Source: Anaeramoeba flamelloides (Eukaryota; Metamonada; Anaeramoebidae). From it: a DNA stretch of 64,000 bases. Positions 1 to 64,000 of the stretch are shown piece after piece. Where the stretch lies: assembly GCA_027625915.1 (NCBI GenBank), contig JANTQA010000033.1:8432001-8496000 (forward strand), read 5' to 3'. Positions within the stretch are counted from its first letter, which is position 1, and each line of letters starts with the position of its first letter. Under the pieces are notes generated by a model. The model was not told the DNA's origin and searched no databases. It saw only the letters and a list, made by a program, of their open reading frames with translations. The position numbers were made by a program, and so were the translations under genes.

Positions 1-990
1 ACAATAATTACAAAACAAAATAAATAATTTTAATACTAATAAATCTGGAACGAGTAAAACGGAAAAATATATTGGAAAAATTATTGAAATTTTTTCGGAT
101 TATTTATCGATCAAATGGTTAGATACTAAAAATTAATTTAATTTGGTTCTTTTGATTTAAAAGAACTCAACTAAAACCTAATATCAATTGTTGGAAAAAA
201 AAAATACAGATTAAAAGATATATTATTTGGTAATTGGGAAAACAAAATGAAAATAAAAAAATATAAGATGAAAAAATGATTTTCGTCTTTTACAAAAATC
301 AAAATTATTTCTAAATTGAATGATCTTGTGTTATTATTATTCTTTTAAAGGTTTTAACTTTGTGAAAATTTTTAAATTTTAATGCATGATACTTATCTAG
401 CTTTAATTTAAATTGCTTAATTCTTTTTTATTTGGAAAAAAAAAGAGGTAATCTAAAAAAAAAAATAAAATGAAAAATGAATTGTTTAGAAAAAAATAAA
501 CAAAAGTTGAAGAAAAAAAAATGCCAAATAATATCAATATTTTTTTGAAAGAAAATATAAACACCTTGTTTATAAAAATTAAAAACACTCAAAAAATGGC
601 TAGGTTCTCTTTGGTTTTGTTTCTAAAAAATATATAGTATTGTGTGTATTGGTTTTTCCAAAAGCATGATTATATTACTAATATAATTTAATTTGGTAAT
701 TTGTAAAAATATTTTGTTGGGAAACAATTTTTTCTGTTTAAAATTGGAAAATTTTATTTTTCTTCAGTTTCAAACAAATCGCTTAAAATATTATGATGAT
801 TTTAAATAAAATCCTTAAAACTCCATTTCAAAAATTATGAATCACTTGAAATAATAAATTGAATATATATATACTTTAGTATTCAAGAACAGCTAATAAC
901 TAAATCTCATTTTTCATTCACTTTTAAATCATTCTAAATATATAAAAAACCTGATATTTTAGAAATAAAAAAAAATAAAATAAAAAACTA
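1..990. other. AT-rich intergenic DNA, no gene seen
   Basis: Poly-A and poly-T tracts dominate both strands and all frames are broken at short intervals. I see no conserved protein motif, RNA gene or repeat shared with the rest of the window. Confidence 0.6.
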
Positions 991-999
991 AAAAAAAAG

Positions 1000-1330
1000 G
1001 GTGAGTCACGATTTTTGAAATGAGCATTACAGATTTTTTATTACTGAACTTTCACTGAAAAAAAAAATGAACAACAAGATTTTTTTGATAATTATTAAAT
1101 TCATTTTAAAAGACATTAGATAGCCACAATTTTCATAGGGATTATTTTTCTTTTCGAAGATCTCTTTTTTTTTCCACATGATCATTTTTTTTAAAAAAAA
1201 AAGAAAAGGAAAAACAAAAATTTAAAAAAGCAAAACAAAAATTTGTAAAAATAGAAAAAATGATTCCGATACAAAAATTTGAAAATATTTTTTTAATGAG
1301 AATATGGGATAAACCTTCAAAACATCTTCC
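1000..1330 (-). repeat. Dispersed repeat family I, copy 1
   Basis: The reverse complement matches stretches near 15.64-15.99 kb and 25.34-25.60 kb. The shared core is a GTGGAAAAA plus GATCTTCGAAAAG block, followed about 130 nt later by GTGAAAGTTCAGTAATAAA and ATGCTCATTTC. One side is pyrimidine-rich in all three copies. No coding potential or clear inverted ends are visible, so the class (SINE, MITE or other) is unknown. Confidence 0.55.
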
Positions 1331-1528
1331 ATTTACATTCTAAAGTGACTCAAAATTTTTGAAAAATAGTATAGTTAGAAAAAAGATAATTAAAGGTTAT
1401 CAGTAGAAATATGAAATTAGGTATTAACTTAAATTTCCGCAAAAATTGCACTTTTTTCCTTTTTTTTTAATATTCAAACTTCAATTGTGATTAATATGTT
1501 TATTCAAATAAAAAAAAAAAAAAAAAAA

Positions 1529-1563
<35 letters not shown>

Positions 1564-1576
1564 TATAGATATATAT
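1529..1576. repeat. (TA)n / (GATA)n microsatellite
   Basis: A run of about 16 TA dinucleotides passes into GATATA units, directly after an A-tract of about 18 nt. Confidence 0.9.
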
Positions 1577-1889
1577 TGACGCTTTAATAAAGGTTGACTC
1601 GTTTTTCACAAATTGAAGTATTTTGAGTATGATTTATTTATTGAAGAGTCAAGTAAAAAAATTTGGATTATTTATTACGGGAGTGGGTACATTTTTTCCA
1701 ATTTTTGAAAGTTTTAATTGTGTGAAAATTATTGAAAAAGAGTTTTTTTAATTGTTTAAAATATTGAAACTATGAAATTAAAATATCTTTCACTGCTCTA
1801 TTTGTTAAAAGAACCAAAGTAAAAAAGAGTTGAATTTTTCAATTTTCAATGATGTGTTTTTTGGACTTTTTACTTTTTTCAAATTTCTT

Positions 1890-2330
1890 TTTAAGTTGTA
1901 AGATTCCTCCTATTTGTGTTTAAAATAGGTGTTTGGGGAAGGGTAAAAGGGATAAAAAAACATTATAAGAATTGGTAAACTTGTTCACAATTCGATCTTA
2001 AACGAATTGAGCTGTGCTTATGCAACTTTAGAAAACTGAATCCAACGAATATGATCTGAAACCAACCAAAGTGAGCCAAATTGGACTTTTGATATAATCT
2101 ATGTGACCGATACTTGGGTTGGGTTAATTATCTCTAGTCGGTGTCGTGTATATGGATTTTGCCAATATAAGATTTAGGAAACTTGTAAAAAAAAATAAAA
2201 AACAAAAAAAATTACAAAAAAAAGAAAGAAATTTAGCCAACTGAAAAGAAAATTACGAAACCCAATTCTTATTCTTCAAAAAATAGCACTTTATAAGTAT
2301 AATCCGGTATGTAAAGTTCAAATTGAAAAA
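1890..2330 (+). repeat. A-tailed dispersed repeat J, copy 1 (SINE-like)
   Basis: About 280 nt resemble 48.49-48.78 kb. Shared blocks are CATTATAAGAATTG(A/G)TAAACTTGTTCA, then a T(A/T)TTTGGGTTGGGT-type block, then GAGAAACT(T/A)GTAAAAAAA leading into an A-rich tail. A third fragment lies near 60.0 kb. A body with an internal A-rich tail suggests a retroposed SINE, but I could not identify pol III A and B boxes with certainty. The body is more GC-rich than its surroundings. Confidence 0.5.
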
Positions 2331-2639
2331 TTAATAAAGTAACCTTTTTCATTTGATCTGTAGTTGTCCAATATTTAGATCTCTTTATTAAAATAAATTA
2401 TGGCGGCGATACAGAAATTTTCAACATAAAAGGAAATAACCATCAACCCATTCAACACTTGGGTTTACAAAAATAAATAATTAAGTTTTTACCTTTTATT
2501 TATTGTTTTTTCGCTCTCTTTTATTCCCAGCTTTTTTTACTCTTTTTTTCAAATAATTTTTTTTCTTTTCATTTTTTAAAGAATATATATCCTCTGTGCA
2601 ATAATATTACTCGTGTGTTCGAGCTCAGATAAAAAAAAC

Positions 2640-3010
2640 GATAAAAATAGTTTATGGTGTTTCTGGGGGTGTCTAAGAATACCATAGAATGTCTAATTTT
2701 ATTTGGGGTTTTTTGTTTTATCTGTGAAGTGTTCTGGGTTTTTATTTGAGGTGTTTTATTGTATTTATGAAGTGTTCTAGTTTTTTTTGGGGGTTTTTTA
2801 TTTTATTTCTGAAGTGTTCTAGGTTGTTTTGAGGTTTCTTGTTTTATTAGTGAAGTGTTCTAGGTTTTTTTGAGGTTTTTTTTTACTTTTTGAAATAAAG
2901 AGAAAATTGTAATAAATTTTCGGTTTATTTCGAAAAGTAAAAAAAACCTAATGACAATCTTCTGATTTTCCAAATAAACAGAAAACTCAAGAAAAGTTAA
3001 CGGGGATTTT
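2640..3010 (+). repeat. Foldback-like repeat C, partial copy 1
   Basis: Four or more tandem modules of the type GTGAAGTGTTCTAGGTTTTT, each followed by a GAGGTTTT/TTTTATTT spacer, lead to a perfect-looking hairpin: TTTTACTTTTTGAAATAAA pairs with TTTATTTCGAAAAGTAAAA. The complementary modules follow. The 8.4-9.5, 23.1-24.3 and 56.8-57.7 kb copies have longer flanks that this copy lacks. Confidence 0.7.
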
Positions 3011-4900
3011 CCAAAATTCAAAAGAAAAACTAATGACAAGCAGAGGGAACTAATTCAATTAAATCACCTTTCCTCAATAATAAAAAAAAAAAATTCCATT
3101 TTTTTTACATTTTTTATTCAAAATATTTTTGAATGTATTAATTGGGGTTTTAAATCTAGAAATGTGTTTATACGAATGAACGAAATTAATCATTGAGTAA
3201 ACTAAAAAAAAAAAAAAAAAAAAAAAAAAATATGAAAGGGTATATATTTTAAAACAAATCTTATCTTTTTGAAAATCAAACATGAAAGATCACCATTTCC
3301 AAATAAATTTGTTTAAATCAAGAATGAAAAAAAAAAAAAATCACAATGTATATTTTCGAGATTTGTTTTCTTTATCTTCTTAATTTGGATGAATCCAAGC
3401 AAGGTATTATATTGTATTTGTCACCATTACTATTTATTATGATTTAACAAAACATTTTTTTAACAAATTTGTTTTCAAAATTCTATTTTAAAAATATTTT
3501 TATCAAACAAATAAGCCAAAACAAAAAAACATTTGTTTCAAAAATTAAAACAAAGGGATTCATTCTCGAAATCAAAAAAATAACTACAGAAAGGTTCAAC
3601 CCAAAGAAAAAGAAAACTTGAGAAAAAATTTCTTGAATGATTCAAAATTATTTTGAGTTTTTAATTTGATGAAAAATAAATAATAATAAAATCAGACAAA
3701 TTCACACAATTAATCTTGATTTCTCTAAAAAAAAAACTTCAAAAAATATCCTATTTTCTGAACCAAAACTAGAATTAGATGAGCCAAATGAAAATCGGAA
3801 TTTAAATTCATTTTTGGAATTCTTTTGGGATTGGAAAAAATTTTTTAATCAAAAATTTTACAAATAAAAATTTTTCAATTCAGAATTAAAAATAAGACCA
3901 ACTAAAAAAGAAGTAATTAGATCAAATTCTACAGAAAGATCAAGTAATGAATGATTTTTATTTATTTTTTCTTGATCAATTTTTTAATTTTTTTTATTTC
4001 AATTTTTTAATTGGTATGAAAAATATAATATGACTTAGAATCCGGGGATAATGTACTCTTTGCCCAAATCTTAAAATCGATTCATTATCAAAAAAAAGCA
4101 ATATTGAGGAGAGAAAAGTTGTTTTTTTTTAAATGATTGGTAGTGAAGATCAAGTTAATAGAACCAGAAAGAAGGTAAAGATAAAAAATGTTTTCATTGA
4201 TCAAGTTTACCACTCACTAACAAAATAAAATTTTATTCACCATTTCTCATTTTATTTTTTTTTAGACTCATATTTCGCTTTAGTGCAGAGAGGGTTGCAT
4301 ACACCCAATGGTAAACAAAAACGTCAGTGCTCTCACTTTTCAAGAACTGTAAATGTAACCTAAAATTTCATAATCCATTTTTAGAAAAATAAAAGTCCTC
4401 TAATCAACCTGAAATACCTAAAGTATTCCAACTTCAAGACTCATTATTTCAACATTGTCATTTAAAAAGAACCAATAGATACCTTTTACTTCTTGAATTG
4501 ATTTATTTATTGCTATAACAATAGCTAATTTTAGTACATTATCACCGTACTCAAATCACATTTTAAAATTTTTTTTGAAATTTATTTCGTTAATTTTCAA
4601 AAACAAGTCCAATTCCATTCATTCCTCATCAATTGATAAAACTTTTGTTTTGAAACTGATCAGCTTAAAATTTTTTTTAAGAGAAAAAAAATTACACACC
4701 ACAAAGTTGGTATTTTTGAAAAAAATATGTTTGAAAAACGTAAAGCACTTCATTTAAAAATTGAATGGTTGCTTTATTGAACAAAATACCCAAAAGAAAA
4801 AAAAATAAAATAGTACTGACATTGTAACGTAAGACATATATCGGGGATATCTGACACTTCCATATTTTTTAAAATATCAATATATTTGGTTAAAGAAATG
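3011..4900. other. AT-rich intergenic DNA, no gene recognised
   Basis: Only short, low-complexity open frames occur, such as F-rich frames from A/T tracts. A poly-A run of about 26 nt lies near 3205-3230. I see no conserved domain. Confidence 0.5.
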
Positions 4901-4914
4901 ATTTGAATCATTCA

Positions 4915-5085
4915 TTTACTCAATAACAGTAGTACTCAAAATTTGGTAAAATGTACTTGTTCCCTTAAAAACTCTATTTCTTCAAGAAAGAAAAAGGAAA
5001 ATGAAGTGAAAATTTTTTCCCATTATTGCTCAAATGCCAATATAAATTGTTAGATGTGAAAATATACTGGTAGTTGAATAATAAA
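4915..5085. repeat. Rearranged arms of MITE family D
   Basis: GAAGTGAAAATTTTTTCCCAT and, further on, ACTGGTAGTTGAATAATAAATG resemble the right and left arms of the complete D copies at 20.4 and 28.8 kb. Here they are in inverted order, with decayed sequence between them. Confidence 0.4.
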
Positions 5086-5299
5086 TGTGCAAAAGGAGGT
5101 ATTGGTTTAATTGCTTGTAATCAGTTGGAACAAATTTACTTTGGCTTCATTCAACAAAAATGTTTTTGAAAAAAACAGTAGAATTATTTTTCAAAATATT
5201 CCTGTTTTTTTATTAGTCTTTGGAGAAAAAAAGTCAAGATCAACTTTTCTTTCAGCCAACATGTCAAGAAAAAAAAAGAGGAATGTACTAACATTAGTG

Positions 5300-5466
5300 T
5301 GAAAAAATTTTAATCACAAAGCCGGGTTTAAACAAAACAGTGTTTGTTGTACGAACATTAACTCTGAAACACTCAAACGAAAAGTTAATTTTCACATTCG
5401 ATAATGAAATAAAAACAATTAAAACAGAAAATGAAAAGTTATATTTCGATCTTGTTTCAAACTGAT
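5300..5466 (+). CDS. Unidentified terminal exon
   Basis: After a good acceptor (CTAACATTAG) one frame stays open for about 54 codons and ends at TGA. It uses balanced codons, unlike the surrounding AT filler, and encodes a mixed polar/hydrophobic segment containing KPGLNKTVFVVRTLTLKH and later IKTIKTENEKLYFDL. The GC content is above that of the flanks. I do not recognise the family, and no upstream exon could be assigned. It lies tail-to-tail with the Tom40-like exon on the opposite strand. A decayed gene is an equally likely explanation. Confidence 0.35.
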
Positions 5467-5546
5467 TTAATTGAGAATTGGACTTTGAAAAAAAAGAAAA
5501 AAGAAAAAATACAAAAAGAGATTGAAAAAAAAAAAAAAAAAATTAC

Positions 5547-5810
5547 ATATTGATTTTGAAAAGATGTCTCTAATTCATAGACGGAAGGTTGATCAAAAGA
5601 ACCTAAAGTAAGATTATTACTCAAGCTGAATTGTTTATTATAGTTGTGGTGCAGTTCGAGCACAAACCCATCAAAAGATTGAACATTTAAGATAGTATTT
5701 GCTTCAGTGCAATAATTATTAAATTTGCCTGGGTTTAGATTTGACAAATGTTTTGGTTCGCTAATTTGGTGGTTTGACTTTTGTTTGTTTATTGGAAAAG
5801 ATTGGCCCAT
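5547..5810 (-). CDS. Tom40-like protein, first exon (partial gene)
   Basis: A genuine ATG at 5810 opens 88 codons that end exactly at a GTAATT donor (phase 0). Reading on gives only a poly-Phe tail from the intron. The segment NPGKFNNYCTEANTIL, then FDGFVLELHHNYNKQFSLSNNLTLGS, follows the Tom40 N-terminal pattern: an NPG-(S/T)F-E motif, an F-G-hydrophobic strand, then a first beta-strand pair with a conserved L-G-S. Tom40 is the beta-barrel import pore of the outer membrane of mitochondria or related organelles. I could not find the remaining barrel exons downstream on this strand, so the gene may have long introns or be truncated. VDAC, the sister porin-3 family, is the main alternative. Confidence 0.5.
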
Positions 5811-5990
5811 TGCTAATTAACAAAAAAAAATGATTCTTTGAGAGACAAATATTATTGAAAGGGGTTTAAACCTTGTGAGTTGATTTAAAAGTCTGGTTGT
5901 GTTTTGAAATAAACGTTAAAGTTGAATTTTTACAAAATTTTTCTATATTTACAAAAATCAGAGAAAAAGAGGGGGAAACCACAATATAGT

Positions 5991-6111
5991 ATGTTACAAA
6001 TCGTTTCAATAGATGACAAACCCATAGGAAATCTAAAATTCGATTTTTAGGAAACTTTAAAAGATAATTGTGCCTTAGAGAACTGTTTTCATGGGTAACT
6101 CGGAAAACAAT
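5991..6111 (+). pseudogene. Possible cyclophilin-like remnant
   Basis: An ATG-led segment reading IVSIDDKPIGNLKFDF resembles the first strands of cyclophilin (family pattern D-x-x-I-x-G-K-P-x-G-x-[IL]-x-[FV]-[ED]-L). It then stops, and the next open stretch contains KDNCALENCF, loosely like the P-K-T-x-E-N-F segment. It is too short and broken to be a working gene, and chance similarity is possible. Confidence 0.25.
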
Positions 6112-6578
6112 TAATTAAATTTAACAAATGTTTTGTGTCTGAAAATAATTTGGGGGGAGTTTAAAAGATAAAAAAATGTGAAAAATTCAAAATAAGTAAA
6201 AAATAAGATATCCAATTTTGTTCAAAGTGATTGTGGATTTTAAAATAGTGTAAGTGACATTAAAGAAATGAACTTGTTTTTTTTGTGTGTTTGTTGTTAG
6301 TGTGTTGTTCTGATTTACTTTTATTTGTTCAAAAAATAGTTAAAAAAAAGCCTTCAAAAACTAAAAAGAAAAATCAGAAAAAAGTCAAGAATTTCAAAAG
6401 AGTTTTATTGTTTAAACAAAAAAGTTTAAAGAATATCCAACCTTAATTCATTTGAAATATTCTTAAAAGTCTGATAAATTTCTGTAAAATTGAAAAATAT
6501 TTCTTTTTTGTCTTTTCAAAAAAAAAAGAAAACAAAAAGAGATTGAAAAAAAAAAGAAAAAGTAAAACAGTATTTTCT

Positions 6579-6905
6579 TTATTTTTTTGCGATTGTCTCG
6601 AGAATATCTGAGTCCCCCTGATCCAAAACAGTTACCACTGATGTTCTAAAATATTTACCACATGCACGACCAAGATCGATATTGTTTCCATTGAATTGAT
6701 GGAATTTACATCGTGAAAGCATTGCGTAATATTGGATTTCAGATTTTTTAAGTGGTGGGCAATTATTAGCAACAATTAATAATTTGCCTTCTCCTTTACG
6801 TAAATCTTTAAGACACTGCTGGGTTCCAAGATGGTATTTTCCTGATTTGATAACAAGTGCTAGTTTTGATCCAATTCCTTCAGTTTTTTTAGATTTTTTT
6901 GACAT
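6579..6905 (-). CDS. RPL30: 60S ribosomal protein L30 (eL30)
   Basis: A single uninterrupted frame of 108 codons with an ATG start and TAA stop; the family is usually 105-115 residues. The order of segments is that of eL30: a lysine-rich start, [14 protein letters not shown] at residues 15-28, [21 protein letters not shown] in the middle, the YYAMLS helix, and [24 protein letters not shown] near the end. eL30 is part of the large ribosomal subunit in the cytosol. It is transcribed divergently from RPS13 with 235 nt between the two start codons, a likely shared promoter for two translation genes. No intron is needed. The identification is firm. Confidence 0.97.
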
Positions 6906-7140
6906 TTTATTTGTTTGAGATTACTGATTGAAAAAAAATGACTTTCTTGACTCATAATTTTCGTAATTGGATCTCTAATAGTTGATGAAAATGGTTTTTT
7001 TAATTCAAGCTATACTTTCCTTTCACTTTTAAAGAAAAAACATTCTCTCAATTGACTTTTTACGAAACTTCAAGATTTCATTTTTTTTAAAAACCTTGTC
7101 TTTTCTTTAATTTTTTAAATAATATTAATTTTATCTCAAA
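6906..7140. promoter_or_regulatory. Divergent promoter region between RPL30 and RPS13
   Basis: 235 nt separate the two start codons, which point away from each other. The stretch is T/A-rich with long poly-T tracts and no other open frame. It must contain both core promoters and both 5' leaders. No TATA box can be singled out in such AT-rich DNA. Confidence 0.6.
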
Positions 7141-7750
7141 ATGGGTCGTATGTTTGGATCAGGAAAAGGTATCTCGCGCTCTGCCAGACCTTATAAAAAA
7201 ACACCACCATCATGGTTAAAAATCACACCAAAACAAGTTATTGAAGAAATCTGTAAAATGGCCAAAAAAGGTTTAACACCATCACAAATTGGTATTCACT
7301 TGAGAGATCTCTTTGGTGTTGGACAAGTTAAATCAGTTACATCAAACAGAATTCTCAGAATCCTTAAAGCAAACGGTTTGTTTTTTTTTTTTTTTTTTTT
7401 ATGAGTCTTTTTGTTTTTTTATTAAATTTTTTTCTTTTATCTTTTTTGCTTTTTTACTAATTTTTTTTTTATTTTTTTTTATTTTTTATTATTATTTTGA
7501 ATCATGTAATTCTTTCCAAAACAAAATAGGATTGGCACCAAAAATCCCAGAAGATTTATACCATTTGATCAAAAAAGCTGTTTCCATCCGTAAACATTTA
7601 GAAAAGAATAGAAAAGATAAAGATGCTAAATTCCATTTAATCCTTGTTGAATCAAAAATCTATAGAATTTCCAGATACTACAAAAAAACTAGACAACTCC
7701 CACCAAATTGGAAATACTCTTCATCAACAGCTAGCGCATTAGTACAATAA
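7141..7750 (+). CDS. RPS13: 40S ribosomal protein S13 (uS15), two exons
   Basis: Exon 1 is 7141-7375 and exon 2 is 7530-7750. The intron is 154 nt, starts GTTTG, is almost pure T-tract and ends ATAG. Splicing joins G to GA and gives 151 residues, exactly the family length. It starts MGRM and has [16 protein letters not shown], the QIG(I/V)-L-RD motif at residues 55-62, [20 protein letters not shown] across the junction, and the [20 protein letters not shown] core of the S15 fold. uS15 binds 18S rRNA in the small subunit platform. It is divergent from RPL30. The identification and exon structure are firm. Confidence 0.97.
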
Positions 7751-7759
7751 TTCTTTTTA

Positions 7760-8370
7760 GAAATGAAAAAAAAAAATTTTTTTTTTTTTTTTTATATTGA
7801 TTGTTCTTCTCCTCAAACCAAAGCTAATAAAGAAGAATTAACAACTACCAAAAAATAAATACACTTTTCAAAAAAAAAAAAACAACAAAAAACTTACATA
7901 AATTCTTTTTGTCTTTGATTTGCTTTTTTTTCTTTTTTTATTTTGGTTTGACAAATTTACGTAAAGTGTTTTTCAAAATAAACATTTTTTTCTCATTTCA
8001 AATCATGAGAAACGAAAATAATTAAGAAAGGAAATTCGATCCCCATGAACAATTTAAACAATAATAACCAAACAAAGGAAGTGAATAATTAAGTGATCTT
8101 TAAATTATCACAAATTTGTTTTTTTAAAATGTATGAAAAATTTGTTCTCTTTGCTTTTACAATTATTTTTTTCAAAACAAATTGTTCTTTTTCTTTTATG
8201 TCACCCATCCAATAAAACTATTGAAGAGTATTTTGATATTACGATGCAATTTGATCATATTCTTTAAATCTCTGATAACAAGAAAAAAATCATTTAATAT
8301 GAAATGTAATGGATAATGAGTTTAATTACAATTTTGCAAATTAGAAAATGATTTTGACTTTTCAGCATGT
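7760..8370. other. AT-rich intergenic DNA downstream of RPS13
   Basis: An A- and T-tract region with no sustained coding frame and no repeat that I could match elsewhere. It presumably holds the RPS13 3' end. Confidence 0.5.
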
Positions 8371-8374
8371 CTCA

Positions 8375-9520
8375 ATCATGAAAAAAATTTTTCAAAAAAA
8401 AAAATTAAATATTTTCTAATTGTTCACTTTTTAATAACTTCACTTATAATAAACATTATGTGTTAATATTACGAGATCTTTGATCAATAATTTTTTGAAA
8501 TATATTTTACATTTTGAGTTGAAAAAACTCAATTTTTTTATTAAGATTTTTTTCAAAATTTAATACTAAAAAAATTTAATTATTTATTCTTTATAGTTAA
8601 GAGGGTATTTTATTATATTTCAAAAGAATTTTAAATTTAATGAATATATTTTAAATTGTAAATCAATTATTTTGATTATTGAAGGCTTATTTTTTGTCTA
8701 AATTGAAAAAAATATAATTTATTTGATTTTTCCTTGAGTTTTTTTTTAATTTGTGAAGTGTTCTAGTTTTTCTTGAGTTTTCTGTTTATTTGTAAAATCA
8801 ATAGATTTTTGTTGGGTTGTTTTGATTTTTCTATTTATTTGTGTAGTGTTCTGGGTTTTTTTGAGGTTTTCTATTTTATAGGGAAAATCTATTGATTTTC
8901 GTTAGGTTTTTTTGAGTTTTCTATTGATTTGTGAAGTGTTCTAGGTTTTTTTGAGGTTTTCGATTTTATTTGTGAAGTGTTCTAGGTTTTTTTTACTTTA
9001 GAAATAAACAGAAAATTTATTAAAATTTTCGGTTTATTTCTAAAGTAAAAAAAACCTAACGAAAATCTATGGATTTTCCAAATAAATAGAAAACTCAAAA
9101 AAACCTAACGAAAATCAATAGATTTTCGAAATAAAATAGAAAACATAAAAAAAACCTAGAACACTTCACAAATATAAAACAGAAAATTGCAAGAAAAACT
9201 AGGTACTCTTTGGCACCTGATGGGCACTTTTTGTTCGGTTTTCGAAAATTTATTATGATGGAATTTTTTACCTTTTTTTAGTGTTTTTAGATATATAAAA
9301 TGTTTCAAAACTAATAGTTATTATCTATTCAAGTGAATATCGTAACGTCGAATTGAACAAAAATTCCTTATCAAATTTATTTGAATTTTCTAATAGTAAA
9401 AAAAAAAATTCCCGGGCAAGAGTTTTATAAAAACTGTGAAACTACTAAAAGTAATGAATACAATAGCACCATGGTTTTTAAGTTATGGAATATTATTTAT
9501 ATTAAAAATAAACTTTATTT
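8375..9520 (+). repeat. Foldback-like repeat C, copy 2 (about 1.1 kb)
   Basis: The left flank contains ATAATAAACATTATGTGTTAAT and GATCTTTGATCAATAATTTTT, shared with 23.17 and 56.82 kb. The centre has tandem modules GTGAAGTGTTCTAGGTTTTT / TTGAGGTTTTCTATTTTATT. A long hairpin follows (TTTACTTTAGAAATAAACAG against the matching TTTATTTCTAAAGTAAA), then modules in reverse complement ending AACACTTCACAAAT. The right flank contains AAAACTAATAGTTATTATCTATT, shared with 24.1 and 57.43 kb. Modular inverted arms are typical of foldback elements. No transposase frame is present. Confidence 0.75.
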
Positions 9521-9918
9521 ACTAAGAAGAAAAGTTAATTAAAACAATTTTTTTTTCGAACTGGGACTTTTGAATTGTGTTTTTTCATAATAATGTTGTG
9601 AAAACATGGTCGCGTTTACATTCATTGGTTTTTAAACATTCAATATCCCGAGTTAGTAGATACATAAAAATTTTTTTCTCATTCTTTTTTTAGTATCGGT
9701 ATGTAGAAAAGAGATGTCTGAAAATCCAAAAAATTGGGAATTATCAAAAAAAATATATTATTTCCTAATAAATATCTATTTTTTTGTTTCGGGTATATTT
9801 CGACCATTTATTCATTGAATATTAAAGTATATTTTTTGAGAGAGAATGCATATAAAACTTTCTAAAATGCATGATAAAAAATCTATTCATGTTGGTATTT
9901 TGTTCTTTTGTGGTACAT

Positions 9919-10110
9919 TCAGTTCCACTTTTAAAGCACAAACTTTCAACGAAATTTAAGGAACAAAAAAATCTAAAATTAAGGGACAAAATTTATAATT
10001 TTTTTTTTTACAATTTATTTTACTCGAATCTGAATTTTGTGTCGAAATTTGTGATTTTTATTGTAACTTAAATTTCGGTTGCAGTTTGTGCCTTAAAAGT
10101 GGAATTGGTA
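9919..10110 (+). mobile_element. MITE family A, copy 1
   Basis: About 190 nt with inverted ends: CAGTTCCACTTTTAA(A/G)GCAC on the left and GTGCCTTAAAAGTGGAATTG on the right, plus inner inverted blocks CTTTCAACGAAATTTAAGG / CTTAAATTTCGGTTGCAG. Four other copies occur in the window. The fuller ends (ACAGTCAGTTCC) with TA next to them are of Tc1/mariner type. There is no coding capacity. Confidence 0.8.
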
Positions 10111-10119
10111 TTATTTTTT

Positions 10120-11970
10120 TATTTATTATTACCGAATAGTACGATTTGTAGAACTATACTATTCCGGTATTAAATCTTATATTTATTCCGAGTTCTTTAT
10201 CCTTACCATAATACACACTAGATAGAAACCCCTAGGAAAACTTTTTTTAAAAAATGGGGAAAAATTTTTTTTTGAAAGTATAAAAAATGGTTCTTATTAT
10301 GCTATATATTATCACAATATTAGTAATAAATTTATGATAATCTGAAAATTTAAGATGAGTCCAATTTTATTATGAAAAATCACAAAATTACAATAGTATA
10401 CTTTGTCGTGATAAAATTAGAAAAAATGAAAAATTATTTTTTTGAAATTACCTTAAAACAAATCTCTTGACTTTGTAAAAAATTCTTGATACTTTAACAA
10501 CATTATTCTCCTTTAAAAAGGTTTGAAAGGGTTGTGAATTGTCTTCAAGTACTCGAACTTTTTAAAAGGTATAAAGCTTTAATAAATGGAATGAATTTGT
10601 GTGTTTTGGAAAATTTTTTTATTCTTTTCATTTTTTTTTTAAACAAGATATAGAATCTCAAAAAAATTTTATGATCAAACTAATAAGTACCCACTTCAAC
10701 AATACACTTGAATATAAGACAGGTGTGTTTCCTTAGAATGGGGTTATTACATACAATTTTAAATAGCCAAAAGGAATAAAGAGTAATTTTCCTTCTTATT
10801 TGTGATCCATCAAACAAAAAAATTTGGGCTCTAATTGTGTTTTCTGTCCAATACAAAGATGCTCAAAGAAAATATTTTTTGAAAACAAACAAAGTATATA
10901 AACTCTTTTCCAATCAGATGGGCCGAGTTTTATTGGAGAAATAAAACATATTCTTTGAGTTTAATTCATAATTTTTCTCAATATTAATTTTCATTTTTTA
11001 AATCAAAATCATTTTTTTAAATTTTGTAAATTATTTTTTGTTTTTTGTTTTTTCATTTTTACATGTTTTTCATTTCTTTCTTTTTTTTTTTTTTTATAAA
11101 AAAGTTAATTTGAAAAAAAAATTTTTTTTTGAAACTCCAAATTATCACACAAAATAGTTAGGATTTGTATTTTTGTTTCAAATGAGCACATTTGCGATTA
11201 AGAAACCTCAAATGTCGACAATTTTAATTTTCCAAAGTCATTGAGATTTTTTGCACGAGACATTCAAATAAAAATGTACCAAAAGTTTTTTAAACTTTTG
11301 TGTGTTTTTTGAAATTTATGGTTTGTTAGTATGTTTCGATTATAAATCTCAGCCCTAATCTTAAGTTTATCATTACCCTTACATCCGTTCCAGACCTATC
11401 GTGAAATTTAGCAGATAAGAAATTGATTTTTTATCTCTGTTGGAAACACAAAAAAAAATCTTTTTTTAAAAAAGATCTCATAATTTTATGGTTTGTGATA
11501 ATTTTATTAAAAAAATTTCAAATTTGAAAGAATAGAGATTTAAATTTTGTTGATCGTGTAATAAATTCACAAATCCAATGAAAAGTTTCCAAAGGTTGGA
11601 GATTAAATTTAATAATCATCTTGAAATGGCCTTGCATTTTGATTCAGGGTGTTTAGAAATTAAGGATCCACCAAAACCTGGAAAATTTTTCAAAATTATT
11701 GATCATTAAGAATCTTTTGATCCAAAAATTCAAATTTTCATTCTTACTATATTGTAAATTTTTGTTCTATTATAAAATTTCACAGTTTATAATAGACTAC
11801 CACATAAGATAAAAACATGTACAAAAAAAAAGAAAGTGTGATACAGAAAATGAATTTGCTGTTTATCGTGGATTCCATAAAAGGGTCGGAACAGCTGTAT
11901 TTTTAAACAATTGCAGTTTGTTGATTCTTAAAAAAAAGTGAATTTTTAATTTTTGACTGGGAACCTTTGA
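10120..11970. other. AT-rich intergenic DNA, no gene recognised
   Basis: Several short higher-GC islands occur (around 10.70-10.92, 11.33-11.42, 11.59-11.68 and 11.84-11.91 kb). The last carries about 30 open codons with a segment EFAVYRGFHKRVGTAVF. None could be tied to a family or to convincing splice sites, so I leave them unannotated. Confidence 0.4.
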
Positions 11971-11977
11971 GTGAAAT

Positions 11978-12044
11978 AGGGTTTATATATATATATATAT
12001 ATCTATATATATATATATATAGATAGATAGATATAGATATATAT
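11978..12044. repeat. (TA)n / (GATA)n microsatellite
   Basis: Alternating TA runs interrupted by CTA and followed by GATA units; similar in make-up to 1.53 kb. Confidence 0.9.
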
Positions 12045-12418
12045 CTTTGGGCAAATTGAACTCATTTTTTTGATCAAAAAAAAAAATCAATCACTCAAAT
12101 ACTTCGAAGCTTGATCATATACTGGAATCAGTTTGAAAAATGGTCATCTATGTCTCATAATTATTCTTTTTTTTTTTTGTTTGTTTTGAAACTGTTGAAT
12201 TTTTTAATTAGATGGAAAGGTAAAAATTGATTTCTAAACAATAAAAAGAAAAGGAAAAGGAAAATTCTAAAAATTATGGATTATAAAACAGTATCGGGTT
12301 TATTTATATAAGTATAAATTCAAGAAAAATGAAAAAGAATTAAAAAGCAAAAATAAGTAAGTTTAAAATTTTAAATTCAAAATAAATTCGTATATGAAAA
12401 AAAAATCAAAAGTAGTGA

Positions 12419-12482
12419 AAATTATTCAACATTTCATAAAAAAAAAAAAATAAATTTTTTTTAAAAAATGTTGAATAATTCT
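12419..12482. other. AT-rich hairpin
   Basis: AATTATTCAACATTT is followed, after an A-tract and T-tract that also pair, by AAATGTTGAATAATT. The stem is long and sits about 200 nt beyond the stop codon of the minus-strand phosphatase gene, where it could end up in or near the transcript end. Function is inferred only from position. Confidence 0.5.
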
Positions 12483-12684
12483 GGAATAAAGAAAAAGTTC
12501 AATAAATAATTATTATAATAATAATAAAAAGGGATATTTAATTTGGATTTGAGAAATTGAAATGGCACAAACAAATACAAAAAAAAACAAATATCTCGAA
12601 ATGGGAAATAAATAAAGATAATCAGTGATCGTCTTTAAAAAAAGAATAAATAAAGAATTAAAGAGCTAAATTAATTTCCACATT

Positions 12685-13146
12685 TCAAAAAACATTTTGA
12701 GACATGGTATAAACGCTTTGGTGATGATTGAAATTTTCCAAGATTTTCAAAATCCTGGGCAACTCATTATCCAGAATCAGCTCATCAAAAAAAGAAGAAT
12801 CCGAGGAATTACCACAAAACCTTTCGATTGGGATTGCATTTTGAGGTTGCAAGGAATAAGAAGAAGGAAGATCATCAATAATTAGGGTTCGATTTAGATC
12901 TCGTCCAAGGAGACTTAAATCTTTAACATAGGTGTAAGATTCAACTTCTGTGCAAGAATCTCGATATAATCGATGACTAATTAATTCGTTGTTTGGATCC
13001 AATTTATCAAGAATTATATCTGCGTATTCCTTTAAGCCTGCCGTGAAAACGACAACTTCAAAAAGTTGAGAACATCTTTCTAAAAAGGTATTTAAGTATG
13101 GCCTTTTTTGAACATAGATCATGTGTTGTTCATTATCAAGATCTTC

Positions 13147-13178
<32 letters not shown>

Positions 13179-14146
13179 TTGCGTTTTTGTTTATGTTCTT
13201 TGAATTGCTTCCAATTGAAAAAAGAAATTTAAAGTCATAAGATTTTGGTTGATCATAACAACTAAAAACTAAAGTTTGGTCAAGATCGAGAACCAAGGTC
13301 ATCTTGTCTTTAAATTTTGTTGATTGTTTTGGTAACAATGGTGGGATCAAGAAGAGATCAAAAAGATTCTAAAGTTAACAGATAGTTTTTTTTTTTTATT
13401 TTATTTTTTTTTGGAGATTAGACAATAAAAAAAAAATTTGAGCAAATTAGTTTTGAAAAAATAATCGTTAAAAAGAAAAAAAGTTTATTTATTTCAATTT
13501 TTCCTTCAAAAATCTAAAAACCAAATCCAAAAAAATGTAGAGAAATCCAAACCAAACAAAACTTTAACAAAAGTGTACAATTTTAAAAAGAGAAAGTAGA
13601 AAAAAAAAAACTAAAACAAAGATTATGAATACAAAAAAAAACAAATCATAAAAAAAAAAGAAGAATGAAAATTGTTTCGATGATAAATTACAATTTCCGT
13701 TAATCTCGTTTTTGTTTTTTTTTTTGAAAAGATCAGAAAAAAAAATTCACAAAAGTAGTGATCAAAAAAAAAAAAATTAAAAAGAAAAATAATAAAAGAA
13801 AAAACTTAAAAAAAGAGAAAGTTCAAACTTCTTCATTCTTTTTCTTCATTTCAATTTCTTCTTGGCTTTCAAGAAAATCAAAATTACTTGCGGAACTAAA
13901 CTCCTTTAAATCTTCATCATCAAAATCTAAAAAGAAATCACTTTTTTCAGTAAATTGGAAAGATTCTTTTATTTCATCTAAATTAACTAATAATGAATCG
14001 AAATTTAATTCGTCATTGGTTCTAGCTTCGGAAATAAAACTTGTACTGTCCTTTGGTGGTACAATAAAAGAGCGTTTTTTGTTTGAATTCTCGTGTGTCT
14101 GTTGGGTTGACTCAGTTGGATATGATCGTTTTTTGATCTTCTTCAT
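12685..14146 (-). CDS. FCP1/SCP-type CTD-like phosphatase, two exons
   Basis: Exon 1 is 14146-13829 and exon 2 is 13368-12685. The 460-nt intron runs from GTTTGA to TTTAG in phase 0. The product is 333 residues. Residues 1-106 are acidic and disordered (SDFFLDFDDEDLKEF). The HAD-family NIF/FCP1 domain starts near residue 115 (IPPLLPK), with the catalytic DLDQT at 134-138 and RPYLNTFLERC, VVFTAGLKEYAD and LIIDDLPSSY further on. Such enzymes dephosphorylate Ser/Thr, classically on the RNA polymerase II CTD. An inserted run of nine Glu lies between the catalytic motif and the RPYL helix. The start is the first ATG after an A/T-rich leader with no acceptor; longer upstream forms lack ATG. No BRCT domain is present, so it resembles SCP/Dullard more than full Fcp1. 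Confidence 0.85.
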
Positions 14147-14399
14147 CCAAACAGTGTCGGGGTTGTGGTTTAAATATTTTTGTAAGAAAATTTGGAGACG
14201 TTGATTGAAAAAAAAAGTAAAAGCAATTGGGTTTGTTTTATAATTGTTGAGAAAATGAAAAGGCAAAAAAAAAAGAGAATAAAAAAAAAATGAAAAAAAC
14301 TTTTTGTTTTCATTTTTCTCTCAACAGTCTTAATTTCAAATACACTTCTACATAACAAATCCCCTGTTGTTTGTTTAATACTCAACATTTCAATTATTC

Positions 14400-15430
14400 A
14401 GTTTTGAGTTCTGAAAATTGAAAAAGAAATTTAATTTTTTTTAAACTCTGTTTATAAATAACGTAAAGTCTAAAAACATCAAGTTCTGCTTGGTTTTTAA
14501 TCAAATTACTTTTTTAAATTTTTTAGATCGGTTTATTCAAAACCAAGTCAAAAAACGCAGATTTTTCCTGATTATTTAACAATTAATTGATCCTTTTATT
14601 GAAAATTGTGGAATTATTCACAACACAAGATTTGCCAAAAATTCCATCTGTGTAACCAATTGGATTATATTTACTTTTCTTAAGAATCCAAATAAAAAGA
14701 AATTTTAAAAAATCGTTATTAAATCATTTTGTCTTTCTCTTCAATATTTTATTTTCCAAAAGCAAATAGTTTTAAAATGAGGAATTTCAGAGGTGTGATA
14801 AAACGGGAGGTCAGTGAGTTGTTTTACAACTTTCGTTTATTTTCTATTATCTGTATTTTTAATTTTAAAGTTATCCAAGCCAAGATTATCATTTTTTAGT
14901 CAAGTAAAAGATTTTCATAAATGTTTCTTAATTTCCCAAAAATAACCAGGAAAAAATAAACAAAAAGCAAAATGAGATCATAAATTCCATGTTTATTCCT
15001 TTTGAAAACTCTTTTTGTAAAAAAAGTAAAAAAAAAACGTAAAGTTGAATAATAAGTGAAAATTCTTTTCCATTTATTTTTCAAACGTTAACAAGCTTAA
15101 AAATTGAAATGAGTGTTTTACGAGAAAACTAACTATCCAAAATAAACTGAATATTTCCGAATTGAAATTAATGAGAATCACTTGAAATTTTTTCCATTTT
15201 GAATTGAGGCTAGTAGTATATATTTTTTAACTATCAATCACATTTTGAGGCAATTCTTTTAATTTAATTTCTAAAGACTAAAAAGACTATTTAGTGAAAG
15301 ACACTGTTCGTGCCTTGAGTATTGTTGAAAAAAGATGGAAATAATCATATAAATCAAAAATTTTTTTTATTTTTTTCTTGTTTATCCTTTTAGCATTTTT
15401 CCTATTTTCTGAAATATTATTCTAATTTAT
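14400..15430. other. AT-rich intergenic DNA, no gene seen
   Basis: A short ATG-led stretch (14388 downwards, minus strand, about 30 codons, MLSIKQTTGDLL...) precedes the phosphatase leader but has no acceptor linking it in frame. Otherwise I see nothing recognisable. Confidence 0.4.
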
Positions 15431-15451
15431 TAATTGGTAACATGTATATTC

Positions 15452-15645
15452 CACCCGAATCTTTTAGAAGATCTTGACAATTTACAAAATTACCCTTTCC
15501 AGATAAAATTAAACACATTTTATGTTTAAAGAACCTTACAACAAAAGAATCTAAAAATATCTTAAAACCCTTGAAAACAAAGGTAATGTTGTGAAAGGAG
15601 ATTTTGATGATGAAGTAAGATCTTTTGGATCAAAATAATTTTTTC
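15452..15645 (+). pseudogene. Coding debris, possibly NmrA/SDR-like
   Basis: Two open stretches have coding-like codons. One reads FHPNLLEDLDNLQNYPFQIK. The other reads LENKGNVVKGDFDD, which fits the G-x-x-[VL]-V-x-G-D-x-x-D signature of NmrA-like NAD(P)-binding proteins. Frames change between them and no start or splice sites are clear. The match is a dozen residues, so identity is weak. Confidence 0.25.
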
Positions 15646-15990
15646 AATCTGATCTTGTTCGATGTCTAGTTGAGTATCAACAACAACCAAATAACAAAAT
15701 AATTTTATTTTCTTTTTCTTTTATTTTCTTTTCTTCAGTTTTTTTTATTTTGTAAATTTTTTTTTTGGCAAAAGATCAGGTGGAAAAAAAGAAGATCTTC
15801 AAAAAGCCCAATAATCATTTTGACAATTGAAACTTAGCAATGTATTTAAAAATAAATTTAATAATAAACAAAAAAATCTTGAGATTTAATTTTTTTCCGT
15901 GAAAGTTCAGTAATAAAAAATTGTTAATGCTCATTTCTAAAAATTGTAACTCGCCTTTTTTATTAATTTTTACACTATTAGTTTTTTTTT
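15645..15990 (+). repeat. Dispersed repeat family I, copy 2
   Basis: It contains the pyrimidine-rich part, GGTGGAAAAAAAGAAGATCTTC, and then GTGAAAGTTCAGTAATAAA with AATGCTCATTTC. It matches 1.0-1.33 kb (reverse) and 25.34-25.60 kb. Confidence 0.55.
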
Positions 15991-16460
15991 ATGTTTAGTA
16001 TGATTTAAAAGTAAACCATTAATCAGATCCAACAATTAGTTATTTTTGAATGCAAAATAATATTATTATTTTTTCAATTGATTATTTCAGGTGAGTAACA
16101 AATATTGTAATGGGATTTACTAATTATAAATGCAATTCCACGATTCTACGCCATAGCATTACTTTATAAATAACCCTTCCATTTAAATTAAGTGAATACT
16201 TATTTAAACTAAAACAATTTAGTAAACATTGGGGTTTGTAGAAAATTTTGAAATATGTTTAATCTGTTTTATAAATATAAAGCCCTTCCCTTTTTTTTTT
16301 TTTTTTTTTTTTTTTTTGATAAAAGTGTATAATTATAAGAAACACTAAGAACAAAGATGAATAAAAATACATTTTTTTTTTTATTATTTTCAAGTTTTTA
16401 TGACAATATACATTATAAAATATTAATAAGAATTATAAATTATTGGCAAGAATTATAAAT

Positions 16461-19400
16461 TTACAAAAATGTTTTTTTTTTTTTCACTCGGTTATAAACT
16501 CGTTTTAAGAGTTTTTTTGGTAATAATTTCCCATCTTCCGTATAATGGATATTTTTAATAAATTGCTTTTTTGATAATTGTATTCTAATGGCAGAATTAG
16601 TGATGTGCGTGATTAATAAAATTATACTCATGACTAGCACATATACTGAATCTATTTTTAGGTGTAATTATAATTTTGATATTTAAATAAAAAAAAAAAA
16701 AAGTGTAATTATATTAAATAAATCATTTTTTTTTGTTTAAAAATATGTTACTTGTTAAATCTAATTTTGTAGACTTTTCAAAATACTAAAAAAAAAAAAA
16801 GAATAAGAAGAAGTATACCCGAAGAAGGATATAGCTTTTCGTTTTGAGTATAGAATTCATTGGCAAATCCCTGGGAAAGTCTATCAAGAACTTGCGATTC
16901 ATTTGTACACGCGAAAGTACTGAAAAAATCAACCAATGCAATTTCAATGTTTTTTTGATAAAAATTAAAACATTTTAAATAGTATTTCAAAACCGTTTGA
17001 GAAAATTTTTGCCTATATAAATATTATCATTAGATTAATTATAAAAATATGTAAAAATAAAATATTTTATTTAATTAATTACATCAAAAAATAAAAATTG
17101 AAAAATAATATTAAAATTTTCTTCAAGAGCATGTATAATTTTGGTCTAGAAAGTAAACTCAATAGAAGGATTGATTATTAACACCAAATCATCAGTATAT
17201 GATTATATTAAAATTTTTAAAGTTAAATTATTGGGAGAATGGGATCGAATTCAAGACCAATTGAAAATTAAATCGATTTTTATTTAACATAATTTAAGTT
17301 TATCTCAAAGTTTAAAGTGTTAAATTAAAGAAAAAAGGAATCATTATAAAATCTGTTTTTGGAGATCATCTTTCAATAATTTAATCTTTAATATATCTAG
17401 GTGATTTGATACTCATTTTTATTAACGAAATTTACTTTTTGAGATTATTTATTCCCAAGTGGGTTTTAAAAATTACAAATATAGGATGGAAAGAAAACCA
17501 TTTTTAACTTGAATGTTTGGTCTAAACTAAATTTTGTCTTTTGTTAATTGAAGAAAAAAATAAAAAAGTTCAAATTAATTCCTTGAACTAACTTATAGAA
17601 AGAGAAATTTAATTTCTATTTAGTTTTTAAAAATTGTTTATTTTTGGTATGGCCTGTTGCACCATTGGTACAGTAAAAACGATTTTAGTTTGTTTTTTTA
17701 CTCTTGATGAATTCCAATGTGAAAAAACATTATTTTATTTATTTATTTACTGTTGATTGTAAAATAAAAAGATGAAAATTTTTATTCAGCTTTCCATAAA
17801 AACCATGACAATAATTAAAATAAATTATCAAAGTCCCCAATTCTCAAAGGAAAAATGATAATTTAAGCTTCTTTTAAGGGACTAGTCTATATTAAATTTT
17901 TTTAGGTAAATTTAATAGAGATATAGAATTTTTTTTGCCAATTACTTAGATTTCAAATCAAAGTGAAAAACTTCTTAGTATATTAACTAAATCTTGCTAA
18001 ATGACATTCATTAAATTTAGTTATTGTTTTTATAGAAATAAAAACTTTTTGCATTTTTTCACTTTTTTGAAAGTTGCTTTTTTTCAACTTTTAGCAAAAA
18101 TACAAAAAATAAAAAAAAATATGAGCAAGAAAGCAAAACCTTGTTATGTTTGTGGAAGACGTACAAAAAAATAGTTTGAAAAATAAACCTGAAAGGTTTT
18201 TTTTGGATTTGCATGAAAACATAGTTTGATTCGAAAAAAATATACAATATATGCTTTACTCTTAATAAAAGATTTTCTTTTTTTTTCTTTTACCATACTT
18301 TTTTTTCATGAATCTACTTTTTCAGTTTACACTCTTTTGTTTTTATTGAATTTGAAGTGTTTTTAAGTCTTCCCAAATGACCATCCCAAAAGTTTTTGTC
18401 AGAGTCAAAAAAAATCAAAGAAAAGAATAAGAACTATTTAAAAAAGTAATTTTTGATAAAACAAATTGAGTTCTTTATAGATTCAAGTTGGATGAATAGA
18501 AGTGAAGGAGAAAATATTCACTGGTTTTAAATTATTTTTTCGTTTTTAAAAATGAGAATAAATATTATTTTTGAGAAAATAAATAAATCCAAAATTAAAC
18601 AAAAATTTCTCAATCATTTAAGATCTTTTTTCAAAAAAAAATTTTTAAAAGTCACTTTTTTTGGCAGAATTGTAAAATTTTGTTAAAAACAAGAACTAAA
18701 AGTTCTAACATTGAAAAAACCTGTCTATTTTCAATTTTAAACATATTTCAAGATAAGGATTCCTTATTTAGTTATTGGACAAAAAAAAAATTAATATAGA
18801 CTAGTCACTTAAGAATTAAAAAATTGGAAATTTTTCCTTGATTTTTAAAAATCTTTTTTGGAAAGTTGAATGAAAATTTTGTTCATTTTGTTAAACAACA
18901 AATAGTATTAAGAGAACATGCTAGTTAAAGAAAATTTATCAAATAAAAAAAGAGAATAAGAAAAATAATTAAAATATTATTATAATAATATCATTTTCAT
19001 GACCAAATTAAAAACTATACACGTTTGTTAGATTTTCGATGATTTGAAAGAATTGAGTGAAACCAAATAGTTACTAAATTCTTTTGAATTCTTTAAAACT
19101 ACAGTTAGGTTTTTTTTTTTACTTCTTGAAATAAAAAGAAAATTAAAAATGAAGTGAAAATTTTTTCCGTTTATAATTCAATGACCAGTATCTTTTTTTT
19201 TTGTATCTGCTTCTTATTTAAAATCTGACAGAAAAAATTGTGGTTTTCAATAAATTGTGTCTCAAAAAATTGACACAAACGAAAGAAAAGAGATTGTAAA
19301 AAAAATTATTTACCTTGAGCTGAAAAACTTTCCTTTTTGAGAAAGTTTTAAATTCTTTGCATTGAACAGAAATTTCGCAATTGCTTTGTAAGATGAACGA

Positions 19401-19927
19401 TTTGTTACAGATCCTTCCAAAAGAGAAAAAGCTTTTTCATGATGACCGTTATTGAAAAGAATTATTGATCTTTTTCGGATCGATTCTTTTTTTTTATGAG
19501 TCTGATTAATTTTGATTGATTTGTTATTGAGGCATTGATTGCTGTCATTGTAAATCCTTTGATCTTCCTTTCTTGTTTCTGTTTCCTTTTCCAATTTGGG
19601 TTCTGTTTCTATTTTTGTTTCTGTGGAATAATCACTTTTGTTCTTTATTCTTTCTTCTCTTTTTGTTCTTTTCAGAAGGTGCTTGCCGTGCTTTTTGACA
19701 AAGAGATCCCATCCTGCATTGTTCAAGTAGTGAACAACTACATAAGTTTTTTTGTTGCCTTTTTGTTTTGGTGATTTGTTTGTTAAGGGTACAAAATAGC
19801 TTGTTCCATTCACATTTTTTTCTACATGAGGTTTCGTTGATATTTGATAATTTTTATTAAAAAAAATTTTTGACATGAATGTATAAAAAATGAATTTAAT
19901 AACTAAAAATTTTTCTTTAAGTAACAT
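16461..19927 (-). CDS. Sec7-domain ARF guanine-nucleotide exchange factor, three exons
   Basis: Exons are 19927-19314, 17012-16819 and 16651-16461. Splices AG|G and G|AT keep one frame of 332 residues; introns are 2301 and 167 nt, GT-AG. Residues 1-150 are basic and low-complexity. The Sec7 domain spans about 153-328: LFNNGHHEKAFSLL, then AIAKFLF, LKYYLKCFNF, FFSTFACTNESQVLDRLSQGF, YVLVMSIILLITHITNS and FIKNIHYTEDGKLLPKKLL. Sec7 domains catalyse GDP release from ARF GTPases on membranes. The catalytic glutamic finger is kept (E243 in TNESQ, equivalent to PGEAQ), but the usual LNTDLHNP motif reads LITHITNS, which should weaken ARF binding. No PH or HDS domain is seen. A second in-frame Met lies at residue 18. 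The last exon could end at a GTAAAT donor instead of the stop. Highly diverged or recently decaying are both possible. Confidence 0.75.
17745..18905 (+). mobile_element. MITE family H, copy 1, split by element N
   Basis: The left arm (17745-17873) contains TTGTAAAATAAAAAGATGAAAATTTTTATTCAGCTTTCC and the right arm (18813-18905) contains TTTTTTGGAAAGTTGAATGAAAATTTTG. Together they match the intact copy at 39.16-39.39 kb across the insertion point. It lies inside the first intron of the Sec7 gene, antisense to it. Confidence 0.75.
17874..18812 (+). mobile_element. TTAA-flanked non-autonomous element N (piggyBac-like)
   Basis: TTAA at 17874-17877 and 18809-18812 enclose 931 nt with inverted ends: GGGACTAGTCTATATTAA on the left and, reverse-complemented, GTGACTAGTCTATATTAA on the right. 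Removing it with one TTAA restores the H-family sequence seen at 39.28 kb. An ORF of 16 codons at 18121-18171 reads SKKAKPCYVCGRRTKK, reminiscent of the Cys-rich C-terminal tail of piggyBac transposases, but is too short to prove it. piggyBac ends usually begin CCC rather than GGG, so the assignment rests mainly on the TTAA target. Confidence 0.75.
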
Positions 19928-19929
19928 TT

Positions 19930-20420
19930 TTTCTTACAAAAAGCTTATACCTTTATTTGAGACAACAGTTCTTTTTAACAGCCGTACCAATTATATTTCA
20001 ACCATAACCTAATTATGAGAAAAAAATTTTGTATGAAAATTAAATCTCAAAAAAAACAACATCTCTAATTGATTTTGAAAAGATCACGGTGTTTTTTTTT
20101 GAGCAAATAATTTGGAAAGTATTTTAGAAACTTTGATCTTGAAATTTTCATTATTTTCAGGTAAAAGCACAAATTTTCGGTTTTGTTATTTTTGATTATT
20201 GGTGTTGAACAAATTCAAGAAAGAATGCATTTATTAATCCCAAATCTTTTTACGGAAAAATTTTGATCATAACATTCATCACAACATAAATTTTTAATGT
20301 CGATGAAATTTCGATTTTCGCTAAAATAATAGAACATTTTTCAAGTTTTTTAATGTTTCATCTTTTGTTAATTTCGAGTGTCAGCTTTTTTTCATTTGTT
20401 TGTCGATTTACAAAAAAGAA
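19930..20420. other. AT-rich DNA upstream of the Sec7 gene
   Basis: No sustained coding frame. It should contain the Sec7-gene promoter, but nothing specific can be picked out. Confidence 0.45.
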
Positions 20421-20422
20421 TA

Positions 20423-20592
20423 CTGGTATTTGAATTATAAATGGGAAAATATTTTACACTTCCTTTTTCTGATCTTCCTTTTTAAAATAGAGTTTTTAAT
20501 AAAGTAGATTGTAATATTAAAAGTCTATTTGAAAAGGGAAATTGAAAAAAGGAATTGAAAATTTTTCCATTTAGTAATTCAAATAACAGTCA
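20423..20592 (+). mobile_element. MITE family D, copy 1
   Basis: About 170 nt with inverted arms ACTGGTATTTGAATTATAAA and TTTAGTAATTCAAATAACAGT, each followed inward by GGGAAAATATTTTACACTTCC / GGAATTGAAAATTTTTCC. It matches 28.79-28.96 kb. There is no coding capacity. Confidence 0.75.
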
Positions 20593-20839
20593 TCAATAAT
20601 TTTACAAAAATGGGAGATTATGTACTCACAACAATCATTTTCACAGTCACGATAACCTTAAAATAACACACTTTTATCAAGTGACTGTTGATCTTACAAT
20701 AAAAACAATTTTTGCAACAGAATTACAAGACAAAAATTAAAACAAAAACATTGTTTCAAAACTTTGGGTTTTATCATGATAAAAAGGCTCAGGGTTTAAA
20801 ATACCAAGCAAAAATTTATTTTAGCTGACAAAAAAATTT

Positions 20840-21040
20840 GATACTATTTCATAATTAACCATGCCGAAATGTTTCATCAGCATTTTTAAAAATAAAAACA
20901 GTATTTCTTTTTTAAGAAGACCTATACATTAAACAGATCCAAGAAACCAACAATAAATCCTAAAAAATATGGTACTGATTTCTTAAAGTTCTACAATTGA
21001 AAACAAATTTAGTAATGAAAGGATCAAATTGAAAATACTT
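20840..21040 (+). repeat. Dispersed repeat K, copy 1
   Basis: The block AAGAAGACCTATACATTAAA, then GATCCAAGAAACCAACAATAAATC, then TTTCTTAAAGTTCTA recurs in reverse complement at 39.83-39.93 kb. Its borders and class are unclear. Confidence 0.5.
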
Positions 21041-21190
21041 TTCTCTCAAACAATAGAGTTAATTTTAGATACAGTTTTTCTCTTTAAAAAAAAAAAAAAA
21101 AAAAAAAATTGAGAATAATAAAGAAAATATTTGATCAGATCAGATATTACCTAGAAATGTCCTAAAAATATTGAGAATTTTACCTTCAAA

Positions 21191-21760
21191 ATGGATTTTA
21201 ACATATGTGTACTATTGGGTAGTAAATTGTATGGTAAATTGAAACCAGAAGAAAAAAAAGCAGGGATTTTATTTTTAAACACCTATCATAGGCTTTTGGG
21301 TAAGTATTATTTTGATCCTTTTACTTGTTTTTGAATAACAGAACGTAAAAAATTTTCACTTCTTCTTCCTTTTCCTTTGAGACAAAGAAATACAGAAATT
21401 TCAAAGCAAATGATTATAATTTGAGTTCTCTGTGTATTTGTTTTGTTCTTTTTTAATGTTGTAAAATTTTGAATGAACCACAAATTCTAAATGAAGGTTT
21501 ATGAAGATTTGTCAAAACAAAAACAAGATGAAAATCTATCCCATTTGAATTTCAAATACCAGTTCATGGTTCCACAAGAACCATCATGTGATGAACAAGT
21601 TTTTTTTTGCTTTCAATGCCGAAGAATTCACTTACTCTTTTACTTGCAATGATTTCTTTATTTATCTTTTGAGAAAATTAACTCTTCGATTATCATTTAG
21701 AATATGATCCTTTTTTAATTTTTTAAGGAATCTAACGAAAAAAAAAAGAATTTTTTGCTG
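21191..21760 (+). pseudogene. Possible M14 cytosolic carboxypeptidase-like fragment
   Basis: A first open stretch (21191-21299, ATG-led, ending at a GTAAGT donor) reads through GSKLYGKLKPEEKKAGI. A second from 21491 contains FKYQFMVPQEPSCDEQVFF. After a T-tract at which the frame must change by one, it continues AFNAEEFTYSFTCNDFFIYL. The latter pattern (a beta strand, D-E-x-V-x-F-A, T-Y-S, L-x-x-L) resembles the N-terminal domain of cytosolic carboxypeptidases (CCP/AGBL), which trim tubulin glutamate tails, where PYTYS is usual. No zinc-binding catalytic domain is present. Part of the second stretch overlaps a D-family-like motif. The call is weak and the gene, if real, is broken. Confidence 0.3.
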
Positions 21761-21898
21761 ATTTTTTTTCATTTACACAAACAAACAATCTTGATTAATG
21801 GACTGACAACGAAATAAAGTATACTAGAAAATTTATTTGCAAATTCAAAAAATTATTTTTCTTGAAATTGCCAAATAAACATAAAAACTCATTACCTT

Positions 21899-22091
21899 CA
21901 GTTCCACTTTTAAGGCACAACCTTTCAACAAAATTTAAGGTAAAAAAAAATCTCAAATCTAGCACAAAATTTTTAATTTTTTTTTATACAATCTATTTTA
22001 TGTGAATCTGAATGGTGTGCCTTAATTTGGGATTTTTAATGTGCCTTAAATTTCGTTGAAAGTTTGTGACTTAAAAGTGGAACTGACTGTA
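21899..22091 (+). mobile_element. MITE family A, copy 2
   Basis: CAGTTCCACTTTTAAGGCAC and GTGACTTAAAAGTGGAACTG form its ends, with CAACAAAATTTAAGG / CTTAAATTTCGTTG inside. It is 193 nt with the best-preserved inverted repeats of the family. Confidence 0.85.
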
Positions 22092-22134
22092 TCAGAACTG
22101 GGTTAGTTTTCAATAATGTTTCATAAAATGATGC

Positions 22135-22325
22135 ACAGTCAGTACCACTTTTTAGTAAAAAAATATTGAAACAAAATTTTATCACAAATCAAAATCCCAA
22201 ACTAAGGATCAAAATTCCGATTCTAGTAAAATAATTTGTGAAAAAAAAAAATCTTTTAAAATTTGAGATTTTTTTTGACCAGAAATTTTGTTGCAAGATT
22301 TTTCTTAGAAGCAGAACTGACTGTA
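22135..22325 (+). mobile_element. MITE family A, copy 3 (diverged)
   Basis: ACAGTCAGTACCACTTTTTA and GAAGCAGAACTGACTGTA mark the ends. The interior keeps AACAAAATTTTATCAC / AAATTTTGTTGC. It lies only 43 nt from copy 2. Confidence 0.7.
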
Positions 22326-22430
22326 AATTATAACTGTTCCAAAATTCTTTTATTTCAAACCTTAAAAATTAGATTTATAACCAAAAAAATATTTTTTAAT
22401 TTTATTATTTTGAATCAATAATTTAAACTA

Positions 22431-22950
22431 AATTCAAAAATTTTGGACACAGTTTAAACAATTGAAAGAATAGCAATACCCCACTCAACATCCAATTTAG
22501 GAATAATTTTGATTTTACAAATTATTTCATTTTTTATCTTATTTGCTTTGTTTTCATTTCCTTTTTTCGAATTACTAAATCTGTATTGTTAGATCTCGAA
22601 GTTTTTTTCAATGGTTGATAAAATTTTAGTGATGAGTTTGTTAACTTGGAAAATCATATACAATTTGTTGATTTTATCTTATCATTTGATCGATCAACAA
22701 TTTTTAGGGAATTTTTAATAAAATTTACCAATAGATTTTTTGTTCAGTTTGTTTCAGTATTTTGGACACAACAATTTTTTTTTTTTTTGAGTTTTATATT
22801 TTTTTATTTTATTTGGATGAAAATGATTACTTATAAAAACATTAATAATTGGTTATTTAAATTTATTTTTCTATTAGGTTTGAAAAAATATAATAGTTTG
22901 AGTTTTATTTTGCCTATTTTTGATGTTGGGTGTGTTTAAATTTTCGGAAT
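22431..22950 (+). mobile_element. MITE family E, copy 1
   Basis: About 520 nt, similar throughout to 33.13-33.66 kb. The ends are inverted: CAAAAATTTTGGACACAG on the left and GTGTGTTTAAATTTTCGGAATG on the right. Shared inner blocks include ATCCAATTTAGGAATAATTTTG and TTTTGTTCAGTTTGTTTCAG. The end type (CCAAAATTTTGGACACA) is common in Tc1/mariner relatives. An open frame at 22646-22939 within it is Phe-rich and shows no transposase motif. Confidence 0.75.
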
Positions 22951-23113
22951 GGGTTTATATTCGAGATTTTGATAAAAACAAATAATTTTAACAAATAAAT
23001 TCAGAATATTTTTTTTTAAAAAAATGTTTTAAGTAATCTTATTAACGAAATAATCAATTCTTGATTAAAATAACAGCCCAGTGAAGTTTATTACTATTCT
23101 TTCGAGTCCTTCA

Positions 23114-24320
23114 CGACCCTGAAAAATTTTTTTCAAAAAAAAAATAATTATTTGCTAATTTAACCCTTTTTGATTACTTCAATTAGAATAAACACTATTG
23201 GTTAATAAAGGATCTTTGATCGAAAAATATTTTTCGAGATATTTTACAATTTAAGTAGATAAATCGAATTTTCCTATGTTCCAGTAATATTTTTTTTTTG
23301 ATTTTATAGTGAAAAATTTGAAAACTTTTTTGATTCTAGCTCAAAGGTCATTTTAATTTATTTTAATAGTATTTTAAATCTGAAGAATATCTTTAAAATG
23401 GGAAATATATTATTTGGACTATTAAAGAATTATTTGTTCTTTTAAATTAGAAAAGAAACTATTTTTTCTTTGATTTATCGTTAGGTTTTTTTTACCTTCT
23501 GTAATAAATAGAAAATTTTTATAAATTTTATGTTTATTCCAAAAAATAAAAAAAAAGCACCGTTAGCTTTTCCAAAATTTTAAAAGAATGGAGAAAAATC
23601 AAAGATTTTATTCAATTCTTTTGAATCCTGGAAAACCGCACTTTTTTTATCTTGAGTTTTATGTTTATTTCAAAAAGTAAAAAAAAAAAACCAGAACACT
23701 TTACAAATAAAACAGAAAACCCGAATTAATCACCGTTAGCTTTTTTTTAATTTAAGAAATAAACAGAAAATGTCTAAAATTTTCGGTTTATTTCTTAAAT
23801 TAAAAAAAAACAGGAACTCCACGGCACTTGATGGATACTTTCGTTAGTTTTTTTTTTTTAATTTTTATAATAAACAGAAAATTTTAATATTTTTTCGGAT
23901 TTTTTCAAAAAAGAAAAAAAAACTCCGTTAACAAATCAAAAATTTAAAAGAATTGGGTTCAATCAAAGATTTTTCGCTTTTCCTTTGAATTAAAAAAAAG
24001 CTAGGCACTCTACGAAACTCTATGGACACTTTCAATATTTATTATCCGTTATTTTTTTTTCGTGTTTGAGTTTTTTTTGAGTAAGTAAAGTGTTTTCAAA
24101 ACTATTAGTTAATATCTATTAAAAAAAATTATCCCAAAGTTGAGTTTAAAGAAAATTAATTGTTGCATCCATTTAAAATTTTTACCAATATATAGAGGTT
24201 TTTTTCTAGACTATAGAATTTTTAAAAACGTGGTTATTCAGACAAAAATAAATAAAACAACCTCAATATTTTTAAGAACTCGAATGTTTGTTATGTTTTG
24301 AAGAAACTTGATTAATAATG
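23114..24320 (+). repeat. Foldback-like repeat C, copy 3
   Basis: The left flank (GAATAAACACTATTGGTTAAT, GATCTTTGATCGAAAAATA) and right flank (AAAACTATTAGTTAATATCTATT) match copies 2 and 4. The centre holds three short palindromes built on TTTAATTTAAGAAATAAACAG / TTTATTTCTTAAATTAAA. Blocks CCAGAACACTTTACAAATAAAA are the reverse complement of the GTGTTCTGG module. Confidence 0.65.
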
Positions 24321-24452
24321 ATGAAATGATAATTGAATTTGTAGTTTTATCTAACTTTTTTTTTTCAATTTTATTTTTTCATACTTGCGTTTTAAAAACT
24401 TTTTTAAAACATTTTTTTGAAAAGAACTTGTAATTACATTTATAATTCCATC

Positions 24453-24517
24453 CAGTTCAACTTTTAAGACACAAACTTTCAATAAAAATTTAAACAACAA
24501 AAAAAATCTCAAATTAA
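24453..24517 (+). mobile_element. MITE family A, copy 4, left part, cut by element B1
   Basis: CCAGTTCAACTTTTAAGAC, CAAACTTTCAATAAAAATTTAA and AAATCTCAAATTAA follow the A consensus and stop exactly at the TTAA where element B1 begins. Weak A-like sequence (AGGATGAAATTTGGACAATTTA, then TCGAATC) resumes after B1 to about 25340. Confidence 0.65.
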
Positions 24518-25273
24518 GGGATTAGCGTCTACCAAGGAAAAGCCCAGGATCAAAGTATGTAGTCATTGGGTTTAACTACATTATTGCTACATGGTTCTAA
24601 TGTCTCGAAAAAATCGATTAGTCAAATAGTAATATTTGTTGATCTCATCAATTAAAAATGATCCTTGTATTGGTAAAAAACCCAACAATTTCAGAATAAA
24701 ATCTGCATTTCGCCACAAATTTAAAGGTTGAATTATCAATTTTCAGAATACAAAGTAACAAAATATCTTTCTTAAATTTATGGTGAAATGTAGATTAGTC
24801 ACGAAAAAAATCTTTTTTTTAAAAAAAATTAAATAATAAACAAATAAAGTTTTTTGACAAATTATTTCTGAAACCATGTAAATATATTGATGTTACAAGT
24901 AGCTTTATCAAAAGCAAACAAAAATAATCATTCTTTGTGCTTTTATTTTGATGATTATTGAGTTAATCTTTGAAATTCAAAAAATAAAAAAATAGTTACT
25001 TTTGGAAGTTCTAAATCTAAATTATTAAATATCAGAATACTATTATTTTGGGTTTCTATTTTTAGATAAGTAAAAGGAATTAAAAAAAAAATTTTTCCAA
25101 AATGAAAACTTTTTTAATAGTGATCATTAGTAAAAAATGAAATAGTTTATTGTGCAATAAGATTTATAATAGATTTTTTAGAATAATTTGAGCCATGGTG
25201 CACTAATACGATTTATACCCAATTACAACATACTTTGATTTTAGAGAAATCTAGGGTGGCTCTAATCCCTTAA
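24514..25273 (-). mobile_element. TTAA-flanked element B, copy 1
   Basis: TTAA at 24514-24517 and 25270-25273 enclose 752 nt. The ends are GGGATTAGCGTCTACCAAGG and, inverted, GGGATTAGAGCCACCCTAG. Inverted similarity extends about 105 nt inward (CTCGAAAAAATCGATTA, GAGCCATGG). The whole element is the reverse complement of 38.37-39.12 kb. There is no open frame of note, so it is non-autonomous. Confidence 0.8.
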
Positions 25274-25339
25274 AGGATGAAATTTGGACAATTTACCTTA
25301 ATTTCCTTTTTCGAATCTTCTTGAACCATTAAAGATTTG

Positions 25340-25600
25340 TTTTATGATTTTTTTCTTTTTCTTTTTCTTTTTCTTTTTCTTTTTCTTTTTCTTGAAAAAT
25401 TACCATTTGGAAAAAACAAAAAAGGATCTTCGAAAAGACAAATAGTTACTATGAAAATTTCGACAATGTAATGTCATATAAAATGACTTTAATTATTAGT
25501 AAAAAATCTATGTGTTAACTTTTTCAGTTAAAGTTCAGTTATAAACAATCGGCATTATGTCAATAAAAAAACTAATCAACACTCACATCTAATATGAGCT
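25340..25600 (+). repeat. Repeat family I, copy 3, with (TTTTCT)n tract
   Basis: About eight TTTTCT hexamers (25350-25393) precede a block ATTTGGAAAAAACAAAAAAGGATCTTCGAAAAG and, further on, CAGTTAAAGTTCAGTTATAAA, matching copies 1 and 2. The hexamer array is an expanded form of their pyrimidine tract. Confidence 0.55.
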
Positions 25601-25815
25601 TCTAATAGTTTTAAAAGATAAATATCTAACAATAAGGTGGGTTATAAATACTCATATATATTATTGGATCTATATATGAAGATATATATATATAAACTAA
25701 ATTTCATAATAAATGACCCACATTACATTTGAATTTTGAAATGCTTTTGTATCGTTTTGAAGTTTTTCCCCTCACAACGAAAAGTTTACAAATTAATCAT
25801 TTTTTCTCTTCTTTA

Positions 25816-25998
25816 TTTTTTCAACAGTGTTTTGTTAAAATAGAAAATGAAAACGAAAAATTGGAAAGAAGTAATAGATGGGTTAATGAAAAATTTGGTT
25901 ATAAATATGAAAAAGAGATTAGATTTAGTTATTCAAATGGAAGGAGAGTTGATAAATTGGGTTTTTATGATTTTCTAAATTTTCGATTTTTTAAATAA
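25816..25998 (+). CDS. Unidentified C-terminal exon
   Basis: After a pyrimidine-rich stretch ending TTTCAACAG the frame is open for 60 codons to TAA. It contains KIENENEKLERSNRWVNEKF and RFSYSNGRRVDKLGFYDFL: charged, mixed sequence unlike the flanking filler. A 66-nt intron upstream (GTTTTT...ACAG) could join it to a short ATG-led piece encoding MLLYRFE from 25741, giving a protein of 67 residues, but that join is speculative. The family is unknown. The sequence beyond its stop resembles that beyond the site-2-protease-like exon. Confidence 0.4.
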   Translation, partial: FFQQCFVKIENENEKLERSNRWVNEKFGYKYEKEIRFSYSNGRRVDKLGFYDFLNFRFFK

Positions 25999-26079
25999 TG
26001 CTTATTACAAAATAAATTATCCAATTTTTTTTAATTCTTATTTTTACTTATTTTTACTTTTATTTTTAGACAAAAAATA

Positions 26080-26212
26080 AATATCTCATGAGTATAGTAT
26101 TGAATATTAAAATCGAAATTTTTATATTATAATAGATAACTTCAATTATTAAAAATATTTTTCTTTAAAATTTGATTTTTAATGGGCCAATGATTTTGAA
26201 AGATAGTTTATA
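26080..26212 (+). repeat. Dispersed segment L, copy 1
   Basis: TGAATATTAAAATCGAAATTTTT, TATAATAGATAACTTCAATTAT and AAATTTGATTTTTAATGGGCCAATGA recur in the same order at 59.50-59.60 kb. Both copies follow a putative terminal exon, so a shared 3' region from a duplication, or a small repeat, are the options. Confidence 0.5.
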
Positions 26213-26581
26213 TATATTGAAATGAATTAAAAAAAAAAAAAAAAAAAAAAGAGAGAAAAAAAAAAGAATAAATAAAGAACGAGCTTTGTTGTTTAGGGTT
26301 AAGTGCACAAGAACTCTTAATGTGCTAAAGAGGGAGTTTTTAAGTGACTAAATTTGAGACTGGTAATTCAAAGAGTAGTCAAAAGAACTTTTTAATTACA
26401 GTCCTATGTAGTATTTTCAACTCAATTTAGTTTTCTGAAAATGAAAATAAAAAGGAGAGAAAAAACGAGGGTACTGATTAGAAAGAGATTGATAAAAATT
26501 CAGTGGTAAGAGCATAAGTGGGGTTAAAAACAACCCTTTATTAATGGATCCTCGAATATTCAAACATTCTTTGAGAAATAC

Positions 26582-26777
26582 TACAGTCAGTTCCACTTTT
26601 AAGGCACAACCTTTCAAAAAAATTTAAGGTAAAAAAAAATCTCAAATCTAGGAACAAAATTTGGAATTATTTTTTTCACAAATTATTTTACTCGTATTTA
26701 AATTTTGTGCCTTATTTTGAGATGTTTTTTATGCCTTAAATTTCGTTGAAAGTTTGTCTCTTTAAAGTGGAACTGGC
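26582..26777 (+). mobile_element. MITE family A, copy 5
   Basis: TACAGTCAGTTCCACTTTTAAG and CTTTAAAGTGGAACTGGCTATA are the ends. It has the full inner structure and a TA at both borders, as expected for a TA-duplicating Tc1/mariner-type element. Confidence 0.85.
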
Positions 26778-27198
26778 TATATTCAAAATTCATTAGTCAA
26801 TATCCTAAAATTATATTTGCATTTCAAACTGCCGTTGTGAAACATAATGATCAAGGTTCACTCTGAAATTGACTCTCTTCATTTTTCAGTTGTCTAATGA
26901 TACCTTAAAAGAATTTTTATTTTTTTTTTCAAATTGAAAAATTTGGATCATTCTACATTTTTTAGAAGAAATAATCTCATTGGGACACATATTTGCTTTT
27001 TGAAACAGACAAACATTCACTACTCTCCTGATCAAAAAATTCTCTTGACTATAGCATATTAGGATTTTAAATCCTATTCTCTATATTAGTCTCGAATAAA
27101 CATCCTTATCTGAATTTGTTCGATTTGAAAAATCATTTTTTTGTTTTCACTTTCAAATATCTCAACAGAAACAAATTTTCATAACAACTATTTTCTTA

Positions 27199-27332
27199 AT
27201 GTCCTATTCCTCAAAATCAAAAAAGCTAAAGAAAAATATCAAAAAATCAAAAGAATTAAAAACAGAACTCAATTTTGAAAAAACCAAAAAAATAAAAAAA
27301 GAAGAAAGGATCGAATTTATCAAAGAAAAAAG
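27199..27332 (+). CDS. Possible first exon of a Lys-rich protein
   Basis: ATG at 27199 opens about 45 codons rich in Lys and Glu (MSYSSKSKKLKKNIKKSKEL, then KKEERIEFIKEK) that reach a GTAATT donor. Past it the frame becomes Phe-rich filler. A pyrimidine-preceded acceptor (TTTGGTTCAG near 28062) opens about 20 codons in a compatible phase, but this link is unproven. No family is recognised. Confidence 0.35.
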
Positions 27333-27399
27333 TAATTGTTTCTTTTTTATCAAAACTTTTTCGTTCTCTTGACTTTTTATTTTTACAACACACCTTTTT

Positions 27400-28780
27400 T
27401 CCATTCAAATCAAACAAATTCTTTTAACAAAACTTTTTTTTTTTTTTTTTTATTGCAACTCACTTTCGATAAAACTTCAAAGTTTTTGAGTTGGTTGGTT
27501 TTGTACTAAATCATTCGTACCGTTTTAATTTTTCTTTTGAAAACAAATTTGTTTCTCAAATAAAAAAAAAAATTACTTTCGGATTTTTTACATTATTAGG
27601 GTAAACAAAAAAAAAAAAACGTTTGTGTTCTTAATTACCTTTTCAAATTAAGAAACAATTATTGGTAGTCTTCATTTTCAAAAGGTGAAAACTTAGTGTT
27701 GTATCAATTTTCCATTCAAACTGCTTTACTGAAGTTTGTTAAACCTTCCTTTGTATTTACACTGCTTAAAAACTTTTGGTTTTGATCGTTTTGAAAATTC
27801 TTTCTTGTTTGAAAACTGGGATATTTTTTTCAAAATATTCGTTTGAAAACAAGCCAAGGTAAAAAATGTTTGACTCGAGCAAATTGTAGAGTGGTTTGAT
27901 TCATTTTATTTCATTACATTTTCTAATTACAAATTTTTTTGAATTTTTTGATTTTGACTTTGCTTTTTGAAATTTTTAATAATTTGGATTTTTTTATCTT
28001 GAAAATTGATCAATCACCTTGGTTTCTGTGATTTTTGAAATAAATTTGTTTTTTTGGTTCAGCAGCCAACCCAAAAATATTTTACAAAATTTTCACAAAT
28101 TGGATTCTTTTTACAAAGCTTTTTTAGATCACAAAAATCAACATTGAATAATAAAGAGGTGTTTACAAAATAATTTTCTCTCTATTTAGATGCTTGATAA
28201 TTTTAAGGTATTAGTACTCATCGAACTTAAGAGTGTACACAAATAGAAGACACTTTGAAACAAAGTACAGGGTGTACCTGAAGTGAATATACCCATTTAT
28301 TGAGGTTCACTCGTGACTTTTATGAATACTGGCGCCTTAAATATAATATCTCTTACACAAAACGAGACGTAGCTACCTAACTACATAACCCTTTCAATTT
28401 TTAATTCAAAAAATAGTAAAAGAAGGAAAGCATTTTCTCCTTAGAGCTATTTCCAAAAAAGAGCGACAAATTTATTTGAAAATATCCATTATTAAACTCG
28501 ATTCTAATATAACTATTTCAATATCCAAAGTTTTTATTAACCATTAATTGATTCTTAATAATAATCCAATCCGCTTTTTAGTCTGATATTACTTTTATAA
28601 AGGATATGAAAATTTCTTATCTCAATTTTATATGACATTTTTCACGAGCAAAAATTGTTGATTTTTTTCTTTTCAATTATAAAAATTGTTTTCCTAAGAG
28701 ATATAATCTTGAAAAAATTCCCAATACAATGAAAAACTTGCCACTGTATATTATTGGCTAAAAAATTATTTATGTGATTA
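27400..28780. other. AT-rich DNA, no firm gene
   Basis: T-rich throughout. A less AT-rich island at 28.20-28.38 kb (CAGGGTGTACCTGAAGTGAA and GGTTCACTCGTGAC) has no clear frame or match. Confidence 0.4.
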
Positions 28781-28784
28781 ATTG

Positions 28785-28955
28785 ACTGGTATTTGAATAA
28801 TAAATGGGAAAAATTTTCAATTCATTTTCAATTTCCTTTTTCTTTTACAGATCAAAACCACAAATCACACCTACTTCATTGAAAACTCAATTTAAAAACA
28901 AAATTTTAGAAAAGGAATTGAAAATTATTTCCTATTTATAATTCAAATACCAGTA
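28785..28955 (+). mobile_element. MITE family D, copy 2
   Basis: 171 nt with inverted ends ACTGGTATTTGAATAATAAA and TTTATAATTCAAATACCAGT, then inward GGGAAAAATTTTCAATTCATTTTC / GGAATTGAAAATTATTTCC. It is the most intact D copy. Further single arms occur near 19.16-19.20 and 55.70-55.74 kb. Confidence 0.85.
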
Positions 28956-29348
28956 ATGTCAATTTTTTATTGAATTATATTGTATCTCATTTTGTACATC
29001 AAAAATATGTGCATTTTTTTTTCATTTTTTGGGAATATTTTGATGAAAATATTTTGAAACAAATAAAGACAATCGGTATTGGGTTTATCAGGATTAACAT
29101 CTCAATTATTTTTATATTTTCTATTTACGAATAGAAATTTTTATATGAAATGTAAAAACATAATTCCCCGAATTTTTTGGAAACACCTTATTATTATCTT
29201 CGAAGTTTCTAGATAGAACCAATATCATTTTGTTTTTTAAAAAAGTTGTCATGATTGGGCTGCGAGTCATTTTCAAAAACAAAGGAATATTTTTGGGGTA
29301 CATACAGATCATAAATTTCCATTGATAGCTGTAAAGAAAGCGTACCAT

Positions 29349-29463
29349 TTTAGTATGTTGTTTTATGATTTTTTTTGATGTTTTTTTTTTTTTTCATTTT
29401 TTCAATTTAAACAAACCTTTTAACAAAAAAATTAAAAAAAAATTTGAACAACATACTAAAATT
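29349..29463. other. Hairpin-forming inverted repeat
   Basis: TTTTAGTATGTTGTT (29349-29363) and AACAACATACTAAAA (29449-29463) are perfect 15-nt inverted copies about 85 nt apart, with T- and A-tracts between that also pair. It could be a tiny MITE. Confidence 0.6.
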
Positions 29464-29469
29464 TTGAAA

Positions 29470-30500
29470 GAGAAACATTATTAAATAATGCTTTAGTTTT
29501 TATTTTAATTTTTTTTTATTATTATTTTGAATCGAAAGTAAATGTTGACTTTATAGAACAAGGGTAAATAACTTTCTTGTTATTATTTTAAAAAAAAAAT
29601 ATAAGAATTTAATTTTTTATTTTAGATATATGAAAAAAAGAAAAAGACTCTAAATTGCTTGATCGTAAAATCATTTTTTACAATAAATTTCTGTTATACA
29701 AGCAGTAGAACAATTAAGAGAATTAACATTTTTTTTGAATATCTTTTCAAAAAAAATTCTCTGGAGGAAAATATCAATTTGATAATAAATAAATATTCAA
29801 AAATTATTGTAAAATAGTCTTTAAGAAAAATTTAAGAATTGCCTTTGAGGGAAAATTAACAATAATTTTTATTTTTCAACAAAATTTAAAAAAAAAAACA
29901 TTTTTTTTAAATCTTCTGTGATTAAGATGAACAAATAGATTTCTCTATTAAATTGATTCATTATAAAAAAAAAAATCTGATTTCAAAAAATAGAAAATTA
30001 TTGAAACACAAGTCTGACATTTTCAGAGAAAACGGTAAAATCGTTGATAAAAGCACTCTTGAAAGAGTTCCCTAATCTCAGTTAAATTTACCCACTGAGA
30101 ATTTCTTTTTACAAAAAATTTAAGAAATTTTTCACAATTTTCACCTTCTTAGATCCTGCCACAAATTTTGCTTTTACAATTTCATAATTTCCATTTCAAA
30201 TCTATAAACATAAAAAAATTTCCAAAGCTGTTCTAAATATTTTTTTAGTTACTTTTACAAGTTTGAAATATTTTCAAATTTGAACTTGCACTTGAAAATC
30301 CCTTAAAGTCATTTTTTTTTAAAAATTTTCATTAAAAATCTATTTGAAAATTTTTTTTTTTGTTTATTTTTTTAACTTTGAAATTAATAATTTTTTTTTC
30401 TAATTTCTTCAGAACGAAAATTCTTTTTGAGAAGGGAATGCAAAATAACACAATAACTAAACACCATTCAGGGTGGTGGGAACGTAATCCTTAACTTATC
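29470..30500. other. AT-rich intergenic DNA, no gene seen
   Basis: Homopolymer-rich with no sustained frame. I found nothing shared with other parts of the window. Confidence 0.45.
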
Positions 30501-30537
30501 CAAGTTATTCTTGAAAGAGAATTCATAAAAAAAGTTT

Positions 30538-31005
30538 AAAAAAATTAAAAACGAAGAAAAATATGAAAATTGGATCTGTTTTATTAGTGCAAGTAAGAAA
30601 AAATAATCTAAAGATCGAAGTAATAATAAAAATAAAAATATTAATTTCTATAAATTTTGTTATTGTTTTTGATGGTGTTGTTGCTAAGATTGTTAATACT
30701 ACTACTGCTGCTATTATTATTGCTGGCATGGTTGTTATTATGGTAGATGCGGTTGTTATTTGACGTTGGAAGTTGATCATTTGAACGTGGTTATTGCGAT
30801 AGTATTGTTATTGTTATTTATATTGCTTCTACTGTTATTGTTATTGGTGTTTGCGTTAATGGTGGTATTATTAGTGGTGTTGGCGTTTGTATCTGCGTTG
30901 CTAATAGTGCCACCACTGTTGCTTCCACTTCCTCTGCCACTACCGCGGCCGTTGTTGATGTTATTAAAAGCATCGGTGGCGGATGGTTTGATTTGTTAGG
31001 TTTTA
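30538..31005 (-). pseudogene. Asn/Ser/Gly-rich low-complexity coding stretch, apparently decayed
   Basis: The minus strand encodes long runs typical of amoeboid protist proteins: one frame reads GRGSGRGSGSNSGGTISNAD and then Asn/Thr repeats. Another, closer to the 3' end, reads RIYHNNNHASNNNSSSSS and ends at a stop. The frames do not join without a shift, and a stop lies just upstream of the Gly-rich part. The region is the most GC-rich of the window apart from the real genes, including a CCGCGGCC block. It could be the remains of a disordered regulatory protein or simply expanded trinucleotide DNA. No domain is visible. Confidence 0.4.
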
Positions 31006-31139
31006 ACTTCCAACTCAAACCACTTCAAACCATCCAGTTTCGGCTTCCAACTTCAAAGTAGGATCATTTGTTTGGTGCGGTTGTTAGTTGTTGTTGTTGT
31101 CGCTATTGTTGAGGATTTCTTTTTTGAAAATCCAAATAA

Positions 31140-32200
31140 AAAAACAAAAAAAAGGGGTAAAAAATGATAAATTTTACCCTAACACTCGTTAAAAAAAGCA
31201 ATGAAAATATTTTGGCAAACTGAAAAACAAAAATGGGTTAAGATCTTGTAAGCAACATATTAAAAATTAATTTTTAACACACTTAAATTAACGTCTTTAA
31301 CTTGATCTTAAATTCCCCCCCAAAAAAAAAAAAAAAAAAAAAGCCATGTGTTTTTCCTCTTAGCTTCTTTAAATAAATTAATTTTCTTTTTCCTAAATCG
31401 GATTTTAAAAAACTATTTTTACTTTTTTTAATCAAATCTAACAACTCAAAATCTTGAAAAGTCCTACAAAAGAAAAACAAACTGTAAAACTAAAGAAAAA
31501 AAAACAAAAAAAATACCAAATCTCTAAAACTACATCGAAACATTTTACCTTTACAATACAAAGTCAATGTAGAATGATGTGTTCTATACAATATTAAAAA
31601 TTAGTTTTTTTAACAATTTCCGTCTTGAATGAGATATAAAAGATTTATCAAAATTTAATTCTAGAAAATTACATTATTCATATTTTTGTTTTTGAAAGTA
31701 ACCAACAAGACTGCAAGAATTTATCAATTTTTAAAAATAGGAAAATCCATTTTGGAACGATTTTTAATATAATTTATTTCATGTCTAAGGCTTTGAATAA
31801 AGAAACAATTTCCATTCTCAATTAATATTAAGACACAATAATTGATTACAAGTTAAATTTTTTTTCATTTAATATTTTGATATAATTTTTACTTCAGAAA
31901 ATTAAAACTAAATAAAAAAAAAAGAGATCAAATGAAGAAAATTTTAATCGAATAATAAAATGATCAGAGTAAATTATTTTGTGCCAATTTCGATATTTTT
32001 TTTTTTCAAATTGATACTATTTTTTATTTTTTATAGAATCTTAGATTCTATTTCCCTTTTTTTACTCAAATAATTTTTTATATCAATAAAGACAATAATA
32101 AAAACAAACTTAAACTTAAAAATGCAAAATCAAATAGAACAAATAAAATGCTTTTTTTGAATTTTTCATTTTTTTTGAAGAAAATATTAATTTTTTGAAT
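31140..32200. other. AT-rich intergenic DNA, no gene seen
   Basis: An eight-C run followed by an A-tract of about 20 nt near 31.315 kb is the only notable feature. Confidence 0.45.
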
Positions 32201-32214
32201 AACAAAAAAAGTTG

Positions 32215-32418
32215 TTAGTGAACAAGACAAAACCCTGAAAAGAGTTCAAGAATCCTTTTGTGTTTTTTTTTTTTATTATTATTTGAAGTGTATTGGTTGA
32301 TTTTAATTCTATCGTTTTTTTTTTTGTCTTTTAGTGAACTTTTTAATTGAATTAAACGAAAGTTTAAATTTGTGTTTTTCTTTTCTTTTTCATTTTTTTG
32401 TGGTACAATAACTGTCAT
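32215..32418 (-). CDS. Hypothetical 67-residue basic protein
   Basis: A genuine ATG at 32418 and a TAA stop enclose 67 codons, rich in Lys and Asn (MTVIVPQKNEKEKKNTNLNF, then NRIKINQYTSNNNKKKKHKR). The codons are varied for so AT-rich a region. No domain is recognised. Two strong hairpins lie upstream (32.45-32.62 kb). It may be a small gene, the last exon of a larger one, or chance. Confidence 0.3.
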   Translation of the reverse strand: MTVIVPQKNEKEKKNTNLNFRLIQLKSSLKDKKKNDRIKINQYTSNNNKKKKHKRILELFSGFCLVH

Positions 32419-32445
32419 TATTTGAATGAGTTTGAGAAAATAAGT

Positions 32446-32496
32446 AATATATATTTTCTTGATGGGGGTGATATTTATAGCACCCTATCAAGAAAA
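32446..32496. other. GC-tipped hairpin
   Basis: ATATTTTCTTGATGGGGGTG pairs with CACCCTATCAAGAAAAATAT around a 10-nt loop. The G/C block inside AT-rich DNA makes this an unusually stable fold on either strand. Confidence 0.65.
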
Positions 32497-32575
32497 ATAT
32501 CTTTCTCATTTTCGAAATAATGAGTCAAATTTCGTGTGTTATTTTTATGTTGGAGTGGTGATGATTTTTAAGGAA

Positions 32576-32621
32576 AAAAATGACAAAAAATAACCCAAGA
32601 AAATGAGTTATTTTTTGTCAT
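32576..32621. other. Perfect AT-rich hairpin
   Basis: AATGACAAAAAATAAC pairs with GTTATTTTTTGTCATT around a loop of about 13 nt, 80 nt from the hairpin at 32.45 kb. Confidence 0.65.
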
Positions 32622-32628
32622 TTCTTTT

Positions 32629-32760
32629 TTCTTAGCTTTCAATAAAAAAAAAATAACTTTTTTGATTTGAAACAAAAGTTGATTGTATGGTAACTGGTTT
32701 CTTTTTCACTTCAATTTGGTTCACCAATTGTATCCCTTCTTTTTTCTTGTTGATTAAAAA
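32629..32760 (-). CDS. Possible terminal exon, unidentified
   Basis: On the minus strand about 40 codons from an Asn-Lys start (INKKKEGIQLVNQIEVKKKP, then VTIQSTFVSNQKS) run to TAA. They are flanked upstream by T-rich intron-like sequence. The composition looks coding, but there is no ATG and no recognised family. Confidence 0.25.
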
Positions 32761-33127
32761 AAAAGTAAAAAAATACACAAAATAAAAAAAATGAAAAAGC
32801 AAATTAAAAAAATTCGCAACTTCTCGTTTTATAATTAATTGACAAAAAAAGAAGAATGTACTCAAGTAAACAATAGAATCTCAAGATGTTAACATTTAAA
32901 TAACAAACCAATAATTTTTTTAAAAATTCTTGGCAAATTTCAGGATCACAAACAAAATTTCAATGGTACCTAAAAGTTTGGTATGATTTTTGGAAACCCA
33001 TTTGAAATCACTTTTTAAAAATTGGCATCTCAAGATTCTCTATCAACTTTTCAAAAAGAAATTAGAATCTTGCGATTCTATTTTTTAGCATCTTTTTAAC
33101 TACTCTGAAAATCAATAAATAAACTCA

Positions 33128-33660
33128 ATTCCAGAATTTTGGATACAGTTAAAATAACTTACAAAGAATAACAATCCTACATTTTACATCCAATTTGGAA
33201 ATAATTTTGATTTTTGAAATATTTTTATCATTTTTTTGTCTTTTGTTTTCTGTTTTCATTTTTTTTTTTTTTTCCAATTGCGTAATCTGTTTCTTTAGAT
33301 AGGGAAATATTTTTTTAATGAGGTTGATAGAAAGCTAATGTTGAGTTTGTTAAAAAGAAAAATTACATATAATTAGTTGATGGTATCTAATCATTTGGAT
33401 GATCAACAATTGTTGGTAGAATTTAAACAAATTTACCAATGCATTTTTTTATGTTCAGCTTGTTTCATCATTTTGGTTACATTAATTTTTTTTTTTTTTT
33501 TCGTTTTTAATATTTTTTTCTTTTATTTGGATAAAAATGATTACTTATAAAAACATTTATACTGGGTAATTTATTTAACACTTAACAATAAATTCAAAAA
33601 TACAAAGAATTGTAATTTTGCCTATTTTTGATTATAGGTGTGTCCAAATTTTTGGAATGA
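33128..33660 (+). mobile_element. MITE family E, copy 2
   Basis: TTCCAGAATTTTGGATACAG and GTGTGTCCAAATTTTTGGAATG are the inverted ends. It aligns with 22.43-22.95 kb over its length (ATCCAATTTGGAAATAATTTTG, GATGATCAACAATTGTTGG). Confidence 0.8.
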
Positions 33661-34056
33661 TGTTTAATTTAAGAATTTCTCTCATTTCACTCAAAGGTAC
33701 CCAGGTAAAAATGATAAAATTCATTTTTTGTAAAGAATCAACTAACCTAATATTAATTAGAACAAAGAGAAAGAATAAACCACAGATTAGAGTTGATATA
33801 GAGTAAAGAAATACCTAACAAATTTTCAATTTTCTAAAAAAAAATAAAATGTTAAGGGATCAGTCTTTCATAGCAACAGGTCAAAATACTAAAATCGGTT
33901 ATTGTAAATATTCTGTATTTACAGATTTTGTATATGTGAAGTGTTAAAAACAATCAATATACTCAAGAAACCTTGAGAAGAATATTTTTTTTGTGAGATC
34001 AAATTTTTTTTTTCCATTTTTTTATAAAAAAGAAAATTCAAAAATTAATTGTATTT

Positions 34057-34258
34057 CTTAGAATACCTAAAACGTTTTTACCCTATCTATGACTATTTTC
34101 TTCGCTACTACACTAAAATAGTCTTTATTGAAATACATTTTAATAAAAAGATTTTTTTTCTTTTCCAAGATAATTTTTTTGGTAAAACAAAAAATTCTTT
34201 TATTGAAAAAATTGAAAAATATTTGTATTATTTTAATAAGGATAGTTTCAACCATTAA
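34057..34258 (+). CDS. Possible terminal exon, unidentified
   Basis: The acceptor-like TTTCTTAG is followed by about 66 open codons to TAA, rich in aromatic residues (YLKRFYPIYDYFLRYYTKIV, then FFGKTKNSFIEKIEKYLYYF). The antisense frame is also open, so AT bias may explain it. No domain is seen. Confidence 0.25.
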
Positions 34259-34369
34259 AAATTTACAAACACTTTATCAATTTTATTTAGAAATTGTGTT
34301 TTTTTATTTTGAAAATCCATTTTTCAAAATAAAATTTTCAAAAAGATATTTGGGAATTAGGTAATTTTA

Positions 34370-35990
34370 TACCAAAAATTCATAAATCAATCAATTTTTT
34401 TATTCCAAAAATGATTTAAATTGTTATAATTATTATTGTGAATAAGGCGAAACAATTCATTAAGAAAATTTTTCAATTTTTGAAAATTCTTTTGCATTTG
34501 TTTTTGCATATTTCTGAAAACTGAGAAAATAACCTTTTCTAACTTTATAGATTATAAAAAATTTTTTGCTGAATAAATCTGAATTCCATTGATAAATTTT
34601 TGTTAAACTTGGATCAAATTTGGATTTATTTTTGATTCTCCACTTTTATTAATTTTATTTATTGAGATTTAGAATTGAAAGATTAATAATTAAAAATAAT
34701 AAATAAATAAATTGTTTTTTTTCAAAGTTTTCTAACATAAAATTAAAAATTTGACAAAATTTTAAAAATTAACTTAATTATTAATAAAATTAATAGTTTA
34801 CTTTTTTTAGTTTTTATCTTGGGCATATGTGAATTTTGGAATTAAAAAAAAAAGATTCAAATTAATAAATTGTTTAAATGGGTTTAACTTATCCATTCCA
34901 TAAGTCGAGGCACAACTTACAAACAAAAAAAAATGATTAATCTTGACAAGATTTCATTTTATTTTTAAAAAATACTTGTACCTTAAAAAAATTTTTTTTC
35001 CAATAATAATGCAAAATCCCATACAAAAATTTTCAAGTTCGAGAGAAAATAAAAATTATTATCAATAAAGATTTTTTATAAGCCAATGTATTCATTCTTA
35101 AAGAAATTATGTTGCCTTAATTTTCTTTGTGTTAATTCCTTTTTGGAAAGATTTTTTTTTTTTCGATTGAATTTTTGCAAAAAAAAAATTTGACGAGATC
35201 AGAAAAAATGACTTGATTTGAAAAAAAATAAAAAAAACTTTGAATAAATTAGAAAAAATGATTTTGATCTTAAAATTGAAAATTTATTTTGAAAAAGTAT
35301 ATTGAATAAAACACATTGAATTTACTCAATTTATTAAATTCAACAAGGTTGCTCTTACTGAAAGGAGGGTGTTATACATTCTCGTGGGGGGGGGGGGGGG
35401 GGGTTCGGTATTACTTCAAGGCATCCGTTTTTAGGATTTTTTTCATTTTTTATATTTTTTTTTATATTTTATAAAAAATAGGATTTTATTGCCCAAAGTA
35501 AGAATTAAAATAATTTTCGATCAAAAAAAAAAAAAAAGAAAGAAAAGAAAATTAATAGATTATCCTCTTTTCTTTGAAATGGAAATCTTGATAGCTGCTT
35601 GGGCTGTTGTTTTTATTATTAAATAAGATAAGGGAATTCGAATTTACTTGAATCGTTTTAATCTCTGTTAATTACATTTATTAAAAATACATGATAAAAA
35701 AATAGCTTATAAATTCAAAATCTTTTAAATTTCTGATGATAAATCGAAATATTTTATATAATATAATAGATTTAAGTAACTTTTATTTTTTTTGAAAATA
35801 AAAGAACAATGATAAATAATACAATGAAACAATAAAAATGTCCCATATTTTAAAAAAATCTTTAAAAGATATAAGTTTATATATTTTTCTCAATCCATTA
35901 ATTAAAATATTCATATTCATATTTCAATTAAATTTTGTATAATTTTAAATCTTAATAAAAAAAAAAAATACAATCATATAAATAAATACA
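34370..35990. other. AT-rich DNA upstream of the DBF4-like exon
   Basis: It contains the 18-G run described separately. I could not find exons for the missing N-terminal part of the DBF4-like gene here. Confidence 0.4.
35386..35403 (+). repeat. Run of 18 consecutive G
   Basis: An uninterrupted G18 tract in a short G-rich setting (GAAAGGAGGGTG upstream). Nothing else like it occurs in the window. Confidence 0.95.
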
Positions 35991-36111
35991 AATAGAAAAA
36001 AAAACATCTTTACAAAGACATAATTCCCACAAAAGAAAGGGGGGAAGGGAAAGGGGGAGGGAAAGGAAATTGGATGAAAAAACAAAAAAATATCGAAAAA
36101 AATTATTAAAA

Positions 36112-36570
36112 ATGCAACATTATATCAAATATCCATTTGTAATGATCGAAGAAACCCTTTTATTATATAAAGCATCAAGTAAAAAATTTAAAAAAGTACA
36201 ACAACCAAAAACAAGACATTTTTTAAAAAAAAGATCAAAACCATTAAATCCAAAGTATTCACTCAAAATGTTAGCCGATAAACAAAAACTCAAAAAACCG
36301 AAAAGAAGAAAGAAAACAAAGGGGAGTGGCTTTTGTAAAATTTGTGAGGTGTATTATACAGATATGGATAAGCATATACTTAAAAAAAGACATAGAAAGT
36401 TTGCTCAAAATGAAGATAATTTTTCTGAAATAGATATGTTTTTGAAAAAAGTTAAAAAGGAAGCATCACATATGTTTACCGAATCTAGTACGTATTCGAG
36501 TACAAGCTCCGATTCCGATTCTAGTTCCAGTTCCAGTTCTGGTTATAGTTCCAGTTTTGAGTCTGATTAA
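36112..36570 (+). CDS. DBF4-like regulatory subunit of Cdc7 kinase, C-terminal exon
   Basis: From the first in-frame ATG to TAA there are 152 codons. Residues about 5-30 (IKYPFVMIEETLLLYKASSKKF) fit motif M of Dbf4, which contacts Cdc7. A Lys-rich linker follows. Then comes a DBF-type zinc finger, FCKICEVYYTDMDKHILKKRHRKF, with spacing C-x2-C-x9-H-x5-H (motif C), followed by the usual FAQNEDNF acidic tail. A Ser/Asp-rich C-terminus ends the protein. Dbf4 activates Cdc7 to fire replication origins. Motif N (BRCT-like) is absent, so one or more upstream exons are probably missing. The frame is open upstream to 35986 through a G/A-rich stretch with acceptor-like TAG, so this ATG may not be the true start. 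Confidence 0.7.
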   Translation: MQHYIKYPFVMIEETLLLYKASSKKFKKVQQPKTRHFLKKRSKPLNPKYSLKMLADKQKLKKPKRRKKTKGSGFCKICEVYYTDMDKHILKKRHRKFAQNEDNFSEIDMFLKKVKKEASHMFTESSTYSSTSSDSDSSSSSSSGYSSSFESD

Positions 36571-37042
36571 ACATGTTGAAAAAATCTACAAAAAAAAAAA
36601 ATGATAATAGAAAATTATTGATTAATTTTATTTTAAGAGAAGTGAACTTCCTATGATAATAGAAAATTAACTACCACAAAAAAAAAATAATAATAAATAA
36701 TAATAAACTATTTCCCATAATGACGTGTACGTATTTAAAATGATAAAATAAATCAAATTATAATTCTTTTTAGTTTAATCTCTGGAAATATTTATGTTTT
36801 TTCATTTTTTTTTATAAATTTTGGTCTTTTTAATAAACGTTTTTCCGGTTTTACAAAATTATTCAAACCTATTAATATTACTTTTATTTTTAAAAAGAAA
36901 TTCGTTTAAATTCACGTTTTGTATTTAATTTAATGAAGTACTGTACAGCTGAGTAAATAAAAATAAAAATAAAAAAAAAAAAAACAATGTTTAGATCCTA
37001 AAAAGCGATAAACTTATTTACCGTTTTTTAGGTATAAATTTT

Positions 37043-37770
37043 TGAGAAAAAACATACAAATTTCATCAAAACAAAAATGAAAAGGAAGGAAAAATAATTT
37101 GGAAACAAAAAGAAAAAGAATTCATCAAATTATTGAAAAGGCTGATATAAAATTAATTTTAATATAAATTTTTCGATTGTTTACTCTGGGAAATAAATAG
37201 AAAAGAAATACATGGCATTACTATAGAATGTTTCCTGGGTAATATAACTCAACAGCAATTTAGAAAGGAAAAAGATCAAAAAACCAAATTGTTTTAGATC
37301 GTATAGTTACACAAATTCATCTCGCTTCTAATAACTCTAAACATTTTTCTGATCTAAACTCTTTTTCAAACCAAAGGGTATACCTCTTAAATCATCAATA
37401 CTATTGAATTTGATTGTTAATAAGGGAATTGCTTATTGATGAGTTTCATTTTAATTTTTTCATTTTTTTTTTTACATGTTTGTGGATATTGAACAATTGT
37501 AAAATGAAAAAAAACAAGATAAGAAGAAAACAATTTGGAAATAATGTACAAGTATAAAAATGGAAACAGTTTAAGTTTGATTTCTAATGGGCTAGATCTA
37601 GGAATTAAGAAAGACCATTATTGGATTGATGATAGAACAAAGAAAAGAGAAATAAAGAAAAAACATTCCAACAAAATACTCTGTTGAATTACAGTTTTAT
37701 ATTGAAAATGAGACTTTAAAGAACAAAAGTTTGACGTTTAAAGAGATATCAATACAATACCAAGAGCTTT
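37043..37770 (+). pseudogene. Decayed protein-coding region, family unknown
   Basis: Coding-like open stretches follow one another on the plus strand in changing frames over about 730 nt. Examples are KEGKIIWKQKEKEFIKLLKR, INRKEIHGITIECFLGNITQ, VLDRIVTQIHLASNNSKHF, GLDLGIKKDHYWIDDRTKK and ELQFYIENETLKNKSLTFKE. The codons are mixed and less AT-rich than the flanks. No GT-AG introns explain the frame changes, so this looks like a gene broken in several places. I cannot name the protein. It lies just beyond the DBF4-like gene, in the same direction. Confidence 0.45.
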
Positions 37771-37779
37771 TTTAAAATT

Positions 37780-38366
37780 CAAAATTGTTTAAAGGTTTTT
37801 ATTTATTTTATAATTATTTTTATTTACAATTTACAAAGTAAGATTTCTCATTTCAAATAAAAGGTTACATCAAATTTTAAAATATTTAATTTTCGTTTTT
37901 ATTGTTTGGTATTAATGAGTTTTAAATATTCAGTTGTGTTAATTATTTTTTTTTTTTGGTTTTTCTGTTAAATAGACTTGGATATTTTTTATATAGTTAT
38001 TTAGTACCTGAAAAAATAAAAAAATACAAAAATTTAATTTATCTGCAAAATATAATCAAAAAGTTTTGTGGGTTTTATGATACACCAGTGTTAAAATATC
38101 AAGGTTCTAAAAAATAGAGTTTTTACAATTTTCAAGATAATTAAAGAGTTCCATGTAATTACCCACAGTTTGGTAATGGGAAATAAAATATCGGATTATT
38201 TGAAATGATTAATGATAATTTTAAGCAAAAAATCATTATAGAAAATACCAATCGACCAATTTTAGAAAAAAATCAGTTTTCAAACAAATTATTGATATTC
38301 AATAAACGATTTTATATCGAAAATCCCTTTGAGCCCAAAAAATAAAAAAGGGGTTATCATTTACTG
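37780..38366. other. AT-rich intergenic DNA, no gene seen
   Basis: No sustained frame and no match within the window. Confidence 0.45.
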
Positions 38367-39124
38367 TTAAGGGATTAGCGTCACCTTAGATTTCTCTATA
38401 ATCAAAGTATGTTGTAATTGGGTATAAATGATATTAGTGCACCATGGCTCGAATGGCTCTAAAAAATCTATTATAAATCTTATTGCACAATAAATTATTA
38501 CATTTTTTACTAATAATCACAATTAAAAAATTTCATTTTGAAAAAAATTTTTTTTTAATTCCTTTTACTTATCTAAAAATAAAAACCCAAAATACAGTAT
38601 TCTGGTAAATAATAATTTAGATTTAGAACTTCCAAAAGTAACTATTTTTAGAATTTTTTATAACTTCAAAGATTAACTCAATAATCATCAACATAAAAGC
38701 ACAAAGATTGATTAGTTTATTTTGTTTTTGTTAAAGATACTTATAACATCAATATATTTCCATGATTTGAGAAATAATTAGTCAAAAAATTTTATTTGTT
38801 AATTATTTAATTTTTAAAAAAAAACGACTTTTTTAGTAACTAATCTATATTTAGCCATAAATTTAAGAAAGATATTTTATGACTTTGTAGTCTGAATATT
38901 GATAATTTAATCTTTAAATTTATGGTGAAATGCAGATTTTATTCTCAATTTGCTGGGTTTTTTACTAATACATAGATCATTTTTAATTGAAGAGATCAAC
39001 AAATATTACTACTTGACTAATCGATTTTTTAGAGACATTTGAACCATGTAACACTAATGTGGTTAGGTCCATTAATAGCACACGTTGATCCTAGGTTTCT
39101 CCTTGGTAGACGCTAATCCCTTAA
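38367..39124 (+). mobile_element. TTAA-flanked element B, copy 2
   Basis: TTAA at 38367-38370 and 39121-39124 enclose 750 nt. The ends GGGATTAGCGTCACCTTAG and, inverted, GGGATTAGCGTCTACCAAGG share the first 12 nt perfectly and remain similar for about 105 nt. It is near full-length similar to 24.52-25.27 kb (reverse) and 48.83-49.58 kb. Non-autonomous. Confidence 0.85.
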
Positions 39125-39162
39125 GAAACTTTTTAAATCCTTTTTATTTTTTTTATATGTAC

Positions 39163-39390
39163 GATTAATTGCAAAATAATAAGATCAAAATTTTTATTGC
39201 AGCTTTCCAAAAGAAAAATCTATCAAAGAATCTAAAATAAATCACCAAAGTCCTCAATTCTAATAAGGGGTGAATTTAAGCTGATTTTGAGAATTAAAAC
39301 TTTGAAATGTTCCCTGATTTATCATATCTTTTTTTGGAAAGTTGAAGAAAAATTTAGTTCCATTTATTTTGCAACAAATAGTACTATTAC
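39163..39390 (+). mobile_element. MITE family H, copy 2 (intact)
   Basis: Inverted arms: TTGCAAAATAATAAGATCAAAATTTTTATTGCAGCTTTCC on the left, and TTTGGAAAGTTGAAGAAAAATTTAG with TTTATTTTGCAA on the right. It provides the empty-site comparison for the insertion at 17.88 kb (TTTAAGCTGATTTTGAGAATT). Confidence 0.7.
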
Positions 39391-39474
39391 AGAATTGTGT
39401 GTAATTGAATGGAACTCTTTATTTATCTGGAAAACTGCAAAAACGCTATTTTTTTACAACATTAATATTTTAAC

Positions 39475-39822
39475 TTGTATGAAATTATTCTTTGGCTTTC
39501 TTTAAAAATGAATTTTCTCACAAACACACCATTAGTAATCAAAAAATCATATGACCAACAGATAAAATCTTCTTTCAAAATAAAATTGGTGCTTTTTTTA
39601 TCTTCTTTTTGTTCCAATGCAAAATCTTATTTACTTTCCATAAATAAACCTAAGGTAAAATCAATTTTGAAGTTAAACTCCTTGTTCTTTTCTGTAAATT
39701 TTCAATTATTCATGAATTTGACCAAAATTTTTCATAATTTTTTCGATTTTTTTTGTGATATTTCCTACAAAAACTTTTTCTTTTTTTGGGATAAATGTTC
39801 TAATTTAATCCTTTATTTTTAG
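39475..39822 (+). CDS. Weak hypothetical ORF
   Basis: An open frame in which an ATG at 39508 starts MNFLTNTPLVIKKSYDQQIK and passes a GTAAAATC donor-like site after NKPK. The rest is Phe-rich. The sequence adjoins repeat K. Coding status is doubtful and no family is recognised. Confidence 0.2.
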   Translation: MYEIILWLSLKMNFLTNTPLVIKKSYDQQIKSSFKIKLVLFLSSFCSNAKSYLLSINKPKVKSILKLNSLFFSVNFQLFMNLTKIFHNFFDFFCDISYKNFFFFWDKCSNLILYF

Positions 39823-39824
39823 GA

Positions 39825-39935
39825 TTGATTTTTAAATAATAGAACTTTAAGAAACCAATTCATATTTATTTGTGATTTATTGTCCGTTTCTTGGATCAGT
39901 TTCTGGACAGGTCTTCTATAACAAAAAGAATAACA
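39825..39935 (-). repeat. Dispersed repeat K, copy 2
   Basis: The reverse complement contains AGAAGACCTGTCCAGAAACTGATCCAAGAAACGGACAATAAATC and TTTCTTAAAGTTCTA, as at 20.90-20.99 kb. Confidence 0.5.
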
Positions 39936-39999
39936 ATTATTATTTATTAGCAAGGTTTTTATCTTTTCTGTACAGGTTATTATGACAACCATAGGGTGT

Positions 40000-40941
40000 A
40001 GAACTTAAATGAGATAAAAATTTGGGCTTGTTATCTTTTTTCAAGACCAAAAAATTCTTTTCTTTTTGTAAGATTAGAATACCTCTTTGTTTTCCAATAA
40101 ATTGATTAAAAAGTAACAAAGAAAAAATTATGATAGAATTGTAAATTTAGAAATAACTTGATGATTTAAAAAACATGACTTTTCGGAAAATATATTCCCA
40201 TTTTGTATTCAAATTAAATTAGAAGAAAACAAAACCCTAAATTCAAAAGATTGAGCAACCGAAAGAGAATCTTTTTGAGGAATACACAGTTTCAAAAATT
40301 AAGATCCTTTCTGCGTAATTTTAAACTAGTTTTCAAAAATGAAATCCACTATTTTTCCAAAAAATTTTTTGAAGAGAAATTTCTGAAAAAAGAACAAACA
40401 TAATATTGAGTATTTTTCTTAAATTCTAAACCACAGAACCATTCGGGTTTTTTTTTCAATTTGATCTCATTCTAACGATTTTTCCTAGGAAATAAAACAA
40501 AAGGAATTTTTTGATATTGAAAACTTTATGAGAGAATAAAAAAAGATAAAGAAGGAATTACGACAAAGGGGGGTTTTAAGGGTTAATTTCTCTTTAAGAG
40601 TAAAAACAAATTTTTTGAAAAGTTATTAATAAAATATACACGTAAGAATCAAAAAAAGGGGCGAGTTAATTCATTGCTTATCATTTTACCAAATTTAAAA
40701 TACTGAAAGAAGAAAAAAAAGCAATCGAAAATTTTCATTTTTTTTTTTTTGTAAGTTTTTTTTTCTTTTATTAAATTTTTTTTGATTCCCCCTTTAACTT
40801 GTTCATAACAAAATTAATGAAAAAAAATTGAAATCCTCTGTGTTTTTCTTTTGCTTTATTTTATATTTTTTTAATTCTTTCTTTTTTCTTCTAAACACAA
40901 CCAATTTCTTTCCCACAAAAATAAAATAGTATTTAATCGGT
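40000..40941. promoter_or_regulatory. Region upstream of PCCB
   Basis: AT-rich leader with a T/C-rich 150 nt directly before the start codon (TTTTCTTCTAAACACAACC). The promoter should lie here. No specific element can be defined. Confidence 0.35.
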
Positions 40942-43759
40942 ATGCAATACCTTAAATCTAACTTTTCCACAACAACATCCACACTTAAGCCTTTGCTAAG
41001 TGGTGCATTAAGAGTTGGACATTTGCTTGAAGAAGCAAAACCACTTCATTTTAAAAAGAAACTTGCAGGACTTAGGGGTAATTATCGTCTACACTTTTTT
41101 GAAAAAAAAAAAATAAAAAATCTTTCTTCAAACAAAAAAAAATTCATTTCTCCCTTAATAACTTTTTTTTCTCTTCTTTTTTTTTATTTTAATTTTTTAA
41201 CTTTCTTTAATTTTCCAAGAAAAAACTAAAATTGGTGGAGGACAAAGAAGAATTGACAACCAACACAAAAAAGGTAAATTAACTGCACGCGAAAGAATCG
41301 ATCTTCTTCTTGATAAAGGAAGTTTCCGTGAATATGATGCATTTGTTGAACACAGATGTACTCTTTTTGGAATGGACAAAAATCATGTAAAACATTCTTA
41401 ATAATTTTTTCTTTCCATATTCTTTCGAAACAAAAAAAAAATCAAAAGCAATTGAAACAAGCAAATGCTTAAATTCAAATTTTTCCATCTTTTTCTCTTT
41501 GTTTGCAAATATTTAATAATTCTTAGATCCCAGGTGATGGTATTGTAACTGGCCACGGTACAATTAACGGAAGATTAACATATCTCTTTTCACAAGATTT
41601 CACAGTTTTTGGAGGATCTCTTTCAGAACAACACGCTTGGAAAATGTGTAAAATGATGGACAAGGCTGTTCTTGTTGGTGCACCAATGATCGGAATCAAT
41701 GACTCTGGTGGTGCTCGTATCCATGAAGGCATTGATTCACTTTCTGGATACACAGAAGTCTTTCAAAGAAATGTAATGTCTTCAGGTGTTGTTCCACAAA
41801 TTAGTTTAATCATGGGACCATGTGCTGGTGGTGCCGTATATTCTCCAGCTCGTAAGTTTTTTATTTATTTTTTTTATTTATTATTGTACATTCTTTTAAA
41901 TTATTATCCTATTGAACAAAAGATCTAAAAAAGTAGTCATTTTCAAAAAGTAACAACTTTCAAGTCTTAAAAACGAGATCTAAAAAGGGTTTTTCATCCC
42001 AAACAGAACAGAACAGTTTTAATGAAAAATTTTTAAAACTTTTTAAATCTCACTTCTACAATTTATCAAAAAAACAAACTTTGAAAATACTGACATCATT
42101 TTTTGTACTTTTTTTTTTTGACAAACAGATTATTTTAAACAAGTTTTAGTTTAAAATTTTGCACTTGCGATTTTGTCAAACAGATTATTTTAAAAAAAAG
42201 AATGAAATAAAAATGATTTTTGATATTTTATAAGAAACTTTTTTTGCTTTTTTTTTGAAAAAAAAAGTTTTTTTTTTTTCGAAATACAAGATACAATTAA
42301 ATAAAAGTGAAAAAAAAAAAAAAAATCACATTTTTAATTTAACAGATTAGCGGAATCAATGACATTTTCCAACAAAAGAGTGCTTATTTATTTCTAAATT
42401 TTTATAAATTTAAAAAGTAAACATTTTAAAATCTCATTTTTAAAATATGGAATTTCTACTATTTTGAAAATAAAATATTTTCAAAATAAGAGCAATTTTC
42501 CATTTTAAAAAAAATATAATAAAAATATGATTATCACAAAAATAAAATTATTGAATTGAAAATTGAATTGAACTCTTTTAAAAAACAATTTATCCTTTTT
42601 TAAAATGACTGCAGTTAAATTAAATCTTGAAAATAAAAAAAAAAAAAAAATGAATAACAATCTCAAACATATCACTTTTTCAAAAAACAAAATTAAAAAA
42701 AACACATTAATATTTAAAATCTATTTGCTTTATTCTTTAAAAAAAAATTAATTCTTTTTTTAATTAATAGTTACCGATTTTGTCTTTATGGTCAAAGATA
42801 CATCTTATATGTTTGTTACTGGACCAGATGTTGTCAAAGCTGTATGTCATGAAGATGTAACAAAGGAAGAACTTGGAGGTTCAAGCGCACATACCAAAAA
42901 ATCTGGTGTAGCCCACTTTGCCTATGAAAATGATATTGAAACCATCTTAAAGGCCAGAGAATTCTTTGATTTCTTACCACTTTCCAACAAAGACTCGGTC
43001 CCAGTCAGAGAAACAAGCGATCCAAGAACCAGAAAGGACATGTATTTGGACAACATTGTACCATTAGATCCAAACAAACCATATGACATAAAAGATGTCA
43101 TTAAGGGTATTGCCGATGACGGAAACTTTTTCGAAATCATGCCAGACTTTGCACGAAACATTGTCATTGGATTTGGAAGAATGGAAGGAAGAACAACTGC
43201 CTTTGTCGCAAATCAACCAAAGGAACTTGCAGGATGCTTAGATATTAACGCCTCCACCAAGGGAGCCAGGTTTATCAGGTTCTGTGATGCCTTCAACATC
43301 CCAATCGTTACACTTGTCGATGTACCAGGATTTTTACCAGGTACTGATCAAGAATGGAATGGAATCATTTCCAATGGCGCCAAATTAATCTACGCCTACG
43401 CAGAAGTAACTGTACCAAAGATTGCCGTTGTTGTCAGAAAATCTTATGGCGGCGCCTATTGTGTAATGTCCTCAAAGCATCTTAGAGGCGATGTGAACTA
43501 TTCATGGCCAACAGGTGAAATCGCTGTTATGGGTGCTAAAGGTGCTGTAGAAATCATCTTTAGAGGACAAGATGTCAAAAAAAGAGAACTCGAATACACA
43601 GAACAACTCTGTAACCCAATGCCAGCAGCCCAAAGAGGTTATATCGATGATATCATCATCCCATCCACTTCCAGACAAAGAATTTGTGAAGATTTGGAAG
43701 AATTAAGAACCAAAAAATTAGAAAACCCTTGGAAAAAACATGGAAATATCCCTCTTTAA
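40942..43759 (+). CDS. PCCB: Propionyl-CoA carboxylase beta chain, four exons
   Basis: Exons are 40942-41077, 41220-41386, 41527-41851 and 42771-43759; introns are 142, 140 and 919 nt, all GT-AG. The joined frame has 538 residues, the size of human PCCB. An N-terminal stretch rich in Ser, Thr, Lys and Arg ([20 protein letters not shown]) looks like a mitochondrial-type targeting peptide. The carboxyltransferase core is complete: [108 protein letters not shown] and [19 protein letters not shown]. The protein moves carboxyl from biotin to propionyl-CoA to give methylmalonyl-CoA, with a biotin-bearing alpha chain not in this window. A role in fermentative propionate metabolism by reverse flux is possible. 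The best-preserved gene here. Confidence 0.95.
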
Positions 43760-45780
43760 ATTGCTTTGTTTCATTAATTATTTTATTATTTTTTTCCTCT
43801 TTTTTTATGTTTTCTTTTTTTTTTTTTTCTACAATTCTTTATATTTTACTAATTTAGTTTTACTTTAGTTACTGTAGCTACAATTTCTTTTTGTTGAGCA
43901 AAATATTCTTATAGTATTAATTTTCAGTTTTACACGAATCAAATTATAAAAACAAATAAATAAAAAATTAATGTTTTTCTGAGAGTATAAATAATTTTTA
44001 AAATATTTTGATTTTTTTTTTTATTTTTTTATTTAGATGTGTGAAAATATTTTGTATTGATTTTTTTTCTAATTAACTTTTGTTTTTTGAAAAATACACC
44101 TCCTTCCTCAAATAATTAATCGACTTTTGTCATTTTTTCGTTTTGTTTAATGAATATTAATAAATAGATCGTTTCTAAAGGTGAAAAAAAGTAAAAATAA
44201 TTATTAGATTTAACATTTGGATCCCACATGGAATAAAAACCAAAAAATAATACTTTTTTTGAATCCATTTAATCAAAATCTTCTTTTTTATTTAAATGAT
44301 TAAACTAAACTTATTTCTTGTTTAAAATTTCATATTGAATAGAATCCAACAATTCTCACACTTTAATAATTAGCAAATATCTTTTTCAAAATTATTTTAA
44401 GGAATTTCATGGTTTCTACATTAAAATAAATATTTGACTTTTTTTCTGGTGATTGCAGTCTCGCCTAATCCTTTTTACAATTTTGGTTTTTATTACTCTT
44501 CATAAAATTATTTTACAATTTTTTGAAATAAAAAAAACAATCCCTTTTCTAAAATTTATTTTTGGTACCAAATAGAAAAACAATTTTGCGATTTGGTGGA
44601 ATTAGAATAATAAAATAATTATGTTTTTTTTTGAAAAAATAATTTTAAATATTACTTTTCAAAGAAGAAATCTTGAATTAAAATGAAATCATTGTAATTA
44701 TTTCAATCCAATAATTCGAGATTTATTATTATTATTTTTGAGATTCTAAAAAATCCAAAAATGGAAGCAGATATGAAATACTCAAAATTAAATTCTAGCA
44801 ATCTTTAAAATATTTTTTGGGTTGGAAGAAAAATTCAATTTTCTGTATGGGCAAATAATATTAATTGTTTCAAATTGGTAAGAGAATTGAAAAAAAAAAA
44901 TACTTTTTTTTTTTCAAAAAATGTTTATAAACGTAATTTCAACAATAAACCATTAAAACACCTATTTCAGTATATATAAAAAAACCCTGGAGTTTTAATT
45001 TTTTTTTTATTTTCTCCTTTTTTATAAGTTCTTTACTAATTTTTTTTTGTAAAAAAATTATAAAATAAATCAAAAATTAATAAAGAAAAATATTTCATTG
45101 GAAAATCTCAATAACAAAACAACTGTTACTCGAAATGGAATAATAAACCCTTGAAATTCCAAGTAAAAAAAAGAAAAAAAATATATAATCTCGACAACTT
45201 TGTAAATAACCAAATGGGACAAATACTGTTAACAAAAACCTCGATAATAATTATTCTACAAAAAAAAAAAAAAAAAAAAAAGAATTTTATCTAAATAAAC
45301 TTTAATAATTTTTTAATTTTAAGCTGAGGTATTTGGATTTTCAGATCTTTATTTTTTATCAAATTAATAGATTCATTTAAAATTGGCATTTAAAAGCCTA
45401 TATATCCTTCTAAATAGAATATGGATTGAAATTTTAATTGGTGTTAATCTAACTTGATATTTTGTTTTTTTCAAAGATCTGATTCACAATATAATTTCCA
45501 AATATAAAAAAAAATAAATTAAATATTAATTATTTTGTATACCAACAAAAACGTTTATAAATAAGAAAACTCCACTTTTAAAACATTTATGAACCTAAAG
45601 AGATTATTGGTCATGTTCAATGCAAAAAAAATGAAATTAAAAAAGAGAATTGTTTTTTTCCCCGTGATTTTAAATAAATACACAAGGAGAAGTAATGATG
45701 TCACGATAATTAATTTTGATTAAAAAACTCAAAAAAATCAAGAAATCACATTTTCACTTGATTATTTATTAATAAATGAT
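43760..45780. other. AT-rich intergenic DNA downstream of PCCB
   Basis: It contains the PCCB 3' end and long A/T tracts. A 43-codon ATG frame at 45588-45719 (MNLKRLLVMFNAKK...) is open, but a second frame there is also open, so I do not call a gene. Confidence 0.4.
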
Positions 45781-45782
45781 AA

Positions 45783-46283
45783 AGTAGTGAAAAAAATACC
45801 GGACATGAAAATATTCCCGGACAAGCTTTTTAATTGTGAATATTAGTAAAATTGTTGTGTAATTTCTTTGATTTAAAAACAAATCCTTTTTTTAAGAATC
45901 AAATTTTTAAATTTTTAACTCACTCACTTATTAGAATACTGTTCAATTAAATTACACTGTTTCAAAACACCATTCGACCAATCAAAAAACAAGAATAAAA
46001 ATTATCATTTTCCAAACTCTCTTAAATCTCTATAAAACCCTCGATTGTTTTTTCAAAAAAAGTTGATCTACGTATGCTATCAAACAATTACTTGAATATT
46101 CTTTAGAGACATCCAACTTTAATGAACTTTAGATAGGTTTATTATTAGGCTCATAAAAAATTTGGTCATTTATAAAATGGATTTGTTTTTAAATCAAAGA
46201 AATTACACAACAATTTTACTAATATTCACAATTAAAAAGCTTGTCCGGGATTATTTTCATGTCCGGTATTTTTTTTCACTACT
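45783..46283 (+). mobile_element. Young MITE family F with about 105-nt near-identical inverted ends
   Basis: The left end AGTAGTGAAAAAAATACCGG continues through CATGAAAATATTCCCGGACAAGC and TTTAATTGTGAATATTAG to AAAAACAAATCC. The right end is its inverted copy with only about three differences. Total 501 nt. ATAA flanks both sides, and a TA is embedded in each end (AG-TA-GTG), so either a 4-nt or a TA duplication is possible. It has no transposase frame. High arm identity means a recent insertion. Confidence 0.9.
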
Positions 46284-46559
46284 ATAATTTAAAAATATTC
46301 TAATAGACATTTTAAGATACCCACAATTAATTTAAATTAGTTTAGTTACCTGTGATAAAAACATTTTCATAAAATAAATTTCTTATTAAAAATATTCAAA
46401 ATAAATTATTAAAAAACTAAAAATATGGATAATAAAATATAATAATATACTTTTATTTGTATTACCAATTGGAAAATGAAAAAAAAAAAAAATAAATGAA
46501 AAAAAAAACAATTAATTAATTTGTAGTAAATTTTTTTTAAAAAAAATACATTATTAAAA

Positions 46560-49500
46560 TTAATTAATATATTCTACAACATTATTTTCTTCTTGGATAC
46601 CTTCTGATATACGAGCAACTTTAGTCTTAGGCTTTCTTTCATTCAAGAACCAAACTAATATACAGGGAACTATGGAAGTGAATCCACCATAAGCGATTGC
46701 ATAATGGTCTTTGTTTGGATAACTTTTTAAAATAAATGATCCAGCAACGAAATTTGAAATAACTTGAGCAAGAACACCAAATGAATTAAGGACACCCATT
46801 AATAAACCTGTGTCTTCTTTCTTTGATTCTTGGTCATTGCCATCGACATAATCACCAATTAAGGAAAATGGCATGGAATTAAAGGTAGTAAAATTGTAAC
46901 CGATTAAAGAAAACATGATCATGGAAGCTGTAGGTGTTTGTACCCATAAAGTCAAAACCATACAGATCCCAGCAAGCAATTGTGAAAGGAAATAAGTGAG
47001 TCTAATTCCGAGAACTTTGGACATTTTATCAATAATCAAAGAAAAGAAGCAAGAAACAATTGACATTAAAGCAAATGTGAGCGCACCTTTTCTGACACCA
47101 ATTTGGTAATTTTCGTAAGCCTCTGAATGTTTGCTTGCAGTTGGGTCACCCTTATAAACAACTTTACCCATATAATCTGTCATGTAAATTTGGAAAGGGA
47201 AATATGCCAGCCAAGAAAAAAAATAGACCATGCAAAGAATAAGCATTTTGCGGGGCATTGTGCGGATTTTTTTAACAATTTTGACAAACATCATTTTTAA
47301 AAGTCCCAATGCAGAGTATCTTTTCGAATTAGGTGGTCTTTTAAACTGCGTTTCTTTGGCAAAGAATAGAGTAGGAAGAGTAGATATTACAAGAATGATC
47401 ATTCCAAATGTGAAGATTGCAAGTGTGTTGCTTTTAAACCCGGGCAAATAATGAACCAAATCCACAGAGCCTGCCAAATTTGCTAAAAAATTACTAAGAC
47501 CAAGCATTAATGTGACAGTGGATTGCCCTAAAATATCTTGCTGCGTAGGCTTTGTAAAGTCATCCACCAATGTACGCGATGGCGTCATCATTGTATTAAT
47601 ACTCAGATTTAGGATCCACAGGGCAATGCACACGATAATTATTGCCAATACCCTATAATTCTTGCCCATGATTAATTTTGCTATCTGAACAGAAAATGCC
47701 AATAATCCAAGCCCAACAACTATTCAGAAGAAAGTTTGTTTTAGTATTGTTTTATTTCGTATATATTATTTATAATTTTTTAAGCATTTCAGTTGAATTT
47801 TTAATGTTTATTTTTTATTTTAAGGACCATTAATCTTATCTTGTTGTTTGGAAAATATTTTTTAATCTCGTTCGTTTTAGAACGTTTAAAAAATCCTTTC
47901 AATAAAATAACCAAAAAATCAAAAAATCAAAAATATTTGGAAAAAAAAAAAGCAAATAATAATCCACCCATTTATCCCAAAATATAAAAAAGTTTGGGTC
48001 TCAATAATTTTAATTGAGTTGAAAATTTTGAACTTTTTTTTAATTTTGGATGTAAATTTTTAAGTACATAATTAAAGCTATATTACTTTGATCAGTTTTG
48101 TTTCTTAAGTGGTGTAAACTCGATATCTCTTTTTTTTTTATTTAAATTTGAAATTTTCATAAAATTTGTGTTATTATTACAAATGTAATTATTTGATAAA
48201 TTTTATATTAGAAAAACTTCAAGTTGCTTACAAAAAAAGGTTTATAAGAAATGAAAGAAATTTCAATAAAAAGTGTAATTAATTTAATTTTTTTCTACTT
48301 TTTTCTTTTTCTAAATTCCCTTTTTAAAGTTTTTTGGGTTCCTTGGGTTCCTCCTCTTTTTTTTTTTTTTCATCGCATTTAATTTAATAACAAAACCCAA
48401 TTTTCTTTATTTATTTTTATTTTTTTTTCAATGTGAATAGCAATAAATGATTGATTAAGAAGAAGAATATTTATTTTTTGATGAGTTTTTTATTTAAAGT
48501 GTTTGAAGGAAGTAAAAGGGGCAAAAAATCATTATAAGAATTGATAAACTTGTTCATGATTAGATCTGAACCAAACATAACTTATTTTAAATGAAATGAA
48601 GTAAACTGAATCAACCTTTCCCTACAATCTAGTTAGTCTGTATTTGAACTGGGTGAAGATTGTCAAATCGTTATCTTGTACTGGAACTTTGTGAAAACAA
48701 GATTTTGAGAAACTAGTAAAAAAAAAAAAAAAAAAAATGAAAATTTCAAAAACAAATTCTTAAAAATCAATACTTTATAGATATAATATCTCGATCTGTT
48801 ATTAAAAGAAATTTACCGACTTTTGGAATTAACCTCACCATAGATTCTTATAGAATCAAAGTATTTTGTAATTGAAGATGTTTTATATCTGTGATCTGGA
48901 GATTCAAATGCCTCTAAAAATCTATCATAAATATTATTGAACAATAAATTATTTGATTTTTTTATCAAGAATCACAATTAAAATTTTTTTTTGGAAATTT
49001 TTTTTAATTCCCTTTTCCCAAATCTAAAAATTGGAAACTCATTATAATTCTATTCTTGGTATTTAAAAATTCATATTTAGAACCACCAAAAGTGACTATT
49101 TTTTCAATTTTTTAATATCAAAGGTTTATTCAATAATTATTAACCTAAAAACTGAAAGATTGATTAGTTTCGTATTTTCTTTCTCGAAAATATATTGATT
49201 ATTCATCAATATATTTCCAAGATGTGCAAATTATTGGTCAAAATGATCTATGAGTTAATTATTTAAATTTTGAATTATTATAATTTTTAGCAACTAATTT
49301 ATATATTGAGATAAATTAAAAAAAGATATTTTCCAATCTTCAAGTCTGAATATTAATTATTCAGCCTTTCAATTTGTCTCGAAATGCAGATTTTTTTCTA
49401 TAATTCTTTTGGGTTTTTTACAAAGACAAGGATTATTTTTAATTGACGGTATATTTTTTGGACTATTTTTACTAATACAATTTTGGGAGATATTTGAACC

Positions 49501-52500
49501 ATGGTGTGCTAATCTGATTTACCTTCTACAGCAACATACACTAATTTTAGACTTCCCTGCGATAGGTTTTAATCTCTTAAAGGGTAATATTTTTGATTAA
49601 AAAGTTATTTAGCGTTGCTCAAAACCTGTTAACATTTACATGGATTAATAAGTTGAAAACTTTGATTTTTAATTGGATGGGAATTATATTCAAAACATCA
49701 AATTAAACCAAAAATTAAGCATGTTCAATTTTGCAAATTTGGTGTTTAATTATTGAAGAAAAAGATAAAAGTGGATTTTTTCTATTTTTTGATACTCTGC
49801 TTTTTATATTCATGTAAAATTGGCTTTAAGATTTTGACAATAGGTTTTTAATCAGGTCTGGGAAATTTCAATTTCATATATCTTCATTGATCAGTGAAAA
49901 ATACTATTAAAAATATATTTGAAAAATTTTTCCTTTTCACTGCCATCCAATTAAAACCGATTTGATAATTTTTAAACCATTTGTCAAATTTTTTCCAGAA
50001 TGTTAACTTTAATTACTGTTAGTTGTAAAATAAGTGGAACAAAATTTTCATTCAGCTTTCCAAATAAAAAAAAAAAAAAAAAAAAAAGTCGATTAAAATA
50101 ATTTCAAATCCCCAATTTAAGAACTACGTTTGCAATTGATCAATTTGTCTCAACACCTTTTGACCCAATCTCATTTAAAACACAGAGTAATGATCTTGGA
50201 AATATTTTCCAATTTGGATCAAAAAATCATTTTATGTAATTTTTTTTATGAAAAATGAAAAAGAAATTTTGAGATACGTAAACTCGAACACCCTTGTTAA
50301 GGATGTAAAAATGAAAAAGAAAAATAATCACGATTTTTTATCATTATAAAAAACGAAGATCAGTCCAAACAAACAAAAAAAACAACTCTAACTTTCGAAG
50401 ATCACAATTCTCTAAGATTTTTGAATGTTGGGTTCCTTGTTTTGTTCTAGTAATTCGTAAACTAGACTAATCCATAAAAAAGGGGTTGAGTGTTTCTCTT
50501 GTTTTTTGTTTGGTTCTTGTTGTTTTTCCTTGAACAAATCTCCCACCATGAATAAGAGGAGACTGTCTCCTCGAATTGTTTTTGGAACAACATAATCCAT
50601 GTTAAACACAAAATATTGTTTTTTTTTATATTTCTTTGTCAAAGTTTTCTTCGTTTGGATCGTTTCTCTCAAATCCCAATTGGTTTATCGAGGAAAATTG
50701 GCGTGGTGTGTTGTGGGAAAGATTTGGTGGTTCTTTGCATTCAAGGATCTTTTGAAAATTAAATTTGCAAAAATTAGTCAGTTTTTTTTATTTAAAAAAA
50801 AAATATTGTGTCAGTTGAGAAAAAATGATCTTTTCCATTTTTGGAAATGAGGATTTTAGTGGTTTTGATACAATACCAAACACATTATCGTACCTATTAA
50901 CCAATTTGTTCTTTGTTTGGAAATAAAAAAGAACCTTTCAACAATAATTCATCAAAATTTTTCAATTTTCTCCATTTTGAACTTTTAGGTTTAAGTGGCA
51001 AACCTTCTCATCTTCTCTCACAGATCACAAATAAATCTAAGAAGCAGCTAATCATCGTCTCCAGGTTTGCCACTTAAACCTAAAAAGTTATTTTCTCCAA
51101 AAGCTGTTTTTTCGCAACCTTCTTTGTTATTTTGAGATACGCTGAGAGACAACTCGAGTTAAAAAATGTCTTTTTTTTCTACTTACATCTCATTGAATAA
51201 ATAATTGCCAGAGTTACTAACCGACAGAATCATCTTTTATCACACGGGGCATCAAATTTCAATACCAAACGTAGTCCTTAAAAAGGGGAAATCACAATAC
51301 ACCAAGATTCAAAATATTGAAGGGCTGTTTAAATTTGACTTGATCTTTTAAACAATTTATGAAAAAGATGAATAGAAATTACGTTCAATTAATTTTTCAA
51401 ACATAGTAATAACCAGAGACACTAACTGTATTTTTAATCTTATTCTTGATCAGCTGAAAGATTAAGAAAGTAATTTTCTTGATTAAAAAAACAATTTGTT
51501 TGCCTAAAATTCTGGGAAAGAGTTTCGAAGCTCTTTAAGATCAGCTTGGAAAAAGTCACATGATTTTTTTGTCTTTACTTATTTATAATTATTTTGTAGT
51601 TAATAATCATGGTATCGTTTAAAGTTAAATTCTTCCCACAGATTTCTCAAACTTTTAAATGTTCCCTTTTATTTTTTCCTTCCTGTGGGTTGCAAACACT
51701 TTTGATTGAAATTTTTTTTTTTGATTTGAAAGTTAATTCTCAATTAGTCACAAACACCACAACAAAAGTGCACTATAGAAACGATTTGTTAAACTCTTCA
51801 AATGTTTTTACAATAAATTTTCTTTTTTGTAAAATTGGAAAACAATTCAATAAATTTATCAATTGTATTTCTTGGAAATATTGCAAAAAAAGTTAAAAGT
51901 AGTTTGTGTAAATCAAACTATACAATAAAATGTAATTTATAAGTGAAGAACAACAGGAATTCAGAATTTTAAAAAAAAAAAACAAAAAGAAATAAAGAAT
52001 GAATTAATTACATGTGAAAATGAAGCCACCAAAAATATAAGGCCTTCTTCTACCCCATTTTCTTTCACTTCTATCTGAAATAGATCCAATTATAGGTTGT
52101 ACTAGAAACCCAGATAATGGACCTGCAAGCCAAATTAGAGTAACCAAAAGTGGAGAAACATCTAAATTTGAAGAAATTATTAAAATATTAAGGAGAGAGG
52201 TGTTAAAACAAAAAACAGAAAGAAATTAAAAGGGTTATTCAAAAAAAAAAAAAAAAAAAAAAAATCCAGAAGATTGAATAAAGCAAATGATTTAATTTTT
52301 GAAAAGGGATCAAGAGAAAGAGTAACCAATTAAATGAGTATTTAGAGAATGAACAAAATAAAAAAAAAAAAAAAACAAACGAAGGAGTGCAAGTAAAGGA
52401 GAAACAAAAGAAAATTCAACCGAGAAAGCTGCCTGCCATCCAGAGCAAGCGGAGGAGAGAGCAACGATTCTCATGGGAGATAATTTTTTTGTTGATTTAT

Positions 52501-52585
52501 CTCGATGAGAACCTAAAAGTTCTGCATCCTCTCTGTCAGTTGTTTCAAAGTCTGAACTGTGTGTCGAACTATGTGTCGAACTCAT
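46560..52585 (-). CDS. SLC45 / sucrose-transporter-like MFS protein, three exons
   Basis: Exons are 52585-52381, 52161-52012 and 47719-46560. Introns are 219 nt (GTTTGT...TTTAG) and 4292 nt (GTAATT...ATAG). Joins C|AT and T|TT give one frame of 504 residues, the usual size of this family. The N-terminus is hydrophilic; TM1 starts near residue 39 (MRIVALSSACSGWQAAFSVE). The signature WLAGPLSGFLVQPIIGSISD and the MFS loop RSERKWGRRRPY lie at 79-110. SUT-like motifs follow: LSINTMMTPSRTLVDDF, and late in the protein FNSMPFSLIGDYVDG and TGLLMGVLNSFGVLAQVISN. Twelve membrane helices are expected. Relatives move sucrose, glucose or other sugars with protons; the substrate here is unknown. The second intron is oversized and full of repeats. 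The start is the first ATG, and upstream sequence has no acceptor. Confidence 0.88.
48490..48800 (+). repeat. A-tailed dispersed repeat J, copy 2 (in SLC45 intron)
   Basis: CATTATAAGAATTGATAAACTTGTTCATG through GAGAAACTAGTAAAAAAAA match 1.96-2.19 kb. An A-tract of about 20 nt follows. The copy is antisense to the host gene. Confidence 0.5.
48825..49580 (+). mobile_element. Element B, copy 3 (in SLC45 intron, decayed ends)
   Basis: About 755 nt align with copy 2 throughout, for example CACCATAGATTC...ATCAAAGTATTTTGTAATTG and GGGTTTTTTACAAAGACAAGGAT. The right end keeps AATCTCTTAA, and the left TTAA/GGG end is degraded, so it is older than copy 2. Confidence 0.75.
50015..50130 (+). mobile_element. 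MITE family H, half copy 3 (in SLC45 intron)
   Basis: TAGTTGTAAAATAAGTGGAAC and AAAATTTTCATTCAGCTTTCC match the H left arm, followed by an A-tract and CAAATCCCCAATTTAAGAAC as in the copies at 17.8 and 39.2 kb. Confidence 0.55.
50412..50955 (-). pseudogene. Unidentified coding remnant inside the SLC45 intron
   Basis: On the same strand as SLC45, three coding-like segments follow each other: one with RYDNVFGIVSKPLKSSFPKM, one with ECKEPPNLSHNTPRQFSSIN, and a 62-codon part from an ATG at 50600 with MDYVVPKTIRGDSLLLFMVG to a TAG stop. They are interrupted by a stop and a frame change, and no GT-AG intron resolves them. Codon use is gene-like and clearly less AT-rich than the surroundings. Protein family not recognised. 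Confidence 0.4.
50976..51092. mobile_element. Small palindromic element (117 nt)
   Basis: AACTTTTAGGTTTAAGTGGCAAACCT and its inverted copy AGGTTTGCCACTTAAACCTAAAAAGTT flank about 65 nt. The arms are nearly perfect over 26 nt. It could be a miniature MITE or a structured intronic element. Only one copy is seen. Confidence 0.7.
51207..51353 (+). pseudogene. Short coding-like stretch in SLC45 intron, plus strand
   Basis: About 48 open codons read LPELLTDRIIFYHTGHQISI and VVLKKGKSQYTKIQNIEGLF before a stop. The composition is gene-like and relatively GC-rich. There is no ATG, no clear splice sites and no recognised family. Confidence 0.3.
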
Positions 52586-52599
52586 ATAGAAATAAAAAA

Positions 52600-53480
52600 A
52601 ATATTTTTGTTGAAAAAAATGGAAAAATTTTTAGAAAAAAGAGGATTCGGTGTGTTGAATATAATAAGGAGGGTTTTAAAATCCTGACTTACTGTCTAAT
52701 TCTTCGAGATATTAGAACAGATTCTTAAAAAAATTTCATTTTTTAAAAATACAATGGTTTTATTGAGTAAAAAAGCAATTTTACTTTCCTTGGAAAATTT
52801 TTCCCCACTTATGTTACAGCCAAGTAACTCCACAATTGGTTTTTTTTTTAAGATTACAAAACAATAATCGTTTTTTTGGACCAACACAAGCTATTATTTG
52901 GAATCATTTTCTTAATTGATAGAAAGCACATCAATTGAATATCAAAAACTGATTTTGTGGAAATCTACAGGGCCTTGATCCACTCCTATAGTAAGATGGA
53001 AAATTTTTAAATTGACTCGTTTAATATTGGATGTTTGTGTGAGTAATTGAAAAATTAGAAAGACAAAATATTTAATTAGTTGAGAACCCAACTACTCGGT
53101 TAATTCAGAGAAACCTCCATTCTTTGTTAATTGAGATATTTTTTTTATTGATAATTTTGACTCAAGTCTCTTTGAAATATAATCCAAAATGCCTGATTGA
53201 GAAAAGTTACTTTTAATTGGCAAAAAAAAAACTTGTTTTTTAAACAACATATACTGACACACAAAGTAGACTCAAATTTCTTTTTATGTTCAACAAAAAA
53301 AAGAAGGAAATGGATAAAATAACAGGAATATTGACTATGAGGCACTAAACGAGCACGTACAATTTCATTTTGTGTTATTTCTCGTATAAATGTTAATTTG
53401 TCAGGGTTTTTTGCTTATTTCTATTTTACTTTTCAGTAATTGTATTAATTCACTTATTAAAAATTTTAAATTAAAAATAC
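52600..53480. other. AT-rich region upstream of SLC45
   Basis: It should contain the SLC45 promoter. No gene is recognised. A short coding-like run (TKRARTISFCVISRINVNLS, plus strand, near 53.35 kb) could be an exon but does not join in frame to the next one. Confidence 0.4.
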
Positions 53481-53489
53481 TCTTTTATT

Positions 53490-53655
53490 ACAGATAATTT
53501 AAGTTCTGTGTCAAAGGCTTTTGAGCGACTTTTGCTTTGTTGGTGTCCATGGAGATTTTTATATGGAGATAGTCTTCAAAATAAAAAGTTATTTTCAAGA
53601 GTTCAAAAAGCATTTATCCAAAAACGCAAATTCTGTATTAGCCATTCTGGTTAGA
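53490..53655 (+). CDS. Unidentified terminal exon
   Basis: The acceptor CTTTTATTACAG is followed by a frame open for 54 codons to TAG: NLSSVSKAFERLLLCWCPWR, then GDSLQNKKLFSRVQKAFIQK. Its GC content and codon variety are far above the flanks, so it looks like a genuine exon. Its last codons run into element G2. No family is recognised and the upstream exons were not located. Confidence 0.45.
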
Positions 53656-54058
53656 AAAGATCAACACTATTTATAATTGAGAAGCTGATAATGAAAAGTA
53701 AGATCAATCAATAAAAAGAAAAAATAAATGATCAAGCCAAAATAGAAGACTCAACATAATAACAGTTTTTTTAATACTATCTTTTAGTTGGGTTTTTTCT
53801 TTGATTGTTCAATCTTTTAAAAATTTTATTATCGAAACAATTGATGATTTTTTGAGATCTCCAAAACTACCTCTACAATGTTGATAAACAGTTAGATTTA
53901 AATTGATTTGGCTGTCTTGGATGGAAATAATATGATGTATTATACTCTGGAGTTAATTTGTTTCTTCTTTTTATAGATTTTGTTTTTCGTTTTCAGTAAT
54001 GTTGATAATTAAAATTGTGTTGGACTTTTTTTACCCTGTTTAACTTTTTTTCCCGGAA
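53641..54058 (-). mobile_element. MITE family G, copy 2
   Basis: The reverse complement matches 60.76-61.16 kb: the end AAAAAAAGTTAAACAGGGTA, ATTATCAACATTACTGAAAAC, the inner GGTAGTTTTGGAGATCTC and the far end with AGTGTTGATCTTTTCTAACC. An extra G-like arm (CATTACTGAAAACGAAAAAT) lies just beyond at 54.07 kb, forming a hairpin with the element end. Confidence 0.65.
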
Positions 54059-54464
54059 TGGTATAACCTCATACATTACTGAAAACGAAAAATAAGATCA
54101 ATTGTAGTGATTTAGATTAAAAAAAGGAAAAAAAATTCACTTCATTTTCCTTTTCCATTTTTAAATAGTGATCCCAAATTGTATTTTTTGAAAACCCTAT
54201 TTATATAAGATTAACAAGGGAAATGAATTCAGTTATTCTTCACATTTATTAATAATATAAAAATTAAATAATAATACAATGTTAAAAGGAAGGATTAAAA
54301 ACGATAACACTTTTTATAACAATGCCTTTAGGAAAGGATTTTCCCTTGGTTGATCAATTACTGATAAATTCGAATAAATATCGGAAAATTTTTACTACAT
54401 TTAGCATTTAACATATTTTTTAAACTCAAGCTTTGAATAAAGTATTTCATTGGTTTAATCTTTA

Positions 54465-54630
54465 GAAACTTTGTAAAATTGGTTTGGTAAGAGAAAACTC
54501 TTTCACTTTTGCTGTTTTAAAAGTTGAGGGTATAAAATACAAAATAGAAATTGAATTAAAAATTTTATTTAATTTATTTGTATTTGTCAGTATTAAAAAA
54601 ATTTTAAAAAAAATCAACTATTTTTAAGAT
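54465..54630 (+). other. Coding-like stretch, unidentified
   Basis: About 54 open codons contain LCKIGLVRENSFTFAVLKVE and then Lys/Ile/Phe-rich sequence. No start, splice sites or family. Confidence 0.2.
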
Positions 54631-54707
54631 ATTAAAAAAAAAACTTGAGTTTATGATAAAAAAGCTGAGATTTATTTTTTTTTGTTGATTCGGCTAACAT
54701 CAAAAAA

Positions 54708-54788
54708 ATGATTACTTCCATTTGGATATTGGCTTTCTTCTTCTTTTCATTGTTGATCTTTTCATTTGCGATTATGCTTTCTATTTAA
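54708..54788 (+). CDS. Possible 26-residue hydrophobic peptide
   Basis: ATG to TAA encodes one membrane-like helix (MITSIWILAFFFFSLLIFSF...). It could be a signal-anchor exon or chance. Confidence 0.15.
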   Translation: MITSIWILAFFFFSLLIFSFAIMLSI

Positions 54789-54886
54789 GGTTTGAGTCTA
54801 GAAGGCTAGAAATAATTTTTTGAAATTGAAAAAAAAAATTTAGGAATTTTTAAAAAGACCTTATACCAATTAAAACCAATTCCCCC

Positions 54887-55174
54887 ATGATTAAAGATCG
54901 GTCTCCATATATCAACAATCAAAAAGAGGACATTTTTAGAAAAAAAAAAAAAATCATACCAAAGAGCGAAACTCACTTTCCAATTAAAATTGTGAGAATA
55001 TATACTTTTGAAAACAACATACTTCTTTTTGAAGTTTCACTCTTAGGTACTTTTTTGTATCTCAAAGATTTTTTTGATTTTTTTTCATTTTTATCATGTG
55101 ACTTATTTTTATCTCAATTTGGTACAATATCCTTACTCTACCGAACATCGATCGTGTTTTTAAAAGAATCATAA
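54887..55174 (+). CDS. Hypothetical 95-residue ORF
   Basis: An ATG-led frame with a charged first half (MIKDRSPYINNQKEDIFRKK) and a Phe/Leu-rich second half. No domain. It is followed after 98 nt by another ATG frame (55273-55527) containing QPKESQIQDNITWFQATIQV, whose codons look more gene-like. The two might be exons of one gene, but no clear junction was found. Confidence 0.25.
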   Translation: MIKDRSPYINNQKEDIFRKKKKIIPKSETHFPIKIVRIYTFENNILLFEVSLLGTFLYLKDFFDFFSFLSCDLFLSQFGTISLLYRTSIVFLKES

Positions 55175-55272
55175 ATACGATTAACTTGATATAAATCAAT
55201 TTTCTATCGAAAGAAAATAATTTGTTTTAAATTGAAGAAATTTAACCTTTTGGAAATTTAAAAAAAGAAATA

Positions 55273-55527
55273 ATGAATATTTTTTTAAAAAATAGATTTC
55301 TTCAAATGAGAATGGTTTTAAACTTTTTTGAGTTAATCAAATTCTTAAAATTCAACTCTTTTGAATTTTTTTATTTGTTATTTGAATTTTGTCAACCAAA
55401 AGAAAGTCAAATTCAGGATAACATTACTTGGTTCCAAGCCACCATTCAAGTACAAAGTAAAACCATTCGTAACTTACTAGATCCTTTAAAAAACCTTTCA
55501 TTTTTTTTTCTAACATTTAAATTTTAA
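55273..55527 (+). CDS. Hypothetical 84-residue ORF
   Basis: ATG to TAA. The central part, FCQPKESQIQDNITWFQATI then SKTIRNLLDPLKN, has varied codons and moderate GC, unlike the Phe-rich ends. No family is recognised. It may be an exon with AT-rich intron on both sides. Confidence 0.3.
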   Translation: MNIFLKNRFLQMRMVLNFFELIKFLKFNSFEFFYLLFEFCQPKESQIQDNITWFQATIQVQSKTIRNLLDPLKNLSFFFLTFKF

Positions 55528-55559
55528 ATTTGAAAAATTTCAGTTGATTATTTTTTATT

Positions 55560-56330
55560 ATTCAATTTTATATAATTTTAACATCTATTAATATTCTTTT
55601 TTTTTAACCTTATATTTCAAAAATGCACAATATAATAACGAACCAAACAAATAACAACTCATTTCGTTGGAAGTTAATATCAATATTAAAAAAAATAGGA
55701 AAAGGAAGTGAAAATTTTTTCCCATTTATTATTAAAATACCGGTATTGTTTCAAAATATGGAACACTGACTATTTTTAATCTTTTTACCTTTTAAGTAGA
55801 AAAAAAAAAAAACATCTAATATTTAGTTACCACAATATTTACACCCCATACACACCGAGTAAAGTTACTTTCATAAAATTAAAATATATAATTGGTTTTA
55901 TTTTGATTGAACAAATTCTTATATAAAAACAATTCAATAAAAACATATTGATCTACAACAAACTTATAAATAACATTAATTTAATCGAAATAATAAAAAA
56001 TAAATATAATAAAAATTTGAAAGTACCAAAAAATATAAAAAAAAAAAATAAACAAAAAACAGTTTCACATTATATCATTATGAAAAAAAAAAAAAAAAAA
56101 AATCCAAATTATTTATATTTTTAAAAATTCAAAAAAAAAAATATATATATAGACTTAAGAACAAAAATACAAATAAATAAAAAAAAAGTGGCTTTGATAA
56201 TAATATGTATTATTACAATATTAACAATAATACCATGATAATATTAAAAAAATAAGATAAAAAAAAAAAAATTATTTTCTTTTTGAACAAACTTTAACAT
56301 ATCACTTTCATAAAAAATTAAATACAATCA
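55560..56330. other. AT-rich intergenic DNA, no gene seen
   Basis: A D-family arm (GGAAGTGAAAATTTTTTCCCA, ending ATACCGGTATTG) is at 55.70-55.75 kb. The rest is A/T tracts. Confidence 0.5.
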
Positions 56331-56335
56331 ATCCA

Positions 56336-56773
56336 AAGCTACCGTGGAATTTTATCAATATCAAATTTTGATGTTGATATAGATTTTTAAATCTAAGAAT
56401 ATGGGAATAATAAAGCTCATATTGAAAAAAAAATTCCTAAATGAGTCAACATTCAGGAATTTTAAGGGCAACTAAAGTGTAATCTATACTTCTTCAATAA
56501 TAATAATAAAATATTCAAGAATTTTTTCTGATTTTCAAAAAATAAATTTTCAGAACCCAAAAAGACTCTAAACATAAAAAATTCATCGAAACTCTACATA
56601 AAGTATCCTCTAAAAAATGGATTTATTTTTCCATCACATTGGGAGAATATTTTTCATAGAAACTCACATAAGAAAAAATATTTCCAATATAAGCTTTCTG
56701 ATTCTTATATTCTTAGATTTAAAATTCTATATTAAGATCAATTTTTGATATTGAAAAAATTTCACAGTAGCCT
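56336..56773 (+). mobile_element. MITE family M with about 110-nt inverted ends
   Basis: GCTACCGTGGAATTTTATCAATATC on the left and, inverted, GCTACTGTGAAATTTTTTCAATATC on the right. Similarity continues through TTTTAAATCTAAGAATAT and AAAGCT(C/T)ATATTG. It is about 438 nt. Only one copy is seen and no frame is present. Confidence 0.75.
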
Positions 56774-56784
56774 CGGAACAGCTG

Positions 56785-57660
56785 TATTTACCAATTTCCC
56801 CATTTTTGATAACTTCAGTTATGATAAATTCTATTGATTAATAAAAATTCTTGGATCAAAAAAATATTTTTCAAGATATTTTACAACTAAAATTGTAAAA
56901 TCCAATTTTCTAGTATATATTAAGATTTTTTTTCAAATTTAATCGTAAAAAATATAAATATTTTTTTTTTGCTACTAGATAAGAGGCTATTTTATTATAT
57001 TTTTAAAGTATTATAAATCATGTGAATATCTTTCAGATGTATAATCGATTATTTAACTCTTAAAAATTATTTGTTCTTTTAAATTGAAATAAATATTTTT
57101 TTTTTAATTTTTGGGGTAAGTTTTTTTTAATTTTTATTATAAACAGAAAATTTATTTAAAAAGCACAGTTTTTTTTTTTTTTTAATTTTATAGAATTCAA
57201 GTGAATTGAGTAAAATCTTTGATTTTACTCTACTCTGATAAACCATGTGAAATCTCCGAACTTGACAGACATTTTTGTTGGTTTTTTTTTTAATTTTGTA
57301 AATAAAATAAAAATTTATTTAATTTTTGTTCGATACCAAAAAGTAAAAAAAACTATATTACGTTATATTTATCATCGGATATTGTTTTGTCTTATTGAGT
57401 TTTTTTTTAGATAATAGAAGTGTTTTCACAACTATTAGTTATTTTCTAATCCTAAAAATGTCTAAAAGTTGAATTTAAGGAAAATTGATTTATCAAATCG
57501 ATTTAAGAAATTTTAATCCAAAAAAGACCTTTTTTTCTGGATGAGAGACTTGTTATAATTTTATAGTACTTTGAACAACAACAAATACAACAGCATTCAG
57601 AGCGTTTTAGAACTGAAATGCCGATAATATTGTGAATGAACTTTATTAACACTGTGAGAA
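56785..57660 (+). repeat. Foldback-like repeat C, copy 4
   Basis: The left flank (TCAGTTATGATAAATTCTATTG, then TTTTCAAGATATTTTACAAC) and right flank (AAGTGTTTTCACAACTATTAG, GTTGAATTTAAGGAAAATTG) match copies 2 and 3. Its centre is shorter and the modules are decayed. Confidence 0.6.
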
Positions 57661-57664
57661 TTAT

Positions 57665-58335
57665 AATTGTAGTAGTTTTATTGCCAAACTTCTAATTTTA
57701 AGTTTTTTTTTTGATAATAGTACTGCGCAAATGATTTTATAATTTGTCATGTTTATTTTTTATTAAAAGTGATTTTTTCATCAATTGTGATACCTTTCAG
57801 GTATATTCCTTTCCAATTTTCATCAAAATTTTGTCATAGATCGTTTGTATTTATTAATTTATATTCTATTTAAAAAAGAAGCGAGGCGAATATTGGTTTA
57901 GAAACGTCAAGAATAATTCAATTATAATCTATTCAGATTCAAACGAATACAAATATCCTCAATAATTTATTATATAGAATTTATTGTTACTTATCATTAA
58001 GAGACAATTGTCGTACTTTAATTTCTTGCATTTGTACAATAAAGAAGTAATTATTAGAGAAAAATTCATTTTTGAGAAAAAACAGTTGTGAATATGAAAA
58101 AATCATTTCTATTGATATTATATTGTGTTGAATCTTAATTAATAATTGAATGGAATGGTGTATTATTATAATGATTTAAATATTATTGTTTGAGATGTGA
58201 ACGATAAGTTGATTTTTTTTATTGTTTTCTGTTTGTTCATCTTAAAATTGGAGTAATGAAATTTAGAATTGTTGTTATAATTTGTTAATCATTTATTAAT
58301 TAATTAAATATCAAATGTTTTACGTAGTTATATAA
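57665..58335. other. AT-rich intergenic DNA, no gene seen
   Basis: No sustained frame and no repeat match. Confidence 0.5.
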
Positions 58336-58337
58336 TT

Positions 58338-58410
58338 AGCATTGTGGCGCAGAGGAAGCGTGTCAGGCTCATAACCTGAAGGTCGGACGGATCGATACCT
58401 CCCAATGCTA
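58338..58410 (+). tRNA. tRNA-Met (CAT), initiator-like
   Basis: It folds as a cloverleaf. The acceptor stem AGCATTG/CAATGCT is perfect, the D stem is GCGC/GCGT, and the anticodon stem TCAGG/CCTGA carries loop CTCATAA (anticodon CAT). Discriminator A, no intron and no encoded CCA. Initiator marks are the A1-T72 pair, GTGGCGCAG-AGGAAGCGTG around the D arm and the T-loop starting ATCGA instead of TTCGA, as in eukaryotic iMet. Two oddities: pair 29-41 is A-T rather than the G-C of the usual initiator GGG/CCC triplet, and the T-stem GGACGG/CCTCC has one extra base, a bulged C. A T-tract terminator follows directly (CTTTTTTTTT), so transcription looks possible. Confidence 0.88.
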
Positions 58411-58788
58411 TTCTTTTTTTTTATATTGCTATAAAAATTGAACGAAACAAAAAAAAACTTGGATCAACACTTAAAAAAAATTTGCTTTATTTTTTTATTA
58501 ATGGTTAATACAAATATTTTCAAAAGTGAATAAAAATCTCGTTTTCCTAAATTTTACAAAAAAAAAATTAACCACAATATCAAAAGTTAAAAAATTTACA
58601 AGACTCAAGATATAACAAATTAAAAAAACTTTTCATGCTAATCAAAGATGTATTTTTTTAACTTTTCAATTTTTCACCAATCAACCCTCTTTTTATCAAA
58701 CCCAAAAACTCACAAAACAAAGCAACACAAAAAGAGAAATAAACAAAAAACAAATTTCAAACTTCACAAAACACAAAAAACCCAACTA

Positions 58789-59146
58789 ATGTTCAGCAAT
58801 ATATCCAATGAATTTCTTTCTTTTGTCTCTTGTTTTATAAGTTTTCTCCTTCATTACACTTCGTATCTTGTATACGTATAAAGATAGGAAGATCTTAGTT
58901 TTACTTCAATCACTTAATTTAAAAGTTTCAATTTTTTCGATACAATGGCACTCTCCTCGTATTAGGAATTATTTAAACCAATTTCTGATAAAGAGAGAAA
59001 GGCTCACCAAGTTTTTAAATAAATGGTTTTATGTTGGTATTATCTCTTCAGTAATTGTAATGGTTCTTAGCACATTGCTCTTGATTTATACCAGGATACA
59101 AGTCATAAAAATAACTCTTAGATATCAAGAAGAAGAAGAACAATAA
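58789..59146 (+). CDS. Site-2 protease-like N-terminal exon (partial or decayed)
   Basis: The stretch LNLKVSIFSIQWHSPRIRNY, LTKFLNKWFYVGIISSVIVM and then VLSTLLLI aligns with the N-terminus of eukaryotic MBTPS2 (its pattern L-x-[IV]-S-P-F-x-I-R-W, then Q-W-F-N-x-G-x-x-F-x-x-x-A-M, then a membrane helix). S2P is an intramembrane zinc protease of the Golgi that releases transcription factors. The frame is open from about 58841. The ATG-led frame at 58789 encodes a plausible first helix but is shifted by one base near 58875, so either an upstream intron (acceptor ATAAG) or a frame break is needed. The HExxH catalytic core is not found downstream, and a QEEEEQ-stop ends the exon. Probably a truncated gene. 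Confidence 0.5.
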
Positions 59147-59479
59147 ATGATGAATCCAATGGTAAGAATAATATCCAAATAACTAAAAACAAAAAAAAAA
59201 CACAATTCGAAATCAAAAAAAAACAAAACAAAAATCAAAAAAATTGACTATTTAAAAGCCCAACACACTGAACATTTCATTTTCAGATTGCCAAATTTTG
59301 AAAAAAAAAAATAAAACCAGTGTGATTCTTTTCTCATTGATCTTATTTCTATCTTTCAAATAAATTTTTTTGATGAAGATTTTTTTGATCTTATTTCATT
59401 TCAAAAAAATAAACTAAATTTCAAAATATTCCAATTTTTTTTTACTTTTTTTTATTTTATTTTGAGATGAAAAACAATT

Positions 59480-59605
59480 ATTTCTCGTTTATAGAACTGA
59501 ATATTAAAATAGTAATTTTTTGATTATAATAGATAACTTTGATTTATAAAAATATTTATTTTCAAAATTTGATTTTTAATGGACAAATGAAATTGAAATG
59601 GAATT
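59480..59605 (+). repeat. Dispersed segment L, copy 2
   Basis: TGAATATTAAAATAGTAATTTTT, TATAATAGATAACTTTGATTTAT and AAATTTGATTTTTAATGGACAAATGA mirror 26.09-26.20 kb in order and orientation. Confidence 0.5.
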
Positions 59606-59994
59606 TAATTCAAACTTTTTAATTTGTAACATTGATCTTCAAAACAAATTTTCAAATACAATACAAGACAACATTTTTAATAGACTGTGAACTAAAAAAT
59701 CAAGACAACTTTCAGAATCAATGAATGTTCTCTTTGAAAAGTAAAAAAGATAATCATTCCTTTATCAATCCTTCATTTTTCAATAAGGTTTTACCTTTTG
59801 AGAATTATCCTTTAAAACTCAAAAATTACTGAGCTACATTAAATTTATACAATAGACTGATTATTCATCAAAATGAATGAAACAAATTGGTTTAATATGG
59901 GAAAATTATTATTTTTCAAATTTGGTCAAATTTAAAAATTGTTCCAATTCTCATTTTTTTCAAAATAGTCAATTCTATTGAAATATATGAACTG

Positions 59995-60115
59995 TCTGCA
60001 TTTAAAACATCCTTTACTGGTAGGTCAAGGGATGTTTGGGTAGGTTAGAGTATACTTGGGTGATTTGGTTGGTAGGTTATGCTAGAAAATTTAACCCAGG
60101 ATTTTGAAAAAAAAA
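59995..60115 (+). repeat. GT-rich fragment, possibly repeat J copy 3
   Basis: GGTAGGTCAAGGGATGTTTGGGTAGGTTAGAGTATACTTGGG is unusually G/T-rich, and the end (CCCAGGATTTTGAAAAAAAAATAA) resembles the J tail region at 2.19 and 48.72 kb. It may be a decayed SINE. Confidence 0.35.
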
Positions 60116-60758
60116 TAATTAAGAGACCAATTAGACTTTTGTAACTTGTTTTTCCAGAGGTAAAAAAATTCCACTCAACTTTTTGTTGTTTAAAATTGGG
60201 TTTCGAATAAATTTGTAAAAATTATTGGGTATTGATATTTTCAACATTTTGGATTTTCTACAATTTAATTAATAAAATACTAGTAATCACAAAATAATCT
60301 TTTTGATTTTACCTCCCACACAATACTTAAAAACCATTAAAAACTTTCATACTGATTAAAATAATCAATAAACTCTTCAAAAATATACAAAAAAATTAAA
60401 TATCACAAATTTTGAAATTTGACTAAATTTAAATTTTAATAATATACCCTTTTATATCTTTACATCTAATTTACAAATAAAAAGTTTAAATACAAGATCA
60501 CAATTTCAAAAATTTCAAACAGTTTTCCAGTTTTATAAAAGCCATAAATTCTGAAAAAGTAAATTGAAATTTTCTTTTCAGGGTTTTAAAGGACCAAAAT
60601 AGTTGAAAACAAAATTTAGATAAAAATTCATAATACCCTTTGGAATTCTTTTTAAAAAATTGAAAGAGAGAAAAAATATTAAAAAAATTGATCAATTGTA
60701 TTTTGTTGAAAATTTTGATAAAAAATATTACAATTTTAAAAAATAAATTTATAGTTTT

Positions 60759-61165
60759 GGAAAAAAAGTGAAACAGGAAAAAAAGTGAAACATGGTTTTT
60801 AATTGGTAAAATTACTGAAAATTCAAAGTAAAATCAATAAAAAGAAGAAACCAATTAACTTCAAATAATAACCCATTATATTCTTTCCAATCAACCCAAC
60901 ATATACAATTTAAATCTACTTGATTTATTGAAATTGTTTTTGTGGTTTTGGAGATCTCAAAAATATTCACTTTTTTGAACAAATTTTTAATAATTGATCA
61001 ATCAAAGAAAAGTCAATACCAAAATATACTATTAAAAAAAAATTTATTGTGCAAATACTTCATTTTGCTTTTATTTGATTATTTATTCTTTTTTTTTCAT
61101 TGTTCTTCATTTTCATTTTCAGTAATGTTCCCAATTAAAAACAGTGTTTCACTTTTTTTCCACAT
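60759..61165 (+). mobile_element. MITE family G, copy 1
   Basis: The left end GTGAAACAGGAAAAAAAGTG, CATGGTTTTTAATTGG and ATTACTGAAAAT are inverted at the right as ATTTTCAGTAATGTTCCCAATT and AGTGTTTCAC with TTTTTTTCC. About 405 nt, with a sub-terminal tandem of the GTGAAACA motif. It matches 53.64-54.06 kb in reverse. Confidence 0.75.
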
Positions 61166-61199
61166 TGGTTATTATTTTTTTTTGTTAAAATAACATAAA

Positions 61200-62375
61200 A
61201 AGGCAATTATATTAAAAAATTATTCCTAGAACAATTTTAACAATTATAAATATTGTGAAGTTTATTAATTTTTTTGAATATTATTATGTAATAATTCAGT
61301 TTTTTCTTACAAAGTTAACAATTTTTAAAATCCCAGAAATCATATAAACTAATTTTCAAGCATTAGAACTTTAAATCATTGAACCAAACATAATAAGGGA
61401 CGAACTATTGTAAAATTAAATTAATTTTCAAATTAAAAGCTCAATTCTGAAAAATAATTAACAAAAGAAAGATTACTTTAATTGTCTAAAGCTATACCGA
61501 TCAACATTTTTAAAAATATTACTAACAATAACGTCTTGATTAACTATTTTTACCAATAAGAATATCATTTGCAAATCACCATATTATTACATAAATGTCC
61601 ACCTACAATCATCCGATAATTTGATAAAAATCTAATCTCAAAGGATAAAATTATATCTTAATAACATTTTTATTTCTCTTAATTTTTTTTTTTGAATTTC
61701 AATATATGTCCCTACGACCAAAAAAACATTAAAAATGGAAAACTGAACAATTACCTTCCATTAAAAAAATAAAAAAATAAAATAAAAAAAATAAAAATAA
61801 ATAAAGTTTCCAATTAACTTTTTTTTAAAAACATTTTTTGCCAAAATGATTGAATTCAAACTTGAAATTATGTATATTTTTATTTATAATATCTTTTTTA
61901 ACTCTTTACTAAAAAAAATTCGAAATTATGGGAATTTTATTTTCGCAAAAGGGGCTAATTTGGTCTTCAAATACTTTTTTTTATTTTTAAATGGTAAAAT
62001 TAAAAAAATAGTTATGTGACAAAGATAAAATCTCTGTAAAAATATTCTAAAATAATATATTAACTTATTCTTTGAATTCAATTCTTTCTCAACCCCAATT
62101 TTTCAAAAAAATTTAAAGTGCACAATAATTTCAAAAAATATTTTGGATATTCAAACTTTGGGAGTGTTTTTATTTGTAAAAAATTAATCCCAGGAGTTAA
62201 TTTAATTAAGTTTTGTGCAAGATTTTGAAAAATATTAATCAGAAAAAAATAGTAATTTTTTATAATATAGATATATAATCTGAATACATTTTAACAAAAC
62301 ATGTTGAAGAAAAAAAAATATTTCCACTGTTAATTTCAAATATGTCCTATCAAATGTTTAAGAAACCAAAATAAA
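61200..62375. other. AT-rich intergenic DNA, no gene seen
   Basis: A/T tracts with no sustained frame. Confidence 0.5.
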
Positions 62376-62378
62376 GAG

Positions 62379-62840
62379 ATGAATCTACAACTTCATATAT
62401 ATTTTTTTTTTCAATCCACAAAAATTTACAAAAAAAAATATTTTACTCAATTCACAAAAGTTTTAATGAACAAAACAAAAAATATATTTTTTGTATTAAT
62501 TTTGAATGATTACAAATCATATTTAAACCCACTTTTATTTAAAATTTCAACAATCTATTCACAAACGGGATTGTTTGATTTTATTATTAACTTTTCAGAA
62601 AACAAACCAACAAAAAACGAGGCAAATAGTATTTTTTTTTTTTTTCATTTTCCACTCAATGCTATTGTTTAATATTTGAAAACAATCAACAAAAACAAAA
62701 TTAAAAATTGGTTAGACTTTCAAAAGAGTAAAGTTATTCGATCAAAGAAACGATTACTAAGCAAAAGCTTGCTGATTATAAATTCAATAAAATGTGATAT
62801 CAAATATTTTGTATTGAGTTAACCTGTTATTCAGCTCCCT
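62379..62840 (+). other. Two weak open frames, unidentified
   Basis: One ATG-led frame (62379-62672, 97 codons) has a Lys/Asn-rich part (FSENKPTKNEANS). A second frame near 62.70-62.82 kb reads WLDFQKSKVIRSKKRLLSKS before a stop. Neither has a recognised domain or good splice sites. Confidence 0.2.
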
Positions 62841-63264
62841 GTTACCCAAGCAATTCATATTTATGAAACACATCATTTCAAGAACACCAATTAAAAATTA
62901 AAAACAAAACATTATGAAAAAGAACACGACTAATACTATCAAATTTGTATTTATAACTATATTCCTGTTTGGCTCACTTTACTTTTATGAATGATCTTGA
63001 TAAAACTTTGAAAAGAAAAAAAAAACAAGAAGGCAAAAAGCCACTTCTCAATGACTTTTATGTTCGAATCACCCTGACATTTGAATAATGATCATTGTTT
63101 AACCAAACTCATTCTATTTCCATAAAATTTTAAATTTGTAACTTGTGCTATCTAAAAGGTGCTAAAAAATAAACGTTTTCTTTTCCCCAAATTCTTTTTT
63201 CTTTTGAAATTTTTTTTTTCCAAGTTATTTTTGTATCTTCTCTTCAATATTTTTTTCCCAAATA

Positions 63265-63410
63265 AGGCAAAAAGTTATCAGAAACAAGCAGTTAAAAATG
63301 ACCATTTTTGCGAGAGTATTTCCAGATTTGAAAACGGCCCACTTCTCAGGAAAATGGTCCGTCGTCTCATTAAAATGATTATTGATTTTCTACAATTTCT
63401 TCTCTCATAA
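63265..63410 (+). CDS. Possible terminal exon, unidentified
   Basis: Following AATAAG, about 47 codons read AKSYQKQAVKNDHFCESISR and ENGPLLRKMVRRLIKMIIDF to TAA, with gene-like codon choice. The part of the frame before it is Phe-rich intron-like sequence. No family is recognised. Confidence 0.3.
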
Positions 63411-64000
63411 TTTTTTTAAGTTTTGATTTTCCTTTCTGTGTATTGAATATATCTTTAAGAAAACGTTATTAATATTAAAATTTAGTAAATTTCAAGATCT
63501 ACTTTTCTTATTTTTTCACAGATCTTCGATTCCTGTACTCCAAATAAAATAAATTGAAAATATGAAATAGTAATTAGGCACTAAAAATAAAGTGGAAAGA
63601 AATTTAATTTATTCAAAGAAATAAAATCAATTTTTCCTTTTGTTTGGTCTCATTTACACCATTTTATGATTAATGTAAAAGTAATTTCCTATGAATATTG
63701 GACATTCATTGGATCACTTCAGTTTTAGGAGTATCATTATTTGTAAATAAAATGATATGTGGTATGATGTTGATGTAAATTCCAATTGATTGCAAAATAA
63801 CAAAATTGATTTTACACCGCTCTAGAGAGAGAATTGTCTAACTTTCAATTTGTTTTTTGATTGGAATTCTGAAAGTCTCGCTTAATTTTGATTGAACTTT
63901 TTACTTTTTTTTTGTTGTTTTTTTTTTTTTTTTTGTTTTTGATTACGTAATTTTTTGGTTGATTTTCCTTTTTTTTTCTTGTTTACACTTTCCTTCTTTG
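63411..64000. other. AT-rich DNA at the window edge
   Basis: T-tracts and short frames only. Confidence 0.5.

Follow-up and report, generated by a model that had tools for sequence, protein, structure and literature searches.

The stretch of Anaeramoeba flamelloides DNA analyzed here (64,000 nucleotides, referred to below as the window) contains a repeat, H, that is interrupted by a second element, N, with TTAA on both sides. The locus raises the question of what kind of transposon N is and which transposase would have moved it; the initial annotation had answered with piggyBac. The features that bear on the question are the following.

17744 to 17873, forward strand: left part of the interrupted H repeat, 75% match to the H copy at 39 kb
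17874 to 17877, no strand: left TTAA of the target duplication
17878 to 18808, forward strand: element N, 931 nt, a MITE-like, non-autonomous transposon that differs from the family consensus by 3.3%
17878 to 17903, forward strand: left terminal inverted repeat, beginning GGGACTAGTCTATATTAA; the arms of 30 nt including TTAA are 93% complementary
18121 to 18174, forward strand: remnant frame of 17 codons, MSKKAKPCYVCGRRTKK, frameshifted relative to the consensus and with no third-position excess of changes
18783 to 18808, reverse strand: right terminal inverted repeat, an inverted-repeat match to the left end
18809 to 18812, no strand: right TTAA of the target duplication
18813 to 18910, forward strand: right part of the interrupted H repeat, 76% match to the H copy at 39 kb
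39165 to 39383, forward strand: uninterrupted H copy, with TTGA at the homologous site

Positions 17874 to 18812 consisted exactly of TTAA, 931 nt and TTAA within H, and the description of a 931-nt element between duplicated TTAA sites was therefore correct to the base. The inverted ends, given earlier as 18 nt, proved to be longer, extending 26 nt past the TTAA. In a consensus built from 40 sequences, 29 of the 30 outermost positions were the same at the left and right ends, which diverged further in, and the termini were GGG...CCC. When the end motif was searched for in the window, just two near matches were obtained, corresponding to the two ends of N itself.

The empty site could be reconstructed by joining the flanks of N, which aligned with the uninterrupted H copy at 39 kb with 76% identity over 239 positions. 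The target site of that copy reads TTGA, versus the TTAA around N. Another 20 uninterrupted H copies were inspected (the next-best 20 of 40 scored, from 2,879 candidates genome-wide), and TTAA was present at the exact site in 4 of them; the other 16 carried variants, with TTCA in 9 of the 20. Since only unbroken matches had been chosen, these copies are free of N by selection and provide no gauge of the occupancy of H by N. The borders, the flanks and the H alignment bear out the earlier picture of a non-autonomous transposon that is nested in another repeat, targets TTAA and has an empty site that can be reconstructed. H itself, a repeat spanning about 220 nt, has inverted ends of some 55 nt, visible as reversed matches, and is MITE-looking.

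To place N within a family, a search was made of the 254-Mb genome assembly, which is AT-rich and comprises 76 contigs. The terminal 22-mer of N, with at most one mismatch allowed, gave 970 matches (485 forward and 485 reverse), whereas its reversed control gave 0 and 1. A DNA search with N yielded 1,645 candidates, 40 of which were scored; all 40 were, to within one base, full-length, with identities of 91 to 100%. The copies compared with that of the window were the 39 other scored copies plus one carrying a nested insert, and lengths including TTAA ranged from 937 to 946 nt in 39 copies, the one with the nested insert being left out. TTAA was found on both sides in 36 of these 40 other copies, and one flank was altered in 4. 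Among the 100 exact GGGACTAGTCTATATTAA ends listed of 346, 96 were directly preceded by TTAA, a figure that results from comparing two match lists (exact GGGACTAGTCTATATTAA ends and zero-mismatch terminal matches); TTAA makes up 1.7% of the 4-mers in the window. Two of the copies (L013 and L016) share a single TTAA within one repeat but lie there in opposite orientations, which shows that N has inserted independently at one TTAA.

The distance of individual copies to the consensus ranged from 1.3 to 6.9%, with a mean pairwise difference of 4.4%. At 16 columns of the alignment a second allele was present in at least 8 of the 40 sequences, so that the star-like pattern is a rough and not a strict one. 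As far as the sequences tell, this range of divergence and the roughly star-like pattern suggest a single, fairly recent burst of N. Its shortness (931 nt), inverted ends, high copy number (several hundred copies, nearly identical) and homogeneous length, and the lack of a transposase, are those of a MITE. Two copies were found in composite surroundings: one (L048, positions 643 to 1152) was broken by some 510 nt belonging to another repeat, a similar sequence (AATAAATGGCCCA...) occurring in L087, and another (L030) lay at the center of a palindrome (taacggcagtttttttt...aaaaaaaactgccgtta), apparently within another inverted-repeat element.

Duplication of TTAA is common to piggyBac and Kolobok, according to PMC9587614, and the rule given for Kolobok termini is 5'-RR..YY-3' (PMC9587614 and PMC6004289). 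N, with its GGG start and CCC finish, follows this rule, and it resembles the autonomous Kolobok elements, as described there, in TTAA duplication and in 5'-RR..YY-3' ends, differing from them in having no transposase. The T2-MITE family of Xenopus, as presented in PMC6004289, is like N in that it targets TTAA, has terminal inverted repeats starting with two purines, is present in many copies and has no transposase gene, and its members are presumed there to be moved by Kolobok transposases. T2-MITE ends begin with AGGRR (PMC6004289), versus GGGAC in N.

N is most probably a non-autonomous, MITE-like Kolobok-type DNA transposon moved in trans. We infer its superfamily from the ends, the target and the co-resident transposases, and not from a partner of its own. 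The ends of N would be bound by a DDE transposase of the Kolobok type encoded elsewhere; the element would be cut out next to TTAA and joined into another TTAA, which would be duplicated, and the copy in the window would in this way have landed in an older H repeat. As a Kolobok-type MITE, N is ordinary in kind and new as a family, although the finding that no N-like family was named in the open-access literature searched counts only weakly towards its absence. The step from a TTAA duplication by itself to piggyBac is a common shortcut, which N corrects. A well-preserved, high-copy MITE of probable Kolobok type in an AT-rich eukaryote also offers many copies for dating and for the mapping of insertion preference.

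The genome contains two TTAA-flanked families with a Kolobok-like transposase core, KolA and KolB. A genome search with the profile PF20700, which we take to be linked to Kolobok, gave one match, at a KolA locus (L091) on contig C48 (24.3 bits, or 31.6 with its neighbors, for a cut-off of 26.5), and none in any of 14 control genomes. With hmmscan, two KolA fragments matched PF20700 under the cut-off (24.2 and 19.8 bits), whereas L091, L107, L108 and most other fragments taken alone gave no match to the profile (in one scan, 2 of 10 members did); the support from Pfam is thus weak. A query of 450 amino acids from the 654-amino-acid frame of L091 produced 45 matches from 52 candidates, corresponding to 17 KolA places and the two KolB loci. 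For at least 13 of these 17 places, stops occurred in the best match, and young copies of KolA measured about 4.2 kb.

In the alignment of the KolA and KolB cores (A1), the motifs DxGW, KDGD, DxNH and H-x4-H-x2-C-x-H were recognized, together with an E in NES or CES. The H2CH zinc-finger-like motif lay between the second D and the E in all six rows of A1 that cover the region, which belong to KolA and KolB and not to N. The motifs by which Kolobok is defined, DDD/E with C/DxxH between the second D and the E, are carried by KolA and KolB, whose ends differ from those of N. The THAP domain, usual in the Kolobok elements of frogs, was absent from the KolA and KolB frames scanned, from which upstream exons may be missing; some Kolobok lineages have no known THAP. 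A PDB sequence search with A1 gave four weak, unrelated matches (best E value, 0.095), and the predicted KolA core structure had a mean pLDDT of 45.6, too low for use.

The KolA right end, GGACTACG, adjoined TTAA in most copies read. In five of them CGTAGTCC was followed directly by TTAA; variants were CGTACTCC before TTAA in one copy (L098) and CGTAGTCC before TTAC in another (L103). At the left end, TTAA was followed by CGACTACG in three copies and by GAACTACG beside L091. The RR rule was kept by the right end and by one left end and broken by the three left ends that start with CG; these left ends, and the scanned KolA and KolB frames without THAP, are differences from the Kolobok superfamily as described. 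The two KolB copies were 97 to 98% alike, with ends about 6.1 kb apart in the copy on contig C34. TTAA was followed by GGTTTACAATCCC at three of the four KolB ends and by TGTTTACAATCCC at the fourth, on the right of the C34 copy.

KolA, KolB and a third fragment, used as queries, retrieved just KolA and KolB places (20 matches of 22 candidates for the KolB query and 31 of 34 for the third fragment), and no transposase-bearing element with exact GGGACTAGTC ends was among them. The similarity between the interior of N and the KolA and KolB loci was no better than chance, being equaled by 19 of 100 shuffles. Similarly, in the comparison of three further interiors (L083 and the B and E families) with KolA and KolB, none beat the best shuffle. 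The string GACTA after TTAA is common to KolA and N, with an offset of one base. A search for longer N copies by the end pattern, with the next bases of N excluded, gave 291 places, and the 8 examined among the 100 listed contained no partner, being other short families or derivatives with TTAAGGGACTAGTC in common (B, C, E and L083); a subterminal pattern search gave 18 places, and the 4 examined of these were short derivatives only.

Several short families (seven loci) share the end TTAAGGGACTAGTC with N and little else. Lengths including TTAA were 1,112 nt for family B, in the copy read, 408 nt for L083 and about 790 to 840 nt for E. Members of the C family, of about 180 nt including TTAA, are N-like in their first 84 and last 102 nt, and in L088 ends of the C type surround a different interior. 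One type of end on different interiors is what would be expected if a single transposase had once moved them all. Two candidates for larger elements were rejected: L085, considered as a KolA derivative with N-type ends, turned out to be a separate E element beside a KolA fragment, and L086, considered as a 1.9-kb element, has a C-type MITE as its right end and another palindromic element as its left part. A short palindromic element (ACAGTCAGTTTCACTTTTAAGGCACAAA...), about 200 nt in length, was scattered in and around piggyBac, Kolobok and MITE copies at nine loci, L086 included.

The lack of a transposase partner with exact ends and the failure of the N interior to match either KolA or KolB could also be explained if N belonged to another TTAA-using or undescribed DDE superfamily, whose transposase would be unrecognizable by the models used or lost from the genome. 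Sola3, which uses TTAA, would be an example. We consider such an origin unlikely, since RR..YY ends combined with TTAA fit Kolobok and TTAA-flanked, Kolobok-like families are present in this genome.

Mobilization of N by a transposase of the piggyBac (DDE_Tnp_1_7) kind, which the initial annotation had proposed, is quite improbable. N does share TTAA duplication with the piggyBac superfamily and its MITEs, a feature that fits without being diagnostic, and DDE_Tnp_1_7 is present in the genome, where the PF13843 profile gave 81 matches from 94 candidates. However, piggyBac ends are usually CCC..GGG, whereas N has RR..YY ends, starting with GGG and finishing with CCC. Furthermore, the ends of N (GGGACTAG) were absent from the 30 DDE_Tnp_1_7 loci inspected among the 81 matches, each comprising the match and up to 1.5 kb per side; with partial matches, element ends could fall outside these flanks. 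The longer, N-ended copy encoding DDE_Tnp_1_7 that had been put forward as confirmation was not found within the same 30 loci, and the assignment to piggyBac is thus unsupported. The sole matches to the N end with two mismatches were one identical string at eight loci of one piggyBac family, falling within the matched stretch at four of the eight.

That family, the only piggyBac family with readable borders, argues in the same direction. In these elements of about 2.4 kb, borders were read by copy comparison at seven insertions on six contigs, the overlapping L072 and L076 being counted once. The flanks were ATAT on both sides in six of the seven insertions and GTAT on both sides in the seventh (L060), and the ends were mostly GTCC..GGAC. 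Two of the insertions, L056 and L076, have flanks that look alike by eye and may go back to a single insertion that was duplicated. As its own reverse complement, ATAT could also belong to the piggyBac element, so that L060 alone argues for duplication. We offer as a tentative but quite possible reading that the use of TTAA is divided in this genome, with elements of the Kolobok type (KolA and KolB, and also N if judged by its ends) using TTAA and the DDE_Tnp_1_7 elements duplicating ATAT and, once, GTAT. If so, the TTAA specificity of the piggyBac transposase would not be fixed, and a natural variant would be at hand for mapping its determinants; elements with a piggyBac domain and ATAT flanks may outweigh the finding of N itself in value.

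That N is a duplicated genomic segment and not a transposon can be dismissed, since, although two copies (L012 and L023) share flanks and probably stem from one insertion that was duplicated along with the DNA around it, few other pairs among the 40 copies have related flanks, the borders are exact with TTAA on both sides in 36, and uninterrupted H copies exist.

The small peptide inside N, CYVCGRRTKK, had been named, with the GGG start, as a reason for pinning down the family; it proved uninformative. In the consensus, the frame has 35 codons (MSKKAKPCYVCGRRTKN...HENIV) and follows an A-rich leader, and it is open in 31 of 40 copies. Changes at codon positions 1, 2 and 3 numbered 38, 52 and 28, respectively, a distribution in which, judged by the substitutions alone, there is no sign of selection on the peptide within the N family. 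Around the 150 peptide matches scored, of 730 candidates, no frame longer than 90 amino acids was present, and a comparison of the peptide with Pfam gave three weak matches, all under the cut-off. As a guess, the peptide could represent the beginning of a gene that has since been lost.

Elsewhere in the window, positions 8734 to 8993 are occupied by tandem arrays whose units, about 41 and about 90 nt long, have GTGAAGTGTTCTAGG in common, and a similar array lies at positions 2697 to 2882.
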